A stretch of 64,000 nt of DNA from Microbacterium sp. SLBN-154. GTDB taxonomy: Bacteria > Actinomycetota > Actinomycetes > Actinomycetales > Microbacteriaceae. The notes under the pieces were generated by a model that was not told the origin of the DNA, did no database searches, and saw only the letters and a program-made list of their open reading frames with translations. Position 1 is the first letter of the stretch. Each line of letters opens with the position of its first letter. Below are positions 1 through 64,000 of the stretch, piece after piece. The stretch is from NCBI RefSeq assembly GCF_006715565.1, contig NZ_VFNL01000001.1:930001-994000 (forward strand), in the 5' to 3' direction. A program made the position numbers and the translations under genes.

Positions 1-3
1 CTC

Positions 4-2523
4 GTGAGCCGGGTCGTCGAGGCGCCCGAGCGCGCCGCGGATCCCCGCGCGGATCGGCGGAGCGATCTCCCGCGCCTGATCGCCGGGGGTGTGTTCACCC
101 TCCTCATGGTGCTCATCGCCGCCGTGGCGGCATGGCCGGTCTACCGGTCGACCTCGTTCACCCTCCTCGTGGCGGTCGCCGCCTCGCTCGCCGCCGCGAT
201 CGTCGTTCTCGCGCACCTGCGGCGATGGAGCGGATGGCTCGTGGCCGCCCTCCTGGCGGGCGTCTTCGTCGTCGTGGGCGTCCCCTTCGCCGTCCCCACC
301 CGCCTGACCGGTCCGGGGGAGTTCCTGAGGGGCCTCGCCGAGCTCGGTGCGGGGGCCGTCGTCGGCTGGAAGGACCTCGTCACCGTCGAGCTGCCGGTCG
401 GGTCGTACCGCAACCTCCTCGTCCCCGCCCTCGTGGTCTTCCTCGTCGGCACGGCGGCCGCGCTCCGACTGTCGTGGCGCGAAGACCGCCTCGCCTACGC
501 CGCGGTGCCCGTGGGTCTGGCGATGACCGGCTTCGGCCTGCTCTTCGGGCAGGCGGTCGTGAGTCCTCCGCTCGCCATCGGGCCGCTCACCCTGACCGCG
601 CCCGTCGAGACGGCAATCGGGGCCCTGGCGGTGCTCACCGGCATCCTGTGGATGGCGTGGCGGAGCCATGACGAACGCACCCGCGCCCTGCAGCGCGCGG
701 CGCTCTCCAGCGGAGTCCGCATCACCCGCCGCCCCTCGCGGAGCGAGCGGCGCCGCACCCTGCTCGGCGCGGGCATGGTCGTCATCGCCCTCGTGGTCGG
801 CGCCGGGGTCGTGCCGCTCCTCGTTCAGGGCGGGTCGCGCGACGTGCTGCGCTCGACCACCGGACCCGACCTCGACCTCTCGCGCGAGGTCAGCCCCCTC
901 GCCGAATACCGTGCCCTGTTCGCCGACGATCGGGCAGGCGACGTGCTCTTCACCGTCACCGCCGACGGGGAGCGCGCGCCCGATCGCGTGCGGTTGGCGA
1001 CCCTCGACACCTACGACGGCGAGGTCTTCCGCAGCGGTGCCGACGCGGCATCCCGGTTCGTGCGGCTCCCCTCCGCGCTCGATCCCGGAGCCGGCACTCC
1101 GGCGACGGCAGGGATCGAGATCGGTGAGTGGGAGGGGATCTGGATGCCGACGCTCGGCCGGGTCGCTGCGGTGCGCTTCGGCGGCGATCGGGCTGACGCC
1201 CTCACCGACCGGTTCTACTACAACGCCGATCTCGCCGCGGCCGTGCAGACCGCCGACGGCGGGCTCGCACCGGGTGACCGGTACACGGTCGAGGGCGTCG
1301 AGCCCGCGCTCCCCGCCCTGTCGAGCCTCACCGCGCCGGGCGCTCCGAGTGACGGCGCCCCGGCCGCACCCGAGAACCTCTCGCGGTGGGTCGAGCGGCA
1401 CGCCGCCGGAGAAGGCGGCGCTGCCCTCGAGGGGCTCGTGTCGCTGCTGCGTGAGCGCGGCTATCTCAGCCACGCCCTCGAGATCGGCGAGCAGCCGCCG
1501 CTGTGGATGAGCGACCTGCCCGACTACCGGTTCCAGCCGAGCGCCGCGGGCCACTCGCTCGCCCGCATCGACGACATGTTCGACACCCTCCTCGAGCGCG
1601 AGAGCGACCCGCGGGCCGCCGAGACGGGCAACTACGTCGCCGCGATCGGCGACGACGAGCAGTTCGCGGTCGCCGTCGCCCTGATCGCGCGAGAGGTCGG
1701 CTTCCCCTCGCGGGTCGTCGTCGGCGCGCGGCTGGCATCGGCCGACACGGGTGTGTCGGTGTGCGAGGCGGGCGCGTGCCGCGCGCAGGACATCTCGGCC
1801 TGGACCGAGGTGCAGGGAAGCGACGGACGCTGGGTGCCCATCGACGTCACCCCGCAGTACGCGCAGTCGCCGAGCCTCGAGGTCACCGAGCAGCGTGACC
1901 CCGAGAACGTCACCGAAGTGCTCCCCGACCCGGTCGAGGAGGTCGTGCCGCCCGACCCGACGCAGGAGGACTCGGCGCGCGACGACACCGACGAGGACCA
2001 GGCGGGTCTGGACCTCGCGTGGCTCTGGCCGATCCTGCGGATCACCGGACTCGTGCTCCTCATCCTGGTGCTCGTCTTCGGGCCGTTCCTGGCGATCATC
2101 CTCGCCAAGTCGCTGCGCCGGCGGGGCCGGCGTCGTCGCGGAGACGCGCCCACGCGCGTGGCCTCCGGATGGGACGAGTACGTCGACGCGGCGGTCGACG
2201 CCGGCCGGGACGCCCCCGCGTCACTGACCCGGTCGGAGTTCGCCGCCGCCCTCGATTCGCCGGCGGGACGCGCGCTCGCGGTCACCGCCGATCGCGCGGT
2301 CTTCTCGCGCTCCGACCTCTCCGAGGCCGAAGCCCGCGCGTTCTGGCGAGGCGTCGACGGCGAGCGGCGGCGGCTGCGCCGTGAGCGTGGCTTCTGGCGC
2401 GGACTTGCCGCGACCGTATCGTTGAGATCGTTCATCCGACATCTGTCGCCTGGGGGCGACAGCCCGCGCACCGTCGAGAGGGGGAAGCGCCGGGGACTCC
2501 TCCCTGCGCGCGCAACGACATGA
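4..2523 (+). CDS. Membrane transglutaminase-like (TgpA/DUF3488-type) protein, catalytically degenerate
   Basis: This is a protein of about 839 residues with the TgpA layout: a cluster of N-terminal membrane helices within residues 25-220, another near 250-275, a large extracytoplasmic transglutaminase-like domain near 500-630, a membrane helix near 675-700 and a basic cytoplasmic tail. The transglutaminase core is recognisable but altered. Where the family has the nucleophile (GxCxxFA) it reads GDDEQFA near residue 550, and where it has the catalytic histidine (xHAWVEV) it reads ISAWTEV near 599. The acid in IDVTP is kept. A non-enzymatic, scaffolding role is therefore inferred. In actinobacteria this family usually follows moxR and DUF58 genes, which would lie upstream of the window. 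The frame is open to position 1, so the GTG at 4 is not certain as the start. It overlaps the next gene by 4 bp (ATGA). Confidence 0.85.
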   Translation: MSRVVEAPERAADPRADRRSDLPRLIAGGVFTLLMVLIAAVAAWPVYRSTSFTLLVAVAASLAAAIVVLAHLRRWSGWLVAALLAGVFVVVGVPFAVPTRLTGPGEFLRGLAELGAGAVVGWKDLVTVELPVGSYRNLLVPALVVFLVGTAAALRLSWREDRLAYAAVPVGLAMTGFGLLFGQAVVSPPLAIGPLTLTAPVETAIGALAVLTGILWMAWRSHDERTRALQRAALSSGVRITRRPSRSERRRTLLGAGMVVIALVVGAGVVPLLVQGGSRDVLRSTTGPDLDLSREVSPLAEYRALFADDRAGDVLFTVTADGERAPDRVRLATLDTYDGEVFRSGADAASRFVRLPSALDPGAGTPATAGIEIGEWEGIWMPTLGRVAAVRFGGDRADALTDRFYYNADLAAAVQTADGGLAPGDRYTVEGVEPALPALSSLTAPGAPSDGAPAAPENLSRWVERHAAGEGGAALEGLVSLLRERGYLSHALEIGEQPPLWMSDLPDYRFQPSAAGHSLARIDDMFDTLLERESDPRAAETGNYVAAIGDDEQFAVAVALIAREVGFPSRVVVGARLASADTGVSVCEAGACRAQDISAWTEVQGSDGRWVPIDVTPQYAQSPSLEVTEQRDPENVTEVLPDPVEEVVPPDPTQEDSARDDTDEDQAGLDLAWLWPILRITGLVLLILVLVFGPFLAIILAKSLRRRGRRRRGDAPTRVASGWDEYVDAAVDAGRDAPASLTRSEFAAALDSPAGRALAVTADRAVFSRSDLSEAEARAFWRGVDGERRRLRRERGFWRGLAATVSLRSFIRHLSPGGDSPRTVERGKRRGLLPARATT

Positions 2524-4574
2524 GCGCAACCGACGCATCGCTGGTCGTGACACTGGGGGTCTCCAGCGCCCTCGTCGCGGTCGTGCTCTACGTGTGGACC
2601 GCCCTGGCTCTGGGTGCGGTCTTCCGCAAGTCCGGCGAGCAGAGCTGGAAGGCGTGGGTGCCGATCCTGAACATCGCGGTGCTGCTGCAGCTCGGCGGCT
2701 TCTCGGGGTGGCTGGTCCTCCTCCTGCTGCTGCCCGTGCTCGGGTCACTGCTGGTGTGGGTGGCGATGATCGTCGCCTGCCACCGCATCGGACGGGAGTT
2801 CGGCTACGGCGCCGGGATGACGGTGCTCGCGGCGCTCCTGCTGCCGGTGTGGGCCTCGGTGCTCGGCTTCGGATCGGCCCGGTGGGTGGGGACCGACGAC
2901 GCCGGCCCCCGCCGGAGCGTCAACCCCGACCTCGGCGGCTCGGTCTCCGAGGTCGGCGGCTCGAACGACGACGAGTTCGACGACCGCGTCTACGGAGTGC
3001 CGACCGCGCGCGGCGCGGTGTACACCCCGCTCCTCCCGGCCCCCGACTACGCCGGCTCGCGAGAGACGACCCGGAGCGAGGCCTCGTGGGAGGACACCGT
3101 CCGCGGTACCGGGGTGGGGGAGCCCGCTGACGCCGATCTGGGCGATCCGGAACTGGACGAGGACTCCTCGACCGACGAGGCGCGCCGGTCTTCCCCTTCT
3201 GCCACGACCCCCGCGGTCGAACCCAGCGACACGGCGCCGATCGCGAGGGCGTCGGCTGAAGGTCGTCGCGATGCCGACGATGACGACGTGCTGAGTGGAT
3301 TGTTCGCTGCCCCCGAGCCGCCGCGCTTCACTCCTCCCGACGCGGAGGACGTGCCGGCAGCGGAGCCGGCGGCAGAGCCCGAACCTGTGGCGGAGGCAGC
3401 GCCGGCGGCATCCGACCCCTTCTCGATCCCTTCGTGGCCGTCGGCGCCCGCCGCGTCTCGGCCGGACACCCCGGTGCGTTCCGGGCCGGTGTGGCCGTCG
3501 GTCGAGCCCTTCCGCCCGGTGCGGTCGTGGGACCCCGACCCGGCGGAGCAGCCCGCAGCGAGCGGGGATGTCGACGATGCGCCCGCGCCCGCCGCCCCGC
3601 GGGTCGAGGGCGCCTCCGGGGCCGAGGCCGTCGCCGCGGAGGTCTCCGGCGCCTCCGCCGACGAGCGCGAGCCCGACGCAGGGTCGGAACCGGGCGGCGC
3701 TGCCGCTTCCCGCGCCGAGATCCGTCGCTCCGCGTCGGTGTGGAACGGCTTCGTCCTCGACCAGGACGTCACCGGCGAGGTCACCGGCGCCGTCACCGGG
3801 GCGCCCGCCCCGATCGCCGCGGTCCCCGGCGCCGTCGTCGCCCCCTCCGACCGCGCCACGCCCTCCGACGCCAGCGAGGATGTCCCGGGCATCCGTCGGC
3901 GCAGCACCGCCGACGGGGCAGCGGCCGGCGAAGACGCCGACCCCGCGTCATCCGCCCCGCTCTTCCAAGCCCCCCTGGCCCGGGTGCCGTCCGCGGATCC
4001 GGCTCCCGAGACCGCCCCGGCGGCCTCGGTTCGCGACGATGACGAGCCGTGGCGGCCCGCGCACTCGCCGATGCCCGAATCCGAGCCCTTCCCCGAGACC
4101 TCCGGTCCGGTGTCCGCGATCGCCGGCGCACCGGTGGCCGGCACCCCCCGGGCCGCGGGTGGAGCGGTCTCTGCGCAGTACGCCCGGCCCGGGGTGCCCG
4201 ACCTCGACGACGGTCTCGACCAGACGATCGTCGCGCGCCGTCGCCGGACGAACTGGGCGGTCGTCACGCCCGCGGGGGAGTCGATCGCGATCACCTCCGA
4301 CATCGCGATCCTCGGCCGCAAGCCACTGCCCGATCCCGATCACCCGCGCGCTCAGCTGATCCGGATCGACGACTCCACGGTCTCGAGCACGCACGCGCGC
4401 CTGGAGCTGCGGAAGGACACCTGGTACATCCTCGATCTCGGCTCCACCAACGGCGTGGTGTTCGCCACCCTGATGGGGACCGAGGTCGAGGCGCCCTCGG
4501 GGGTCGAGGTCGAGGCGGGCGACCGCTTCTTCCTCGGCGACGCCGAGATCCGACTGGTGCGCAGCAACAGCTGA
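2520..4574 (+). CDS. FHA-domain membrane protein
   Basis: The 684-residue product has three parts. The N-terminal 115 residues hold about three hydrophobic helices and resemble the DUF5684-type membrane module. Residues about 120-560 are an acidic, Ala/Pro/Ser-rich low-complexity region with no fold that I recognise. The last 110 residues are a forkhead-associated domain with the expected landmarks: a Gly-Arg strand (ILGRK), Ser and His in the phosphothreonine loop (SSTHARLEL) and the STNG turn. FHA domains bind phosphothreonine, so the protein probably reads out Ser/Thr kinase signalling at the membrane. The start overlaps the stop of the transglutaminase-like gene (ATGA), and the next gene follows after 2 bp, so all three are probably one transcript. 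Confidence 0.85.
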   Translation: MSATDASLVVTLGVSSALVAVVLYVWTALALGAVFRKSGEQSWKAWVPILNIAVLLQLGGFSGWLVLLLLLPVLGSLLVWVAMIVACHRIGREFGYGAGMTVLAALLLPVWASVLGFGSARWVGTDDAGPRRSVNPDLGGSVSEVGGSNDDEFDDRVYGVPTARGAVYTPLLPAPDYAGSRETTRSEASWEDTVRGTGVGEPADADLGDPELDEDSSTDEARRSSPSATTPAVEPSDTAPIARASAEGRRDADDDDVLSGLFAAPEPPRFTPPDAEDVPAAEPAAEPEPVAEAAPAASDPFSIPSWPSAPAASRPDTPVRSGPVWPSVEPFRPVRSWDPDPAEQPAASGDVDDAPAPAAPRVEGASGAEAVAAEVSGASADEREPDAGSEPGGAAASRAEIRRSASVWNGFVLDQDVTGEVTGAVTGAPAPIAAVPGAVVAPSDRATPSDASEDVPGIRRRSTADGAAAGEDADPASSAPLFQAPLARVPSADPAPETAPAASVRDDDEPWRPAHSPMPESEPFPETSGPVSAIAGAPVAGTPRAAGGAVSAQYARPGVPDLDDGLDQTIVARRRRTNWAVVTPAGESIAITSDIAILGRKPLPDPDHPRAQLIRIDDSTVSSTHARLELRKDTWYILDLGSTNGVVFATLMGTEVEAPSGVEVEAGDRFFLGDAEIRLVRSNS

Positions 4575-4576
4575 CG

Positions 4577-5119
4577 ATGGCCGATCTTCCCGACGAACGG
4601 ACGGCGCCCTCGAAGCGTCAGGCGCCCGGCGCATCGGAGCACGACCCCCAGGCCCCCGTCGAGCAGACGATGCTCTCGCGGCGTCAGGCCCCGGTCGAGA
4701 CCACCGCCCCCTCCACCCGGCAGAGCCCCGCCGAGAAGACGGTGGTCTCCGGGCGCGCGCGCAGCCGCGGTGACGGTGTGGACGAATGGACGGTGCGCAC
4801 CGCCGATGCGCGGTCGCCCGGTGTCATCCGTCCTGCCCCCGCCGCCGGCGGCGCGACGGATGGCGAGGGGTCGGCGCGGACGGCCCGACGGCCGGGTCCC
4901 GAGACCGACGTCTACGCCCGCCGTGTCGACACGGCGGCCCGCGTGCCGCGCACGGCCCCCGCCGCCCAACCGGCGCAGCCCGTCGTGGATGCCGCCCGCG
5001 CGGCGGCCGAGCGGCGGCGGCGGTCGCGGTGGCGGGCCGCGGTGGCGGTGATCGTCGCGGTCGTGGCGCTCGTGGCGGCCGTCGTGGCGATCGTCGCGCT
5101 CCTCGCCCTCCCGGTCTGA
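4577..5119 (+). CDS. Small tail-anchored membrane protein of unknown function
   Basis: The gene encodes 180 residues and begins 2 bp after the FHA gene stop, so it is likely co-transcribed. The N-terminal 140 residues are polar and low-complexity and contain near-repeats of the type SKRQAP, SRRQAP and STRQSP around residues 11-48, many Thr/Ser next to Arg/Pro. A basic stretch (RRRRSRWR) precedes a single strongly hydrophobic valine/alanine-rich segment that ends the protein, so it should be anchored by its C-terminus with the bulk in the cytoplasm. The Thr-rich repeats beside an FHA protein would suit phosphorylation, but that is only inference. No family is recognised. A longer reading frame extends upstream inside the FHA gene; the ATG at 4577 is chosen for its operon spacing. 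Confidence 0.65.
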   Translation: MADLPDERTAPSKRQAPGASEHDPQAPVEQTMLSRRQAPVETTAPSTRQSPAEKTVVSGRARSRGDGVDEWTVRTADARSPGVIRPAPAAGGATDGEGSARTARRPGPETDVYARRVDTAARVPRTAPAAQPAQPVVDAARAAAERRRRSRWRAAVAVIVAVVALVAAVVAIVALLALPV

Positions 5120-5120
5120 A

Positions 5121-5149
5121 TTGCCCGGTCCCCGAAAGGGGCGTATCAT
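5121..5149 (+). promoter_or_regulatory. str operon promoter
   Basis: A TTGCCC hexamer at 5121-5126 and TATCAT at 5144-5149 are separated by 17 bp, a good match to a housekeeping sigma-70 promoter. The spacer contains a perfect CCCC-GAAA-GGGG hairpin (5130-5141). The expected start near 5156 gives an rpsL leader of roughly 210 nt. The rest of the 245-bp gap to rpsL holds a small GTGG/CCAC hairpin near 5316-5328 and the Shine-Dalgarno AAGGAGA before rpsL. Confidence 0.75.
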
Positions 5150-5364
5150 TGAGCGGGTGTGCGCTCACGCGCGCCGTCCGCTGTGCCTCACGACAATCGA
5201 GTCCGGCGAGCGGCCGTCCCGGCGCCGCACAGGGATTGGTTCTGCGAACAGGCCACCCCCACGGCATATCCACCCTCGAAATCGCGTCAGGTCATTCTGC
5301 TGCGCCGGTGGATCTGTGGTGAAACCACGACGCTGTCACCGTGCAGCACTGACAAGGAGAGAAC

Positions 5365-5733
5365 GTGCCAACCATTCAGCAGTTGGTTCGCAAGGGTCGC
5401 TCGCCCAAGGTCTCGAAGACCAAGGCGCCCGCCCTGAAGGCGAACCCGCAGCAGGCGGGCGTGTGCACCCGTGTGTACACCACCACCCCCAAGAAGCCGA
5501 ACTCGGCGATGCGCAAGGTCGCCCGTGTGAAGCTGCGCAACGGGACCGAGGTCACCGCGTACATCCCCGGTGAGGGCCACAACCTGCAGGAGCACTCGCT
5601 GGTGCTCGTCCGCGGCGGCCGTGTGAAGGACCTCCCCGGTGTCCGCTACAAGATCGTCCGCGGCGCCCTGGACACCCAGGCCGTGAAGAACCGCAAGCAG
5701 GCCCGTAGCCGCTACGGCGCGAAGAAGGGTTGA
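5365..5733 (+). CDS. rpsL: 30S ribosomal protein S12
   Basis: The 122-residue protein is full length for bacterial S12, which sits at the decoding centre of the 30S subunit and contacts the A-site codon-anticodon helix. The family signatures are plain: [10 protein letters not shown] at the N-terminus, [15 protein letters not shown] in the segment that carries the classical streptomycin-resistance lysine (the lysines of TPKKPN), and the second resistance-associated loop GVRYKIVRG. The GTG start is placed by the strong AAGGAGA Shine-Dalgarno 7 nt upstream. It is the first gene of the str operon (rpsL-rpsG-fusA-tuf). Confidence 0.98.
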
Positions 5734-5738
5734 GTTAG

Positions 5739-6209
5739 ATGCCTCGTAAGGGACCCGCTCCTCGCCGCGTCGTCGTCAACGACCCGGTTTACGGTGCGCC
5801 GATCGTCACCCAGCTCGTCAACAAGATCCTCGTCGACGGCAAGAAGTCCATCGCCGAGTCGATCGTCTACAACGCCCTGCGCGGCGTCGAGGCCAAGAAC
5901 GGCCAGGACGCCGTCGCGACCCTCAAGAAGGCGCTCGACAACGTCCGCCCCACCCTCGAGGTCAAGAGCCGCCGCGTCGGTGGTTCGACCTACCAGGTGC
6001 CGGTCGAGGTCAAGCCGCACCGCGCGAACACGCTCGCGCTGCGCTGGCTCGTCAGCTACGCCAAGGGCCGTCGTGAGAAGACCATGACCGAGCGCCTCCA
6101 GAACGAGATCCTGGATGCCTCGAACGGCCTGGGTGCCGCGGTCAAGCGCCGCGAGGACACCCACAAGATGGCCGAGTCGAACCGCGCCTTCGCGCACTAC
6201 CGCTGGTAA
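5739..6209 (+). CDS. rpsG: 30S ribosomal protein S7
   Basis: The 156-residue protein is normal length for S7, the primary 16S rRNA 3'-domain assembly protein that lines the E-site. Recognised segments include [10 protein letters not shown] at the N-terminus, the central KIARALIYxAL-like helix region, the conserved [18 protein letters not shown] stretch and the C-terminal [15 protein letters not shown]. It starts 5 bp after the rpsL stop, typical of the operon, and is followed by 73 bp before fusA that contain an inverted repeat around 6222-6249 (ggccggaggccacccctccggcc). Confidence 0.98.
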
Positions 6210-6282
6210 CCAGCATCCTCTCACCGGCCGGAGGCCACCCCTCCGGCCGGTGCAGCCCGACACAAGGTAAGGAAGACACCCC

Positions 6283-8397
6283 GTGGCACAAGAAGTGCTC
6301 ACCGACCTCAAGAAGGTCCGCAACATCGGCATCATGGCGCACATCGATGCCGGCAAGACGACGACGACCGAGCGCATCCTCTTCTACACGGGCGTCAACC
6401 ACAAGATCGGCGAGACCCACGACGGCGCTGCCACCACCGACTGGATGGAGCAGGAGCAGGAGCGTGGCATCACGATCACCTCTGCCGCGGTGACGTGCTT
6501 CTGGGAGAAGAACCAGATCAACATCATCGACACCCCCGGGCACGTCGACTTCACCGTCGAGGTGGAGCGCTCGCTCCGCGTGCTCGACGGTGCCGTCGCC
6601 GTCTTCGACGGCAAGGAGGGCGTCGAGCCCCAGTCCGAGACGGTGTGGCGTCAGGCCGACAAGTACGACGTCCCCCGCATCTGCTTCGTCAACAAGATGG
6701 ACAAGCTCGGTGCCGACTTCTACTTCACGGTCGACACGATCGTCAACCGCCTGAAGGCGAAGCCCCTCGTGCTGCAGATCCCGATCGGCGCCGAGAACGA
6801 CTTCGTCGGCGTCGTGGACCTCGTCTACATGCGTGCGCTGGTGTGGCCCGGTGACGCCAAGGGTGACGTGACCATGGGTGCGAAGTACGAGATCCAGGAG
6901 ATCCCGGCCGACCTCGTGGACAAGGCCAACGAGTACCGCGAGAAGCTCATGGAGACGGTCGCCGAAAGCGACGAGGTGCTCCTGGAGAAGTACTTCGGCG
7001 GTGAGGAGCTCACCCACGAGGAGATCAAGGGCGCCATCCGCAAGATGACGATCGCCAGCGAGGTCTACCCCGTGCTGTGCGGCTCGGCGTTCAAGAACCG
7101 CGGCGTGCAGCCGATGCTCGACGCGGTCGTGGACTACCTTCCCTCGCCGCTGGACGTCCCCGCCATCGAGGCGAAGGACCCCAAGAACGAAGAGATCATC
7201 ATCGAGCGTCACCCCGACCGCGATGAGCCCTTCACGGCGCTGGCGTTCAAGATCGTCACGCACCCGTTCTTCGGTCGCCTCACCTACATCCGCGTGTACT
7301 CGGGTCACCTCGACTCCGGCGCCCAGGTCGTCAACGCGACCAAGGGCAAGAAGGAGCGCATCGGGAAGATCTTCCAGATGCACGCCAACAAGGAGATGCC
7401 GGTCGACTCGGTCACCGCGGGGCACATCTACGCCGTCATCGGTCTGAAGGACACCACGACGGGCGACACGCTGTCCGACAGCAGCAACCAGGTGGTTCTG
7501 GAGTCGATGACCTTCCCCGAGCCGGTCATCGAGGTCGCCATCGAGCCCAAGACCAAGGCCGACCAGGAGAAGCTGGGTCTTGCGATCCAGAAGCTCGCCG
7601 AAGAGGACCCGACGTTCCGCGTGGAGCAGAACTCCGAGACCGGCCAGACCGTCATCCGCGGTATGGGCGAGCTGCACCTCGACATCCTCGTGGACCGCAT
7701 GAAGCGCGAGTTCAAGGTCGAGGCGAACGTCGGAAAGCCCCAGGTGGCGTACCGCGAGACGATCCGCAAGACCGTCGAGCGTCACGACTACACCCACAAG
7801 AAGCAGACCGGTGGTTCGGGTCAGTTCGCGAAGATCCAGTTCGCGATTGAGCCGCTCGAGGTCACGGCCGACAAGACGTACGAGTTCGAGAACAAGGTCA
7901 CCGGTGGCCGCATCCCGCGCGAGTACATCCCTTCGGTCGACGCCGGTTTCCAGGACGCGATGAACGTCGGCGTCCTGGCGGGCTACCCGATGGTCGGCGT
8001 GAAGGCGATCCTTCTCGACGGTGCGGCGCACGACGTCGACTCGTCGGAGATGGCGTTCAAGATCGCCGGGTCGATGGGCTTCAAGGAGGCCATCCGCAAG
8101 GCGAACCCCGTCATCCTCGAGCCGATCATGGCCGTCGAGGTGCGTACTCCCGAGGAGTACATGGGCGACGTCATCGGCGACCTGAACTCCCGTCGCGGGC
8201 AGATCCAGTCGATGGAGGATGCCGCCGGCGTCAAGGTGGTGCGTGCCAACGTGCCGCTGTCGGAGATGTTCGGCTACATCGGCGACCTGCGCTCGAAGAC
8301 CTCGGGCCGTGCTGTGTACTCCATGGAGTTCGACAGCTACGCCGAGGTTCCGCGCAACGTCATGGACGAGATCGTCCAGAAGACCAAGGGCGAGTGA
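6283..8397 (+). CDS. fusA: Elongation factor G
   Basis: The 704-residue GTPase drives ribosomal translocation and, with ribosome recycling factor, subunit splitting. The G domain motifs are all present: G1 AHIDAGKTT near residues 17-25, G2 [10 protein letters not shown]3 DTPGH and G4 NKMD. Domains II-V follow at full length, including the domain IV segment with [13 protein letters not shown] and the C-terminal [13 protein letters not shown]. The GTG start at 6283 is preceded by a GGTAAGGAAGA Shine-Dalgarno. It is the third gene of the str operon. The long minus-strand open frame across the same interval is a high-GC codon shadow and is not a gene. Confidence 0.98.
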
Positions 8398-8442
8398 CCC
8401 TCCGGGGCCACGCGCACACCAACCACCAGAAACCCTCTCTAC

Positions 8443-8448
8443 TACACT
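8443..8448 (+). promoter_or_regulatory. Possible secondary promoter for tuf (-10 only)
   Basis: The 126-bp fusA-tuf gap contains TACACT flanked by CTCTCTAC, in a locally AT-richer patch. Separate promoters before tuf are common in bacteria. I see no convincing -35 hexamer at 16-18 bp, so this remains weak. Confidence 0.3.
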
Positions 8449-8523
8449 GAGAGCCATCCCCGTAGACGACCGGTCGCAAACCAGTGCCCGGAACTTCTAC
8501 ACGACCGTCCTGAGGAGGACCCA

Positions 8524-9717
8524 GTGGCTAAGGCCAAGTTCGAGCGGACCAAGCCGCACGTGAACATCGGAACGATCGGTCACGTCGACCACGGCAAGAC
8601 CACGCTCACCGCCGCGATCTCGAAGGTGCTCGCCGACAAGTACCCGTCGGCCACCAACGTGCAGCGCGACTTCGCGTCGATCGACTCGGCTCCCGAGGAG
8701 CGTCAGCGCGGCATCACGATCAACATCTCGCACGTCGAGTACGAGACCCCCAAGCGTCACTACGCTCACGTGGACGCCCCGGGTCACGCCGACTACATCA
8801 AGAACATGATCACCGGTGCCGCTCAGATGGACGGTGCGATCCTCGTGGTCGCCGCCACCGACGGCCCGATGGCTCAGACCCGTGAGCACGTTCTGCTCGC
8901 CAAGCAGGTCGGCGTGCCCTACCTGATGGTCGCGCTGAACAAGGCCGACATGGTCGACGACGAGGAGATCCTGGAGCTCGTCGAGCTCGAGGTCCGCGAG
9001 CTGCTGTCCAGCCAGGGCTTCCCCGGCGACGACGCTCCGGTCGTCCGCGTCTCGGGCCTGAAGGCTCTCGAGGGTGACGACAAGTGGGTCGAGTCGATCG
9101 TCGAGCTGATGGACGCCGCCGACGAGTCCATCCCCGACCCGGTGCGTGACAAGGACAAGCCGTTCCTCATGCCCATCGAGGACGTCTTCACCATCACCGG
9201 TCGTGGCACCGTCGTCACGGGCCGCGCCGAGCGTGGCACCCTCGCCATCAACTCCGAGGTCGAGATCGTCGGCATCCGCCCGACGCAGAAGACCACGGTC
9301 ACGGGTATCGAGATGTTCCACAAGCAGCTCGACGAGGCGTGGGCCGGCGAGAACTGTGGTCTGCTCCTTCGTGGTCTCAAGCGCGACGACGTCGAGCGCG
9401 GCCAGGTCGTCGTGAAGCCCGGTTCGGTCACCCCGCACACCAACTTCGAGGGCACGGCGTACATCCTGTCCAAGGAGGAGGGCGGCCGTCACAACCCGTT
9501 CTTCACGAACTACCGTCCGCAGTTCTACTTCCGCACCACCGACGTCACCGGCGTCATCTCGCTGCCCGAGGGCACCGAGATGGTCATGCCCGGCGACACC
9601 ACCGACATGACGGTCGAGCTGATCCAGCCGATCGCCATGGAGGAGGGCCTCGGCTTCGCGATCCGTGAGGGTGGCCGCACCGTCGGCGCCGGCACGGTGA
9701 CCAAGATCCTCAAGTGA
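8524..9717 (+). CDS. tuf: Elongation factor Tu
   Basis: The 397-residue GTPase delivers aminoacyl-tRNA to the ribosomal A site. G1 GHVDHGKTT, the G2 RGITIN loop, G3 DAPGHADY and G4 NKAD are intact, and domains 2 and 3 are complete to the [11 protein letters not shown] terminus. The GTG start is set by a GAGGAGG Shine-Dalgarno ending about 6 nt upstream. It closes the str operon and is followed by a strong hairpin terminator. Only this one tuf copy lies in the window. Confidence 0.98.
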
Positions 9718-9741
9718 TCTCCGCGCCCTAGGCGCACCCAC

Positions 9742-9772
9742 GAAAGCCCCCCGGGTCCCCCGGGGGGCTTTC
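9742..9772 (+). terminator. str operon terminator
   Basis: A perfect 14-bp stem, 9742-9755 pairing with 9759-9772 around a TCC loop, begins with GAAAG and ends with CTTTC. It lies 24 bp after the tuf stop and has the shape of an intrinsic terminator, although no long T-tract follows. The outer GAAA/TTTC pairs make it usable in both directions. Confidence 0.85.
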
Positions 9773-9777
9773 GCCAT

Positions 9778-9837
9778 CCCCGCGAGGGTGCACTCCCTCC
9801 CCGCGAGGGTGCACTCGATCCCCGCGAGGGTGCACTC
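9778..9837 (+). repeat. Tandem 21-bp repeat, three copies (left cluster)
   Basis: Three units with an identical 18-bp core (CCCCGCGAGGGTGCACTC) begin at 9778, 9799 and 9820, separated by 3-bp linkers (cct, gat), giving an exact 21-bp period. The same core appears in reverse-complement orientation in the cluster at 11166-11246, so the two clusters bracket the two accessory genes between them. The units are not self-complementary, and the spacers are far too short for CRISPR. Confidence 0.9.
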
Positions 9838-9912
9838 CCTTGCTGTGGGAGGGACTACCCGCGTCGACCGGAATACGGCCATGATGGGTCCAACGGCACA
9901 AAGGAGTCCTCC

Positions 9913-10128
9913 ATGGGAATCGACGACCTCGTCAACCAGGGCAAGCAGTTCCTCGACCAGCACAAGGACAAGATCGACGACGCGCTCAAGAGCCAGCAGG
10001 CCGAGGACGCCAGCGACAAAGCGCTCGACGCGGCGGCGGAGTTCGTCAAGAAGGTCGCACCCGACTCCGTGGACCAGCACGTCGACAACGTCCGCGCGAA
10101 CGTCGACAAGCACATCGGCAATCAGTAG
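9913..10128 (+). CDS. MT0933-like antitoxin-family small protein
   Basis: The 71-residue, highly charged, helical protein has the pattern of the MT0933/Rv0909 antitoxin-like family: a Gly-Asp rich start (MGIDDLVNQGKQFLDQHKDKID), then Lys/Asp/Ala-rich helix ending with a DKHIGNQ-type tail. An AAAGGAG Shine-Dalgarno lies 8 nt before the ATG. In mycobacteria the family member is paired with a downstream SRPBCC-type toxin; the gene downstream here is not of that kind, so the toxin-antitoxin role is uncertain. Many actinobacterial members appear to be solitary, stress-linked proteins, and the two CsbD genes at 50.1-50.6 kb are of similar character. Confidence 0.7.
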   Translation: MGIDDLVNQGKQFLDQHKDKIDDALKSQQAEDASDKALDAAAEFVKKVAPDSVDQHVDNVRANVDKHIGNQ

Positions 10129-10225
10129 GGCCTACGGCTTCTGCACAGACCGGGGTCTGCGGTTCGTCTCCACCGATCGGCGCCGGACCCGCCCGCCGGT
10201 CGTTTGTGTGAGTCACGCTCGACGC

Positions 10226-11164
10226 GTGACGACCACACCGTCCCCCGACATCCTTCGCAGCGGGCAGTTCCGCTCGGCGCCACACGGCTTCTCCCGGTTG
10301 CGCGCCGGCGCTCTGGTGCGCACCGAGGCCTGGGCCGGAGCCTTTGCTGACGAACGGCAGGTGCTGCGAGCCACGGCCGTCGCGGGGTCTGCGCGATCGG
10401 CCATTGTCTTCTCGCACGTGACGGCGGCGGCGCTGCACGGCCTACCGCTGAGTCGTCCGCACGATCGTGTGCATGTCATCCCCCGCGGGGAGAATCCGCC
10501 CAAAACGCGCGGCGACGTCGTCAGGCACAAGCTGGCCTTGCCCGATGAGGACATCGCCGAGATCGACGGGATGCTGGCGACGAGCCTGGATCGCACGGTC
10601 GCCGACGTGATCCGCATGCTGCCCGCGCAGGCTGCTCTCGCCGTGTTCGACGGAGCGTTGCGGCTGGTGGCGTGGGATGACACTCGGCGCGAGCTCGATC
10701 CGGCTGCGGCCGACGGCTTCCGCCGGCTCGTGCGACACCGGATCACCGCGGCCCGGGGCGGCCGGGGGGTTCGTGTGGCACGCACGATCACCGAGCTCGC
10801 CGACGGACGCGCCCAGCTGCCGGGCGAGAGCGAGAGCCGCTACCTGATGTGGGAGCTCGGGATGCCCGCTCCCGCCCTTCAGATGCCGGTCGAGACCTCA
10901 CTCGGCCGCTTCTGGTTGGACTTCGCGTGGCCGGCGCTGCGACGATTCGGCGAGTTCGACGGCATGGTCAAGACGAGCGACCCGCGCTTCACCCGTGGCC
11001 GGTCAGGGTCGGAGGTCGTGGCGGATCAGCGCGAACGTTTCGGCGCGATCGAGGCGGCGACGGGATGGACCGGCATGCACTGGGGGTGGCCGGAGAGAGC
11101 GGATGCGACGACGCTGTGGGCCTCGCTGCTCGGCCAGGGATGGTCGCCCCGCGCCCGCATGTGA
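10226..11164 (+). CDS. AbiEi/DUF559-like protein with possible PD-(D/E)XK nuclease fold
   Basis: The 312-residue protein has an N-terminal part like AbiEi-type antitoxin/transcriptional regulator proteins (VFSHVTAAALHGLPL followed by a VHVIPR strand) and a C-terminal part like the Vsr/DUF559 endonuclease-related domain. In the latter, GESESR, a DFAWP strand and GEFDGMVK are spaced like the E...D...ExK acids of a PD-(D/E)XK site. A phage-defence or DNA-end-processing role is possible, but no partner toxin is present. No good Shine-Dalgarno is seen; the GTG at 10226 is chosen, with GTG at 10208 as alternative. It lies between oppositely oriented copies of the 21-bp repeat, between two core ribosomal operons. 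Confidence 0.65.
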   Translation: MTTTPSPDILRSGQFRSAPHGFSRLRAGALVRTEAWAGAFADERQVLRATAVAGSARSAIVFSHVTAAALHGLPLSRPHDRVHVIPRGENPPKTRGDVVRHKLALPDEDIAEIDGMLATSLDRTVADVIRMLPAQAALAVFDGALRLVAWDDTRRELDPAAADGFRRLVRHRITAARGGRGVRVARTITELADGRAQLPGESESRYLMWELGMPAPALQMPVETSLGRFWLDFAWPALRRFGEFDGMVKTSDPRFTRGRSGSEVVADQRERFGAIEAATGWTGMHWGWPERADATTLWASLLGQGWSPRARM

Positions 11165-11165
11165 A

Positions 11166-11246
11166 ACGCGCACCCTGACGGGTTGGGAGTGCACCCTGAC
11201 GGGTTGGGAGTGCACCCTCGCGGGGTGGGAGTGCACCCTCGCGGGG
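11166..11246 (-). repeat. Tandem 21-bp repeat, four copies (right cluster, inverted)
   Basis: Units begin at 11166 (degenerate), 11187, 11208 and 11229 with an exact 21-bp period. The cores at 11208-11225 and 11229-11246 (GAGTGCACCCTCGCGGGG) are the perfect reverse complement of the core in the cluster at 9778-9837; the first two carry TGA in place of TCG. Because 21 is a multiple of three, translation on the plus strand yields a heptapeptide repeat (ECTLAGW), but no convincing gene covers it. Confidence 0.9.
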
Positions 11247-11277
11247 TGGGGGGACCGCGGGCGCGACACGCCCGAGT

Positions 11278-11306
11278 TTGCGACACGCCCGGGCGACACG
11301 TAGACT
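11278..11306 (+). promoter_or_regulatory. S10 operon promoter with GCGACACG repeats
   Basis: TTGCGA at 11278-11283 and TAGACT at 11301-11306 are 17 bp apart. Three copies of GCGACACG (11263-11270, 11280-11287, 11293-11300) run into the promoter, the last touching the -10. The inferred transcript start near 11313 leaves a leader of about 320 nt before rpsJ. That leader (to 11631) contains no gene; it has GC-rich inverted repeats, such as CACGG/CCGTG around 11549-11572, that could form regulatory structure, and a GGAAAGAGAG Shine-Dalgarno near its end. Confidence 0.7.
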
Positions 11307-11631
11307 GTTCCAGTTCCACATTCCGGCGCGCTTCGGCGTGCGACGGATCACTGCCAGGGCAGTGCATAGGCGGCGCGCAAGCGCCACAGGCCTAGGCCGC
11401 GGGCAGCAGAACAGCACACATCCTTCCCCATCCGGCTCGAGAGCCGCGCGTTCGCGTGCCGACGGGATAGGGATGCCGGGTGCCGCGCGTGCCCGGATTG
11501 ACAGAAGAACAGCGGTGCAGCACGCACTGCGCAAGCGGTGCGAAAGTGCCACGGCGCGTCAGCGCCACCGTGCGTCCAATGCCCCCGGGCCCTCCGGGAC
11601 GGTACGACGCGGAAAGAGAGTGAGCAGACAC

Positions 11632-11940
11632 ATGGCGGGACAGAAGATCCGCATCCGACTGAAGTCGTACGACCACGCCGGTCTCGACTCGTCGGCGCGC
11701 AAGATCGTCGACACCGTGACCCGTGCCGGCGCAACGGTCGTGGGCCCCGTGCCCCTCCCCACGGAGAAGAACGTCGTCGTCGTCATCCGGTCGCCCCACA
11801 AGTACAAGGACAGCCGCGAGCACTTCGAGATGCGCACCCACAAGCGTCTGATCGACATCATCGATCCCACGCCCAAGGCCGTCGACTCGCTGATGCGCCT
11901 TGACCTGCCGGCCGACGTCAACATCGAGATCAAGCTCTGA
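11632..11940 (+). CDS. rpsJ: 30S ribosomal protein S10
   Basis: The 102-residue protein is standard length for S10, which binds the 3' domain of 16S rRNA and doubles as NusE in antitermination complexes. The sequence is typical of actinobacteria: [10 protein letters not shown], the [20 protein letters not shown] strand-loop, and [19 protein letters not shown]. The ATG at 11632 is preceded by GGAAAGAGAG; the longer upstream open frame is untranslated leader. It heads the S10 operon. Confidence 0.98.
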
Positions 11941-11951
11941 GGTTCGTCGAC

Positions 11952-12611
11952 ATGGCACACATCAACGAAAAAGTCTCCAAGGCTCTGCTGGGCACCAAGC
12001 TCGGCATGACCCAGGTCTGGGATGAGAACGGCAAGCTCGTTCCCGTCACCGTCATCGAGGTGACCCCCAACGTGGTCACCCAGATCCGCACCGCGGAGAA
12101 GGACGGCTACTCCGCCGTCCAGATCGCCGCCGGCGCCATCGACCCCCGCAAGGTGAACAAGCCCCTGACGGCCCACTTCGAGGCCGCGGGCGTCACCCCC
12201 CGCCGTCACCTCACCGAGGTGCGCACCGCTGACGCCGCTGACTACTCACTCGGTCAGGAGCTCACGGTGGACGGCGTTTTCGAGGCCGGCCAGCTGGTCG
12301 ACGTCGTCGGCACCAGCAAGGGCAAGGGCACCGCGGGTGTGATGAAGCGTCACAACTTCGCCGGTGTCTCGGCTTCGCACGGTGCCCACCGCAACCACCG
12401 CAAGCCCGGTTCGATCGGCGCATCGTCGACCCCGAGCCGCGTCTTCAAGGGCATGCGCATGGCCGGCCGTATGGGCGGCGAGCGCGTGACCGTTCTCAAC
12501 CTCACGGTGCACGCCGTGGACGCCGAGAAGGGTCTGCTGCTCGTCAAGGGCGCCGTCCCCGGTGCCCGTGGCCGTACCGTCTACGTCCGCAACGCAGTGA
12601 AGGGTGCCTGA
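11952..12611 (+). CDS. rplC: 50S ribosomal protein L3
   Basis: The 219-residue protein is of usual length for L3, an early-assembling protein whose extension approaches the peptidyl transferase centre. Conserved stretches include [16 protein letters not shown], the [21 protein letters not shown] extension and [13 protein letters not shown]. The ATG opens 11 bp after rpsJ with a weak GAGG Shine-Dalgarno overlapping the rpsJ stop. It is the second gene of the S10 operon. Confidence 0.98.
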
Positions 12612-12616
12612 TCGAC

Positions 12617-13279
12617 ATGGCTGACTCCACTCTCGCGCTCGACGTCCTCAAGGCCGACGGCAAGAAGGCCGGCTCTGTCGAGCTGCCCGCCGCGCTCTTC
12701 GACGTCAAGACGAACATCCCGCTGATCCACCAGGTCGTCGTCGCCCAGCGCGCCGCCGCCCGCCAGGGGACGCACGCCACCAAGACCCGCGGCGACGTCT
12801 CGGGTTCGGGTCGCAAGCCCTTCAAGCAGAAGGGCACGGGTAACGCCCGTCAGGGTTCGGTCCGGATGCCGCAGCACCGCGGCGGTGGCACCGTCCACGG
12901 TCCGCAGCCCCGCGACTACTCGCAGCGCACCCCCAAGAAGATGATCGCCGCGGCGCTCCTCGGCGCCCTGAGCGACCGTGCCCGTGGTGAGCGCCTCCAC
13001 ATCGTCGAGTCCCTCGGCGTGACCGATGCGCCCTCGACCAAGGCCGCGGCATCCGTGCTCACCGCACTCGGCGCCGTCAAGAACGTCCTGGTCGTGGTGG
13101 AGCGCACCGACGAGGTCAGCGTCATGAGCGTGCGCAACCTCGCGTACGTCCACGTGCTGTCCTTCGACCAGCTCAACGCCTACGACGTGCTCGTCTCCGA
13201 CGACATCGTCTTCACCAAGGCCGCGTACGACGCCTTCGTGTCGGCTCGCACGGCCACCACCCAGGAGGTCTCGGCATGA
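12617..13279 (+). CDS. rplD: 50S ribosomal protein L4
   Basis: The 220-residue protein matches L4, which lines the nascent peptide exit tunnel and in some bacteria represses its own operon. The tunnel loop is recognisable ([21 protein letters not shown] and [19 protein letters not shown]). It starts 5 bp after rplC and overlaps rplW by 4 bp (ATGA), so translation is probably coupled. Confidence 0.98.
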
Positions 13280-13581
13280 GCAACATCGCCGTCAACAAGG
13301 ACCCGCGCGACATCATCCTGAAGCCGGTCGTGTCCGAGAAGAGCTACGGGCTCATCGACGAGGGCAAGTACACCTTCCTCGTCGACCCGCGCGCGACCAA
13401 GACCGAGATCAAGCTCGCGATCGAGAAGATCTTCGGCGTCAAGGTGGCCTCGGTCAACACGCTGAACCGCACGGGCAAGGCCCGTCGCACCCGCTTCGGC
13501 ATGGGAAAGCGCAAGGACACCAAGCGCGCCATCGTGACCCTGAAGTCGGGCACCATCGACATCTTCACCGCGGTCGGCTGA
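13276..13581 (+). CDS. rplW: 50S ribosomal protein L23
   Basis: The 101-residue protein is full-length L23, located at the tunnel exit where it docks trigger factor and SRP. Typical segments are [17 protein letters not shown], the [15 protein letters not shown] strand and [18 protein letters not shown]. The start overlaps the rplD stop (ATGA). Confidence 0.97.
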
Positions 13582-13603
13582 CCGGCGGGATAAGGACGAG
13601 AAC

Positions 13604-14443
13604 ATGGCTATTCGCAAGTACAAGCCCACGACCCCCGGTCGCCGCGGCTCGTCGGTGGCGGACTTCGCCGAGATCACCCGATCGACGCCCGAGAAGTCCC
13701 TCCTCCGTCCGCTGGCTAAGACCGGCGGCCGCAACAACCAGGGCCGCATCACGACCCGTCACATCGGTGGTGGCCACAAGCGCCAGTACCGCGTCATCGA
13801 CTTCCGTCGTGACGACAAGGACGGCGTGAATGCCAAGGTCGCCCACATCGAGTACGACCCCAACCGCACCGCGCGCATCGCGCTGCTGCACTACGTCGAC
13901 GGCGAGAAGCGCTACATCCTCGCGCCGAACAAGCTGGCGCAGGGCGACGTGGTCGAGTCGGGTCCGTCGGCTGACATCAAGCCGGGCAACAACCTGCCGC
14001 TGCGCAACATCCCCACGGGTACCGTCATCCACGCCATCGAGCTCCGCCCCGGCGGCGGCGCGAAGATGGCCCGCTCCGCAGGTGCCGCCGTGCGCCTCGT
14101 CGCGAAGGACGGCCCGTACGCCCAGCTGCGTCTGCCCTCGGGTGAGATCCGCAACGTCGACGTGCGCTGCCGCGCGACGATCGGCGAGGTCGGCAACGCC
14201 GAGCAGTCCAATATCAACTGGGGCAAGGCCGGCCGCAAGCGCTGGAAGGGCGTCCGCCCGACCGTGCGTGGTGTCGCCATGAACCCGGTCGACCACCCGC
14301 ACGGTGGTGGTGAGGGCAAGACCTCGGGTGGCCGCCACCCGGTGTCGCCGTGGGGTCAGGCCGAGGGCCGCACCCGCCACGCCAACAAGGAGAGCGACAA
14401 GCTCATCGTCCGCCGTCGCAACGCCGGCAAGAAGCGCAAGTAG
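13604..14443 (+). CDS. rplB: 50S ribosomal protein L2
   Basis: The 279-residue protein matches L2, which is needed for subunit association and peptidyl transfer. The most conserved part near the C-terminus is present: [18 protein letters not shown] with the essential histidine, and [10 protein letters not shown]. The N-terminus ([19 protein letters not shown]) is the actinobacterial form. The ATG follows a GATAAGGACGAG Shine-Dalgarno 22 bp after rplW. Confidence 0.98.
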
Positions 14444-14456
14444 GTAGGAACTTCAG

Positions 14457-14738
14457 ATGCCACGCAGTCTTAAGAAGGGCCCCTTCGTCGACGAGCACCT
14501 GCTTCGCAAGGTTGTTTCGCAGAACGAGGCGGGAACCAAGAACGTCATCAAGACGTGGTCACGTCGCTCGATGATCGTGCCGGCCATGCTCGGCCACACG
14601 ATCGCCGTGCACGACGGCCGCAAGCACATCCCGGTCTTCGTCACCGAGACGATGGTCGGCCACAAGCTGGGCGAGTTCGCGCCCACCCGCACCTTCCGCG
14701 GTCACGAGAAGGACGACAAGAAGGGCCGCCGCCGCTGA
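14457..14738 (+). CDS. rpsS: 30S ribosomal protein S19
   Basis: The 93-residue protein is normal for S19, which with S13 bridges the head of the 30S subunit. It carries [37 protein letters not shown] and the [14 protein letters not shown] end. It starts 13 bp after rplB. Confidence 0.98.
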
Positions 14739-14761
14739 CGCGGGGGCGCAAGGAGAGAGAA

Positions 14762-15160
14762 ATGGTGGAGTCCATCGCACGCGTGCGACACATCCGCGTG
14801 ACCCCTCAGAAGGCTCGTCGTGTCGTCGCTCTCATCAAGGGCAAGCAGGCTCAGGAGGCCCTGGCCATCCTGAAGTTCGCTCAGCAGGGCGCCAGTGAGC
14901 CCATCTACAAGCTCGTCGAGTCGGCCATCGCGAATGCTCGCGTCAAGGCCGACAAGGCGAACGAGTACCTCGACGACGCCGACCTGTACGTGAAGAACGC
15001 GTACGTGGACGAGGGCACGACGCTCAAGCGTTTCCAGCCCCGTGCCCAGGGTCGCGCGTTCCAGATCAAGAAGCGCACCAGCCACATCACCGTCGTGCTG
15101 TCGACCCCCGAGGTCGCCGAGACGGCTCCGGCTGCCACGAGCAAGAAGGCGAGCAAGTAA
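14762..15160 (+). CDS. rplV: 50S ribosomal protein L22
   Basis: The 132-residue protein contains the L22 core, including the tunnel hairpin ([20 protein letters not shown]) and the C-terminal HITVVLS strand, plus an Ala/Lys-rich tail of about 15 residues. The ATG at 14762 has a strong AAGGAGAGAGA Shine-Dalgarno; a longer frame that opens inside rpsS is not used. The last base is shared with the rpsC start codon (TAATG). Confidence 0.97.
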
Positions 15161-15915
15161 TGGGACAGAAGGTCAACCCGTACGGCTTCCGCCTCGGCAT
15201 CACCACCGACCACGTGTCGCGGTGGTTCTCCGACTCGACGAAGCCGGGTCAGCGCTACGCCGACTACGTGGCCGAGGACATCAAGATCCGTCAGCTGCTG
15301 CAGAAGCAGCTCGACCGCGCCGGTGTCAGCAACATCGAGATCGAGCGCACCCGTGACCGCGTCCGTGTCGACATCCACACCGCCCGCCCGGGCATCGTGA
15401 TCGGTCGTCGCGGCGCCGAGGCCGAGCGCATCCGCGCCGACCTCGAGAAGCTCACCGGCAAGCAGATCCAGCTGAACATCCTCGAGGTGAAGAACCCCGA
15501 GGCCGACGCTCAGCTGGTCGCCCAGGGCATCGCCGAGCAGCTCTCGGCTCGCGTGGCGTTCCGCCGCGCGATGCGCAAGGGTCTGCAGGGCGCGCAGCGC
15601 GCCGGCGCAAAGGGCGTCCGCATCCAGGTCTCCGGCCGCCTCGGCGGCGCCGAGATGAGCCGTTCGGAGTTCTACCGCGAAGGCCGTGTGCCCCTGCACA
15701 CGCTCCGCGCGAACATCGACTACGGCTTCTACGAGGCCAAGACCACCTTCGGCCGCATCGGCGTGAAGGTCTGGATCTACAAGGGCGACCTCACCAACAA
15801 GGAACTCGCACGCGAGCAGGCCAACGCGCCGAAGTCGCGCGGTCGTGACGACCGCGGCGACCGCCGCCGTGGCCCCCGCAGCGAGGCCCCCGTCGCAGAA
15901 GGAGCGTCGGCGTAA
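15160..15915 (+). CDS. rpsC: 30S ribosomal protein S3
   Basis: The 251-residue protein is S3, part of the mRNA entry site and helicase of the 30S subunit. The KH domain is evident ([21 protein letters not shown], with the GxxG loop as GRRG), followed by the S3 C-terminal domain ([29 protein letters not shown]). A charged low-complexity tail of about 35 residues ends the protein. It starts on the last base of rplV and shares its own last base with rplP. Confidence 0.97.
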
Positions 15916-16334
15916 TGCTCATTCCCCGCAAGGTCAAGTACCGCAAGCAGCACCACCCGGGTCGCTCGGGCCAGGCCACCGGCGGCACGAAGGTCTCCTT
16001 CGGCGAGTTCGGCATCCAGGCCCTCACCCCCGCGTACGTGACGAACCGTCAGATCGAGTCCGCTCGTATCGCGATGACGCGTCACATCAAGCGTGGCGGC
16101 AAGGTGTGGATCAACATCTACCCCGACCGACCGCTCACCAAGAAGCCCGCCGAAACCCGCATGGGTTCCGGTAAGGGTTCGCCGGAGTGGTGGGTCGCCA
16201 ACGTCAAGCCGGGCCGGGTCCTCTTCGAGGTCTCGGGCGTGAACGAGCAGCTCGCTCGTGAGGCGCTGACCCGTGCCATCCACAAGCTGCCCCTGAAGGC
16301 ACGCATCATCAAGCGCGAGGAGGGCGACGCGTAA
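15915..16334 (+). CDS. rplP: 50S ribosomal protein L16
   Basis: The 139-residue protein matches L16, which contacts tRNA in the A site and organises the central protuberance. Signature parts are [39 protein letters not shown] and the [13 protein letters not shown] loop. It overlaps rpsC and rpmC by one base on each side, which indicates tight translational coupling. Confidence 0.98.
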
Positions 16335-16651
16335 TGGCGATCGGCACCAAGACGCTCGCACCGAGCGAGCTCGACACGTTCGAAGACCAGCGCCTGGTCG
16401 AGGAGCTGCGCAAGGCCAAGGAAGAGCTGTTCAACCTGCGCTTCCAGTCGGCCACCGGCCAGCTCGAGAGCCACGGCCGCATCCGCGCCGTCAAGCGCGA
16501 CATCGCGCGGCTGTACACCGTGATCCGCGAGCGCGAGCTGGGCATTCGTGCCACGCCCGCGCCGGTGGAGACCGCGACGAAGACCAAGAAGACGAAGGCC
16601 AAGAAGGCGGATGCCGCTGACTCGGCCGCGAAGGAAGAGGGGGCTGAGTGA
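16334..16651 (+). CDS. rpmC: 50S ribosomal protein L29 with extended C-terminus
   Basis: The first 70 residues are a normal L29 coiled hairpin ([38 protein letters not shown]). L29 sits by the tunnel exit next to L23. A further 35 residues of Lys/Ala/Thr/Glu-rich sequence make it 105 residues, compared with 60-75 in most bacteria. The stop TGA overlaps the rpsQ ATG (TGATG). Confidence 0.95.
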
Positions 16652-16986
16652 TGGCCACCGCGAAGAAGGCCGACGCCGCCACGGAGCAGGTCAAGGGCCA
16701 CGAGAGCGCCGAGCACGATGTGCGCGACGCCGATGCCCGCGGGTACCGCAAGGCCCGCCGCGGCTACGTCGTCAGCGACAAGATGGACAAGACCATCGTC
16801 GTCGAGGTCGAGGACCGCGTGAAGCACCCGCTGTACGGCAAGGTCATCCGCCGCACGTCCAAGGTGAAGGCGCACGATGAGGGCAACACGGCCGGCATCG
16901 GTGACCTGGTCGTCATCAACGAGACCCGCCCGCTCAGCGCGACCAAGCGCTGGCGTCTGGTCGAGATCGTGGAGAAGGCCAAGTGA
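16651..16986 (+). CDS. rpsQ: 30S ribosomal protein S17 with extended N-terminus
   Basis: The 111-residue protein has about 30 additional N-terminal residues (Ala/Lys/Glu/His-rich) before the S17 core, which reads [22 protein letters not shown] and continues to [21 protein letters not shown]17 is a primary 16S rRNA binder. The ATG at 16651 is preferred over the GTG immediately before it because it shares its first base with the rpmC stop. It overlaps rplN by 4 bp. Confidence 0.95.
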
Positions 16987-17351
16987 TCCAGAACGAATCC
17001 CGGCTGAAGGTCGCCGACAACACCGGCGCCAAGGAGCTGCTCACCATCCGCGTGCTCGGCGGCTCCAACCGTCGGTACGCCGGCGTGGGTGACGTGATCG
17101 TCGCCACCGTCAAGGACGCCATCCCCGGCGGCAACGTCAAGAAGGGTGACGTCGTCAAGGCGGTCGTCGTCCGGACGGTCAAGCAGACCCGACGTGCCGA
17201 CGGCTCATACATCAAGTTCGACGAGAACGCCGCCGTCATCCTGAAGAGCGACGGGGAGCCCCGCGGCACCCGCATCTTCGGGCCGGTCGGCCGTGAGCTG
17301 CGCGACAAGCGGTTCATGAAGATCGTCTCGCTCGCCCCGGAGGTCATCTGA
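16983..17351 (+). CDS. rplN: 50S ribosomal protein L14
   Basis: The 122-residue protein is canonical L14, which forms an intersubunit bridge and is the binding site of the silencing factor RsfS. The sequence starts [19 protein letters not shown] and retains the ARVFGPVxREL-like segment as [16 protein letters not shown] start overlaps the rpsQ stop (GTGA). Confidence 0.98.
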
Positions 17352-17353
17352 TC

Positions 17354-17713
17354 ATGGCGAAGATCAAGAAGGGCGACCTGGTTCAGGTCATCTCGGGCGC
17401 CAAGCCCGAGCGCGGCGGAGACCGCGGTAAGCAGGGCAAGGTCCTCGAGGTCCTTCCCGAGCAGAACCGCGTGATCGTCGAAGGCGTGAACTTCGTCACC
17501 AAGCACAACCGCGTGGGCCAGTCCCAGCGCGGCACCAAGACGGGCGGCATCGAAACGATGGAAGCCCCGATCCACATCTCCAACGTCTCCCTGGTCGACC
17601 CCCAGACGAAGAAGCCGACCCGCGTCGGTCACCGCGTCGAGGAGCAGGTCAAGGACGGCGTGAAGCGCACCGTCCGCGTGCGCTACGCGAAGAAGTCAGG
17701 CAAGGACCTCTGA
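17354..17713 (+). CDS. rplX: 50S ribosomal protein L24
   Basis: The 119-residue protein contains the KOW motif of L24 ([27 protein letters not shown]), an assembly initiator that binds the 5' end of 23S rRNA. The C-terminal domain with [10 protein letters not shown] is intact. It starts 2 bp after rplN. Confidence 0.98.
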
Positions 17714-17715
17714 AT

Positions 17716-18306
17716 ATGAGCAGCGCAACTGCCGTCGAGGCTGGCAAAATCCAGCCCCGCCTGAAGCAGAAGTACAAGTCCGAGATCCAGAAGAAGCTGC
17801 AGGAAGAGTTCGGCTACGCCAACGTCATGCAGATTCCGGGCCTCGTGAAGGTCGTGGTCAACACCGGTGTCGGCGAGGCAGCTCGCGACAGCAAGGTGAT
17901 CGATGGCGCGGTCGACGACCTCACCAAGATCACCGGTCAGAAGCCGGTCGTGACCAAGGCCCGCAAGTCCATCGCGCAGTTCAAGCTGCGTGAGGGCCAG
18001 GCCATCGGCGCGCACGTCACCCTGCGGGGCGACCGCGCGTGGGAGTTCCTGGACCGCCTGATCAACCTGGCCCTGCCCCGCATCCGCGACTTCCGCGGAC
18101 TGTCGGGCAAGCAGTTCGACGGCAACGGCAACTACACCTTCGGTCTGCAGGAGCAGTCGGTCTTCCACGAGATCAACCAGGACAAGATCGACCGCGTCCG
18201 CGGGTTCGACATCACGATCGTGACGTCGGCGAAGACGGATGACGAGGGCCGCGCGCTCCTGCGCCACCTCGGCTTCCCCTTCCGCGCCGAGGGTGCACAG
18301 CAGTAA
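17716..18306 (+). CDS. rplE: 50S ribosomal protein L5
   Basis: The 196-residue protein is L5, which binds 5S rRNA and touches the P-site tRNA. The family hallmarks are present: [37 protein letters not shown], and [19 protein letters not shown]. About 15 N-terminal residues are an Ala/Glu-rich lead-in. The 69-bp gap that follows, where many bacteria have rpsN, contains no reading frame resembling S14. Confidence 0.97.
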
Positions 18307-18375
18307 CACCTGACCATGGAAGGTCGTCAGTCGTGTAACGGCTGCCGATACCTCATGAACGAAAGAAGCTAACAA

Positions 18376-18774
18376 ATGACGATGACAGACCCGGTCGCTG
18401 ACATGCTGACCCGTCTGCGCAACGCGAACTCGGCGCACCACGACTCCGTGTCGCTGCCGAGCTCGAAGCTCAAGACCCACATCGCCGACATCCTCAAGCA
18501 GGAGGGCTACATCTCCGACTGGGCCGTCGAGGACGCCCGCATCGGCCAGACGCTGACCCTGACGCTGAAGTACGGCCCGAACCGCGAGCGGTCCATCGCC
18601 GGCATCAAGCGCGTGTCCAAGCCGGGCCTGCGCGTCTACGCCAAGTCCACCGAGATCCCCACGGTCCTCGGCGGTCTGGGCGTTGCCATCCTGTCCACCT
18701 CCTCCGGTCTTCTCACCGACCGTCAGGCCGAGCAGAAGGGCGTGGGTGGGGAAGTCCTCGCCTACGTGTGGTGA
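18376..18774 (+). CDS. rpsH: 30S ribosomal protein S8
   Basis: The 132-residue protein is standard S8, a central-domain 16S rRNA binder and, in enteric bacteria, the spc operon repressor. It carries [31 protein letters not shown] and [18 protein letters not shown]. The ATG is preceded by GAACGAAAGAAG. It follows rplE directly with no rpsN between them. Confidence 0.98.
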
Positions 18775-18780
18775 TCTGAC

Positions 18781-19317
18781 ATGTCGCGCATCGGACGTCT
18801 CCCGATCGACATCCCCTCCGGCGTCACCATCACGGTGACCGGACAGGACGTCGCGGTCAAGGGCCCCAAGGGCGAGCTCGCGCTCACCGTGGCCCGTCCC
18901 ATCGAAGTCAAGGTCGAGGACAACCAGGTGATCGTCACCCGTCCCGACGACGAGCGCGAGTCGCGGTCGCTCCACGGCCTGACCCGCACGCTCATCAACA
19001 ACAACATCATCGGCGTCACCCAGGGCTACACCAAGGGCCTCGAGGTCGTCGGCACCGGTTACCGCGTCGCGCAGAAGGGCAGCTCGATCGAGTTCGCGCT
19101 CGGCTTCTCGCACCCGGTGCTCGTCGAGCCCCCCGCGGGCATCACGCTCACGGTCGAGGGCAACAACAAGGTCACCGTGAGCGGCATCGACAAGCAGGCC
19201 GTCGGCGAGGTGGCTGCGAACATCCGCAAGATCCGCAAGCCCGAGCCGTACAAGGGCAAGGGTGTGCGCTACGCCGGCGAGGTCGTTCGGCGCAAGGCCG
19301 GAAAGGCTGGTAAGTAA
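18781..19317 (+). CDS. rplF: 50S ribosomal protein L6
   Basis: The 178-residue protein consists of the two L6 repeats and the RNA-binding signature [15 protein letters not shown] at the end. L6 lies near the sarcin-ricin loop at the factor-binding site. It starts 6 bp after rpsH. Confidence 0.98.
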
Positions 19318-19319
19318 CC

Positions 19320-19679
19320 ATGGCTGTGAAGACGAAGTCCGACGCGCGTTCGCGCCGTCACGCCCGCCTTCGCAAGAAGGTCGTCGGCACCTCCGAGCGT
19401 CCCCGCCTGGTCGTCACCCGTTCGGCACGCCACGTGTTCGTCCAGGTCGTCGACGACAGCAAGGGCCACACCGTGGCATCCGCATCGACGCTCGAAACCG
19501 ACCTGCGCGGGTTCGACGGCGACAAGACCGCCAAGGCCCGCAAGGTCGGCGAGCTGGTCGCTGAGCGCGCGAAGGCCGCCGGCGTCTCCGACGTGGTGTT
19601 CGACCGCGGCGGCAACCGATACGCAGGTCGTGTCGCGGCCATCGCCGACGGCGCCCGCGAAGGGGGGCTCAACCTGTGA
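19320..19679 (+). CDS. rplR: 50S ribosomal protein L18
   Basis: The 119-residue protein is L18, which with L5 and L25 binds 5S rRNA. It contains [20 protein letters not shown], the [14 protein letters not shown] strand and the ending [24 protein letters not shown]. It starts 2 bp after rplF and its stop overlaps the rpsE GTG start (GTGA). Confidence 0.98.
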
Positions 19680-20368
19680 GTGACAACAAGGAGAACAACG
19701 TGACCGCAGAGGCCGCTGCCGAGGCTCCGGCCGAGGCCGCCACCGCTACCGCTCCTGCCGAGCGTGAGCGCGAGCCGCGCCGCGGTGGACGTGAGCGCAA
19801 CCCCAACCGCGACCGTGGGTCGCGCGACCGCAGCGAGAGCCAGTTCCTCGAGCGCGTCGTGACGATCAACCGCGTGTCGAAGGTCGTCAAGGGTGGTCGT
19901 CGCTTCAGCTTCACCGCGCTCGTCGTCGTCGGCGACGGCAACGGGCTCGTGGGCGTCGGCTACGGCAAGGCCCGAGAGGTGCCGCTGGCGATCTCGAAGG
20001 GCGTCGAAGAGGCCAAGCGGAACTTCTTCCGCGTGCCCCGCGTCGCCTCGACCATCCCGCACCCCGTCCAGGGTGAGGCTGCCGCCGGTGTGGTGCTCCT
20101 GCGTCCCGCCGCCGCCGGTACCGGTGTGATCGCGGGCGGCCCGGTGCGTGCCGTCCTCGAGTGCGCGGGTATCCACGACGTGCTGTCGAAGTCGCTCGGG
20201 TCGTCGAACACGATCAACATCGTCCACGCGACCGTCGAGGCGCTGAAGCAGCTGGAGGAGCCCCGTCACGTCGCCGCGCGCCGTGGACTGGACTTCGACC
20301 AGGTCGCTCCCGCCCGTCTGGTCCGCGCCGAGGCCGAGGCCGCGGCAGCAGCGAAGGTAGGTGCCTGA
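19676..20368 (+). CDS. rpsE: 30S ribosomal protein S5 with extended N-terminus
   Basis: The 230-residue protein carries the S5 double-stranded RNA-binding domain ([23 protein letters not shown] cut by its conserved GG turn, then [12 protein letters not shown]) and the C-terminal domain ([28 protein letters not shown]). S5 shapes the mRNA entry tunnel and decoding fidelity. About 55 N-terminal residues are Ala/Glu/Arg/Gly-rich and absent from most bacteria. Two starts are plausible: GTG at 19676, overlapping the rplR stop with AGGGGGG upstream, and GTG at 19700, with AAGGAG six nt upstream. The first is used here. Confidence 0.96.
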
Positions 20369-20553
20369 TGGCTGCGCGTCTGAAGGTGACGCAGATCAAG
20401 TCCAAGGTGAGCGAGAAGCAGAATCAGCGCGACACCCTCCGGAGCCTGGGTCTCAAGCGGATCGGCGACACCGTCGTCCGTCCCGATGACGCCCAGACCC
20501 GCGGGTACGTGCGCACTGTCGCCCACCTCGTGAAGGTTGAGGAGATCGACTGA
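20368..20553 (+). CDS. rpmD: 50S ribosomal protein L30
   Basis: The 61-residue protein is full-length L30: [20 protein letters not shown] followed by [14 protein letters not shown] and the [11 protein letters not shown] strand. The ATG shares its first base with the rpsE stop and its own stop with the rplO start (TGATG). The upstream extension of the frame lies within rpsE and is not used. Confidence 0.97.
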
Positions 20554-21149
20554 TGGCGGAGAAGAAGGAAGAGACGGCCGAGGCCGTCGAGTCCGCGCCG
20601 AAGAAGACCACGGCGCGCAAGACTGCGCCCAAGAAGGAGACCGCTGCGAAGAGCGCACCGAAGAAGGATGCCCCGGCTTCGCGCCCGGGCGTGCTCAAGG
20701 TGCACCACCTCCGCCCGGTCCCCGGTGCTCACACCGCCAAGACCCGCGTGGGTCGCGGTGAGGGTTCGAAGGGTAAGACGGCCGGTCGCGGTACCAAGGG
20801 AACCAAGGCCCGCTACCAGGTCAAGGTCGGCTTCGAGGGTGGGCAGATGCCCCTCCACATGCGTACGCCGAAGCTGCGCGGGTTCAAGAACCCGTTCCGC
20901 GTCGAGTACCAGGTGGTCAACCTCGACAAGCTCGCCGAGCTGTACCCGCAGGGCGGCGACGTGACCATCGGCGATTTGGTCGCCAAGGGCGCGGTGCGCA
21001 AGAACGAGAAGGTCAAGGTGCTCGGCACCGGCGACATCTCGGTCGCGCTCAACGTCTCGGTCGACAAGGTGTCGGGCTCGGCTGAGCAGAAGATCGTCGC
21101 CGCGGGCGGCTCGGTCTCCGCCGGCGAGTCGGCGGGCACCGCCCAGTAA
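20553..21149 (+). CDS. rplO: 50S ribosomal protein L15 with extended N-terminus
   Basis: The 198-residue protein includes about 45 N-terminal residues built of Lys-Lys/Ala/Thr/Glu runs before the L15 core ([40 protein letters not shown]). L15 is a late-assembly 23S rRNA binder; it normally has about 145-150 residues. The tail resembles those on L29, S17 and S5 in this same operon. It shares one base with rpmD and is followed by a strong hairpin before secY. Confidence 0.96.
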
Positions 21150-21156
21150 GGCCTGC

Positions 21157-21188
21157 AGGAGGGGTCGGAGTTCGCTCCGGCCCCTCCT
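21157..21188 (+). terminator. Hairpin between rplO and secY
   Basis: A 14-bp stem (21157-21170 with 21175-21188, one G-T pair) closed by a TTCG loop begins 7 bp after the rplO stop. There is no T-tract, so it may attenuate or protect the ribosomal transcript rather than terminate fully; secY, adk and map lie just beyond it. Confidence 0.6.
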
Positions 21189-21250
21189 CGCGTTACCCTG
21201 GGAGTCGGCGTGCCCGCGTGGTCGTCGGCATCCCCAATGGAGGCAGCCTC

Positions 21251-22573
21251 TTGTTCAGCGCCATCGCGCGTGTCTTCCGCACTCCGGATCTGCGGCGGAA
21301 GATCGCTTTCACCCTCGCCATCATCGCCCTGTACCGACTCGGTGCACACGTGCCGGCACCGTTCGTGGACTTCCCGAACGTGCAGTCCTGCCTGCGCGAC
21401 AGCGCCGGGACCGAGGGCCTGCTGTCGCTCGTGAACCTGTTCTCGGGCGGTGCGCTGCTGCAGCTGTCCATCTTCGCGCTCGGTGTGATGCCGTACATCA
21501 CGGCGACGATCATCGTGCAACTGCTGCGCGTGGTCATCCCGCACTTCGAGGCGCTGTACAAGGAGGGCCAGGCGGGTCAGGCCAGGCTCACCCAGTACAC
21601 CCGCTACCTCACCATCGCGCTGGCGCTGCTGCAGTCGACCACCCTGGTGACCGTGGCCCGCAGCGGTCAGCTGTTCGGCATCACCGGCATCCCCGAGTGC
21701 GAGCAGCTGCTCACCAACGACGTGTGGTGGGCGCAGCTGCTGATGATCATCACGATGACCGCCGGCACCGGCCTCATCATGTGGTTCGCCGAGCTGGTCA
21801 CCGAGCGCGGGATCGGCAACGGCATGTCGCTGCTGATCTTCACCTCGATCGCCGCCGCGTTCCCCGCCTCGATGTGGGCGATCGCGCAGTCGCGCGGCTT
21901 CGAGGTCTTCCTCCTCGTCCTCGCCGTCGGCATGGTCGTCGTCGCGCTGGTGGTGTTCGTCGAACAGTCGCAGCGGCGGATCCCGGTGCAGTACGCCAAG
22001 CGGATGGTCGGCCGGCGCACCTACGGCGGCACGAACACCTACATCCCGATCAAGGTCAACATGGCCGGTGTGGTGCCGGTCATCTTCGCCTCGTCGCTGC
22101 TGTACATCCCCGCGCTGATCGCGCAGTTCAACCAGCCGCAGCCGGGCCAGGAGGTTCCGGGCTGGGTGGCGTGGATCCAGCAGTACCTCGTCTCGGGCGA
22201 TCACCCGCTGTACATGGCGCTGTACTTCCTGCTCATCGTCGGATTCACCTACTTCTACGTCGCGATCACCTTCAACCCGGTCGACGTCGCCGACAACATG
22301 AAGAAGTACGGCGGCTTCATCCCGGGCATCCGCGCCGGACGTCCGACGGCGGAGTACCTCGACTACGTGCTGACCCGCATCACGCTGCCGGGTTCGATCT
22401 ACCTGGGCCTCGTCGCGCTCCTGCCGCTGTTCGCGCTGGCGCTGGTGGGCGCGAACCAGAACTTCCCGTTCGGCGGCGCCTCGATCCTCATCATCGTCGG
22501 TGTGGGTCTGGAGACCGTGAAGCAGATCGACGCGCAGCTGCAGCAGCGTCACTACGAAGGGCTTCTGCGCTGA
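21251..22573 (+). CDS. secY: Preprotein translocase subunit SecY
   Basis: The 440-residue protein is SecY, the channel-forming subunit of the Sec translocon with ten membrane helices. It has the N-terminal RTPDLRRKIAFTLAIIALYRLGAH, the plug-region GGALLQLSIFALGVMPYI and cytoplasmic loop QRRIPVQYAKRM. The TTG at 21251 is chosen because GGAGG lies 7 nt upstream and it gives the usual actinobacterial N-terminus; an in-frame GTG at 21218 would add 11 residues but has no good Shine-Dalgarno. Its stop overlaps the adk start (TGATG). Confidence 0.95.
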   Translation: MFSAIARVFRTPDLRRKIAFTLAIIALYRLGAHVPAPFVDFPNVQSCLRDSAGTEGLLSLVNLFSGGALLQLSIFALGVMPYITATIIVQLLRVVIPHFEALYKEGQAGQARLTQYTRYLTIALALLQSTTLVTVARSGQLFGITGIPECEQLLTNDVWWAQLLMIITMTAGTGLIMWFAELVTERGIGNGMSLLIFTSIAAAFPASMWAIAQSRGFEVFLLVLAVGMVVVALVVFVEQSQRRIPVQYAKRMVGRRTYGGTNTYIPIKVNMAGVVPVIFASSLLYIPALIAQFNQPQPGQEVPGWVAWIQQYLVSGDHPLYMALYFLLIVGFTYFYVAITFNPVDVADNMKKYGGFIPGIRAGRPTAEYLDYVLTRITLPGSIYLGLVALLPLFALALVGANQNFPFGGASILIIVGVGLETVKQIDAQLQQRHYEGLLR

Positions 22574-23166
22574 TGGCTCGTCTTCTCATCGTCGGCCCGC
22601 AGGGCTCGGGCAAGGGCACCCAGGGTGTCCGCATCGCCGAGGCGCTCGGCGTGCCGGTCGTCTCGACCGGCGACGTCTTCCGCGCGAACGTCGCGGGCGG
22701 CACCGAGCTCGGTGTGCAGGTCAAGGAGATCATCGACGCCGGGCAGCTCGTCCCCGACGAGCTCACGAGCGCCGTCGTGCGCGATCGGCTCTCGAAGGAG
22801 GATGCCGCGAGCGGCTTCCTCCTCGACGGATATCCGCGCAATCTTCCGCAGGTCATGCACCTCGACGAGTTCCTGGGCGGCCGCGAGGAGGAGCTCGACG
22901 CGGTCATCGTGCTCGAGGTGCCCCGCGAGGAGTCGATCGCGCGTCTGAGCAAGCGTGCGCACGAGCAGGGACGAGCCGACGACACCGAGGCCGTCATCGC
23001 GCAGCGCCTGGCGATCTACGAGAGCGAGACGGCGCCGATCATCGGCGTGTACGCCACGCGCGGCATCGTCGACGAGATCGACGGCACCGGCACGGTCGAC
23101 GAGATCACCGAGCGCATCCTCGCCGCGCTCCGGGCCCGAGGGCTCGGGAGCCCCGCGGCCGCGTGA
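22573..23166 (+). CDS. adk: Adenylate kinase (short form)
   Basis: The 197-residue enzyme interconverts ATP, AMP and ADP. The P-loop GPQGSGKGT is at residues 8-16; the AMP-binding STGDVFR and LLDGYPRN segments are present. It lacks the long zinc-type LID insertion and has a short loop (RAHEQGRADD), as in other actinobacterial enzymes. The ATG overlaps the secY stop and the end overlaps map by 4 bp, so secY-adk-map form a coupled unit. Confidence 0.97.
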   Translation: MARLLIVGPQGSGKGTQGVRIAEALGVPVVSTGDVFRANVAGGTELGVQVKEIIDAGQLVPDELTSAVVRDRLSKEDAASGFLLDGYPRNLPQVMHLDEFLGGREEELDAVIVLEVPREESIARLSKRAHEQGRADDTEAVIAQRLAIYESETAPIIGVYATRGIVDEIDGTGTVDEITERILAALRARGLGSPAAA

Positions 23167-24008
23167 GTCCGAACGTGGGACTGCGCCGCTCGATCTACAA
23201 GACCCCCGCGCAGCTGCGGGCGATGGTCGAACCCGGCCTCATCACCGCCGACGCCCTCGCCGCGGTCAAGGCCCTCATCGCTCCCGGTGTCACGACGCTG
23301 GAGCTGGATGCCGCGGCATCCGATCTCATCGTCTCACGGGGGGCGAAATCCAACTTCCAGATGGTGCGCGGGTACCGCCACACCGTCTGCGCGTCGGTGA
23401 ACGAGCAGGTGGTGCACGGGATCCCCGGTGACCGCCCGCTCGAGCCGGGCGACATCCTCTCGATCGACTGCGGCGCGGAGTACAAGGGCTGGAACGGCGA
23501 CTCGGCGTTCACCGTCGTTCTGCCCGACCCGACGCGCCCCGAGCTCGTCGCCGAGCGGGAGCAGCTCTCGCGGGTGACGGAGGGGTCGCTGTGGGCCGGC
23601 ATCGCGGCGCTCGCCTCCGCCCGCCACATCGCCGACGTCGGCGCCGCGATCGAGGAGTACATCCGGGCTCACGGCGAGGACTACGGCATCCTCCGCGAAT
23701 ACGTCGGACACGGCATCGGCCGGAAGATGCACGAGTCGCCGTCGGTGTTCAACTACCGCGTCGACGACCCGGGCCCCGAGGTGCGGCCCGGGCTCGCCCT
23801 CGCGATCGAGCCGATGGTGGTCGTGGGGTCGGATGCGACGTTCGTCGAGGACGACGGCTGGACCGTCTCGACCGTCGACGGCTCGGCCGGCTCACACTGG
23901 GAACATAGCGTCGCGGTGCATGATGAGGGAGTGTGGGTGCTCACCGCGCCCGACGGCGGCGCAGCCGGGCTCGCGCCGTTCGGCGTCACCCCGGCACCGA
24001 TCCGGTAG
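23163..24008 (+). CDS. map: Methionine aminopeptidase type I
   Basis: The 281-residue metalloenzyme removes the initiator methionine from new proteins. The pita-bread metal ligands are all visible: Asp in SIDCGAEY, Asp in NGDSAF, His in YVGHGIG, Glu in AIEPMV and Glu in HWEHS. The substrate-pocket motif appears as TVCASVNEQVVHGIP, with a Val between Ala and Asn-like positions as in actinobacterial forms. A GTG start overlaps the adk stop. Confidence 0.95.
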   Translation: MSPNVGLRRSIYKTPAQLRAMVEPGLITADALAAVKALIAPGVTTLELDAAASDLIVSRGAKSNFQMVRGYRHTVCASVNEQVVHGIPGDRPLEPGDILSIDCGAEYKGWNGDSAFTVVLPDPTRPELVAEREQLSRVTEGSLWAGIAALASARHIADVGAAIEEYIRAHGEDYGILREYVGHGIGRKMHESPSVFNYRVDDPGPEVRPGLALAIEPMVVVGSDATFVEDDGWTVSTVDGSAGSHWEHSVAVHDEGVWVLTAPDGGAAGLAPFGVTPAPIR

Positions 24009-24033
24009 CGCCGGGATTTCAGGGAGGACGCCG

Positions 24034-24717
24034 ATGGCAACCGCCACGCGCAAGGTCAACTGGTTCGCGATTCTCGTGAGTGTCGCCGTGGTTCTGGCAC
24101 TCATCGTGACGGCGGCCATCGTGGTGTGGTCGAACGACGCGTCGGATGACGCGGGGCCGGCGCCCCAGGCGGCCTCGATTAACGCCGAGACCGGCGCCAT
24201 CGAGATCGGGACGGGCGAGCAGACCCTCGACACCTACATCGACTTCATGTGCCCGATCTGCAATCAGTTCGAGCAGGCCTACGGCGAGTCGGTGCAACAG
24301 CTCGTCGATGACGGGACGATCACCCTCGGCATCCATCCGATCGCGATCCTCGACCGGTACTCCCAGGGCACCGAGTACTCCACGCGCGCGGCCAACGCGA
24401 TGTACTGCGTCGCCGAGACGGCGCCCGATTCCGCGGTGTCGTACATGCAGGCGTTGTACGCCAACCAGCCGGCGGAGGGCTCGTCGGGACTGACGGACGC
24501 GCAGCTGATCGAGATCGCGGGGTCGGTCGGGGCCGAAGGCATCGACGCGTGCGTGACCGAGCAGCGCTACAGCGGATTCGTGTCATCGATGACGGAGCAG
24601 ACGCCGATCCAGCCCGGCCAGTCGGGCATCGCCACCCCGACCCTCGCCGTGAACGGCCAGGCGATCGCCAACGACACCATTCCCGCGCCGGCGGACTTCG
24701 CCTCGCTCTTCTCCTGA
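24034..24717 (+). CDS. DsbA/BdbD-like membrane-anchored thioredoxin-fold protein
   Basis: The 227-residue protein has an N-terminal signal anchor (hydrophobic residues about 11-32) and an extracytoplasmic thioredoxin fold of the DsbA-like Thioredoxin_4 family. The active-site motif is CPIC in DFMCPICNQFEQ, about residues 72-75, and the cis-proline loop reads GIATPTLAVNG. It probably oxidises or isomerises disulfides outside the membrane. A second pair of cysteines (MYCVAE and DACVTE) may form a structural disulfide. It starts 25 bp after map, with AGGGAGGA upstream of the ATG, and may belong to the same transcript. The functional direction (oxidase or reductase) is not resolved. Confidence 0.85.
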   Translation: MATATRKVNWFAILVSVAVVLALIVTAAIVVWSNDASDDAGPAPQAASINAETGAIEIGTGEQTLDTYIDFMCPICNQFEQAYGESVQQLVDDGTITLGIHPIAILDRYSQGTEYSTRAANAMYCVAETAPDSAVSYMQALYANQPAEGSSGLTDAQLIEIAGSVGAEGIDACVTEQRYSGFVSSMTEQTPIQPGQSGIATPTLAVNGQAIANDTIPAPADFASLFS

Positions 24718-24776
24718 CCCGCTCGCCCGCCCGCCCGCGCACCCGCGCCGCCCGGCGCCGCGCCCCTTTCCGTTCC

Positions 24777-24834
24777 TTCATCCGTCGCAGATGTACGCCA
24801 GGGGCGCGTGGAGCGTGCATGTGCGACGGATGAA
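24777..24834. repeat. Long imperfect inverted repeat before infA
   Basis: Arms 24777-24798 and 24813-24834 pair over 22 bp with three mismatches; the outer 13 bp (TTCATCCGTCGCA / TGCGACGGATGAA) are perfect. It lies 60 bp after the thioredoxin-like gene and 40 bp before the infA promoter, in a gene-free stretch of 282 bp. It could act as a terminator in both directions or be a dispersed repeat; neither is shown. Confidence 0.7.
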
Positions 24835-24874
24835 TAGCAGCGGGGCCGCGAAAGGGTGGGAGCGGGGGGAGGGT

Positions 24875-24903
24875 TTGCCGCGGGGTGCGATATCACCTAT
24901 AGT
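24875..24903 (+). promoter_or_regulatory. infA promoter
   Basis: TTGCCG at 24875-24880 and TATAGT at 24898-24903 are separated by 17 bp, in an AT-rich island (atatcacctatagttgat). The expected start near 24910 gives a leader of about 90 nt for infA. This is among the best sigma-70-like promoters in the window. Confidence 0.75.
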
Positions 24904-24999
24904 TGATCTTTGGTGCGTTGCGCCTTCATTGGCGTGTCGCCGCACCACAATCCCATCCACCGCAGACCGGCCGGTCTGCATGCAAGCGTTAGCGAGTTT

Positions 25000-25221
25000 A
25001 TGGCGAAGAAAGACGGTGTCATCGAGATCGAGGGTGTCATCTCCGAGGCGCTGCCGAACGCGATGTTCCGCGTGGAGCTCACCAACGGACACAAGGTGCT
25101 CGCCACGATCTCAGGCAAGATGCGGCAGAACTACATCCGCATCATTCCGGAGGACCGCGTGGTCGTGGAGCTCAGCCCCTACGACCTCACCCGCGGCCGG
25201 ATCGTCTACCGCTACCGCTAG
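25000..25221 (+). CDS. infA: Translation initiation factor IF-1
   Basis: The 73-residue OB-fold protein occupies the 30S A site during initiation. It reads [20 protein letters not shown] to [18 protein letters not shown], typical for IF-1. The ATG at 25000 gives the canonical N-terminus; its Shine-Dalgarno is weak (AGCGAG). It leads the infA-rpmJ-rpsM-rpsK group. Confidence 0.98.
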
Positions 25222-25295
25222 ACCGGTCGAGAAGTAACGCCCCGCGCGGCTCGGGAGAGCCCGCGTGCCCGGCGAAGACAGCGAACAGGAACATC

Positions 25296-25412
25296 ATGAA
25301 GGTCAACCCCTCCGTCAAGCCCATCTGCGATCACTGCAAGGTGATCCGCCGGCACGGCAACGTGATGGTGATCTGCAAGTCCAACCCGCGCCACAAGCAG
25401 CGCCAGGGCTGA
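25296..25412 (+). CDS. rpmJ: 50S ribosomal protein L36
   Basis: The gene encodes only 38 residues: [19 protein letters not shown] and onward to NPRHKQRQG. The zinc ribbon ligands of the C+ form are present (Cys11, Cys14, Cys27, His33), so this is the zinc-binding version rather than the zinc-free paralogue made under zinc limitation. A GAACAGGAAC Shine-Dalgarno precedes the ATG. The position between infA and rpsM is the usual one. Confidence 0.97.
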
Positions 25413-25545
25413 GCTCAGACCCCACGACGAAGACTCACAACTGAACACTCACAGGCAGGATCAGAACCCGCAAGGGGGACACCTCGGGGCGGAGGCCCGG
25501 GCACCGATCCTGCTCCACACCTCCACCAACTCCTAGGAGAGCCGC

Positions 25546-25920
25546 ATGGCACGTCTTGCCGGCGTCGACATCCCGCGCGATAAGCGCGTGGTCATCGCCC
25601 TGACCTACATCTACGGCGTGGGCCGTACCCGTTCGCACGCGATCCTCGCTGAGACGCAGATCGACGAGAACATCCGCGTGAAGGACCTCAGCGATGACCA
25701 GCTCATCGCCCTCCGCGACTACATCGAGGCCAACTTCAAGGTCGAGGGTGACCTCCGCCGCGAGGTGGCCGCCGACATCCGCCGCAAGGTCGAGATCGGC
25801 TCCTACGAGGGCCTGCGTCACCGCCGCGGCCTCCCGGTGCGCGGACAGCGCACCAAGACCAACGCGCGCACCCGCAAGGGCCCGAAGCGCACCGTCGCCG
25901 GCAAGAAGAAGGCGCGCTGA
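25546..25920 (+). CDS. rpsM: 30S ribosomal protein S13
   Basis: The 124-residue protein is S13, which contacts the P-site tRNA and bridges to the 50S subunit. It carries [20 protein letters not shown] with the YGVGRTRS helix-hairpin-helix and the basic tail [20 protein letters not shown]. An AGGAGAG Shine-Dalgarno precedes the ATG. The 133 bp between rpmJ and rpsM hold no gene. Confidence 0.98.
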
Positions 25921-25952
25921 GCGCGGCCTGCAGGGTTTAGGAGAACACGCAC

Positions 25953-26351
25953 ATGGCACAGGCCAAGTCCGCCGCGCGCAAGCCGCGCCGCAAGGAGAAG
26001 AAGAACATCGCCGTGGGTCAGGCCCACATCAAGTCGACGTTCAACAACACCATCGTCTCGATCACCGACCCGTCGGGCGCTGTGATCAGCTGGGCGTCCT
26101 CGGGTGGTGTGGGCTTCAAGGGCTCGCGCAAGTCCACCCCCTACGCCGCCGGTATGGCCGCCGAGTCGGCCGCCCGCCAGGCGCAGGAGCACGGCGTCAA
26201 GAAGGTCGACGTCTTCGTGAAGGGTCCGGGCTCGGGTCGCGAGACCGCGATCCGTTCGCTGACGGCCGCCGGCCTCGAGGTCGGTTCGATCCAGGACGTC
26301 ACCCCGCAGGCGCACAACGGGTGCCGCCCGCCCAAGCGTCGCCGCGTCTGA
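25953..26351 (+). CDS. rpsK: 30S ribosomal protein S11
   Basis: The 132-residue protein is S11 of the 30S platform. It contains [38 protein letters not shown] and the C-terminal [15 protein letters not shown]. It is followed by a large hairpin and then rpoA; the rpsD gene found between rpsK and rpoA in mycobacteria is absent. Confidence 0.98.
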
Positions 26352-26370
26352 CGCTCGCTCTCTGACTCAC

Positions 26371-26418
26371 GGATGCCGCGGGGCGCGGTCCCTCGTGGTG
26401 CGCGCCCCCGCGGCATCC
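26371..26418 (+). terminator. Long hairpin between rpsK and rpoA
   Basis: A 17-bp stem with a single bulged C pairs 26371-26387 with 26401-26418 around a 13-nt loop. The outer arms are GGATGCCGCGG/CCGCGGCATCC, a sequence that recurs elsewhere in the window. It probably terminates or attenuates transcription after rpsK, so rpoA may rely partly on its own promoter; a weak candidate is TATAGC at 26457-26462. Confidence 0.65.
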
Positions 26419-26488
26419 CTGAACACAACTCAATACTTCACCCACCGCACGTGTCATATAGCGGGCACGTGATTGAAAGGAACACATC

Positions 26489-27478
26489 GTGCTCATCGCA
26501 CAGCGTCCCACTCTGACCGAGGAGAAGATCGGGGAGTTCCGCAGCCGTTTCGTCGTCGAGCCGCTGGAGCCGGGCTTCGGCTACACCATCGGCAACGCGC
26601 TGCGTCGCAGCCTCCTGTCGTCGATCCCCGGCGCTGCCGTGACGTCGATCCGCATCGACGGCGTCCTCCACGAGTTCAGCACCATCCCCGGTGTGAAGGA
26701 GGATGTCACCGAGATCATCCTCAACATCAAGCAGCTGGTCGTCTCCAGCGAGCGCGACGAGCCCATCACCGCCTACCTGCGCAAGACCGGCGCCGGTGAG
26801 GTCACCGCCGCCGACATCTCCGCTCCCGCCGGCGTCGAGGTGCACAACCCCGAGCTGGTCATCGCGACCCTCAACGACACCGCGCGTTTCGAGCTCGAGC
26901 TGACCATCGAGCGTGGCCGTGGCTACGTCTCGGCGACGCAGAACCGCAACGAGTACGCCGAGGCCGGGCAGATCCCGATCGACTCGATCTACTCGCCCGT
27001 GCTGAAGGTGTCGTACCGCGTCGAGGCCACCCGTGCCGGTGAGCGCACCGACTTCGACAAGCTGGTGCTGGATGTCGAGTCCAAGCCGTCCATCGCCCCG
27101 CGCGACGCCGTCGCGTCGGCCGGTCGCACCCTGACCGAGCTGTTCGGCCTGGCTCGCGAGCTGAACGTCGAGGCCGAGGGCATCGAGATCGGCCCCGCGC
27201 CGGTCGAGACCGTCCTCTCCAACGAGCTGTCGATGCCGATCGAGGATCTCGATCTCTCGGTGCGCTCGTACAACTGCCTCAAGCGCGAGGGCATCAACAC
27301 CGTCAGCGAGCTCGTCGCCCTCTCGGAGACGCAGCTGATGAACATCCGCAACTTCGGCCAGAAGTCGGTCGACGAGGTGCGCGACAAGCTCGTCTCGCTC
27401 GGCCTGTCGCTGAAGGACTCGGTCCCCGGGTTCGACGGCGCGCACTTCTACGGCGGCTACGACGACGAGACCGTCTGA
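26489..27478 (+). CDS. rpoA: RNA polymerase subunit alpha
   Basis: The 329-residue protein has the alpha N-terminal dimerisation domain ([40 protein letters not shown]) and the C-terminal DNA-binding domain ([20 protein letters not shown], then [18 protein letters not shown]). Alpha nucleates RNA polymerase assembly and binds activators and UP elements. The GTG start follows TGAAAGGAACACATC. Confidence 0.98.
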
Positions 27479-27518
27479 GCTACGGCGTCCCGACTGACTT
27501 TCGACTGGAGTAACTGAC

Positions 27519-28133
27519 ATGCCCAAGCCCACGAAGGGTCCCCGCCTCGGAGGCGGCCCCGCCCACGAGCGCCTGCTGCTTGCGAACCTTGCCGCGGCCC
27601 TCTTCACCCACAAGTCGATCCAGACCACGGAGACCAAGGCCAAGCGCCTGCGTCCCCTGGCTGAGCGCCTCATCACCTTCGCCAAGCGCGGCGACCTGCA
27701 CGCGCGTCGCCGGGTGCTGTCGGTGATCGGCGACAAGGAGGTCGTGCACGTCCTCTTCACCGAGATCGCGCCGCTGGTCGCCGACCGCCCGGGTGGCTAC
27801 ACCCGCATCACCAAGATCGGCAACCGCAAGGGTGACAACGCCCCCATGGCCGTCATCGAGCTCGTGCTCGAGCCGGTCACCCCGAAGGTGAAGAGCTCGC
27901 GCTCGTCGACCAAGGCGGCCCCGGCTGTCAAGCCCGCTGCGGATGACGCCGCCGCGGAGGAGACTGTCGCGGAGGACACCACCGAGGAGGCCCCCGTGGA
28001 AGACAGCACCGCTGACCAGAGCGCCGATGCCGGTTCGGAGTCGCCCGAAGAGGGTGCCGCCGCCGAGCAGGCCGCGGAGGACGCCGTGGTGGAGGGTGAC
28101 TCCACCGCCGACGCCAACGCCGACAAGAAGTAA
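27519..28133 (+). CDS. rplQ: 50S ribosomal protein L17 with acidic C-terminal extension
   Basis: The first 120 residues are a normal L17 ([20 protein letters not shown] to [22 protein letters not shown]), a tunnel-exit protein. The remaining 85 residues are Ala/Glu/Asp-rich and low-complexity, giving 204 residues in total compared with about 120-130 in most bacteria. The 40-bp gap after rpoA has a CTGGAG Shine-Dalgarno. It ends the alpha operon before a terminator. Confidence 0.96.
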
Positions 28134-28148
28134 CGACCCCGGTTGTCC

Positions 28149-28184
28149 CGAGACCCGTCGCCCCTCCGGGGGCGGCGGGTCTCG
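28149..28184 (+). terminator. alpha operon terminator
   Basis: A 16-bp stem (28149-28164 with 28169-28184, one G-T pair) around a TCCG loop lies 15 bp after the rplQ stop and 27 bp before the convergent acyltransferase stop. It can serve both genes. Confidence 0.8.
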
Positions 28185-28211
28185 TCGTCGGTGGGCCGGG
28201 GCCCGCGGGCG

Positions 28212-30239
28212 CTACTCGAACTCGCGGCCGACCGTGAAGTGCGCACGCCGCCAGGCGCGCAGCTCCTGCTCGTAGGCGAGGAGGGCGCGGTGCTCCTCCG
28301 CGCGGTCGACGGCCTGTCCGACGGCGTCGGCGAAGACCGTCCCGCCCCCCGAGTCGGGGTGGATCTGGTCGCCGGCGAGCAGCTCGGGCTTCGGGGTGAT
28401 CGCCCCCGACCAGTCGGCGATGAACACGCGCGGGTGCGTCGCGGCGAAGTCGGCCAGCTCGGCGTTGACGCCGGGGATCCAGTCACGCGGCGCGAAGGCG
28501 TTGACGAGGATGAGGGTGCGCTCGGGCCCCGCGATCGTCGCCATCCGCTCCAGGGCGTCGCGATCGACCGGACCGTTGGTCCCGAGACCCAGGACCACGT
28601 ACGGGCGCAGCTGCCCGCTGTCGGCGAGCTGCTGCAGAATGCCCGGGCCCGCCCACGCCGAGCGTGACACGGCCGCGTCGACGGCGATGCCGGGGAAGCG
28701 CTCGAGCAGCGCCGGTGCCGAAGCGAGCATGACCGAGTCGCCGACCGCCGAGATCTGATCCCCCGTCACGGGCGTCGGGGCCGGACGGGGCACGCTGGCG
28801 CCGGAGGGGACGCCCGGCACGGCAGGAGCCGAGGATCCGGATGCCGCGGGGGCACCCTCCGCGCCGGCCGTCGCCGTCGCCTCCGGTGACGGGGTCGGAG
28901 CGGGCGCTGCGGGGGCGTCGATCTCGGCGAGAGCCCGCTGACCGGCATCCACCATCGCCTGGCCCGACGACACCGCCGGTGCCGCGGCGACCGCGGCACC
29001 GGTGCCGGCGACGAGTGCGATCGCGACGGCGCCGGCGGTCACCGCTCCGATCCGCGCGCCCGCGCGGGCGCGCACGGCCCTCCCGAGCCGGCGGAGCGAT
29101 CCACGGAACCCGTGCCGCCGCACCGGCGTCTCGACGAAGCGGTACGACAGCTCCGCGGCGACGAGGGTGAGCACGAGGGCGGTGAGGCCGACGCTCCCGG
29201 GGACCCCGGCCTCGGCGCCGGTGCCCTGGAGCCCCGCGAGGAGCAGGACGAGGATCGGCCAGTGCCAGAGGTAGATGCCGTACGAGCGGTCGCCGATCCA
29301 CCGCAGCGGCTGGGTGTCGAGCGCCGCGCCGAACCGGGAACCCGGCCAGACCCCGGCGATGATCGCCGCGGCGGCGAGGAGGCTTGCCGCCAGCAGCGCA
29401 CCGGGGAAGGTCACCACCCCGTCGACCGGTGCCAGGAAGGACAGCAGCACGAGTCCCGAGATCGCCGCCGCGCCGACCGGACCGGTCCACCGCGGACGCG
29501 ACGACGCCGACGGGCGCGCCAGCACCCTCGTCGTGGCGAATGCCAGGGCCACCCCCAGCAGGATGCCGAAGGCGTGGGTGTCGGTGCCGAAGTACACGCG
29601 GGTGAGGTCGCCCCCGGGCGTGCCGAGGGCGGAGGCCACCAGCAGCGCCATCCATGCCGCCGAGGCCGCCGCCAGCAGCACCGCCGCCCCGGCGCGCGCC
29701 CACGCACGGGGGAGGAGGAGGAACAGCGGCAGCAGGAGGGGCCAGACGACGTAGAACTGCTCTTCGACGGCGAGCGACCAGAAGTTGCGGAACAGTTCGG
29801 GGGTGGCGGCGGAGAAGTATCCGCTGTCACCGGCCAGCGAGACCCAGTTGTAGCTGAAGGTCGCCGCCCCTAGCACCTGCGCCCCCAGGCGCACGAGCAC
29901 GTCGCCGCCGACGAGGAGGGCCGCGCTGGAACACACGAGCACCACCAGCGCGAGCGCCGGCAGGAGCCGCCGGGCCCGTCGGCGCCAGAAGCCGACGAGC
30001 GCGATCCGGCCGTTCCGGGCGTGCTCGCGCAGCAGCAGGCTGGTGATGAGGAACCCGCTGATGACGAAGAAGACGTCGACGCCGATGAACCCGCCCGGAA
30101 GCATCGCGGGGAAGAGGTGGTAGATCACCACGAGCGTCACGGCGACCGCTCGCATCCCGTCCAATCCCGCATGACGGCGCGGGAGATCGGCGGTGGGCGA
30201 GCTGGGGCTGCTGAGACGTGTGGGGGCGGTGAGCGTCAT
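28212..30239 (-). CDS. OafA/YrhL-type membrane acyltransferase with SGNH domain
   Basis: The 675-residue protein begins with an acyltransferase-3 domain of about ten membrane helices; the catalytic histidine of the family is seen in AVTLVVIYHLF near residue 40, and GFIGVDVFFVISGFLITSLL is the classic second helix. After about residue 410 there is an Ala/Pro-rich linker and a C-terminal SGNH hydrolase-like domain with GDS (ISAVGDSVMLAS), GTNG and the DxxH pair in DQIHPDSGG. Such fusions transfer O-acetyl groups to surface polysaccharides or peptidoglycan. The minus-strand ATG at 30239 is chosen for a normal N-terminus; the open frame reaches to 30629 but that part is repetitive Arg/Pro. It interrupts the usual rplQ-truA neighbourhood. 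Confidence 0.85.
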   Translation of the reverse strand: MTLTAPTRLSSPSSPTADLPRRHAGLDGMRAVAVTLVVIYHLFPAMLPGGFIGVDVFFVISGFLITSLLLREHARNGRIALVGFWRRRARRLLPALALVVLVCSSAALLVGGDVLVRLGAQVLGAATFSYNWVSLAGDSGYFSAATPELFRNFWSLAVEEQFYVVWPLLLPLFLLLPRAWARAGAAVLLAAASAAWMALLVASALGTPGGDLTRVYFGTDTHAFGILLGVALAFATTRVLARPSASSRPRWTGPVGAAAISGLVLLSFLAPVDGVVTFPGALLAASLLAAAAIIAGVWPGSRFGAALDTQPLRWIGDRSYGIYLWHWPILVLLLAGLQGTGAEAGVPGSVGLTALVLTLVAAELSYRFVETPVRRHGFRGSLRRLGRAVRARAGARIGAVTAGAVAIALVAGTGAAVAAAPAVSSGQAMVDAGQRALAEIDAPAAPAPTPSPEATATAGAEGAPAASGSSAPAVPGVPSGASVPRPAPTPVTGDQISAVGDSVMLASAPALLERFPGIAVDAAVSRSAWAGPGILQQLADSGQLRPYVVLGLGTNGPVDRDALERMATIAGPERTLILVNAFAPRDWIPGVNAELADFAATHPRVFIADWSGAITPKPELLAGDQIHPDSGGGTVFADAVGQAVDRAEEHRALLAYEQELRAWRRAHFTVGREFE

Positions 30240-30382
30240 GGGATAACCGGTCAGGTCGACGATCCTGCGGGGGGACACCACAGTGTACGTCGGTCCTCGT
30301 CTCGGCCCCCGGGGAATCTCCGAGAGCGACGCTCTCGCGAACGCCCTGCGGCGGTGGCTCGGGACGCCCGGCCGAGGCGAAC

Positions 30383-30388
30383 TACGCT
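30383..30388 (+). promoter_or_regulatory. -10 element for a leaderless truA transcript
   Basis: TACGCT ends exactly 6 nt before the truA GTG (30395), and no Shine-Dalgarno lies between. That geometry places the first transcribed base at or next to the start codon. The -35 region (cgggac) is a poor match. Confidence 0.5.
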
Positions 30389-30394
30389 GGTGCG

Positions 30395-31261
30395 GTGCGC
30401 ATCCGCCTCGATCTCTCCTACGACGGCACGCACTTCCGCGGGTGGGCCCGCCAGCGGGGCCTTCGGACCGTGCAGGGGACGCTGGAGTCCGCCCTCGGCC
30501 GCGTGCTGAGCGGCGACCCGCGCGTCGTGGTCGCCGGGCGCACCGACGCCGGCGTCCACGCCACAGGGCAGGTCGCCCACCTCGACCTCGACCCGGCGCA
30601 GGAGGAACGCCTGGCCGCCGCCCGCGCACCGCGCGCGGCAGCGAACGCGGGCACGACGGAGGTCGACCCCGTCGCCCAGCTCGCGCGTCGCATCAACGGG
30701 GTACTGGGTGCCTACGCCGATCTGGCGGTGCGGGCGACGACTCTCGCCCCCGCCGGGTTCGACGCCCGCTTCTCGGCGGTGTGGCGGCGCTACGTCTACC
30801 GCATCGCCGACCGCGCCACGGGGTACGACCCTCTCGAGCGCCACCGCACCACGAGCGTGCGGTCGCACCTCGATGAGGAGCGGATGGATGCCGCGGCGCG
30901 CTCGCTCGTCGGACTGCACGACTTCGCGGCCTACTGCAAGCCGCGCGAGGAGGCGACGACCATCCGCACCCTGCTCGACTTCGGCTGGCGCCGCGACGCC
31001 GACGGCGTGCTGATCGCCGACGTCAAGGCCGACGCGTTCTGCCACAGCATGGTGCGGGCCCTGGTCGGGGGGTGCGTCGCCGTGGGGGAGGGGCGCCTCG
31101 AGCCGGGGGACCTCGCCGCGATCCGCGATCGCGGTGGCAAGGTGCCTGAGATCCACGTCCTCGCCGCGCGCGGACTGACCCTCGCCGAGGTGGGCTACCC
31201 CTCCGACGACCTGCTCGCCGCCCGCGCCGAACAGACTCGGGCACGACGCGAAACGGACTGA
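30395..31261 (+). CDS. truA: tRNA pseudouridine(38-40) synthase
   Basis: The 288-residue enzyme isomerises uridines 38-40 in tRNA anticodon arms. The catalytic aspartate is Asp51 within AGRTDAGVHATGQ, and the C-terminal motif FCHSMVRALVGGCVAVGEG is typical. An insertion of about 30 residues after VAHLDLDP (Ala/Arg-rich) is seen in actinobacterial members. truA normally follows rplQ in actinobacteria, but here the acyltransferase on the other strand lies between them, so it must have its own promoter; a TACGCT element 6 nt upstream of the GTG suggests a leaderless transcript. Confidence 0.95.
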   Translation: MRIRLDLSYDGTHFRGWARQRGLRTVQGTLESALGRVLSGDPRVVVAGRTDAGVHATGQVAHLDLDPAQEERLAAARAPRAAANAGTTEVDPVAQLARRINGVLGAYADLAVRATTLAPAGFDARFSAVWRRYVYRIADRATGYDPLERHRTTSVRSHLDEERMDAAARSLVGLHDFAAYCKPREEATTIRTLLDFGWRRDADGVLIADVKADAFCHSMVRALVGGCVAVGEGRLEPGDLAAIRDRGGKVPEIHVLAARGLTLAEVGYPSDDLLAARAEQTRARRETD

Positions 31262-31336
31262 GGAAACCTGATCATCGCTTATGGGTCACCTCCCGGTCAG
31301 CCCGCGTCTGGCGTCGCGGCCGTAGGCTGGGCGTCG

Positions 31337-32038
31337 ATGAGAGTGATCTCGTACAACCTGCGCAAGCATCGCGCCGCGGGCGAGCTGGCCGAGCTCGTCG
31401 AACGCCACGGTGCCGACGTCCTGTGTCTGCAGGAGTACGACACCTCCGACATCCCCGACGAGATCGCGGGGCTCCGCCTCGCGGACGCGACCTCGCGCAA
31501 CCGGCTGGGCCTTGCGGTCTACTACCGCGCCAACACCTTCCGCGCGGTCGAGGTGCGGGCCCTGGCGCTGAAGAAGTCGCTGCACGATCACCTGCTCAAG
31601 CCCGCCGAGGAGCGGATGCTGGGGGTGCGGCTGCACGACATCGATCACGGCACCGACCTGATCGTGGCGTCCTTCCACGCGGCGCCCCTGACAGCGCTCA
31701 ATTCGCTTCGCCGGCACCAGATCCGCACGGCGCTGTCAGAGCTGGAGCAGCTGGGGGTGGGTCTTCCGACGCTGATGGTGGGCGACTACAACTACCCGGT
31801 GTTCAAGGAGAACCTCGGACAGAAGGTGCGCGAGCAGGGGTACGAGCTCAGCCTCAGCGACTCCCGCACGTACACGCGCTATCGATTCTTCCGCGGCCAC
31901 TACGACTTCGTGACCTCGTCCGGATTCACCATCGACCGGGTCCGCACCCTGCCGCAGGGCCTGTCGGATCACCTCCCGATCCTGGTCACGGCGAACATCA
32001 CCGCGGCGCAGCCGGCGGAGGTTCCGACGGCGGGCTGA
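31337..32038 (+). CDS. Endonuclease/exonuclease/phosphatase (EEP) family protein
   Basis: The 233-residue protein has the EEP fold landmarks in order: ISYNLR at residues 4-9, a metal-binding Glu in CLQEYD near 37, the histidine in VASFHAAPL, GDYNYP with the Asp/Asn pair, and SDHLPILV with the final Asp-His pair. Members hydrolyse phosphodiester or phosphate bonds in DNA, phospholipids or small molecules; the substrate here is unknown. It has no signal peptide and should be cytoplasmic. No Shine-Dalgarno is visible; TAGGCT (31323-31328) sits 8 nt upstream of the ATG, which would suit a near-leaderless transcript. Confidence 0.85.
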   Translation: MRVISYNLRKHRAAGELAELVERHGADVLCLQEYDTSDIPDEIAGLRLADATSRNRLGLAVYYRANTFRAVEVRALALKKSLHDHLLKPAEERMLGVRLHDIDHGTDLIVASFHAAPLTALNSLRRHQIRTALSELEQLGVGLPTLMVGDYNYPVFKENLGQKVREQGYELSLSDSRTYTRYRFFRGHYDFVTSSGFTIDRVRTLPQGLSDHLPILVTANITAAQPAEVPTAG

Positions 32039-32079
32039 GCGACGGCACGTCCGGGGCTCGGAGCCGCAACGCTCGTGGC

Positions 32080-32085
32080 TAAACT
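32080..32085 (+). promoter_or_regulatory. -10 element for a leaderless histidine kinase transcript
   Basis: TAAACT ends 6 nt before the ATG at 32092, with no Shine-Dalgarno between them. The spacing is the same as at truA and the DUF4012 gene, so transcription should begin at the start codon. Confidence 0.5.
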
Positions 32086-32091
32086 CTGCGT

Positions 32092-33774
32092 ATGTTGACG
32101 GGGGGCAGGTCGCGGACGGTCGATGCCTCACCGGCGCCGATCTCGACCTGGTCTGTCGCTCCCGACACCCGGATGTTGGCGCCCGCACCGATCTCCACCC
32201 GCACCCGGTCGATCTGGTTGAGTCAGCTCGTGCTGGGGGTCACGGTCCTCGCCGTCGTCATCCTGTTGCTGTTCATCCAGCCCTCGCAGCTGGCGAACGC
32301 GACCTTCACCGGGGGCGTCCTGCTGCTGGTGGTGATCACGGCGGCGACCCTGATCGCACCGTGGGCGCGGCTGACATCGGCCGCGGTGCTGATCGTGCCG
32401 TTCGCCGACCTGTTCGCGGTGGGGCTGCTGAATCTCGACGGCGACCTGCGGTTCGCGTTCCTGTGGACCTTCCCCATCGTGTGGATCGCTCTGCACTACG
32501 GCGCCCGCACCCTGGCCGTGGCTCTTGGCGCGGTCGGGCTCTTCCTGCTGATCGTGGCGAGCCTCAACCCCGGCACCGAATCCACGATCCGCGTGGTGCT
32601 GATCATCATCGTGCTGAGCTTCATCGGCATCACCCTGCACGTGGGATCAAGGCGCACCCGGGCATTCAAGCGCCTCCTGCGCCAGCAGGCGCGCCGCCTG
32701 CGCGCGACCCTCGATCGGGCCACCGCGCAGGAGCGGCGGATCGCCGAGATGATCGACGGCATCGACCTCGGCATCGTGCGGCTGTCTCCCGGCGGTGAGC
32801 TGCTCGCCCTCAACGCCGCCTATCGACGGCTCTACGGTCTGGGGGAGCAGGAGGACCCCGCCCACACCGCCGTGATCGAGCATGCCGGAGTCGACGGGCC
32901 GGAGGTGCCCGCCGACGAGCGTCCGTTCGCGCGCGCCGCCCGCGGCGAGGCGTTCGCCCCCGAGACGTACTGGATCATCGACGCCGAAGGCACGTGGCGC
33001 GCGGTGACCGTGTCGGCGAGCCCGCTCGCCTCGCGAAGCGAGGACGAAGCCAGCATGCTGCTCGTCGTGCGCGAGGTCACAGCCCTGCTGCACGCCGAAC
33101 GCGCGCGCGATCAGGTCGTCGCGATGGCCTCGCACGAGATCCGCAACCCGCTCACCGTCATCCTCGGCCGCGCCGAGCTCGCCCTCGAGCGCGACGTCGA
33201 CGCTGCGAGCCGTGACGACTTCACCGTGATCGAGGCGTCGGCCGAGCGGATGCTGACGATGCTCGAACAGACCCTCCGCGATTCCCGGTCGTCGTTCACC
33301 GCCCCTCGCGGCACCGACGAGATCGATCTGCGCAGCGTGCTGGAGGCGTCGCTGGTGGGAGTGACGGCCAACGCGCGAGCGCGCAACATCACCCTGCACA
33401 CCGAGCTCCCCCCGGTGCTCCCCGCGCGGGGGGATGCGTTCCGCCTGCGCCAGGTGTTCGACAATCTCCTCACCAACGCCGTGAAGTACACACCCCGGCA
33501 GGGCACGGTCTCGGTGAGGGCGGCGGTCGACCGCGACATGATCCACGTCGACGTCAGCGACTCGGGGATCGGGATCCCCGCCGACGAGATCGACCGGGTG
33601 TTCGAGCCCTACTTCCGCTCCTCCGCTGCCGGCCAGACGGCGTCGGGGACGGGCCTCGGCCTCGGGATCGCGCGCGACATCGTCGAGGCGCACGGCGGCA
33701 CCCTGACGCTGACGTCGCACGTCGACGAGGGCACCACGGCGAGCGTCGCCCTCCCGCGGGCGGCGACGCCGTGA
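32092..33774 (+). CDS. PAS-domain sensor histidine kinase
   Basis: The 560-residue protein has about five membrane helices within residues 42-185, an Arg-rich coiled segment, a PAS domain around 220-330 (IDGIDLGIVRLSPGGELLALN), a HisKA dimerisation domain with phospho-acceptor His348 in ASHEIRNPLT, and a HATPase with N box (FDNLLTNAVKYT), DSGIGIP and GTGLGLGIARDIVEAHGG. It should autophosphorylate in response to a membrane or cytoplasmic cue. The GTGA overlap with the next gene links it to the degenerate GGDEF protein. The nearest candidate partner is the response regulator at 38.3 kb; that pairing is inferred from proximity. Confidence 0.92.
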   Translation: MLTGGRSRTVDASPAPISTWSVAPDTRMLAPAPISTRTRSIWLSQLVLGVTVLAVVILLLFIQPSQLANATFTGGVLLLVVITAATLIAPWARLTSAAVLIVPFADLFAVGLLNLDGDLRFAFLWTFPIVWIALHYGARTLAVALGAVGLFLLIVASLNPGTESTIRVVLIIIVLSFIGITLHVGSRRTRAFKRLLRQQARRLRATLDRATAQERRIAEMIDGIDLGIVRLSPGGELLALNAAYRRLYGLGEQEDPAHTAVIEHAGVDGPEVPADERPFARAARGEAFAPETYWIIDAEGTWRAVTVSASPLASRSEDEASMLLVVREVTALLHAERARDQVVAMASHEIRNPLTVILGRAELALERDVDAASRDDFTVIEASAERMLTMLEQTLRDSRSSFTAPRGTDEIDLRSVLEASLVGVTANARARNITLHTELPPVLPARGDAFRLRQVFDNLLTNAVKYTPRQGTVSVRAAVDRDMIHVDVSDSGIGIPADEIDRVFEPYFRSSAAGQTASGTGLGLGIARDIVEAHGGTLTLTSHVDEGTTASVALPRAATP

Positions 33775-34907
33775 TCGACGGCATCCCCTCCTTCAGCGGA
33801 CCCAACCTCGCCCTGGCCCAGGCGACGGTGGCCACCCTCGGCGTCGTCATCATGATCGGGGTGGCGTTCCTGGATCGTCCGCATCGCTCGACGCTGCTGT
33901 GGTCGATCGCGTTCCTTCTGGCGATGACCTCGTCGTGGGGGGTCGTGCTGGCCGAGACCGTCGACTCCGAAGTGATCCGTCGGGTGTCGCTGGGCATCCT
34001 CATGGGTGCGCCGGGCTTCTTCTGGGCGGGCTTCCGCACCCTCCGCGGCACCGCATCGCGGTGGTGGGTCGCGGCGTCGCTGTCGGTTCTCAGCCCGGTG
34101 ATCCTCGTCGCCGCCGGCGCCACCGAGGTCTACAGCGTCGTGTTCCGCCTGATCTTCTTCCTCTCGGCGGTGTTCGCCTTCCTGCTCCTCGTGGAGTGGC
34201 TCCGACTTCCCGACCGCGGCGACACCGTGCTGTACCCGCTCGTGGTGATCTCGGTGCTCTACTCCGCCCTCGCCGCCTTCGTCGCCGTCGCGGGCTTGGT
34301 CTTCCCCGCCTCCACCGGCGACGATCTGCAGTTCGTGCGCTCGGTCAACCAGCTCGGCTTCATCGTCTACATGGTCTGCGCACTGGTGTCGCTGGTCGGG
34401 TTCGCCACCCGTCGCGAACGGGTGGTGGCGCCGGGATCGCGCACCCCGTGGGAGGAGTTCATCGCAGGATGCCGCGACCGACTCGTCCGTGCAGGGAGAC
34501 GCGGGGAGCGTTCGTGGGCCCTCCTGGTGTTCCGTCTGGACGACGAGGACGACGTTCGCGACGCCGTCGGGGCCGCTGGTTTCGACACCGTCTGCGCCCG
34601 CTTCGCCGAGGCGATCTGCGCCGCCCTTCCCGCCGACGCCGACATCGCCGAGCGCAGGCCCGGCACGGTGGTCGTGCTGATCTCCCGACCCGAGCCGGTG
34701 CTGCGCGCCGCGCTCCGCGGCGCGCTCGGAAGGGTCGGTCGGATGGAGAATGCCGGCGGTATGGAGATCCAGGTCTCGGCGAGTGTCGGATGGGTCTCCG
34801 CCGACGGCGACGAGGACGACCTCGACACCCTGCTCGATCGCGCCGAGGCGGCCGCCGACACCGCCCGCGCCTCCGGCGGCGACCGGTGGGAGCGGATCAG
34901 CCGCTGA
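33771..34907 (+). CDS. Membrane protein with degenerate GGDEF domain
   Basis: The 378-residue protein has about seven membrane helices in residues 10-215 and a cytoplasmic C-terminal domain (about 240-378) shaped like a GGDEF domain: ALLVFRLDDEDDVRDAVGAAG matches the first strand and helix, and ASVGWVSADGDEDDLDTLLD followed by AADTARASGGDRW matches the usual end. The active-site motif is lost: RRPGTVVVLI stands where RxGGDEFxVLL should be, so cyclic di-GMP synthesis is not expected. It may sense a ligand or bind partners. The GTG start overlaps the histidine kinase stop by 4 bp, so both are co-translated, which suggests they signal together. Confidence 0.8.
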   Translation: MIDGIPSFSGPNLALAQATVATLGVVIMIGVAFLDRPHRSTLLWSIAFLLAMTSSWGVVLAETVDSEVIRRVSLGILMGAPGFFWAGFRTLRGTASRWWVAASLSVLSPVILVAAGATEVYSVVFRLIFFLSAVFAFLLLVEWLRLPDRGDTVLYPLVVISVLYSALAAFVAVAGLVFPASTGDDLQFVRSVNQLGFIVYMVCALVSLVGFATRRERVVAPGSRTPWEEFIAGCRDRLVRAGRRGERSWALLVFRLDDEDDVRDAVGAAGFDTVCARFAEAICAALPADADIAERRPGTVVVLISRPEPVLRAALRGALGRVGRMENAGGMEIQVSASVGWVSADGDEDDLDTLLDRAEAAADTARASGGDRWERISR

Positions 34908-34922
34908 CGGCCGCGAGCCGCC

Positions 34923-35567
34923 TCACTCCTCGGGATCCGACTCGGACCCGGGTGCCGCCGCGATCGCCACGGTGACGGTGTCGCTCGCGGTCTGCTTGGC
35001 GAACTCGTTCGAGGTCGGGGTGGTCTGCACGAGGAAGTCGTAGCTGAACTGCAGCTGCACGTGCGTCGCGTCGGTCGGCACCGATCCCACGTTGAAGGTC
35101 TGCGAGTAGCTGTACGGTGCGAGGACGAGGTATCCGGGGGCGACCGAGGACTGGTCGACCTGCGCCTCCAACGGCGCCATCGCGCCATCCGGTCCCTGGG
35201 GCACCGCGACCATCACCGCTCGCTGCAGGTAGACCTTCTGGCCGTCGTCGGGAGTGACCGTCGTCGTCATCGACAGGCTCACGGGCTTCAGCGCCTCGGC
35301 CGTCCACCGATCCATCGACAGGTTCGACCAGTAGTCCACCGACGCCGCGACCGCACCGGCGACGAGCTCACGCTCGGTCGAGCCGCTGGAGAGGTCGTTG
35401 GGAACCGGCGTCGGCGCCGCGGACGGCGTCGAGCTGGTCGTGGTGCTCGGGGTGGGCTCGGCGCCGAAGTCCCACGGAGCCGGACCGCAGCCCGTCAGGG
35501 CCAGGGCGAGCGTCAGGGCGAGCGCGGAACTCGCAGCGCCCGCGGCGGCACGACGATGGGGACCCAT
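34923..35567 (-). CDS. Lipoprotein, possible paralogue of the divergent lipoprotein at 35.8 kb
   Basis: The 214-residue product starts with a lipoprotein signal ending in the lipobox LALTGC at about residue 25, followed by a Thr/Ser/Pro-rich spacer and a domain of beta-strand character. The ATG at 35567 is supported by GGGAGGTTCC just upstream; a longer frame to 35648 has no such site. The C-terminal stretch (VQLQFSYDFLVQTTPTSNEF to VTVAI) aligns by eye with ITLEFALTVWVEGNANDENS to LPVAI of the neighbouring plus-strand lipoprotein, and the central KVYLQRAVMVAV with RVYLSSVSVTS, so the two are probably diverged copies. Function is unknown; a surface-polymer role is inferred from the neighbours. 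Confidence 0.75.
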   Translation of the reverse strand: MGPHRRAAAGAASSALALTLALALTGCGPAPWDFGAEPTPSTTTSSTPSAAPTPVPNDLSSGSTERELVAGAVAASVDYWSNLSMDRWTAEALKPVSLSMTTTVTPDDGQKVYLQRAVMVAVPQGPDGAMAPLEAQVDQSSVAPGYLVLAPYSYSQTFNVGSVPTDATHVQLQFSYDFLVQTTPTSNEFAKQTASDTVTVAIAAAPGSESDPEE

Positions 35568-35625
35568 GGAACCTCCCGGGGCGGGTGGGACGAAGCGCCT
35601 TCCGGCCGGGGAAGACAGTGGCGTC

Positions 35626-35631
35626 AGTCTA
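35626..35631 (-). promoter_or_regulatory. -10 element of the minus-strand lipoprotein gene
   Basis: Read on the minus strand this is TAGACT. The last CTTG of the repeat array (35649-35646) lies 14 bp upstream of it, at the -35 position, as in promoters whose -35 is replaced by a PhoB-type activator site. Confidence 0.45.
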
Positions 35632-35645
35632 CGGACCTCCCAGCG

Positions 35646-35680
35646 CAAGGCTGGCGCAAGATCACCTCAAGAACCTCAAG
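35646..35680. promoter_or_regulatory. Candidate response-regulator box: CAAG repeats at 11-bp spacing
   Basis: CAAG occurs at 35646, 35657, 35668 and 35677, so the first three are exactly 11 bp apart; the last two units share the longer core CCTCAAGA. OmpR/PhoB-family regulators bind direct repeats spaced by one helical turn (about 11 bp). The matching CTTG array lies upstream of the glycosyltransferase gene. The regulator encoded at 38302 is the obvious candidate ligand. Confidence 0.55.
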
Positions 35681-35828
35681 ATCGCCGATCGGCGTGATTG
35701 TGTAACCGGCGAGGGGTGGGACCGGTCGCTCTCGCAGGCCGCCCGAACCCGAACCGGGCGGTGTGCCCACAGTTCGCGGGGCCGACCGGCCCCCACCCCG
35801 TTCCAACCGGCACGTCAGGAGTCCCGCC

Positions 35829-36575
35829 GTGAGCATCTCAGCCCCCCGCACCCGCCGTCCCGGCCGGCTCCTGGCCGTCACGGCCGCCGGCGCTCTCGTC
35901 GTGGCGCTGTCGGGGTGCGCGCAGGTCGTCGATGCGTTCAACCAGTTCCAGCAGTCCACGGGCGCACCGGTGGCGGCGGCGACTCCGACGCCGCTCGCGT
36001 CGCCGTCGATGGACTTCGACTCGCAGTTCACCTACGACGGTTCGGTGTCGCTGTCCACCGAGGTCGCCGATCAGCTCGAGGTGCGCCTGGACGTGTGGGC
36101 GTCAGACCCCAAGCGCACCCTCGAGTGGACCCCGACCCGCGCGAAGACGCTGGGCTTCGCGGTGAACGTCCACGATCACCGCGTCGATGAGAAGGCCGTT
36201 CTCACCGAGAAGCGCCGCGTCTACCTCTCGTCGGTCTCGGTGACCTCGCAGACCGCGCAGACGAGTGGTCAGGTGCAGAGCCCCTTCCAGTTCAGCGCCG
36301 ACCCGCGGACCCTCGTGCCGACCGACACACTCCGCTCCGATCGCGGGCTGCTGCTCAACAGCTTCCAGGGCGGCCTGCTCGTGCCCGAGACGACGATCAG
36401 CCAGCTCCCGGGCGACACCTACGGCATCACGCTCGAGTTCGCCCTCACGGTGTGGGTCGAGGGCAACGCCAACGACGAGAACTCCTTCTCGCAGCAGACG
36501 GTCTACCAGTACCTGCCGGTCGCCATCTATCCCGACGGCTCCGCCGCGGTGGCGGGTCCCCCCACCCAGCCTTGA
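35829..36575 (+). CDS. Lipoprotein of unknown function
   Basis: The 248-residue product has a twin-basic N-terminus, a hydrophobic core and the lipobox VALSGC at about residue 28, followed by an Ala/Thr/Pro-rich spacer and a beta-rich domain. The GTG at 35829 is supported by AGGAG 8 nt upstream; a longer frame from 35763 is not. It appears to be distantly related to the divergently transcribed lipoprotein (see that entry). It is followed by the glycosyltransferase gene, with CTTG repeats at the junction. A role at the outer face of the membrane in polymer export or in sensing is inferred only from context. Confidence 0.75.
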   Translation: MSISAPRTRRPGRLLAVTAAGALVVALSGCAQVVDAFNQFQQSTGAPVAAATPTPLASPSMDFDSQFTYDGSVSLSTEVADQLEVRLDVWASDPKRTLEWTPTRAKTLGFAVNVHDHRVDEKAVLTEKRRVYLSSVSVTSQTAQTSGQVQSPFQFSADPRTLVPTDTLRSDRGLLLNSFQGGLLVPETTISQLPGDTYGITLEFALTVWVEGNANDENSFSQQTVYQYLPVAIYPDGSAAVAGPPTQP

Positions 36576-36603
36576 GGCAACCTTGCGGGGCGCTTGGTGA
36601 GAC
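36571..36603. promoter_or_regulatory. Candidate response-regulator box: CTTG repeats at 11-bp spacing
   Basis: CTTG begins at 36571, 36582 and 36593, three units at exactly 11-bp spacing (cttgaggcaac, cttgcggggcg, cttggtgagac), starting at the stop codon of the lipoprotein gene and pointing towards the glycosyltransferase. The reverse complement contains CGCAAGGTTGCCTCAAG, close to CGCAAGGCTGGCGCAAG in the array at 35646-35660. Confidence 0.55.
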
Positions 36604-36699
36604 CTCGGGCTCGCGTCGCGGTTGGGCGGGCACTGTGGTCGAAGCGGCAGGAAGCCACCCGGCAGAAGCAGGCCGCTCCGAACGACACAGGATGTCACG

Positions 36700-38178
36700 A
36701 TGACCGAGCAGAACTCCCCCGTCGCCTTCCCCCGCACCGCACCCATGTCGGCCGTGCCGCGGCCCCCGGCCGACGTTCCGATGGAGACCGGGTTCGCCGA
36801 TGACTTCGCCTCGGTGCTGGAGAACCTCACCGGTCACCGCTCGACGATCGGCTGCGTCATCCCCGCGTACAACGAGGAGGAGTCGATCGCCGGGGTGATC
36901 GAGTCGCTGCTCGCCCAGACCCGGGTGCCCGACGTGATCCACGTGGTGGTCAACAACTCCTCCGATGCGACCGTGAAGGTGGCCTCGGAGTTCGCCGGTC
37001 CCCACCAGATCACCAACGACCTCGGGGAGCAGTTCACCGAGGTCTTCGTCCACGACATCGGCAAGAACCCCGACAAGAAGGTCGGCGCGCTCAACTACGG
37101 CTACTCGCTGGTGGAGGGATACGACTACCTGCTCGGCGTGGACGGCGACACGATGGCCGATTCCAAGGCCGTGGAGTTCCTCGAGACCGAGGCGGTCTCG
37201 GACTCGCGCATCGGCGGCATCTCGGCGATCTACTCCATCGACGACCGCCCCATCAAGGGCGTGGTCGGTAAATTCCTCATCGCCGGTCAGCGCACGCAGT
37301 TCGCCGCATTCAACCTGCAGAACCTGCTGCGCGGGCGCAACATGGCGGTGCTGGGGGGCCAGTTCTCCATCTTCTCGACCAATGCCCTCCGCGACGTGAT
37401 GCGTCAGAACCACCAGTCCACCCCGTGGGTGCGCGACAGTGAGGTGGAGGACTCGCTGCTGTCGCTGCAGATCAAGAGCGCCGGGTACCTCACCAAGATC
37501 AGCCCGTATGCCCGAGCGGATGTCGGCGGCATGACCACGCTGAAGGGCTACGACGCCCAGCAGGTCAAGTGGACCTACGGCGCCATCGAGCTGATGTGGC
37601 CCGGACAGCGCGGAGACACCAAGGGGCAGCCGCTGCACCCGAACCTGCGGCTGCGGTGGTTCGAGAACTTCGGCATGCTCACGAACCTCTTCGTGCGCGT
37701 GGCCTTCCTGATCCTCCTGGCCGGTTCGCTCTCGATCGGCGCGTTCATCTTCTCGCCGTGGTGGCTCATCCCGCCGGTGGTGGCGACCCTGCTGAACCTG
37801 CGTGTGGCTCGCACGATGAAGAGCCACAACTCGCGCGACATGCTCTTCGCGGGCCTGATCTTCCCCGCGGAGATCTTCATGTGGATCCGCCTCAGCCACT
37901 TCCTGCGGTCGTGGACGCGCTTCCTCTCGCGCAAGAAGGTCGACAACTGGGCGATGCAGGCCAAGGCCGAGAAGGGAGGCGGCAGCGCGCACTGGCTGCC
38001 CCTGGTGCTGCTGATCGCCGTGCTCGTGGCGATGGCGGTGATCTGGACGATGCTCGGTCCGATGGTGCAGTCCACGATCCTGTGGATCGGCTGGCCGATC
38101 GTGGGCGTCGTGACGGTGCTCCAGACCCTGCTGATGTTCTTCAAGCTCATCCGCCGTCACCAGGGCTACAAGGTCTGA
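36700..38178 (+). CDS. Processive-type family 2 glycosyltransferase (membrane polysaccharide synthase)
   Basis: The 492-residue protein has a GT-A domain with the motifs of processive beta-glycosyltransferases such as cellulose, hyaluronan and poly-N-acetylglucosamine synthases: IPAYNEEES, the DGD triad at about 148-150, an ED pair near 250 (DSEVEDSLLSL) and a QQVKW version of QxxRW ending at about 291. Then come about four or five membrane helices, in pairs around 330-370 and 435-485, forming the likely export channel. It should use a cytosolic UDP-sugar and extrude the chain. The ATG at 36700 follows AGGA. The polymer is unknown; the nearby GH6 gene hints at a beta-1,4-glucan. There is no PilZ domain. 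Confidence 0.85.
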   Translation: MTEQNSPVAFPRTAPMSAVPRPPADVPMETGFADDFASVLENLTGHRSTIGCVIPAYNEEESIAGVIESLLAQTRVPDVIHVVVNNSSDATVKVASEFAGPHQITNDLGEQFTEVFVHDIGKNPDKKVGALNYGYSLVEGYDYLLGVDGDTMADSKAVEFLETEAVSDSRIGGISAIYSIDDRPIKGVVGKFLIAGQRTQFAAFNLQNLLRGRNMAVLGGQFSIFSTNALRDVMRQNHQSTPWVRDSEVEDSLLSLQIKSAGYLTKISPYARADVGGMTTLKGYDAQQVKWTYGAIELMWPGQRGDTKGQPLHPNLRLRWFENFGMLTNLFVRVAFLILLAGSLSIGAFIFSPWWLIPPVVATLLNLRVARTMKSHNSRDMLFAGLIFPAEIFMWIRLSHFLRSWTRFLSRKKVDNWAMQAKAEKGGGSAHWLPLVLLIAVLVAMAVIWTMLGPMVQSTILWIGWPIVGVVTVLQTLLMFFKLIRRHQGYKV

Positions 38179-38301
38179 CATCTGCGGGCCGTGACGGCAT
38201 CCGCACGACGGGAGATGTGTAGCATGACCGTGGACAGCGCTTCCGCAAGGCAGACCGCCGTGGCTGCTCCGCTTTCTCTTCACAGCTGGGAGCACCCGCC
38301 G

Positions 38302-39390
38302 ATGAGCGACCCCTCGATGGCCCTGCGAACGGCCGTCATCGTCGAAGACGACCCCGACATCCGCCACCTCCTCGTCGAGGTGCTGGAGGCGGCGGGATTC
38401 TCGACGGTGTCGGTCGGCAACGGCATCGACGGCGTGCGCGCGGTCGTGTCGTACCAGCCGCTCATCACCACGCTCGATGTCAACATGCCCGGCATCGACG
38501 GGTTCGAGGCGGCTCGGCGCATCCGCGCGCAGTCGGACACGTACATCATCATGCTCACGGGCCTCGAGGACGAGGCCGACGTGGTGCTGGGACTCGGTGC
38601 CGGCGCCGACGAGTACATCGTCAAGCCGTTCCGCCCCCGCGAGCTCCGCGCCCGCATCGACGCGCTGCTGCGCCGTCCCCGTACCCAGCATGCCGCTCCC
38701 GCGCCGCGCCAGGACAGCGTTGGTCCGTCCTTCCCCGGCGCCCGCCCGATCGCGCAGCGCCCGTACGATCCTCACGCTCCGGCGCCGTACCCGTATCCCT
38801 ACGAGGGCATGCCGGGGATGCCGCAGATGCCGACCGGTCCTGCGATGCCCTACCCCGGCTACGCCGGCGAGCAGGGCGGCCAGCCGGCTCAGGCACCGCC
38901 GCCCACGGGCCCCGGGTCACCGCTGGAGCCGATCATCATGGCCGCGGGGTCCGCGGCATCCGCTCCGGCCACCCCCGGCCCCGTCGCCGATCCGAACGCC
39001 GGCACAGACCTCGTGCCGGCGGATCAGGGACCGCGCGAGCTCGCCGGTCTCAACGTCATGGCGCACCGGGATCTGCAGCTGGACCCCGACACCCGGATCG
39101 TCATGGTCGCCGGTGACACCCTGGATCTCACCCGCACCGAGTTCGACCTGCTGGCGACCCTCATGGAGTCCAAGCGCCGCGTCCGCAGCAAGGCCGATCT
39201 GACGCTGGTCCTCCGGGGAGAGTCCTACGTCACCTCGTACTTCGTCGGCGAAGCCGACAAACGGGCGATCGAGGCGCACATGACCAACCTGCGCCGCAAG
39301 CTCGGCGACAACCCCACCAACCCCCGGTACATCGAGACGGTGCGCGGCGTGGGCTACCGACTGACCTCGGAACTGGTCGCCGGAGCCTGA
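38302..39390 (+). CDS. OmpR/PhoB-family response regulator with long proline-rich linker
   Basis: The 362-residue protein has a receiver domain in the first 125 residues (acidic EDD pocket, phospho-acceptor Asp59 in TLDVNMPG, Thr in MLTG, Lys in VKPF) and a winged-helix DNA-binding domain in the last 105 (LTRTEFDLLATLMESKRRVR, RRKLGDNPTNPRYIETVRGV). The linker of about 120 residues is Pro/Ala/Gly/Tyr-rich, whereas OmpR-type linkers are normally 5-20 residues. GGGAG precedes the ATG at 38302, but an upstream ATG at 38224 is equally well served, so the start could lie 26 residues earlier. It probably controls the CTTG/CAAG arrays nearby and is a likely partner of the histidine kinase at 32.1 kb. 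Confidence 0.9.
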   Translation: MSDPSMALRTAVIVEDDPDIRHLLVEVLEAAGFSTVSVGNGIDGVRAVVSYQPLITTLDVNMPGIDGFEAARRIRAQSDTYIIMLTGLEDEADVVLGLGAGADEYIVKPFRPRELRARIDALLRRPRTQHAAPAPRQDSVGPSFPGARPIAQRPYDPHAPAPYPYPYEGMPGMPQMPTGPAMPYPGYAGEQGGQPAQAPPPTGPGSPLEPIIMAAGSAASAPATPGPVADPNAGTDLVPADQGPRELAGLNVMAHRDLQLDPDTRIVMVAGDTLDLTRTEFDLLATLMESKRRVRSKADLTLVLRGESYVTSYFVGEADKRAIEAHMTNLRRKLGDNPTNPRYIETVRGVGYRLTSELVAGA

Positions 39391-39423
39391 CCCGGATCGG
39401 ACGGACCGCGGCCAGGTCCGGGG

Positions 39424-40449
39424 TCACTCCACGTCGCGGGTCAGCTCGACCGCGGCCTTCGGCCACCACACCCCCGCGGCGGGGCCGCCGTTGCATTCGC
39501 CGTCGGACTCGCCGGGAGGCTTGATCCAGAGGTTGGTGTCCACCACGTCGTCGGCGAGAGTGCCGCCGGGCTCGCCGATGAGGCGGCCGCGGGGGTTGCA
39601 CCATTCACCGTTGGACCCGGCTCCGCTGCGCGACGTGTCGACGACGGCCTTCGCGCCGCCGAGGAGACCCGACAGCTGACGGGCGTAGACGAACTCCTCG
39701 GTGGAGTGGTTGTAATTGGAGACGTTGGTGGCGAAGCCCCGGATGCTGCCGGTGCGATCGAGCTGCGAAATCAGGCCCGCCATCTCCTCGGGCGGGAGCC
39801 AGGTGGAATGGCCGCCGTCGACGTAGATCCAGGTGTTCGGGCCCGCGAGGCGATCGATGGCCCCCCGCAACTGCTCGGTCCGCTCGGCGACGTTTCCGCA
39901 TTCGGGGGCGAGGGCCAGGCTGTCGGGCTCGAGGACGACGATCTTCTGCAGGTCGCCCGCCGCGCGCAGGCCCGCGGCGATCTCCTCTGTCCAGGTGACG
40001 TAGTCGGGTTCGTCCAAGCCCCCGGCGGAGAAGTTGCCGCAGTCCCGTCCGGGGAGGCCGTAGACGACGACGGCGATCGCGGCGTCCTGGGCGCGCGCCT
40101 CTTCGGCGAGGTGCGTCATGCGCGCGAACACGTCGCCGATCGGGTCTTCCTCGGGGGTGAGCCAGTACGCGGTGGGCTGAGCGGCGAGGTACTCCGTGGC
40201 GGCGTACTCCTCGGTGCCGGGCGTTTCGGCGGCAAGGGCCTTGGCCGCCTTCGACTCGTCGGGCACGACGATCGTCGTGCCGAGGGCGGGAGGGCGGGCG
40301 CTGAGCATCTGGAACCCCCAGGTGGCGACCCAGCCGATCGCCGCGAGGATGGCCAGCAGCCCCGAGGCGGCCAGCACGACGAACGCGATGATGAGCCACC
40401 GCGGCAACCCGCGGCGGCGACGACGCACGGGTGCGGGGGCTACGGCCAC
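39424..40449 (-). CDS. Membrane-anchored GH6 glucanase
   Basis: The 341-residue protein has one N-terminal signal anchor (residues about 17-45) and a complete glycoside hydrolase family 6 domain. Motifs in order: VVYGLPGRDC, VVLEPDSLAL with the catalytic Asp, IYVDGGHSTWL, GFATNVSNYN, VVDTSRSGAG, WCNPRGRLIG and IKPPGESDGEC. GH6 enzymes are inverting beta-1,4-glucanases or cellobiohydrolases; anchored versions trim nascent glucan in cellulose-like polymer systems of actinobacteria. It is the last gene of the minus-strand DUF4012-LPxSG-GT4 operon, 10 bp behind GT4, and a TAGCAT element 7 nt upstream of its GTG could also drive a leaderless transcript. Confidence 0.9.
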   Translation of the reverse strand: MAVAPAPVRRRRRGLPRWLIIAFVVLAASGLLAILAAIGWVATWGFQMLSARPPALGTTIVVPDESKAAKALAAETPGTEEYAATEYLAAQPTAYWLTPEEDPIGDVFARMTHLAEEARAQDAAIAVVVYGLPGRDCGNFSAGGLDEPDYVTWTEEIAAGLRAAGDLQKIVVLEPDSLALAPECGNVAERTEQLRGAIDRLAGPNTWIYVDGGHSTWLPPEEMAGLISQLDRTGSIRGFATNVSNYNHSTEEFVYARQLSGLLGGAKAVVDTSRSGAGSNGEWCNPRGRLIGEPGGTLADDVVDTNLWIKPPGESDGECNGGPAAGVWWPKAAVELTRDVE

Positions 40450-40456
40450 GAGAGCG

Positions 40457-40462
40457 ATGCTA
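40457..40462 (-). promoter_or_regulatory. Possible -10 element for a leaderless GH6 transcript
   Basis: On the minus strand TAGCAT ends 7 nt before the GH6 GTG, and its first three bases are the stop codon of the GT4 gene. No Shine-Dalgarno is present in the 10-bp gap. Weak alone, but the geometry repeats that of truA and DUF4012. Confidence 0.35.
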
Positions 40463-41944
40463 TCGGCGCCGGCGGGTCAGCACGCGCGTCCAGCGGCGTG
40501 CGCGCCAGGACATGCCCTCGAGCGTGCGACGCGACATGCCGCGACGCCGCGCTCGCCGCAGCGCCCGACCCCAGAGCCGCGTCACGCGCTCGTCGGAGAA
40601 CTGCGCCGCCCGTTCCCGCGCAGCGTGGCGTTGCGCTTCGCGTGCGGCCGGAGGTTGCGCGATCACGGAGCGGAGCGCGTCGGCGAAGGCATCGACATCG
40701 CCGTCCGCCACCAGCATCCCGTCCCATCCGTGCCGGATGATCTCCCCGGGGCCGTAGGGGACGTCGTAGGCCACCGGGATGCAGCCGGCCGCCATCGCCT
40801 CGAGGATCGCCAATCCGAATCCTTCGGTCCGGCTCGTCACGAGGAGGACGGAGGCCTCGCGCAGCACGCCCCGGGCGGCCGGATCATGATGATGCAGGGT
40901 GATCGCGGGGTCACCGTCGATCCTGCGCATCAGGGCGGCGCGGCGTGAGCCGTCGCCCCAGATGTCGAGGGTCAGTGACGGTGTGACGACGGTGTTGACC
41001 CGCTCGATCGCCGCGATCGCATGATCCACGCGCTTCAGGGCGGACAGGCGGGCCAGAACCACCGCTCCCCCTCGTTCGCTTTCCGCAGGGGGTTCGGAAG
41101 GGGGGAGGGTGATCCCGAGGGGAATGGTCACCAGCCGGCCGCGGTGGGCGGTCAGCTCGGCGGCGTGATCTCGCTGTCGACGGGTGAGGAAGACCACGGC
41201 GTCGAACCCGTCCAGCCGCGAGAACACCTCCCGACGTGACGGGATCACCTCGCTGCCCGGCGACGACGACACATGCGCGCCGTGCACGACGTGCACGACG
41301 ACCGTCCCGCGTCGTCGGTAGTCGAGCAGGCTCCGGGCCGCGGTCTTGCTGTCGATCACGAGCCAAGCCCTCGATCCGGCGACGAGGGCGTCGATCCATG
41401 CCGTGTAGAGCCCGGAGATGTGAGACCAGGAGCGATGCGGTCGCCCGCGCCCGTCGCAGACCACGACCGACCGCTTCGCCGACCCGCCGCGCCCGTCGAG
41501 GTCGCGACGGTCGGACACGACGAGCGATCCGTCTCTGCGGTAGTGGTCGACCTGGAGGACCTCCCCGGCAGGGCCCCGCCGTTCCCGTCGCAACACCACC
41601 CCGCCATGAGACAGGCTGACGACGCCGGGTTCGTCCGGGCGGAGCGGGCGGAACGGATGACGCGCGCCGGATCCCCGTCCACCGGGGAGGGGATGGGTGC
41701 GGAGCCAGTCGTACAGGTTCAGCAACGACACCCCGTCGATCAGCTCCCGCGCGTCCCGGAGGCGTGATGCGACGTCGGTGTAGTCGATGCGGTCATCCAG
41801 GGTGAGGACCGTCACGGCGACGCCGCCCTCGCGTCGGAAGCCCCGGGAGCGGTGGAGGAGGGCACGGGTCATCCCCCCGAAGTCGTCCGGGATCGACCAG
41901 GTCACGGCGAAGTGACGGCCGGTCGGGAGAGGGGCGGTGAACAC
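40460..41944 (-). CDS. GT4-type glycosyltransferase (TagE/TarM-like)
   Basis: The 494-residue protein has a GT-B fold. The N-terminus (HFAVTWSIPDDFGGMTRALLHR) is typical of the poly(glycerol/ribitol-phosphate) alpha-glycosyltransferase group, and the C-terminal nucleotide-sugar site is clear: VVLARLSALKRVDHAIAAI, then HDPAARGVLREASVLLVTSR with TEGFGLAILEAMAAG. It probably adds sugars to a cell-wall polymer such as a teichoic-acid-like chain in the cytoplasm. The GTG at 41944 is chosen; the open frame continues to 42952 without coding character. It lies 14 bp behind the LPxSG gene and 10 bp ahead of the GH6 gene, in one operon. Confidence 0.85.
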   Translation of the reverse strand: MFTAPLPTGRHFAVTWSIPDDFGGMTRALLHRSRGFRREGGVAVTVLTLDDRIDYTDVASRLRDARELIDGVSLLNLYDWLRTHPLPGGRGSGARHPFRPLRPDEPGVVSLSHGGVVLRRERRGPAGEVLQVDHYRRDGSLVVSDRRDLDGRGGSAKRSVVVCDGRGRPHRSWSHISGLYTAWIDALVAGSRAWLVIDSKTAARSLLDYRRRGTVVVHVVHGAHVSSSPGSEVIPSRREVFSRLDGFDAVVFLTRRQRDHAAELTAHRGRLVTIPLGITLPPSEPPAESERGGAVVLARLSALKRVDHAIAAIERVNTVVTPSLTLDIWGDGSRRAALMRRIDGDPAITLHHHDPAARGVLREASVLLVTSRTEGFGLAILEAMAAGCIPVAYDVPYGPGEIIRHGWDGMLVADGDVDAFADALRSVIAQPPAAREAQRHAARERAAQFSDERVTRLWGRALRRARRRGMSRRTLEGMSWRARRWTRVLTRRRR

Positions 41945-41958
41945 CGAGGGTCTCGACC

Positions 41959-42522
41959 CTATCGGCGGGCGCGCCCGCGTCGGAGAAGCGCCGCGACGGC
42001 GAGGGCGAGGCCGGCGAGCAGCAGCGCGCCGCCGCCGACGAAGAGGCCGATGAGCGAACCGGAATCCATCCCCGAGACCGGCAGCGCCCCGTCCGGAGCG
42101 GTCACCGTCACCGCGGCCGTGCTGCCTGCCGAGGTCGACGACACCGCGGCGATGTTGTAGGTGCCCGAAGCGTTCTGCGGGAGCGTGATGCGCACCGGGG
42201 CGATCGAGCCGTCCTCGGCCGAGGTCGTCGTGCCGCTGGCGGTGGTGATGGCGAAGCGCACCATGCCGATGTCGGCACCGGCGCCGTTCTCGCCGGTGAC
42301 GGTGATGGTCACCTGCTCGGCGCTGGAGAATGTCGCCGGCGCGCACTGGAAGTCGAAGCCGCCGCCCGGCTCGACGGCCGCGGGGCTCGTCGTGCACGAC
42401 CCCGAAGGTGGGTAGATCGATGAGGCGTCGGCGGCGGATGTCGCGTGCGCGGCGCCCGGCACGCCGACAGCCGCCATCGCCACGAGGGCGATGAGCGCGA
42501 CGCGGGGGGAGCGGCGGGACAC
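41959..42522 (-). CDS. Secreted surface protein with LPxSG-type sorting signal
   Basis: The 187-residue protein has a signal peptide (cleavage after AAHA near residue 26), an Ig-like beta domain with DFQCAPATFSSAEQVTITVT, and a C-terminal sorting signal: LPVSG, a hydrophobic helix and RRGRARR. LPxSG replaces the usual LPxTG and is expected for an actinobacterial class E/D-like sortase, which is not in this window. The single Cys pair (SCTTS and FQCAP) may form a disulfide. It sits 9 bp behind the DUF4012 gene, so it is co-expressed with wall-polymer enzymes. Confidence 0.8.
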   Translation of the reverse strand: MSRRSPRVALIALVAMAAVGVPGAAHATSAADASSIYPPSGSCTTSPAAVEPGGGFDFQCAPATFSSAEQVTITVTGENGAGADIGMVRFAITTASGTTTSAEDGSIAPVRITLPQNASGTYNIAAVSSTSAGSTAAVTVTAPDGALPVSGMDSGSLIGLFVGGGALLLAGLALAVAALLRRGRARR

Positions 42523-42531
42523 GCCTCGAGT

Positions 42532-44334
42532 CTAGGCGGGCTCGCAGACGGCGACGAGGTCGGGAGGTGAAACCAGGGTGGGGGTTGACACCAGCTCCAG
42601 CTGCGGGGCCGAGCCCTCGGGGGCGGTGACCGTGACCGTCGCGGTCGCCGATGCCCCGGGTGCCACGTCGACGGCGAAGCTCAGCACTCGGCGTCCGTCG
42701 TGGGTGCCGCCGCCGAATCCGACGTCGCCGGTGATGGTGGCATCCTGCAGCTCGAAGCCTTCGGGCAGGTAGACGTAGCCGACGGTCCGGGCGATGCCGG
42801 GATCGACGTCGAACGCGCCGCCGCCGGTGATGTAGCGGGGGAGCGAGGTGGCCGCGTCGGCGGGCGCGTTGTTGGTCAGGGTGACCGTGAGGGTGGCCGT
42901 GCCCGATGCCGTGGGCGACGCCGCGGAGCCGCCGGTCACGCAGGAGTCCCACGTGAGGGTGGGGGTCGCGCTGACGTAATAGTCCATCTTCGAGCCCGTG
43001 CCGTCGTTGAGGTAGACCCCGAACCGGACGATGTCGTCATCGGTCTCGGGCAGGGGCCCCGCCAGGGTCGTGCCGGCGAGCAGGGCCTGCTCGTCCTCGC
43101 GGGCGCTCCACAGCAGCAGCCGTCGCTCGTCGCCCGCACGCGTCAGAGCATCCACGAGCGCGGTGGGGTCGGTGCCGCCCGCCGTCAGCGCGCTGAACAC
43201 CGAGGCCGCCGCGGCAGCGAAGAAGGCGTCCTGGTCGGCGGGGTTCTCATAGCGGAAGTACACCTCGTTCAGCAGCAGCGGAACCGCGTTCTCCGCCGTG
43301 ATCACATCGCCGGTGGGGAGGGTGACCGGACCGGTGGCGGCGAGGAGATACGACAGGGCCACGGGGTCGATCGCGATCACGCCGTCGACCTGCTCGCCGC
43401 CGCGCTCGCGCGCCCACATCTCGCGGGCGAGGGCGCCGGACACGGCGAAGTCGGGGATCTGGGTGACGTTCTGGATGAATCGGCCGGGGCGTGCCGAGAA
43501 GATCCCCTCGACATCCGAGCCGAGCGGGAGCACCGATTCGTCATAGCGGGGGAAGTCGGAGGATGACGCCTGCTCGGCCAGCGAGATGGCTCCGCCGTCG
43601 GTGCGCACGAGCGCCGTCGCCCCCGGGATGCCGCCGAGCGAGCGCCACTCGGCGTTGTTCTGGAACAGCACGAGGTAGGACCGCGGCCCATCGGCGCCGA
43701 GCATCGCCGGAAGCAGGGTCGCCGCGCGGGTCAGCGCTCCCGTGGCGGTCTCGGTCTCGTCGAGGAGTGTGCCGACCTCGTCGACGGCTTCGCGCAGCGG
43801 GCGGACCAGGGGGGCCCGGTCGATCGCGGCGACCGCCTCGGCCGCGCCGCCGATCGATGAGGCGCCGGTGGCGGCGGCCTCGCGGATGTCGGTGAACGGC
43901 GCCAGGTCGATCCGGCCGTCCTGGGGGCGGAGCGCGGCGAGGTCGAACCCGCTCGCGACATCGGCGAGAGGGGCGAGGGCCGATCCCGCGACGTCGTCGA
44001 CGGCGGCGGCGACGGTCGAGACCGCTGACAGCTGCGGCCCCGCCCACGGAAGGGCCTCGGCGACCCTCCAGAGCGGGTCGGAGGTGAGAGCGCGAGCGGC
44101 CGCGGTGTCGGCCGCGACCTCGGCGATCGCCGCAGACGCGAGCGCCGGGTCGGTCAGGTCCTCTCGCACCGCGGTGGCCGTCGCCTGCGCGTCGGTGAGG
44201 TGCTGGTACGCGAGGAATCCGCGCACTCCCACCCAGCCGGCGAGGAAGACCAGCGCGATGAGGAAGGCGGCGACGACCCAGGCGAAGACGACACCGGCCT
44301 GGCGGAGGGCGCGGGGGTTGGCCGATTCGCTCAC
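42532..44334 (-). CDS. DUF4012 membrane protein
   Basis: The 600-residue protein has a single N-terminal membrane helix (about residues 14-38) and a large extracytoplasmic part that holds the DUF4012 domain, recognised by SYLVLFQNNAEWRSLGGIPGA and TQIPDFAVSGALAREMWARE. DUF4012 proteins are common in actinobacterial polysaccharide loci and share features with LytR-CpsA-Psr-type proteins, but no reaction is established. It is the first gene of a four-gene minus-strand operon. The GTG start at 44334 has no Shine-Dalgarno, and TAGGGT lies 6 nt upstream, so it may be leaderless. Confidence 0.85.
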   Translation of the reverse strand: MSESANPRALRQAGVVFAWVVAAFLIALVFLAGWVGVRGFLAYQHLTDAQATATAVREDLTDPALASAAIAEVAADTAAARALTSDPLWRVAEALPWAGPQLSAVSTVAAAVDDVAGSALAPLADVASGFDLAALRPQDGRIDLAPFTDIREAAATGASSIGGAAEAVAAIDRAPLVRPLREAVDEVGTLLDETETATGALTRAATLLPAMLGADGPRSYLVLFQNNAEWRSLGGIPGATALVRTDGGAISLAEQASSSDFPRYDESVLPLGSDVEGIFSARPGRFIQNVTQIPDFAVSGALAREMWARERGGEQVDGVIAIDPVALSYLLAATGPVTLPTGDVITAENAVPLLLNEVYFRYENPADQDAFFAAAAASVFSALTAGGTDPTALVDALTRAGDERRLLLWSAREDEQALLAGTTLAGPLPETDDDIVRFGVYLNDGTGSKMDYYVSATPTLTWDSCVTGGSAASPTASGTATLTVTLTNNAPADAATSLPRYITGGGAFDVDPGIARTVGYVYLPEGFELQDATITGDVGFGGGTHDGRRVLSFAVDVAPGASATATVTVTAPEGSAPQLELVSTPTLVSPPDLVAVCEPA

Positions 44335-44340
44335 CCGATC

Positions 44341-44346
44341 ACCCTA
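44341..44346 (-). promoter_or_regulatory. -10 element for a leaderless DUF4012 operon transcript
   Basis: On the minus strand TAGGGT ends 6 nt before the GTG of the DUF4012 gene. The 22-bp palindrome at 44358-44379 covers the corresponding -35 position, so a bound protein could block or recruit polymerase. Confidence 0.45.
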
Positions 44347-44357
44347 AGCGGTCTTGT

Positions 44358-44379
44358 CCGCGCGCACCGGTGCGCGCGG
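44358..44379. promoter_or_regulatory. Perfect 22-bp palindrome in divergent promoter region
   Basis: The sequence CCGCGCGCACC/GGTGCGCGCGG is a perfect dyad located between the DUF4012 operon and the VanZ-like gene, at the -35 position of the DUF4012 promoter and 4 bp upstream of TATGCT (44383-44388), a possible -10 for the VanZ-like gene. An operator for a dimeric regulator is the simplest reading; a hairpin is possible. Confidence 0.5.
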
Positions 44380-44439
44380 GAGTATGCTCGCACCCATCAT
44401 CGCGCGGCAGGGTCGCGGCGCCGGACCCGAAGGGACCGC

Positions 44440-44889
44440 GTGACCGCACATCCGACGTCTTCTGCTCGCCCCCGCACCCCGCACCTCGGTGCGCTTCTCC
44501 TGCTGGGGGCGTACGGACTCGCGCTCCTCGTGATCGCCTTCTGGCCGACCCCGGTCGATCGAGGAGCGGGCCCGTTGCTGCGCGCGCTCACCAGGGCGCT
44601 TCCGTGGCTGACGTACGACGTGATCGAATTCAGTGCCAACATCCTGCTCTTCGTGCCGCTCGGGGTGCTGCTGGCGGGGATCCTGCGCGCCGAGCGCCCG
44701 CTGATGCTCCCGGTGATCCTCGCCACCACCCTCGTCGTGGAGGGCGGGCAGCTCCTCCTTCCCGAGCGCACCGCCACCCTCCGGGATGTCGTGGCCAACA
44801 CCCTCGGCGGCCTCGTGGGCTGGGGGATCGTGATCGTCCTCGAACGTCGACGCCGTCGTCGACGACGTATTCCGACGCATGAACCGTGA
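44440..44889 (+). CDS. VanZ-like membrane protein
   Basis: The 149-residue protein has four membrane helices and the VanZ-family motifs FSANILLFVPLGVLLAG and TLVVEGGQLLLPERTATLRD followed by VVANTLGGLVGW. VanZ proteins give low-level teicoplanin resistance in enterococci; in actinobacteria the role is unknown, though they often lie near wall or surface-polymer genes as here. The GTG at 44440 follows GAAGGGA and gives a normal N-terminus. It is divergent from the DUF4012 operon. Confidence 0.85.
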   Translation: MTAHPTSSARPRTPHLGALLLLGAYGLALLVIAFWPTPVDRGAGPLLRALTRALPWLTYDVIEFSANILLFVPLGVLLAGILRAERPLMLPVILATTLVVEGGQLLLPERTATLRDVVANTLGGLVGWGIVIVLERRRRRRRRIPTHEP

Positions 44890-44993
44890 ACATCTCGTTA
44901 CAGCGGGCGATTCGATTGGCGGCGCTGTCGGAGGCGGGAGCACAATGACGAAGGCCTGCGACACCCGAAGCTGCGGGCGAAGTGAGGAGACCC

Positions 44994-45296
44994 ATGTCCG
45001 ACGTCGATGAGCCGCCTCGGCGGCGGCGAACCTCGGCCTCGTCGCGCTCGTCGGCCGAAGCACCGGACGGCGCGACCGCGGTCTACCGCCGGAAGAAGCT
45101 GGGGGCCGTCGACGCGACCCCGAAGATCATCGCCGAGTACCACGGCATGCGCGGGTGGGAGCCGGTGAAGGATCAGCGACTCGACCCCGACACGGCGCGC
45201 TCTCTTCTCGCGCTCGGTGTGTCGCAGGTGCGGATCCGGCGGGCGTTCTCGACCGTCGAGGTCACCCTCCGCCGCTACCTCGGACCCGCCTCGTGA
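44994..45296 (+). CDS. Small basic protein of unknown function
   Basis: The 100-residue protein has an Arg/Ser-rich disordered N-terminal third and a compact C-terminal 55 residues (PKIIAEYHGMRGWEPVKDQR and DPDTARSLLALGVSQVRIRR). I do not recognise a family. GAGGAG lies 8 nt before the ATG. The gene overlaps the PPOX-type gene by 4 bp (GTGA), which suggests co-translation and a shared process. The basic helices could contact nucleic acid, but there is no named DNA-binding motif. Confidence 0.6.
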   Translation: MSDVDEPPRRRRTSASSRSSAEAPDGATAVYRRKKLGAVDATPKIIAEYHGMRGWEPVKDQRLDPDTARSLLALGVSQVRIRRAFSTVEVTLRRYLGPAS

Positions 45297-45676
45297 GCCT
45301 CAGCCCCGAGGGTGAGCGGTTCGTCGCCGACCGGCACCTCGCCACCCTGTCCACCATCGCGCCGCACGGCGGGATCCACGTCGTGGCGGTGGGATTCACC
45401 TTCGTCGACGGCGTGGTGCGCGTGATCACCACCGAAGGGACGCAGAAGGTGCGCAACGTCGAGCGCGACGCCCGTGCCACGGTCGCCCAGGTCGAGGGCG
45501 CGCGATGGCTGAGCATCGCCGGCACCGCGCGCATCGAACGCGACCTCGACGCGGTGCGATGGGCCGAGCGTCTTTATGCCGAGCGCTACCGGACACCCCG
45601 GGAGAACCCGCGGCGCGTGGTCATCCGCATCGATCCCGACCGGTTCCTCGCCTCGTCGGGGCTCCTGTCCCGCTGA
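45293..45676 (+). CDS. PPOX-class flavin/F420-dependent oxidoreductase
   Basis: The 127-residue protein has the split-barrel fold of the pyridoxamine-phosphate-oxidase-like superfamily: HLATLSTIAPHGGIHVVAVGF, the strand VVRVITTEGTQKVRNVERD, and ARATVAQVEG with WLSIAGTARIERD. Actinobacterial members of this size usually use F420 or FMN to reduce small molecules; the substrate cannot be told. It starts on a GTG that overlaps the stop of the upstream small gene. Confidence 0.85.
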   Translation: MSLSPEGERFVADRHLATLSTIAPHGGIHVVAVGFTFVDGVVRVITTEGTQKVRNVERDARATVAQVEGARWLSIAGTARIERDLDAVRWAERLYAERYRTPRENPRRVVIRIDPDRFLASSGLLSR

Positions 45677-45758
45677 TCCCGCAGCGCACGGCGGGCGCCA
45701 CTGGGCGGTGTCGGCGCGCAGGAGTACCCTGTGGTCATCGGCCGGAGAGAGGACTCCC

Positions 45759-46037
45759 ATGGCCGAAGGATGGAACCCGATCCTCGCCGCGGTCGAGGGC
45801 CCGACCGGAACGTGGCGGATGGTCGATCCGGCCGGTGACGAGTACGGAACGGTGGAGATTCGACGGGTGATGAACGGCGCGGACGTGCGGTACCGGGCGA
45901 TGTATCGCGGCGAGATCCTGGGGTGGTCGACCACCCTGCGACTGGCGTGCGAGCAGATCCACCGCGCCTATCTGCGCGCCCATGGGCCCGGCGGCGGCGC
46001 GATCGCCGACTGGGGCCGGCGTCCGGTGGCGCGATGA
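45759..46037 (+). CDS. Small conserved-looking protein of unknown function
   Basis: The 92-residue protein starts with an ATG behind GAGAGGACT. It reads as a small alpha/beta domain (TWRMVDPAGDEYGTVEIRRV, then YRAMYRGEILGWSTTLRLAC and EQIHRAYLRAH). No family is recognised. Its stop overlaps the zinc-ribbon gene start by 4 bp (ATGA), so the two are probably translated together. Confidence 0.6.
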   Translation: MAEGWNPILAAVEGPTGTWRMVDPAGDEYGTVEIRRVMNGADVRYRAMYRGEILGWSTTLRLACEQIHRAYLRAHGPGGGAIADWGRRPVAR

Positions 46038-46264
46038 CCGCTCACGACGACCTGGACGGTTTCGACGCCCTGGCCCAGCCGGCGTGTCCGGAATGCGGCA
46101 CCGTGCTCCGCGACATCCGTCGGGGGTACCGCTGTCCGACGTGCGAACTGGTGTTCCTCCCCGACCTCGCCCCGCAGGCGACCGGGCCCGCCCCGCAGGT
46201 GAGGGAGGACGCTCAGCTGATGCGGCCGACGTCCACCGACACCGTGGCGCCGTCCGGAAGCTGA
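46034..46264 (+). CDS. Small zinc-ribbon protein
   Basis: The 76-residue protein has one zinc ribbon made of CPECG and CPTC (residues about 19-40), with acidic and Pro/Ala-rich flanks. Such ribbons bind nucleic acids or proteins; no specific role can be given. The last 52 bp run antisense to the end of the minus-strand gene that ends at 46213, so the two coding regions overlap tail to tail. Confidence 0.6.
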   Translation: MTAHDDLDGFDALAQPACPECGTVLRDIRRGYRCPTCELVFLPDLAPQATGPAPQVREDAQLMRPTSTDTVAPSGS

Positions 46265-46524
46265 TCCAGCAGCGCGTCGGCCACGCCCCGCGCGACGTCC
46301 GCGGCGCTCGCCGCCCGGTCGACCGCGATCCGCGTCGACACCGACACCAGGTCGCCCGCGGCCTCGACGACGACCTCGGGCGGCGGCACCACCGCGCCCC
46401 GCAGGGCCGCGGTGGCCATGTCGGCGACCTGGGCGAGAGCGGGCCTCGGCGAGTAGGCGTCGGTCACGCCCGCGACACCGCGGACGATCGGCGACAGCCC
46501 GGAGCTGGTGAGGGGTGTGCTCAT
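46213..46524 (-). CDS. Asp23-cluster accessory protein of unknown function
   Basis: The 103-residue protein resembles in pattern the beta-alpha-beta core of Asp23/Gls24 proteins (VSVSTRIAVDRAASAADVAR, then VADALLDQLPDGATVSVDVG), which have similar strand-helix-strand repeats. It overlaps the upstream Asp23-type gene by 4 bp and is the third gene of the sigma factor operon. Probably an envelope-stress-associated protein. Its 3' end overlaps the convergent zinc-ribbon gene. Confidence 0.65.
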   Translation of the reverse strand: MSTPLTSSGLSPIVRGVAGVTDAYSPRPALAQVADMATAALRGAVVPPPEVVVEAAGDLVSVSTRIAVDRAASAADVARGVADALLDQLPDGATVSVDVGRIS

Positions 46525-47111
46525 CGCTTCTCCTTCGAGGAACGGCTCCCGTGCACATCCTCCACCGTGACGTTCACGGCGGCGACGTTGAGCTCGGTGT
46601 GGCGGGTGAGGGCGTCGTAGACGAGGGAGCGGAGGGTGCCCGCCACGGTGGCGAACGGCTCACCGTAGGCCACCGAGGCGCTGATGTTGATCTCCACGGG
46701 GGCGCCGGGGATCTCGGCGTCGCCGACGATCTGCGTGCGGCCCACCACCACGCCGTCCAGGGCGTCGCCGGTGGCTCGCAGCAGCGTGCGCACCGCGCCC
46801 TCCGAGACGGTGATCTTCACTCGCGGATCGGGATGGTGGATGGGGAAGCTGCGACCGGACGTCAGCTCCGCCTGGATGGTGGCGAAGAGGGCGTCGAACC
46901 AGCTGTCGGAGGGTGGGGGAAGGCGGGTGGCGTCGTCGGCGACGAGGTCGCGCGAGAGCGCCCCGACCCTGGCGAGTGCGTCGAGGGCGTTCAGGCACTC
47001 GGGACACGTCTCGATGTCGGCGTCGTACGGCGCGCGGCCGGCATCGAGGTACTCGCTCAGTTCCTCGATGGTCTTCCCGCAGTCGAGAACCACCCGATCG
47101 TCCTCGCTCAT
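46521..47111 (-). CDS. Asp23/Gls24 protein with anti-sigma-like N-terminal zinc motif
   Basis: The 196-residue protein combines two parts. Residues about 8-60 follow the zinc-binding anti-sigma pattern (LDCGKTIEELSEYLDAG, then ETCPECLNALDALARV), except that the usual His before CxxC is missing. Residues about 95-185 are an Asp23/Gls24 domain (RVKITVSEGAVRTLLRATGD, INISASVAYGEPFATVAGTL). It lies directly behind the ECF sigma gene with a 4-bp overlap, the normal place for an anti-sigma factor. The ATG at 47111 is preferred to the one at 47117 because GGAGGG lies 6 nt upstream of it. Confidence 0.8.
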   Translation of the reverse strand: MSEDDRVVLDCGKTIEELSEYLDAGRAPYDADIETCPECLNALDALARVGALSRDLVADDATRLPPPSDSWFDALFATIQAELTSGRSFPIHHPDPRVKITVSEGAVRTLLRATGDALDGVVVGRTQIVGDAEIPGAPVEINISASVAYGEPFATVAGTLRSLVYDALTRHTELNVAAVNVTVEDVHGSRSSKEKR

Positions 47112-47659
47112 CGCCATCCCTCCATCTGCGCGGTGATCCGCGCTCTCGCGCGGGCGAGGGTGCCCCGCACGGTGCTCACCGGCATCTGCATCTCATCGGC
47201 GATCTCGTCGTAGCTGAGCTCGGCGACCTCACGCAGTAGCCAACATCGTCGCTGATCGGAGGGCAGCGTGTCGAGCGCGGCCGACAGCGCCGACAGCTGC
47301 GCGTGCCGCATCGCGACGTTCTCAGGCTGGGTGTCGGCGGCGTGCGGAGCGTCGAAATCGGCGATGTCGGCGTCTTTGGGACGCCGCCTCAGAAAGGCGG
47401 ATGCTTCGCGGCTGGCGATCCGCATGAGCCACGCTCGCACGGCGGAGGGATCGCGCAGGCTCGGCAGCTGGCGCCAGGCGGTGACGAACGCCTCCTGCAC
47501 CACGTCGTCGGCCTCGCTGCGGGATCCCACCATCCGGATGACGTAGGCGCGCATGAGGCCCGAGTGGCGCCGAACCAGTTCGCCGAAGGCGACGGTGTCC
47601 TGATCCAGCGACCGCGCGACGAGCATCGCGTCGGACACCTCGACCAGCGCTTGGCTCAC
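47108..47659 (-). CDS. ECF-type RNA polymerase sigma factor
   Basis: The 183-residue protein has region 2 (FGELVRRHSGLMRAYVIRMV, SEADDVVQEAFVTAWRQL) and region 4 (LDTLPSDQRRCWLLREVAEL, SYDEIADEMQMPVSTVRGTL). Such sigma factors direct RNA polymerase to envelope or oxidative stress promoters. The GTG start follows GAGAGGTCGCT. The next genes are the anti-sigma-like/Asp23 fusion and a small accessory gene; upstream, in the opposite direction, is the main Asp23 cluster, a possible target. Confidence 0.92.
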   Translation of the reverse strand: MSQALVEVSDAMLVARSLDQDTVAFGELVRRHSGLMRAYVIRMVGSRSEADDVVQEAFVTAWRQLPSLRDPSAVRAWLMRIASREASAFLRRRPKDADIADFDAPHAADTQPENVAMRHAQLSALSAALDTLPSDQRRCWLLREVAELSYDEIADEMQMPVSTVRGTLARARARITAQMEGWR

Positions 47660-47805
47660 AGCGACCTCTCAGGAAAAACCGGCGATGAATTCGTGACGAA
47701 TCCGGTGCGACGACCCTCTTATCTCTGAAGCGAACGTACTGCTTCGGTGCGGAGACACACGCTCTTGCGCACCCCCGAACGATCAGATAGTGAAAGGACT
47801 TCCTC

Positions 47806-48285
47806 ATGGCCACTTCGGACCAGAACCCCACCGCCCCCTCCGCGTCCAAGGTCGCTCCGCGGGTCGACCGTTCCGCGTCGAGCTCGCTGACCGGTGCAGA
47901 CGGCGCCGCCGGCGGCCGCACGGTGATCGCCGACAACGTGGTCGCCAAGGTGGCCGGCATCGCCGCACGTGAGGTCGCGGGCGTGTACGCGCTCGGCGGT
48001 GGTGCGTCGCGCGCCTTCGGTGCTCTGCGCGACGCGATCAACGCCACCGACCTCACGCAGGGCGTGAAGGTCGAGGTGGGCGAGACCCAGGCTGCCGCCG
48101 ACCTCACCATCGTGGTGGAGTACCCGGCGCCCATCCAGGAGGTCGCCTCCAACGTCCGCACTGCGGTCGCCGGCGCCATCACGCGCCTGGTCGGACTCGA
48201 GGTCGTCGAGGTCAACGTCGAGGTCAACGACGTGCACCTGCCCGGTGACGACGACGACACCACCGAGGAGTCGCGCGTCGCATGA
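47806..48285 (+). CDS. Asp23/Gls24 family envelope stress protein
   Basis: The 159-residue protein has a disordered N-terminus and a full Asp23/Gls24 domain from about residue 40: RTVIADNVVAKVAGIAAREV, AGVYALGG, VEVGETQAAADLTIVVEYPA and AGAITRLVGLEVVEVNVEVN. In staphylococci Asp23 lines the inner membrane through the anchor AmaP and helps to maintain the envelope. It starts 9 nt after AAAGGA. It is divergent from the sigma factor gene with 146 bp between them, which contain an imperfect GAAGC/GCTTC inverted repeat, and it overlaps the next gene by 4 bp. Confidence 0.9.
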   Translation: MATSDQNPTAPSASKVAPRVDRSASSSLTGADGAAGGRTVIADNVVAKVAGIAAREVAGVYALGGGASRAFGALRDAINATDLTQGVKVEVGETQAAADLTIVVEYPAPIQEVASNVRTAVAGAITRLVGLEVVEVNVEVNDVHLPGDDDDTTEESRVA

Positions 48286-48470
48286 GTGCCACGATGACCG
48301 GAGTGCTCGTCGGGGCGGTGCTCGCCTTCGCCGCTCTCCTGTTCGGGTTCTGGGGATTCCTCCTCGTCGCTTTGTTCATGGCGATCGGCGCGGGTGTCGC
48401 ACGCGTGGCCTCGGGCCAGCTCGACCTGCGCGCCGTGGCCGGAGCCTTCAGCGGGAGGCGGACGTCATGA
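48282..48470 (+). CDS. Small membrane protein of the Asp23 cluster
   Basis: The 62-residue protein is mainly two adjacent membrane helices (VLVGAVLAFAALLFGFWGFL and LVALFMAIGAGVA) with a short basic tail, like the DUF2273-type small proteins that accompany Asp23 genes. It probably helps to anchor or organise the Asp23 layer. Both ends overlap neighbours by 4 bp (ATGA), so translation is coupled. Confidence 0.75.
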   Translation: MSATMTGVLVGAVLAFAALLFGFWGFLLVALFMAIGAGVARVASGQLDLRAVAGAFSGRRTS

Positions 48471-48850
48471 CCCTGACCGACTCGGTGGGACAGGCGGGGG
48501 GCGGCCCTCAGGCGGTCGCCCCCGCCGGCCGGGTCGACGTCACGGAGCGCGTCTTCACCAAGGTGGTACGGGCGGCCTCCGCCGAACTGATCGGGATCGA
48601 ACGCGATGCCCTCAGGGTGGAGGTCGCCGGATACCGCGGCGGTCTGGCCGTGCGCCTGGCGACGCCCCTCCCTGTCCCCCCTCTCGATGATCCCGACGCC
48701 GTCCGGGCCATGCCCGGCGTGATCGAGCGCAGCAGGGCTCTCCAGGAGCAGCTGCAGCAGCGTCTGTCACGCCTCGTCGGCCGGGACATCACACGCATCG
48801 ACATCACGGTCACCGGAGCGGTGACCCCCGAACGAAGGAGAGTGAGATGA
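48467..48850 (+). CDS. Asp23-related protein
   Basis: The 127-residue protein is built like a divergent Asp23/Gls24 domain: VDVTERVFTKVVRAASAELI, EVAGYRGGLAVRLATPLPVP and the closing LVGRDITRIDITVTG. It lacks the glycine-rich GVYALGG segment. It overlaps the flanking genes by 4 bp on each side. A soluble partner in the envelope-stress layer is inferred. Confidence 0.7.
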   Translation: MTLTDSVGQAGGGPQAVAPAGRVDVTERVFTKVVRAASAELIGIERDALRVEVAGYRGGLAVRLATPLPVPPLDDPDAVRAMPGVIERSRALQEQLQQRLSRLVGRDITRIDITVTGAVTPERRRVR

Positions 48851-49437
48851 CCGATCGGGCGCTTTCGCGCGTCGTGCGTCGCGAGACGCACTCGCCGCGC
48901 ACTGTGGCGATGTTCGTCGCGGTCATCCTGCTGATCCTCGCCCTCATCTATCTCGGTGTGGAACTGGTGCTGTCGCTGCTCGCGCAGCCGGCACTGGTGG
49001 CCGCACCGGGGGTGATCGCGCAGTGGCTGGTGGCCCTTCCCGGCGACCAGCCCATCCCGCTGGTCATCGTCGGCGGCGTCATCGTGGCCATCCTCGGCAT
49101 CGTGTTCGTCATCCTGGCGGTGACCCCCGGTCGGCTGTCCAAGCACGAGCTCGCCTTCGACGGTTCCGAGCGTGCCGTCGTCGTCGACAACGGCGTGATC
49201 GCCGCGGCGGTCGCCCAGAAGGTCAGCGCCGAGTCCGGCGTCGCCCGCGACCGGGTGACCGTCGGCGTCGCGCATCGCACGGTCGACGTGACCGTTCGTT
49301 CCGATCCCGGGGTGGAGCTCGACCGCGAGAGCGTTCGCCGTGCCGCCGCTGAAGCGCTGGACGCCTACCGCCTGGTGCCCCGGGTCACGGTCCGGGCGCG
49401 CATCGCGCAGGCCCGACAGGAGGACGATTTCCGATGA
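48847..49437 (+). CDS. DUF6286-like membrane protein of the Asp23 cluster
   Basis: The 196-residue protein has two membrane helices (about residues 20-45 and 72-97) and a cytoplasmic C-terminal domain of Asp23-like topology (RAVVVDNGVIAAAVAQKVSA, VTVGVAHRTVDVTVRSDPG). This arrangement matches the DUF6286 proteins of actinobacterial Asp23 loci. It overlaps its neighbours by 4 bp and probably tethers the Asp23 proteins to the membrane. Confidence 0.75.
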   Translation: MTDRALSRVVRRETHSPRTVAMFVAVILLILALIYLGVELVLSLLAQPALVAAPGVIAQWLVALPGDQPIPLVIVGGVIVAILGIVFVILAVTPGRLSKHELAFDGSERAVVVDNGVIAAAVAQKVSAESGVARDRVTVGVAHRTVDVTVRSDPGVELDRESVRRAAAEALDAYRLVPRVTVRARIAQARQEDDFR

Positions 49438-50048
49438 ACGACACCAATCGCGTTCTGAACCGCATCGTGCTGTTCGTGGTGGGCCTCGTGCTCGTCGCCC
49501 TGGGTGCCGTGGCCGTCCTCGCCACCGCGTGGAACCCTGCGCGGGACGCGTGGTCGGCGGCGACCGAGGCCGGAGACACCTGGCTCGCAGGCGCGGCGGA
49601 GGCCACGACCATCGGGGCCACCACCGCGTCGTGGGTCGCGATCGGCGCCGTGGTGCTGATCGTCTTCGCCATCGCGCTGCTGATCGTCCTCCTCACCCGG
49701 GTGGGCGGCGGACGCTCCCGCGTGGTGGTGCGGTCGGCGGCCTCGGAAACGCCTCTGGGCCGGGTGGTCGTTCGTGAGGGCTTCGCCTCTGACGCCCTGA
49801 AGAACGCCCTGTCCACTCGGCCCGACGTCCTGTCGGTGTCGGTGTCGGCCTCCGACGTCCGTCGGCAGCCCGTCATGCACGTGGCGGTCACGCCCCGCCA
49901 GAACACCGATCCCCGCTCTCTCGCGGAGGACGTCGATCGGCTCGTGACGAATCTCGCCGTCGTCACCGGTCAGCAGATCCCGACCTACATCTCGGTGCAC
50001 TCGGGGCTGCGCGCCAAGCTCGCTGCGGACCACCGCCGACTCGCCTGA
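49434..50048 (+). CDS. AmaP-like alkaline shock response membrane anchor
   Basis: The 204-residue protein has two N-terminal membrane helices (about 10-30 and 60-86) and a cytoplasmic domain (VVVREGFASDALKNALSTRP, VLSVSVSASDVRRQPVMHVA). It resembles AmaP, the anchor that recruits Asp23 in staphylococci. It is the last of five overlapping genes of the cluster; the CsbD genes follow after 59 bp. Confidence 0.8.
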   Translation: MNDTNRVLNRIVLFVVGLVLVALGAVAVLATAWNPARDAWSAATEAGDTWLAGAAEATTIGATTASWVAIGAVVLIVFAIALLIVLLTRVGGGRSRVVVRSAASETPLGRVVVREGFASDALKNALSTRPDVLSVSVSASDVRRQPVMHVAVTPRQNTDPRSLAEDVDRLVTNLAVVTGQQIPTYISVHSGLRAKLAADHRRLA

Positions 50049-50107
50049 GCCGGCCCCGCCACTTTCCTTCCCGTCCGAAGAAGAACCCACACAGAAAGGA
50101 GACCCCC

Positions 50108-50281
50108 ATGGGACTCGACGACAAGATCAAGAACGCCGCGCAGGAGATCGCCGGCAAGGCCAAGGAGGCCATCGGCAACGCCACCGACAACGACAAGCTC
50201 GTTGCCGAGGGCAAGGCCGATCAGTCCAAGGCGAACATCAAGCAGGCCGGCGAGGACGTCAAGGACGCCTTCAAGAAGTGA
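50108..50281 (+). CDS. CsbD family stress protein (copy 1)
   Basis: The 57-residue protein is a typical CsbD-like protein: MGLDDKIKNAAQEIAGKAKE, then ATDNDKLVAEGKADQ and KQAGEDVKDAFKK. CsbD proteins are made under general stress in many bacteria and have no known reaction. AAAGGAGA precedes the ATG. It is followed by a strong hairpin and a near-copy of itself. Confidence 0.9.
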   Translation: MGLDDKIKNAAQEIAGKAKEAIGNATDNDKLVAEGKADQSKANIKQAGEDVKDAFKK

Positions 50282-50292
50282 CCCGGCCCCTC

Positions 50293-50328
50293 GAACGCCC
50301 CGACCGTCCCACAGCGGTCGGGGCGTTC
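50293..50328 (+). terminator. Terminator after first CsbD gene
   Basis: A perfect 14-bp stem (50293-50306 with 50315-50328) and 8-nt loop lie 11 bp after the stop. No T-tract follows. Confidence 0.75.
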
Positions 50329-50430
50329 ACCTTCGCGTGGTGTAACGCACCCGCGACGGCTTTGCAAGGCCCTTCTCTTACGCGCCGGTCGGCGTAACGT
50401 CGAGGGCAGCCGATCGAAAGGAGAACCATC

Positions 50431-50601
50431 ATGGGACTCGACGACAAGATCAAGAACACCGCCGAAGAAGCCACGGGCAAGGCCAAGGAGGCCTTCGGCA
50501 AGGCCACCGACAACGAGCGACTCGAGGCAGAAGGCGAGCGCGACCAGACGAAGGCCAACGTCAAGCAGGCCGGCGAGAACGTCAAGGACGCCTTCAAGTA
50601 A
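50431..50601 (+). CDS. CsbD family stress protein (copy 2)
   Basis: The 56-residue protein shares its first nine residues (MGLDDKIKN) and most of its sequence with the CsbD protein 323 bp upstream, differing mainly in the middle (NERLEAEGERDQTKANV). It is a local duplication. GAAAGGAGAA precedes the ATG. The 100 bp between the first terminator and this gene probably contain its own promoter; TTGCAA at 50362-50367 is a possible -35 but no clear -10 follows. Confidence 0.9.
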   Translation: MGLDDKIKNTAEEATGKAKEAFGKATDNERLEAEGERDQTKANVKQAGENVKDAFK

Positions 50602-50617
50602 GGCCTCCTCGCAACAC

Positions 50618-50660
50618 CGACGCAGCCCTGGCATCCTCCGTGGATGCCAGGGCTGCGTCG
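50618..50660. terminator. Bidirectional terminator between CsbD and MarR genes
   Basis: A perfect 19-bp stem (50618-50636 with 50642-50660) around a TCCGT loop lies between the convergent CsbD and MarR stops. Confidence 0.85.
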
Positions 50661-50667
50661 CGTCTGG

Positions 50668-51213
50668 TCAGTCGATCGGGTACTGACTCGGTGACCCGGG
50701 GGCGCCCTGGAGGGCGGCGTCGCTGCGGATCCGCGCGAGCATGCCCCGCAGCACCTCGTTGAGGGCTGCGACCTCGGTCGCGCCGAGCCCCTCGGTGATG
50801 ATCTCCTGTCCGCGCATCGACACGGGCAGCATCTTGTCGTGCATCTCCGCGCCGGCGCGGGTGAGGTAGAGAGGCCGCGACCCACGGGGCCCGTCGCTGA
50901 GGACGATGAGCTTGCGCAGCTGCAGCCTCGTCACCGAGCGCGACACGACGGACTTGTTCATCCCCAGGAACTCGCACACCTCGGTCGCCGACATGCCCGG
51001 CCGCATCGACAGTGCGGAGATGACCCGCCACTCGTTCGTGCCGAGCTTGAACTGCCGCCGCAGCTCATGGGACTCACGGTAGACCAGCGCGTTGGAGAGC
51101 AGGGCGAGGAGGCGCGGGGTGAACTCGTCGGGGTCGATGACCGTCTCGAGCGGATCGGCGACGATGTCGCCGGTCACCGCCGCATCGGTGTCGGCGAGCG
51201 GAGCGGAGGTCAT
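50668..51213 (-). CDS. MarR family transcriptional regulator
   Basis: The 181-residue protein has the MarR winged helix: NEWRVISALSMRPGMSATEV, FLGMNKSVVSRSVTRLQLRK as the recognition helix, and the wing DGPRGSRPLYLTRAG. It lies 85 bp behind the aldehyde dehydrogenase gene on the same strand and is likely to regulate it; a TTTAC/GTAAA dyad overlaps the -35 of the dehydrogenase promoter. AAGGGACC precedes the ATG. MarR proteins often respond to aromatic or aldehyde ligands, but the effector is unknown here. Confidence 0.9.
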   Translation of the reverse strand: MTSAPLADTDAAVTGDIVADPLETVIDPDEFTPRLLALLSNALVYRESHELRRQFKLGTNEWRVISALSMRPGMSATEVCEFLGMNKSVVSRSVTRLQLRKLIVLSDGPRGSRPLYLTRAGAEMHDKMLPVSMRGQEIITEGLGATEVAALNEVLRGMLARIRSDAALQGAPGSPSQYPID

Positions 51214-51298
51214 CGGGGGTCCCTTCGTCGGCGCCGGAGCGCGGGGGTCGTACGCGACGGGATCCGGTCCTCGCGGACCGGATCCCGCTGCGTGTCGA

Positions 51299-52795
51299 TC
51301 AGTGAGCCATTCCGGCGAGCGCCTCGGGGTCGATGGTAGCGATGGAGCGGGTGTCCTGGAACGCCCGCACGCCTTCGATCCCCTGCTCCCGGCCGAAACC
51401 GGACTGCTTCATGCCGCCGAACGGTGCGCGCAGGTCGAGCCGCGTCGCGCCGTGGTCGTTGACCCAGACGTAGCCGCAGACCAGCTGCGATCCGACGCGC
51501 TGCGCCGAGGCCGGGTCGCCGGTCCAGACCGATCCGCACAGTCCGCCCCAGGTGTCGTTGGCCAGGCGCACGGCCTCCTCCTCGCTGTCGAAGGGGAGGA
51601 TCGGGATGACGGGCCCGAACTGCTCCTGAGTGACCACGCGCAGCTGCGGGTCGGGGTCGACGACGATCGCCGGGCGCAGGAAGTTGCCGCCGGCGAGGTC
51701 GCCGCCGGGCAGCTGCCCGAACTCGCGGACATCGGCCCCTGCGTCCTTGGCCTCCTGGATGATCTCCTCGACGAAGGCCTTCTGCGCCGACTGGTGCAGC
51801 GGCCCCATCGTCGCGCCCTCATCGAGGCCGTAGCCGATGACGGCCTTCTCGAGGCGGGCCGAGAGCCCGGCGACGAGTTCGTCCATCCGCGAGCGGTGGA
51901 CGAACACGCGCTTGGCGTTCATGCAGATCTGGCCGGTGGTGTCGAAGATCGCGGCGTACAGGCGGTCGAGGTGGGTGTCGTCGAGGATGGCGTCCTCGAG
52001 GAACACCGCCGCGTCGTTGCCTCCGAGCTCGAGCGTCACCCGGGTGAGGGTCTTCGACGCCATCTCCATGATCCGCTTGCCGCCGTTGACGCTGCCGGTG
52101 AAGCAGACCTTGGCGATGTCGGGGTTCTGGATGAGACCCGCCATGTTCTCGTCCTTGCCGGTGATCACGTTGAGCACACCCGGCGGCAGCTTCTCGGCCA
52201 CGCGCTGGACGACACGGGTGGTCGCCAGGGGCGCCGAGGGCGGCGGCTTCACGATCGCGGTGTTGCCCGCGAGGAGGGCGTGTGGCAGGGCGGCGCCCAG
52301 AATCGCGATCGGCCAGTTGAAGGGCACGATCACGGTGACGACCCCGAGGGGCTGGTAGGCGACCTCGGTGTTCACCGGAATCGCGCCCGGGACCACAGGG
52401 AGGGTGTGGCCCTTGTCGACCTCGCCGGCGAGCATGAGCGCGAGGTTCCACCGGATCTCGAACACGAGGGCGTCCACCCACGCCTCGAAGCGGATCTTCC
52501 CGTTCTCCTGGGAGAGGATCGCCGCGTCGGTGTCACGGTCGTCGGCGATGCCGGCGATCGCCTCCGCCATCAGACGGGCACGCTCCTCGGCTCCTATCGC
52601 GGCCCACGCGGGGAACGCCGACTTCGCCGCCGCGACGGCATCGGCGACATCCTGGACCGAGGCGGCGGCGGCCGTGCCGACCGTCGCTCCCGGCTTCGCC
52701 GGGTCGGCCACGGTCAGCACGTCGTCCGTGAACCGCTCCTCCCCGCCGATGAACAAGCCCGTCGACACTCCTGCCGACGTCATCACATCTGTCAT
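51299..52795 (-). CDS. NAD(P)-dependent aldehyde dehydrogenase
   Basis: The 498-residue enzyme is full length for the family. The NAD site and active-site parts are clear: VIVPFNWPIAILGAALPHAL, FTGSVNGGKRIM, the general base Glu in LELGGNDA, the nucleophile Cys in TGQICMNAKR and EQFGPVIPILPF. The specificity cannot be read; it is similar in layout to succinate-semialdehyde and other short aldehyde dehydrogenases. It is transcribed divergently from the transketolase/ABC operon with 246 bp between, so it may serve the same pathway, with the adjacent MarR as regulator. Confidence 0.9.
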   Translation of the reverse strand: MTDVMTSAGVSTGLFIGGEERFTDDVLTVADPAKPGATVGTAAAASVQDVADAVAAAKSAFPAWAAIGAEERARLMAEAIAGIADDRDTDAAILSQENGKIRFEAWVDALVFEIRWNLALMLAGEVDKGHTLPVVPGAIPVNTEVAYQPLGVVTVIVPFNWPIAILGAALPHALLAGNTAIVKPPPSAPLATTRVVQRVAEKLPPGVLNVITGKDENMAGLIQNPDIAKVCFTGSVNGGKRIMEMASKTLTRVTLELGGNDAAVFLEDAILDDTHLDRLYAAIFDTTGQICMNAKRVFVHRSRMDELVAGLSARLEKAVIGYGLDEGATMGPLHQSAQKAFVEEIIQEAKDAGADVREFGQLPGGDLAGGNFLRPAIVVDPDPQLRVVTQEQFGPVIPILPFDSEEEAVRLANDTWGGLCGSVWTGDPASAQRVGSQLVCGYVWVNDHGATRLDLRAPFGGMKQSGFGREQGIEGVRAFQDTRSIATIDPEALAGMAH

Positions 52796-52893
52796 GGCTG
52801 AAACTCACCTCTCTGTGGGTTCTTCGTTCCCGGGCCATTGTCCAATACCCGGCGAACGTGCGGGCCGTCGCCGGAGTGATGACCCGTGCGGCG

Positions 52894-52923
52894 AGTTTAC
52901 GTGCATCCCTCTTTACTTGTAAA
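52894..52923 (-). promoter_or_regulatory. Aldehyde dehydrogenase promoter with overlapping dyad
   Basis: On the minus strand TTTACA (52923-52918) and TAAACT (52899-52894) are 18 bp apart, a good sigma-70-like pair in an AT-rich island. The -35 lies inside the inverted repeat TTTACTTGTAAA (52912-52923), which resembles MarR-type half sites. Repression by the MarR encoded downstream is inferred. The rest of the gap to 53041 holds an ATCCCT/AGGGAT inverted repeat (52948-52967) and two copies of CGACTGATCGACA (52988, 53002). Confidence 0.6.
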
Positions 52924-53041
52924 TGAGTCGGTGGTAGCTTCGCCGACATCCCTTCCCGTCGAGGGATCGCAGACGGCCGACGAAGGCCGACTGATCGACA
53001 ACGACTGATCGACACCGTGTCATTCAATGAGGAGGCATGTG

Positions 53042-53917
53042 GTGAGTTCGCCGACCCTGACAGCCGGTCGAGAGCACAGCGTGGCTGAGCTGGAAGACCT
53101 CGCATTCGAGCTGCGATCGAAGCTCCTGCAGCTGTGCGGCACCTACGAGGGTGCCGTCCACATCGGCGGGGATCTCTCCGCCGCGGACATCCTGACCGTG
53201 CTCTTCAGCTATGGACTGCGCGTGGACCCGACCGACATCGCCGCCCCCGAGCGCGACCGCTTCGTGCTCAGCAAGGGCCACGCGGCAGTCTGCATGTACA
53301 TCGCCATGGCCATCCGCGGCTTCTTCGAGTACGACGACATCGTCGCCACATACGGCCAGCTCGACAGCGCCTACGGCATGCACCCGTGCAAGGTGCAGCT
53401 GCCGGGCGTCGAGTGCTCCACCGGCTCGCTGGGCCACGGACTGCCGCTGGCGGTCGGGATGGCGCTGGGCGCCCGTCACCGGGGTGAGACGCACCGTGTG
53501 GTGACCCTCCTGGGTGACGGCGAGACCGGCGAGGGATCGGTGTGGGAGGCGGTGATGGCGGCCCGCAGCAATCGCCTGGGGAACCTCGTGGCCTTCATCG
53601 ACCGCAACAAGCAGCTCATGACGAGCTTCGCCGAGGAGCGGGTGATGTTCGAGCCGTATCCCGACAAGTGGCGCGCGTTCGGCTGGAACGTCGTCGAGGT
53701 CGACGGCCACGACATGGCCGAGCTCGTCGCAGCGGTCGATGCGCTCCCCGACCCCGCCAGCGACGTGCCGACCGTGGTCATCTGCAACACCGTCAAGGGC
53801 AAGGGCGTGGACTTCATGGAGCACAACCTCGCCTGGCACGCCGGTTCGCTCGGCGCCGCCGACCTCGAGCGCGCGCTCGCCGCGCTCGACGCATCCCGCA
53901 CGAAGGAGAGTGTCTGA
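53042..53917 (+). CDS. Transketolase, N-terminal (thiamine diphosphate) subunit
   Basis: The 291-residue protein is the first half of a split transketolase. It keeps the ThDP-binding motif with GDG (VVTLLGDGETGEGSVWEAVM) and the histidine-containing LSKGHAAVCMYIAMA and GSLGHGLPLAVGMALG. It needs the C-terminal subunit encoded next to it. The GTG at 53042 is chosen because GGAGG lies 6 nt upstream; GTG at 53039 and ATG at 53027 are alternatives. It heads an operon with a transporter and dehydrogenases, so it probably acts in a dedicated catabolic route rather than the main pentose phosphate pathway. Confidence 0.92.
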   Translation: MSSPTLTAGREHSVAELEDLAFELRSKLLQLCGTYEGAVHIGGDLSAADILTVLFSYGLRVDPTDIAAPERDRFVLSKGHAAVCMYIAMAIRGFFEYDDIVATYGQLDSAYGMHPCKVQLPGVECSTGSLGHGLPLAVGMALGARHRGETHRVVTLLGDGETGEGSVWEAVMAARSNRLGNLVAFIDRNKQLMTSFAEERVMFEPYPDKWRAFGWNVVEVDGHDMAELVAAVDALPDPASDVPTVVICNTVKGKGVDFMEHNLAWHAGSLGAADLERALAALDASRTKESV

Positions 53918-54876
53918 TGCCCGTCACCTTCACCTTCGGGGAATTCCTCGGAGCCCGATCCGTCATCGGCTCGACCCTGGCGGAGCTGGGCGAGGACCGG
54001 GAGAACCTCTTCGTCCTCACCCCCGACATCGGGGCCACCCTCGTGGAGTTCCGCGACCGCTTCCCCGACCGCTTCATCGACGTCGGGCTCGCCGAGCAGG
54101 CCTGCGTCGGGATCGCGGCGGGCCTCGCCTACGACGGCAACATCCCCGTCGTCTCCGGCATGCTCCCCTTCCTCAGCATGCGGGCGCTGGAGCAGATCCG
54201 CACCGACATCTGCTACCCGAACCTCCCGGTGAAGATCATCGGCACGCACGGCGGTCTCGTCGGCAACGGCGGCTCGACGCACTACGCCGTCGAGGACCTC
54301 GCGCTGATGTCGGCGCTGACGAACATGACGGTGACCTCGATCGGCGACCCGCTGATGGTCGGCGAGATCATCCGTCAGTCGATGAGCATGACGGGGCCCC
54401 TGTACATCCGCCTCGCGGTCGGCAAGAAGGACATGGTCCTCTACGAACCCGGTCAGCACGACATCCGCATCGGCAAGGGCATCATCGCCCGCGAGGGCAC
54501 CGATCTCACCCTCTTCACCCACGGCACCACCGTCGCGCAGGCGCTCGCCGCCGCCGAGCAGGTCGCCGAGGCGGGGATCTCGGTGCGGGTCGTGGACATG
54601 TTCACGCTGAAGCCCATCGACGAGGAGCTCATCCTCGACTCCGCCGAGCGCACCGACGGGCGATTCGTCGTGCTCGAGGACCACCTCGCCTACGGCGGCC
54701 TGGCCAGCCGGATCGCCGACGTCATCGCCGATCGCCGCCTGCACCTGACCGCCTTCGAGCGGCTGGGCATCCCGCAGGTCTACGCCGGATTCGGCGAGGA
54801 CGAGCAGCTCCGCGACAAGCACGGGTACGGCCTCGCCGCCACGGTCGCCGCCATCCGCCGGGCGCACGCGGCCTGA
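53917..54876 (+). CDS. Transketolase, C-terminal subunit
   Basis: The 319-residue protein carries the pyrimidine-binding and C-terminal domains. The catalytic Glu lies in FIDVGLAEQACVGIAAGLAY, and the regulatory C-terminal domain includes DLTLFTHGTTVAQALAAAEQ. Together with the preceding gene it should transfer a two-carbon ketol unit between sugars. Its ATG shares a base with the stop of the N-terminal subunit gene (TGATG). Confidence 0.92.
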   Translation: MPVTFTFGEFLGARSVIGSTLAELGEDRENLFVLTPDIGATLVEFRDRFPDRFIDVGLAEQACVGIAAGLAYDGNIPVVSGMLPFLSMRALEQIRTDICYPNLPVKIIGTHGGLVGNGGSTHYAVEDLALMSALTNMTVTSIGDPLMVGEIIRQSMSMTGPLYIRLAVGKKDMVLYEPGQHDIRIGKGIIAREGTDLTLFTHGTTVAQALAAAEQVAEAGISVRVVDMFTLKPIDEELILDSAERTDGRFVVLEDHLAYGGLASRIADVIADRRLHLTAFERLGIPQVYAGFGEDEQLRDKHGYGLAATVAAIRRAHAA

Positions 54877-54893
54877 GACGGAGGGACGTCACC

Positions 54894-55955
54894 ATGAAGA
54901 CGGTCGCCGTCACCCGCGTGGGGAACCTGCGCGCCGAAGACGCCGACGAGCGCGGACTCATCGGTCTCGCCGACTTCCCCGCGCAGCCACTCGGCCCGGA
55001 GGACGTCCGCATCCGCGTCGCCTACGCGGGCATCTGCGGATCCGATCCGCACGTGGCGGAGGGCTACTTCGGAACCGAGGTCCCCATCGGGCTCGGCCAC
55101 GAGATCTCCGGGGTCGTCGAGGCGCTCGGCGAACGGGCGCATCGCACGGGCCTTCAGGTCGGCGACCGCGTCGCGGGCAACTTCCTGCGCTTCTGCGGGA
55201 CGTGCCTGCCCTGCCGGGACGGTCGCCAGCAGTTCTGCGAATTCATCCAGGAGTACAACCGGCCCGGCATGGCCGAGACCGTCACGTGGCACGAATCGCA
55301 GGTCTACCGCCTGCCGGGTGAGGTGAGCCTCCGCCAGGGTGCGCTGCTCGAGCCGGTCTCGGTGGCCGTGCGCATCGCCGACAAGACCCGCCTGCGGGTC
55401 GGCGACCGGGTCGTGGTCTGCGGCGGCGGTCCGATCGGCCAGCTGGCGCTGCAGGTGCTGAAGCTGCACGGAGCGACGTCGCTGACGATGATCGAGCCGA
55501 TCGCCGAACGGCGCGAGATGGCCCTCCGCGGCGGCGCCGATCACGTGATCGATCCGCTCGCCGAGGACCAGGCCGCTCGCGCGCAGGAGATCACCGGCGG
55601 CAGGGGCTTCGATGTCGTCGTCGACGCCTCGGGCTCGACCCGCGCCGTTCCGGGGCTGCTCGACCTCGCCGCGCACGGGGCCACGGTGGTCTACGGCGCG
55701 ATGTATCCGGCCGACTACGAGCTGCCGCTGAACCTCTCGTCGTACCTCTACCTCAAAGAGCTCACCCTCACCGGTGTGTTCGTGTCGCCCTACGCCTTTC
55801 CGCGCGCCGTGCAGCTGCTTCCGCACCTGCGGCTCGACGATTTCACTCGGGCGGTCTACGACCTCGACGACGCCGTCGCCGCCTTCGCAGAACACCTGAG
55901 TGGACGTCACCCGAAGGTCCTCATCCGGTGCAACGACATCCCCGACGGGAGCTGA
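54894..55955 (+). CDS. Zinc-dependent sorbitol/threonine-type dehydrogenase
   Basis: The 353-residue MDR-family enzyme has the catalytic zinc site (GICGSDPH with Cys, GLGHE with His and Glu), four structural-zinc Cys in FCGTCLPCRDGRQQFC and the NAD site VVVCGGGPIGQLALQVLK. It probably oxidises a polyol or secondary hydroxyl to a ketone. GGAGGGACG lies upstream of the ATG, 17 bp after the transketolase gene. The substrate is unknown. Confidence 0.9.
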   Translation: MKTVAVTRVGNLRAEDADERGLIGLADFPAQPLGPEDVRIRVAYAGICGSDPHVAEGYFGTEVPIGLGHEISGVVEALGERAHRTGLQVGDRVAGNFLRFCGTCLPCRDGRQQFCEFIQEYNRPGMAETVTWHESQVYRLPGEVSLRQGALLEPVSVAVRIADKTRLRVGDRVVVCGGGPIGQLALQVLKLHGATSLTMIEPIAERREMALRGGADHVIDPLAEDQAARAQEITGGRGFDVVVDASGSTRAVPGLLDLAAHGATVVYGAMYPADYELPLNLSSYLYLKELTLTGVFVSPYAFPRAVQLLPHLRLDDFTRAVYDLDDAVAAFAEHLSGRHPKVLIRCNDIPDGS

Positions 55956-55960
55956 GGAGC

Positions 55961-57490
<1,530 letters not shown>

Positions 57491-57491
57491 C

Positions 57492-58481
57492 ATGACCACC
57501 ACGGAAAAAGAGCGCACCGGCGCCGTCATGGTCGCGGGTCACGCCCGCACCGTCGGCACCCGGCTCATGCAGGGCGGCACCGTCGTCGCCCTCGTGCTCC
57601 TGGTCGTCTTCTTCTTCGCCATGCGGCCCGACGTCTTCCTGACCTTCACCAACGTCCGCAACATCCTCTATCAGGTGTCGATCCTGGCGATCATCGCCGG
57701 CGCGCAGACGCTCGTCATGGTCGTCGGCGACTTCGACCTGTCGGTCGCGGCGACCTCGGCGCTGGCCGGCGCGGTGGCGGCATCCCTCATGCTCCAGGGT
57801 GTTCCGGTGATGCCGGCGATCGCGATCGCGCTCCTGGTCGGGCTCCTCATCGGCATGATCAACGGGGCGCTCGTGGCGTTCCTCAATCTCTCGGCGTTCG
57901 TGGCGACGCTGGCCACGATGACCTCCGTCATCGGACTGGCCTTCCTCGTGACGCAGGGGACGACGCTGTTCAACCTGCCTCCGGAGTTCAACGCCCTCGG
58001 CCAAGGACGGTTCCTGGAGATCCCGCTGCCGGTCTTCATCGCCATCGCGATCTCGGCGGTGCTGTGGTTCATCCTCCGCTACACCACGCTCGGTCGACGC
58101 TGGTATGCGATCGGCGGCAACGCCGAGGTCTCGCGCCTGTCGGGCGTGAACGTCAAGCGCGCGCGCTTCCTCGCCTTCTCGGCCGCCGGCCTGGTCGCCG
58201 CCATCGGCGGGGTGCTCCTGGCCGCGCGGCTGGGAAGCGCGAGCGCCATCCAGGGCGAGGACAACCTGATGTTCTCCGTCGCCGCGGTCTTCCTCGGCAT
58301 GACCATCGTCCGCTCGGGTGCCGCCAACATCGTCGGCACCATGGTCGGCGTCGCGATCATCGGCGTCATGAGCAACGGACTGAACATCCTGGGCGTGAAC
58401 GCGTACGTGCAGCAGGTCGTCACCGGCATCATCATCATCGCCGCGGTCACCCTCAGCTCGTTCAAGAACCGAGAACGCTAG
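57492..58481 (+). CDS. Sugar ABC transporter permease
   Basis: The 329-residue protein has eight to ten membrane helices and the RbsC-type signature (TLGRRWYAIGGNAEVSRLSG). It pairs with the ATPase one base upstream. The 75 bp to the binding-protein gene contain a short CCCGGCG/CGCCGGG hairpin and a strong AAAGGAG. Confidence 0.95.
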   Translation: MTTTEKERTGAVMVAGHARTVGTRLMQGGTVVALVLLVVFFFAMRPDVFLTFTNVRNILYQVSILAIIAGAQTLVMVVGDFDLSVAATSALAGAVAASLMLQGVPVMPAIAIALLVGLLIGMINGALVAFLNLSAFVATLATMTSVIGLAFLVTQGTTLFNLPPEFNALGQGRFLEIPLPVFIAIAISAVLWFILRYTTLGRRWYAIGGNAEVSRLSGVNVKRARFLAFSAAGLVAAIGGVLLAARLGSASAIQGEDNLMFSVAAVFLGMTIVRSGAANIVGTMVGVAIIGVMSNGLNILGVNAYVQQVVTGIIIIAAVTLSSFKNRER

Positions 58482-58556
58482 GCGTTCTCATCAGCCCGGC
58501 GACACCCGCGCCGGGGGCACCAAGAAAAAACGCAACCATCACAAAGGAGTAGAGAA

Positions 58557-59561
58557 GTGCGTAACAGAATCAGGGCATTCGCAGTCCTCGCCGTGGCCAG
58601 CGCCCTCGCGCTCGCCGGATGCGCCGGTGGCTCCGGCTCCAACGGAGGCGGAGGTGACGCCGGCGGAGGCGGTGGCGATGAGCCGCTGCGGGTCGTCGCC
58701 TTCACCTCGGGCAACCAGACGCCCATCGGTGCCTGGTGGGTCAAGGAGGTCGAGGCCCAGGCTGCCGAGCTCGGTTGGGAGCTCACCATGGTCCAGGGCG
58801 ACTTCGACTTCCAGAAGATGAACCCCGCCGTCGAGAGCGCCATCGGACAGGGCGCCGACCTCGTCTACAACGGCTACACCGACGTCGCCTCGATCGGCTC
58901 GATCGTCACCGCGGTGAAGGATGCCGGCATCCCGATGTTCGCCATCGACGCCGGCGTCGAGCCCACCGACGCCTACGCGCTGAACATCACCACCGACCAG
59001 CAGGGCATCGTCGACCAGACCATGGGCGCGATCTCCGACGCGATCGGCGGGCTCGAGGGCAAGAACATCATGGTGATCGGGCACGACCCGCACGCCGGCA
59101 TCCGCACCCGCGCCGCGCTGGCCGCCGAGGCGGTCGAGGCCGCCGGCGCCACGCTCGCCGGCGGAGAGATCCAGCAGGTCGTCTCACCCGCCACCGGGCG
59201 CACCGAGGCCCTGGCGCTGGTCGCCGACTACCTGTCTGCCAACCCCGACGGCCTCGATGCCGTCTGGGTCGGCTGGGATGACGCGGCTCTGGGTGCGGTG
59301 CAGGCCGTGACCGAGGCCGGCGCCACCGTCGCCGTCACCGGAGTGGATGCCACGAGCGAGGCGATCGCGGCGGTGAAGGCCGGCACGATGCTCGCCACCG
59401 TCGAGCAGCCCTGGCCGCTGATCAACGAGGCCGTCCTGGAGGCGATCGCCCAGTGGCGCTCGTCGGGCTCGGCGCCGTCGAACAACTTCGAGGAGGAGGC
59501 CACGACGCTGGTCACCTCCGAGAACGCCGACGACATCACCCCGTCCGACCAGCTCGGCTGA
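58557..59561 (+). CDS. Sugar ABC transporter substrate-binding lipoprotein
   Basis: The 334-residue protein has a lipoprotein signal with lipobox ALAGC near residue 22, a Gly/Ser-rich linker and a periplasmic-binding-protein-like fold of the ribose-binding group (DPHAGIRTRAALAAEAVEAA, VTGVDATSEAIAAVKAGTML). Aromatic residues suited to sugar stacking are present (GAWWVKE, VEQPWPLINEA). The GTG start follows AAAGGAGTAGAGAA. A hairpin after the gene may raise its transcript level relative to the genes downstream. Confidence 0.93.
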   Translation: MRNRIRAFAVLAVASALALAGCAGGSGSNGGGGDAGGGGGDEPLRVVAFTSGNQTPIGAWWVKEVEAQAAELGWELTMVQGDFDFQKMNPAVESAIGQGADLVYNGYTDVASIGSIVTAVKDAGIPMFAIDAGVEPTDAYALNITTDQQGIVDQTMGAISDAIGGLEGKNIMVIGHDPHAGIRTRAALAAEAVEAAGATLAGGEIQQVVSPATGRTEALALVADYLSANPDGLDAVWVGWDDAALGAVQAVTEAGATVAVTGVDATSEAIAAVKAGTMLATVEQPWPLINEAVLEAIAQWRSSGSAPSNNFEEEATTLVTSENADDITPSDQLG

Positions 59562-59569
59562 CGCAATCC

Positions 59570-59608
59570 CCTCGGGGGCGGGCTCTTCTCTCGGGCCTGC
59601 CCCCGAGG
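59570..59608 (+). terminator. Intra-operon hairpin after the binding-protein gene
   Basis: A 14-bp stem with one G-T pair (59570-59583 with 59595-59608) and an 11-nt loop lies 8 bp after the stop. Hairpins in this position commonly stabilise or partly terminate transcripts of abundant binding proteins. Confidence 0.6.
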
Positions 59609-59630
59609 TCCACCACGGAAAGGAACCCCC

Positions 59631-60413
59631 ATGCGCCTGGAAGGCAAGGTCGCCATCATCACCGGCGGCGCGAGCGGCATCGGCCGCGCCACCGTCGACA
59701 AGTTCGTCCGCGAGGGCGCGAAGGTGCTCATCGCCGACATCTCCCTCGAGGCGGCCGAGCGCGCCGTCGCCGAGGTCGAGGCCGCCGGCCACACCGGCAT
59801 GACCGCCGCGTGCCGCGTCGACGTCTCGGACTTCGCCGAGGTCGAGCAGATGGTCGCCACCGCGGTGTCGACCTTCGGCAAGCTCGACGTCATCTTCAAC
59901 AACGCCGGCATCGCCGGGGGCGCGCCGCTCCTGGACCACGACCCGGCGAAGGACTATGTGCCGATGATCCGCGTGGATCAGGACGGCGTCTACTACGGCA
60001 TCCTCGCCGCGGCCCGCCAGTTCCGCGATCAGGGGACCCCCGGGGTGATCATCAACACATCCTCCATCTACGGCGAGCAGGCCGCAGAACTCGCCTTCAG
60101 CTACAGCGCCGCCAAAGCTGCGGTCATCTCCTTCACCCGCTCGGCGGCGTACGAGCTCGCCGAGCACAACATCCGGGTCGTGGCGATCACGCCCGGTCGG
60201 GTGGGGACGGCGATCATCAACCAGTTCAGCGACGAACTGAAGACGGTGTTCGCCTCGGAGCAGCTGCGCAACACCATGACCCAGCCGTCCGAGATCGCCG
60301 ATGTCGTGGCCTTCCTCGCCTCGGACGAGGCGAATGTCATCAACGGCACGGTGGTGCACGTCGACGACGGGTACTCGGTGTTCAAGCAGCGGCTGGACCT
60401 CCCGGTGTTCTGA
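59631..60413 (+). CDS. Short-chain dehydrogenase/reductase
   Basis: The 260-residue SDR has the cofactor motif TGGASGIG at residues 10-17, NNAGIAGG, the active-site Ser in NTSSIYG and YSAAK with the catalytic Tyr and Lys. It probably oxidises a sugar, polyol or sugar acid in the route fed by the neighbouring transporter. GAAAGGAACC precedes the ATG. It overlaps the epimerase gene by one base. Confidence 0.93.
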   Translation: MRLEGKVAIITGGASGIGRATVDKFVREGAKVLIADISLEAAERAVAEVEAAGHTGMTAACRVDVSDFAEVEQMVATAVSTFGKLDVIFNNAGIAGGAPLLDHDPAKDYVPMIRVDQDGVYYGILAAARQFRDQGTPGVIINTSSIYGEQAAELAFSYSAAKAAVISFTRSAAYELAEHNIRVVAITPGRVGTAIINQFSDELKTVFASEQLRNTMTQPSEIADVVAFLASDEANVINGTVVHVDDGYSVFKQRLDLPVF

Positions 60414-61342
60414 TGACCGCCCACGCCAGCGACATCCCGATGACCCTCGATGTGGCGTGCCACCTGAACGTGGTGGTCGCCGACGCCTCGCCCGAGAGCC
60501 TGGAGCAGGCGCTGCCCGCGCTCGTCGATCTCGGAATCCACCGGGTCGTGCTTCCGCCGCTCGACCCCGCCGCGACCGACACCCGCAGCATGAGGGACGC
60601 CTTCGCGCACTGGGAGGTCTCGCCGATCACCATCGCCGGGCAGGCTCCCGGTGCCGATGTCTCTTCGGATGACGCGGACGAACGTGCCGCGGGCGTCGAC
60701 GCGCTCCGCCAGGCGCTGCGGCTGACCGCCGAGCTCGGCGGCGACCAGATGAACGGCGTGCCCTACGGGCTCTTCGGCTCGCCGGGGGCTCCCGTGCCCC
60801 GGCAGCGCGTCGAGGAGGCCGCGCGCCTGGTCGGACAGGTCGCCGACGAGGCGGCCGATCTCGGGATCGCCATGACCTTCGAGGTGCTCAACCGCTATGA
60901 GACCTCGGTGGTGAACACCGCCGCGCAAGCGATGCGGTTCGCCGAGGCGAGCGGGTCGGAGAACCTCCGCATCCACCTCGACACCTTCCATATGGCGGTG
61001 GAGGAGTCAGACCTCGAGGGCGCGATCCGTCTCGCCCTGCCGCGCCTGTCCTACCTCGAGCTGGGTCAGTCGGGGCGCGGAGCCCTCTCGGGCGGGGCTG
61101 TCGACATCCCGCAGATCGTCCGGCAGGCCCTCGACGACGGCTATCGCGGGAGGTTCGGGGTGGAGGCGTTCTCGCGCACGGTGCTCGCCGAACCGGTCGC
61201 CGACATGCTGGCGATCTGGCGCGCGCCGTATGACGACGGGATCGAGCTCATGCGCGACGCGCTGCGCGTCATCCGCTCGGGATGGGCCGCGAGCACGGCG
61301 GGTCGGCGGGAGATCCGTCTCGCCCGCGGGGCGATGGTCTGA
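60413..61342 (+). CDS. Sugar isomerase/epimerase (AP endonuclease family 2 TIM barrel)
   Basis: The 309-residue protein has the Xyl-isomerase-like TIM barrel, with metal-ligand candidates Glu in MTFEVLNRYET, Asp and His in IHLDTFHM, and Glu in FGVEAFSRTVL. This pattern is that of ketose 3-epimerases (tagatose/psicose/erythrulose type). It ends the operon, and its stop lies one base from the convergent CGS stop, with no room for a terminator between. Confidence 0.88.
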   Translation: MTAHASDIPMTLDVACHLNVVVADASPESLEQALPALVDLGIHRVVLPPLDPAATDTRSMRDAFAHWEVSPITIAGQAPGADVSSDDADERAAGVDALRQALRLTAELGGDQMNGVPYGLFGSPGAPVPRQRVEEAARLVGQVADEAADLGIAMTFEVLNRYETSVVNTAAQAMRFAEASGSENLRIHLDTFHMAVEESDLEGAIRLALPRLSYLELGQSGRGALSGGAVDIPQIVRQALDDGYRGRFGVEAFSRTVLAEPVADMLAIWRAPYDDGIELMRDALRVIRSGWAASTAGRREIRLARGAMV

Positions 61343-61343
61343 C

Positions 61344-62510
61344 TCAGCGGGTCGCGGCGCGCAGCGCCTGCTCGATGTCGGCGATGAGGTCGGCGGGGTC
61401 TTCGATCCCCACGGACAGGCGCACGACCTCGACCGGCACGGCCGCGTCGGTTCCGCGCACCGAGGCGTGGGTCATCGCGTCGGGGTAGTTCACGAGCGAC
61501 TCCACGCCGCCGAGCGATTCGGCGAGCTGGAAGAGCTCCGTCGACTCCGCGAACCGGCGGGCGAGCTCGCCCGAGTCGAAGGCGACCGAGACGATCCCGC
61601 CGAAGTCCGACATCTGCCGCGCGGCGATCGCGTGACCGGGGTGGTCCTCCAGGCCGGGGTAGAACACCTGCGCGACGTGCGAGTGGTCTCGGAGGAAGGC
61701 GGCGATCGCGGCCGCGTTGGCGCTGTGGCGTGCCATCCGGATCCCGAGGGTCTTGATCCCCCGTGAGGCCAGCCACGCATCCATCGGTCCCGAGACCGCG
61801 CCGACGGCGAACTGGAGGAATCCGATCTTCTCGGCGAGTTCGTCGTCATCGAGCACGAGCGCGCCGCCGACGACATCAGAGTGCCCGCCGAGGTACTTCG
61901 TCACCGAGTGGACGACGACGTCGGCGCCGAGGGTGAGGGGGCGCTGCAGAGCCGGAGTGGCGAAGGTGTTGTCGACGACGACGAGCGCTCCGGCCTCGTG
62001 CCCGATCGCGGCGAGCTCGGCGATGTCGGTGATCTTCAACAGGGGGTTCGACGGCGTCTCGACCCACACCAGCTGCGCGGGGCGCTCGGCGAGGGCGGCG
62101 CGGACCGCCGCGGCGTCGGACATCTCGACCGTGCGCATCTGCACACCCCACGGCGCCAGCACACGGGCCAGCAGCCGGTGGGTGCCGCCGTAGACGTCGT
62201 TGCCCAGCAGCACGCTGTCGCCGGGCTTCAGCGTCGCGCGCAGCAGCGCATCTTCGGCGGCCAGGCCCGACGAGAACGAGAACGCGTGGGCGCCGCCCTC
62301 GAGTGCGGCGAGCTGACGCTGAAGGGCCGTGCGGGACGGGTTGCCGCTCCGGCCGTACTCGTAGCCCTGGCGGAGCCCGCCGATGCCGTCCTGGGCGAAG
62401 GTGGTGGAGAAATGCACCGGGGGGATCACCGCTCCGGTGGTGGGGTCGAACTCCTGACCGGCGTGGACGGCGAGGCTGTCGAAGCGGTGGGTGCTCTTGT
62501 CGACGCTCAC
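61344..62510 (-). CDS. metB: Cystathionine gamma-synthase
   Basis: The 388-residue PLP enzyme of the Cys/Met metabolism family has the PLP lysine in SVTKYLGGHSDVVGG, the N-terminal FDSLAVHAGQEFDPTTGAVI and the typical NRGFDGV-type substrate region (ETPSNPLLKITD). It would join O-acyl-homoserine and cysteine, although gamma-lyase or sulfhydrylase activity cannot be excluded. The GTG at 62510 overlaps the stop of the upstream gene by 4 bp and follows AGGAA; an in-frame ATG at 62531 would overlap further and is less likely. Confidence 0.88.
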   Translation of the reverse strand: MSVDKSTHRFDSLAVHAGQEFDPTTGAVIPPVHFSTTFAQDGIGGLRQGYEYGRSGNPSRTALQRQLAALEGGAHAFSFSSGLAAEDALLRATLKPGDSVLLGNDVYGGTHRLLARVLAPWGVQMRTVEMSDAAAVRAALAERPAQLVWVETPSNPLLKITDIAELAAIGHEAGALVVVDNTFATPALQRPLTLGADVVVHSVTKYLGGHSDVVGGALVLDDDELAEKIGFLQFAVGAVSGPMDAWLASRGIKTLGIRMARHSANAAAIAAFLRDHSHVAQVFYPGLEDHPGHAIAARQMSDFGGIVSVAFDSGELARRFAESTELFQLAESLGGVESLVNYPDAMTHASVRGTDAAVPVEVVRLSVGIEDPADLIADIEQALRAATR

Positions 62511-63457
62511 GGCAGGTTCCTCGTCATCCATTCGTCATCGAAGATCTTGCTGATGTAGCCGCGGCCCGAGTCGGGGAGGATGACGACGACGACGTCGTCC
62601 TCGCCGAGGTCGCGTGCGGTGCGGAGGGCGGCGACGACCGCCATCCCGCACGATCCTCCGACGAGGAGGCCCTCCTCGCGCGCCAGGCGCCGAGTCATCT
62701 CGAACGACTCGCGGTCATCCACCCGCTCGTAGCGGTCGACCACGTTCGGATCGAAGGTGGTGGGCCAGAAATCCTCGCCCACGCCCTCGACGAGGTAGCC
62801 GTGCACCGGGCCGCCGGAGTAGATCGAGCCCTCGGGGTCGGCGCCGACGACCGTGACGCGGCCCTCGGAGACATCCTTCAGATACTTGCCGGTGCCGGTG
62901 ATCGTGCCCCCGGTGCCGATGCCGGCGACGAGGTGGGTGACCCGGCCCTCGGTGTCGTCCCAGATCTCCGGGCCGGTTGTCTCGTAGTGCGAGAGCGGCC
63001 CGTTGATGTTGGCGAACTGGTTGGGCTTGAAGGCGCCCGGGATCTCCTCGGCCAGCCGGTCGCTGACCGAATAGTAGGAGTCGGGATGATCCGGCGGCAC
63101 GTTCGTCGGAACGGTGACGATCTCGGCGCCGTAGGCGCGGAGGACCGCGGTCTTCTCGCCGGAGAACTTCTCGGGCACCACGAAGATCATGCGGTAACCG
63201 CGCTGGAGGGCGACGAGGGCCAGGCCCACGCCGGTGTTGCCGCTCGTGGCCTCGACGATCGTGCCGCCGGGCTGGAGCTGGCCGCTTTCTTCGGCGGCGT
63301 CGATCATGCGACGCGCGATGCGGTCCTTGACCGATCCGCCGGGGTTGAAGTACTCGACCTTGGCCAGCACGGTCGGCTTGACATCAGCGACGACGCGGTT
63401 CAGGCGGACGAGGGGGGTGTGGCCGACGAGGTCGGCGACGTGGGAGGCGTAGCGCAC
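62507..63457 (-). CDS. Cystathionine beta-synthase/cysteine synthase-type PLP enzyme
   Basis: The 316-residue protein is the catalytic core of the fold-type II family: PLP lysine in NPGGSVKDRIA, TSGNTG for substrate carboxylate binding and the glycine loop GTGGTITG. The sequence is closest in feel to actinobacterial cystathionine beta-synthase (DDEWMTRNLP at the end of the core), yet the two regulatory CBS domains that follow in mycobacterial enzymes are absent. It is co-translated with the gamma-synthase, so cysteine/homocysteine interconversion is likely. The GTG start has a weak AGGAA site. Confidence 0.88.
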   Translation of the reverse strand: MRYASHVADLVGHTPLVRLNRVVADVKPTVLAKVEYFNPGGSVKDRIARRMIDAAEESGQLQPGGTIVEATSGNTGVGLALVALQRGYRMIFVVPEKFSGEKTAVLRAYGAEIVTVPTNVPPDHPDSYYSVSDRLAEEIPGAFKPNQFANINGPLSHYETTGPEIWDDTEGRVTHLVAGIGTGGTITGTGKYLKDVSEGRVTVVGADPEGSIYSGGPVHGYLVEGVGEDFWPTTFDPNVVDRYERVDDRESFEMTRRLAREEGLLVGGSCGMAVVAALRTARDLGEDDVVVVILPDSGRGYISKIFDDEWMTRNLP

Positions 63458-63555
63458 GGTGTGTTCCTGAGTAAGGGCTGCTCGTGGCAGCCGAAGGTGA
63501 GTGGTCGTCGAAGGCGCGCCGAGGGGCGCTCACTCACAACAACGACACGTCAGGG

Positions 63556-64000
63556 TCACGAAGGGAGGTTATCAGCATCCAGGCCCGCCATGAACGTGCG
63601 GGTGTGCGCGGCGGCCCGCCGGAGGTAGTCCGCGATGGCCTGCTGCTGCTCCTCGGAGTACTCGTCGGCGAGATCGTCGAGGGTGCGGAACAGCGGTGAG
63701 AGCCCTCCGATCACCTGGTCGACCGCCTGCGGCTGCACCGTCAGCTGAACCCGGCGGCGATCGCGCGGGCTGCGCTCCCGGGCGACGTGACCCGCCCGCT
63801 CGAGGCGGTCGACCAGCTCGGTCGCCGACCCCGGGCTGATGCGCAGGCGTGCGGCCAGCTCGAGGGTGCCGAGCGGCGAGCGCTCGGATTCCATGAGATG
63901 TCCGATGGCGTCGTAATCCATGGGGCGCAGGTGCATGTGCTCCGCGAGTGCGCGCTCCACGTCCGCCGTCGCGCGATTGAGGTCGCGCAGCGCCCAGCTC
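63556..64000 (-). CDS. MarR family transcriptional regulator, 5' end outside window
   Basis: The visible part of at least 148 residues has the MarR winged helix: SPLGTLELAARLRISPGSAT, the recognition-helix part ELVDRLERAGHVARERSPRD with the wing RRRVQLTV, and a dimerisation helix. The frame stays open to the window edge and reads SWALRDLNRATADVERALAE before the internal GTG at 63960, which matches the first MarR helix, so the true start lies beyond 64000. The 98 bp between it and the CBS-type gene hold no gene. Confidence 0.85.
   Translation of the reverse strand, partial: SWALRDLNRATADVERALAEHMHLRPMDYDAIGHLMESERSPLGTLELAARLRISPGSATELVDRLERAGHVARERSPRDRRRVQLTVQPQAVDQVIGGLSPLFRTLDDLADEYSEEQQQAIADYLRRAAAHTRTFMAGLDADNLPS

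Follow-up and report, generated by a model that had tools for sequence, protein, structure and literature searches.

In PhoB-dependent promoters the repeat word is CTGTCAT, and the last half-site of a pho box lies about 10 bp before the -10 element. The two arrays described here, from a probable Microbacterium surface-polysaccharide locus, do not carry this word; their half-site is CTTG(A/C)GG. They are also longer than a pho box, often with a distal block 33 bp away. However, the arrangement is like that of the pho box, which is described as a 22-bp element made of two 11-bp direct repeats (PMC3978041), in that the arrays consist of head-to-tail 11-bp repeats and an OmpR/PhoB-type response regulator is predicted to be their binder.

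The regulator encoded in the locus is an orthologue of neither PhoB nor MtrA by the NCBIfam equivalog cut-offs. It scored 141 of the 296 bits needed for the PhoB model. MtrA of the Actinobacteria was the best-scoring NCBIfam model and PDB relative, but the score of 161 bits was below the cut-off of 300 and, unlike MtrA, the regulator has a linker of about 150 residues between its receiver and winged-helix domains. The MtrA motif likewise differs from the CTTG(A/C)GG half-site.

With regard to the structural genes, a GT2-type synthase adjoins a family 6 glycoside hydrolase in the cslA-glxA-cslZ glucan cluster of Streptomyces (PMC9040799), and the present locus pairs the same two kinds of enzyme. 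Two lipoproteins, a two-component system and a GGDEF-like protein set the present locus apart from the Streptomyces cluster. A literature search at the level of titles found none on the regulator-operator pair, the half-site or the promoter layout. The kind of operator, OmpR/PhoB, is known, and the pair, the half-site and the layout are apparently new.

The arrays and the genes around them

The source genome is a single contig of 3,572,005 bases, and the window, the whole stretch of 64,000 nucleotides that was analysed, corresponds to positions 930001-994000. The gene order is endonuclease/phosphatase-family protein, histidine kinase, GGDEF-like protein, lipoprotein A (minus strand), lipoprotein B, GT2 glycosyltransferase, response regulator and family 6 glycoside hydrolase (minus strand). 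The coordinates of the features are collected in Table 1.

Table 1. Genes, arrays and predicted promoter elements of the locus (positions in the window).
Feature	Position	Strand	Remarks
Sensor histidine kinase	32092..33774	+	Pfam HisKA, HATPase_c; match in 69/80 related loci
GGDEF-like protein	33771..34907	+	Pfam GGDEF 24.7 vs cut-off 23.8 bits; match in 56/80 related loci
Lipoprotein A	34923..35567	-	ATG start chosen by hand; match in 75/80 related loci
-10-like hexamer TAGACT of putative lipoprotein A promoter	35626..35631	-	11 nt after last 7-bp half-site
Array 1, whole	35646..35680	-	read directly; kept in relatives L026, L027
Array 1, four CTTG half-sites	35680-35677, 35671-35668, 35660-35657, 35649-35646	-	spacing 9, 11, 11
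Lipoprotein B	35829..36575	+	match in 46/80 related loci
Array 2, predicted distal operator CTTGAGGCAACCTTGCGGGGCGCTTG	36571..36596	+	first two repeats conserved
Predicted promoter-proximal half-site GTCGCGG, degenerate	36615..36621	+	33 bp after second CTTG; relatives often YTTGCGG there
Predicted GT2 -10-like hexamer CACTGT, degenerate	36631..36636	+	9 nt after proximal half-site; relatives often CAGAGT, +49
GT2 family membrane glycosyltransferase	36700..38178	+	Pfam Glyco_tranf_2_3 and others
Response regulator	38302..39390	+	Pfam Response_reg + Trans_reg_C; match in 80/80 related loci
Family 6 glycoside hydrolase	39424..40449	-	Pfam Glyco_hydro_6; match in 73/80 related loci

The regulator belongs by its domains to the OmpR/PhoB class, its receiver and C-terminal winged-helix domains both scoring above the Pfam cut-off. 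Its linker, about residues 120-271, is unusually long and rich in proline and glycine. The histidine kinase is, by synteny, the probable partner of the regulator. The GGDEF-like protein, in which the GGDEF signature seems by eye to be absent or degenerate, is probably not an active cyclase. Neither lipoprotein matched a Pfam or NCBIfam model at E<=0.001. Lipoprotein B was predicted with moderate confidence to have a beta-rich fold (model score 73.9), and a fold search with this model gave no match at E<=0.001. The GT2 enzyme showed weak similarity to the PgaC model, 53.5 bits against a cut-off of 422; its structure model was poor (mean pLDDT 59.7) and was left out of the analysis. A hydrophobic stretch was seen by eye at the N-terminus of the family 6 hydrolase.

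The original prediction listed CAAG starts at 35646, 35657, 35668 and 35677 and CTTG starts at 36571, 36582 and 36593, and all seven were read directly at these positions, the spacings in the first array being 11, 11 and 9. The first CTTG of array 2 shares bases with TGA (36573-36575), which ends the lipoprotein gene upstream. The identity between a 17-mer of one array and a 17-mer of the other, given earlier as 13 of 17, was 14 of 17 on recounting. The fourth CTTG of array 1 stands at a 9-bp rather than an 11-bp step (35668-35680); the same 9-bp pair, CTCAAGAACCTCAAG, also precedes lipoprotein B in loci L069 and L074-L077 of the M. oleivorans group.

The genome was scanned for three CTTG at 11-bp spacing, as had been proposed. 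CTTG-N7-CTTG-N7-CTTG had exactly two matches in the 3,572,005 bases, which were these two arrays, and the reversed pattern had none. The two-unit pattern CTTGNGNNNNNCTTGNG gave three matches genome-wide, all within the two arrays (reversed control, 12), and a 28-base three-unit pattern with up to two mismatches gave four, three of them in these arrays (reversed control, 8), the reversed control being imperfect in that GTTC pairs are commoner than CTTG pairs. In these two scans the genome had no further strict site beyond the locus. When the window alone was scanned with two mismatches, four sites were found, a number reached by 12 of 100 shuffles and hence not unusual. The strength of the arrays therefore lies in the exact genome-wide result and in their conservation.

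Conservation of the repeats and promoter layout

An alignment of five GT2 sequences was used as query, and the best 80 of 354 confirmed relatives were taken as 80 named loci. Of their labels, 62 were Microbacterium and the rest were Agromyces, Plantibacter, Cryobacterium, Agreia, Sanguibacter, Microbacteriaceae or actinobacterial bins and one Stenotrophomonas contig. The last of these (L078, labelled Stenotrophomonas maltophilia) carries a Microbacterium-type locus and is probably a contamination of that assembly.

Over 1.31 Mb of related loci, 85 CTTG pairs were found at spacing 11, with 0 at spacing 10, 1 at 13 and 1 at 14. Counts were also high at spacings divisible by 3, for example 101 at 12, which was put down to coding. 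Seven control tetramers, among them one reverse-complementary pair, were counted in the related loci, and none had a peak at spacing 11.

Conservation of the arrays upstream of orthologues had been suggested as a check on the original prediction. It was borne out in 52 of 81 loci (the 80 relatives and the window), where CTTG-N7-CTTG was present at most 330 bp before GT2. The consensus of 42 non-redundant upstream regions was (A/G)(C/T)CTTG(A/C)G(G/C)AAA(C/T)CTTG(C)GG. The repeat unit is thus an 11-bp direct repeat, CTTG(A/C)GG-N4, arranged head to tail around a 7-bp half-site, and the arrays have the direct repeats with a 10-11 bp period that characterize an OmpR/PhoB-type operator. A strict pair was absent upstream of GT2 in the other 29 loci. 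Of these, 27 (all but L054 and L056) were inspected by eye. Several contain degenerate arrays, and in others lipoprotein B is followed at a short distance by GT2; a script confirmed the phase chains of L060 and L091. L026 and L027, the two nearest relatives, have kept both arrays apart from the third CTTG in array 2, where one has GTTG and the other CTTC.

For the promoter layout, two regions that were too short and near duplicates were removed from the 52, leaving 33 upstream regions in which distances were taken from the second CTTG. A proximal half-site, TTG(A/C)G(G/C), was found at +33 in 12 regions, at +11 in 6 and at +44 in 6, and a -10-like word, YAGWST, at +49 in 15 and at +50 in 2. 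The maxima in 300 shuffles were 3 for the half-site and 2 for the -10-like word. Wherever the strict words for both elements co-occurred in these relatives, 9 nt separated the half-site from the -10-like hexamer (11 of 11). These sequence comparisons suggest that the promoter-proximal contact of GT2 is likely a half-site of its own, at a distance of 33 bp from the second CTTG of array 2.

On the side of lipoprotein A, TAGACT had been reported 14 nt after the last CTTG of array 1 on the minus strand, and this was confirmed (35631-35626). The relatives have TAGACT (L026) and TAGAAT (L027) at this hexamer. A sigma-70 promoter scan of 35500-36750 found none, and a search for TTGACA at spacings 15-19 before TAGACT and CACTGT gave at most 2 of 6 matching bases at either. 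The lack of a sigma-70-type -35 at both putative promoters is in line with replacement of the -35 by the array. From the spacing and the likeness to the pho box, the last half-site may take the place of the -35. In Agreia and Cryobacterium (L102-L105, L099, L100), CAGAGT, or CACAGT in L103, lies 7 nt before the likely GT2 start codon, which suggests leaderless mRNAs.

The recognition helix of the regulator was compared over 105 loci. The residues R, H and the last K were present in 105 of 105 and N and E in 103 of 105, the residues presumed to contact DNA being placed by analogy with PhoB. The two exceptions, L089 (Microbacterium sp. BR1) and L090 (M. lacus), have QAHVDSLRR instead of EAHMTNLRR. 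No CTTG array was found upstream of GT2 in either locus. The upstream regions contain CCTGCGG, (A/C)CTGAG(C/G) and CCTGAG(T/C) at 0, 22 and 33, in 11-bp phase, and the last CCTG-type half-site is followed after 9 nt by CACAAT or CATAAT. Among 366 genus genomes, the variant regulator had only two close matches, with E values of 4.2e-192 and 3.5e-230 (next, 4.9e-106; the helices of the further matches in this listing were left uninspected). Since only two related species match it closely, the change of helix and operator was counted as one event. It provides a natural test of DNA reading by OmpR/PhoB-type regulators. CTTG and CCTG half-sites are mixed, with the ordinary helix, in some other loci, for example in Plantibacter.

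Association of array and regulator across genomes

The local regulator had been put forward as the reader of the arrays. Comparison of 159 Microbacterium genomes, with thresholds of E<=1e-60 for the regulator and E<=1e-100 for GT2, gave the regulator in 74, GT2 in 67 and the array in 65. The array was present in 58 of the 74 genomes with the regulator as against 7 of the 85 without it, which supports the proposal. The Fisher p value for this association, 1.7e-20, is uncorrected for kinship and is thus not a true probability. The strict array was absent from 16 of the 74 genomes with the regulator. One of the seven array-bearing genomes without the regulator (G234) has a sub-threshold homologue of it, 56% identical, beside GT2.

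The regulator accompanies GT2 in 66 of the 67 genomes that have GT2, so that the separation of the two rests on few cases. In eight genomes the regulator was found without a strong GT2 match, and in five of these an array is found no more than about 1.5 kb from the regulator match. Three of the five (L190, L191, L193) retain a diverged or truncated GT2, and none was matched in L189 and L192. In genus g35, where the stretches compared gave no GT2 match, the array is flanked by the kinase gene and by an Hpt-like gene adjoining the regulator.

An order-wide GT2 sample of 297 genomes contained 25 with GT2. Of its 27 places in these, 6 belong to the genus and 1 to the family, and 20 lie outside the family. 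Repeat chains were found at 5 of the 7 places in genus and family, with none at L266 and L270 despite the presence of the regulator. Outside the family they were found at 2 of 20 places. At L271 the regulator is close by, whereas the chain at L279 is weak and has no regulator match; L272 has a single half-site followed after 9 nt by AAGACT. Five of the outside places (L271, L272, L275, L285, L287) have a regulator-like match in the stretch examined, and no chain was seen at 4 of them; the same holds for 14 of the 15 places without such a match. As a control of the regulator link this sample did not DISCRIMINATE; beyond the family it neither supports nor refutes the link.

Arrays outside the locus numbered 30 sites in 26 of the 74 genomes with the regulator and 6 sites in 6 of the 85 without it. 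Three or four CTTG were present at 13 of the 30 sites in the former and at 0 of the 5 examined among the 6 in the latter. A half-site followed after 9 nt by a -10 was found at 3 of the 30 sites, and each other gap from 3 to 17 was found at one site at most. A family-wide count of arrays (199 genomes, 46 with a match) showed by eye, with columns untotalled, no enrichment over the reversed pattern; out-of-locus sites were therefore judged by comparing genomes with and without the regulator.

The neighbours of these sites include a cellulose-synthase-like protein (L205, 74.6 bits vs a cut-off of 699, with apparent homologues, judged by eye, at L204 and L200), SipW-type alternate-signal-peptide proteins in two genera with scores above cut-off (L223 and, from the family-wide count, L182) and an adhesin-like protein with an SdrD-type domain (L209). 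Further neighbours are GT2 enzymes (L211, L219), a GT4 enzyme (L214) and an esterase (L216; also L213 and L215 by eye). Because 7 of the 30 sites lie within predicted ORFs (L198, L199, L203, L208, L212, L219, L221, the L219 ORF being doubtful) and several have no matrix-type neighbour, the regulon list is suggestive only.

Proposed mechanism and alternatives

The comparative evidence points to both arrays being operators of the OmpR/PhoB-type response regulator of the locus, with a probability of about 0.85. The phosphorylated regulator would bind in tandem to the 11-bp repeats, all copies on the same face of the helix, and the one closest to the promoter would replace the -35 element and recruit RNA polymerase, as PhoB does at the pho box. 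The targets in the window would be lipoprotein A and GT2, and perhaps also lipoprotein B. On this sequence evidence the regulator is probably an activator of surface-polysaccharide and lipoprotein genes. Sites of this kind are also found next to other surface-matrix genes in relatives, so that the probable role of the system is to turn on a programme for surface polysaccharide or matrix.

The possibility was considered that the arrays are due to chance or are a by-product of composition or coding. The two-mismatch scan of the window alone was not unusual and array 2 begins within the end of a coding sequence, both of which would fit. However, the only two exact matches in the genome lie less than 1 kb apart, and relatives have preserved the spacing, the phase and the distance to the -10 in front of GT2. 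Both arrays are real, and an origin by chance is scarcely conceivable. The arrays might also belong to a different, unlinked regulator whose targets happen to include these genes. They are assigned to the local regulator by comparison, other OmpR-family regulators are likely to be present in the genome (a second, weaker match was seen, and a first look gave 59 candidates), and, of the five GT2 places outside the family that have a regulator-like match, four lack a repeat chain. Against such an unlinked regulator, array presence tracks the local one across the genus, arrays stand beside it in five of the eight genomes missing a strong GT2 match, out-of-locus arrays are commoner in the genomes that carry it, and the half-site differs where its recognition helix differs. 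Control by an unlinked regulator is consequently judged to be decidedly improbable.

A different question is the direction of control. The arrays could be operators of the local regulator that mainly repress or act bidirectionally, with array 1 serving lipoprotein B in reverse orientation. CAAG-oriented arrays are present upstream of lipoprotein B in several loci, in some of which lipoprotein A is not divergent, and the arrays before cellulose-synthase-like genes are also reverse-oriented. However, an activator would be expected to have just such a strict spacing between proximal half-site and -10 as is seen in relatives, and a mainly repressing or bidirectional role is regarded as unlikely.

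With activation by the local regulator as the preferred reading, the two-component system gains a predicted operator, a promoter architecture and a testable list of targets, in a group where 74 of the 159 Microbacterium genomes sampled carry the regulator. A broader proposal, with the chances evenly balanced, is that, in Microbacteriaceae and their neighbours, it constitutes an undescribed master switch of the surface matrix. Together with the GT2 glycan locus, such a switch would in some species co-activate cellulose-synthase-like genes, SipW-type fibre-like genes and adhesin genes, and in one lineage regulator and operator would have changed together (QAHVDSLRR, CCTG) as a natural specificity switch. 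If confirmed, this would indicate how a large actinobacterial group turns on its surface matrix.

Hpt-like genes similar to that of genus g35 lie 3' of GT2 in Agreia, Cryobacterium, Plantibacter, Sanguibacter and others, and none was seen in Agromyces L092. The protein encoded at L102:9416-9775 scored 21.5 bits with Pfam Hpt vs a cut-off of 24.6, and similar ORFs after GT2 were recognized by eye in L094, L095, L098, L099, L171 and L188, as well as in L169 at about 8740-9621. The phospho-accepting histidine appears by eye to be replaced in these proteins (LLSIRSSSRMIGA), which may represent a pseudo-Hpt that tunes the two-component system. In the window, the gap of 123 bp between GT2 and the regulator leaves no room for such a gene. 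Finally, in genus g58 (L175:8761, L176:9314) an array was found 3' of an AfsA-domain gene that adjoins homologues of the kinase and the regulator.
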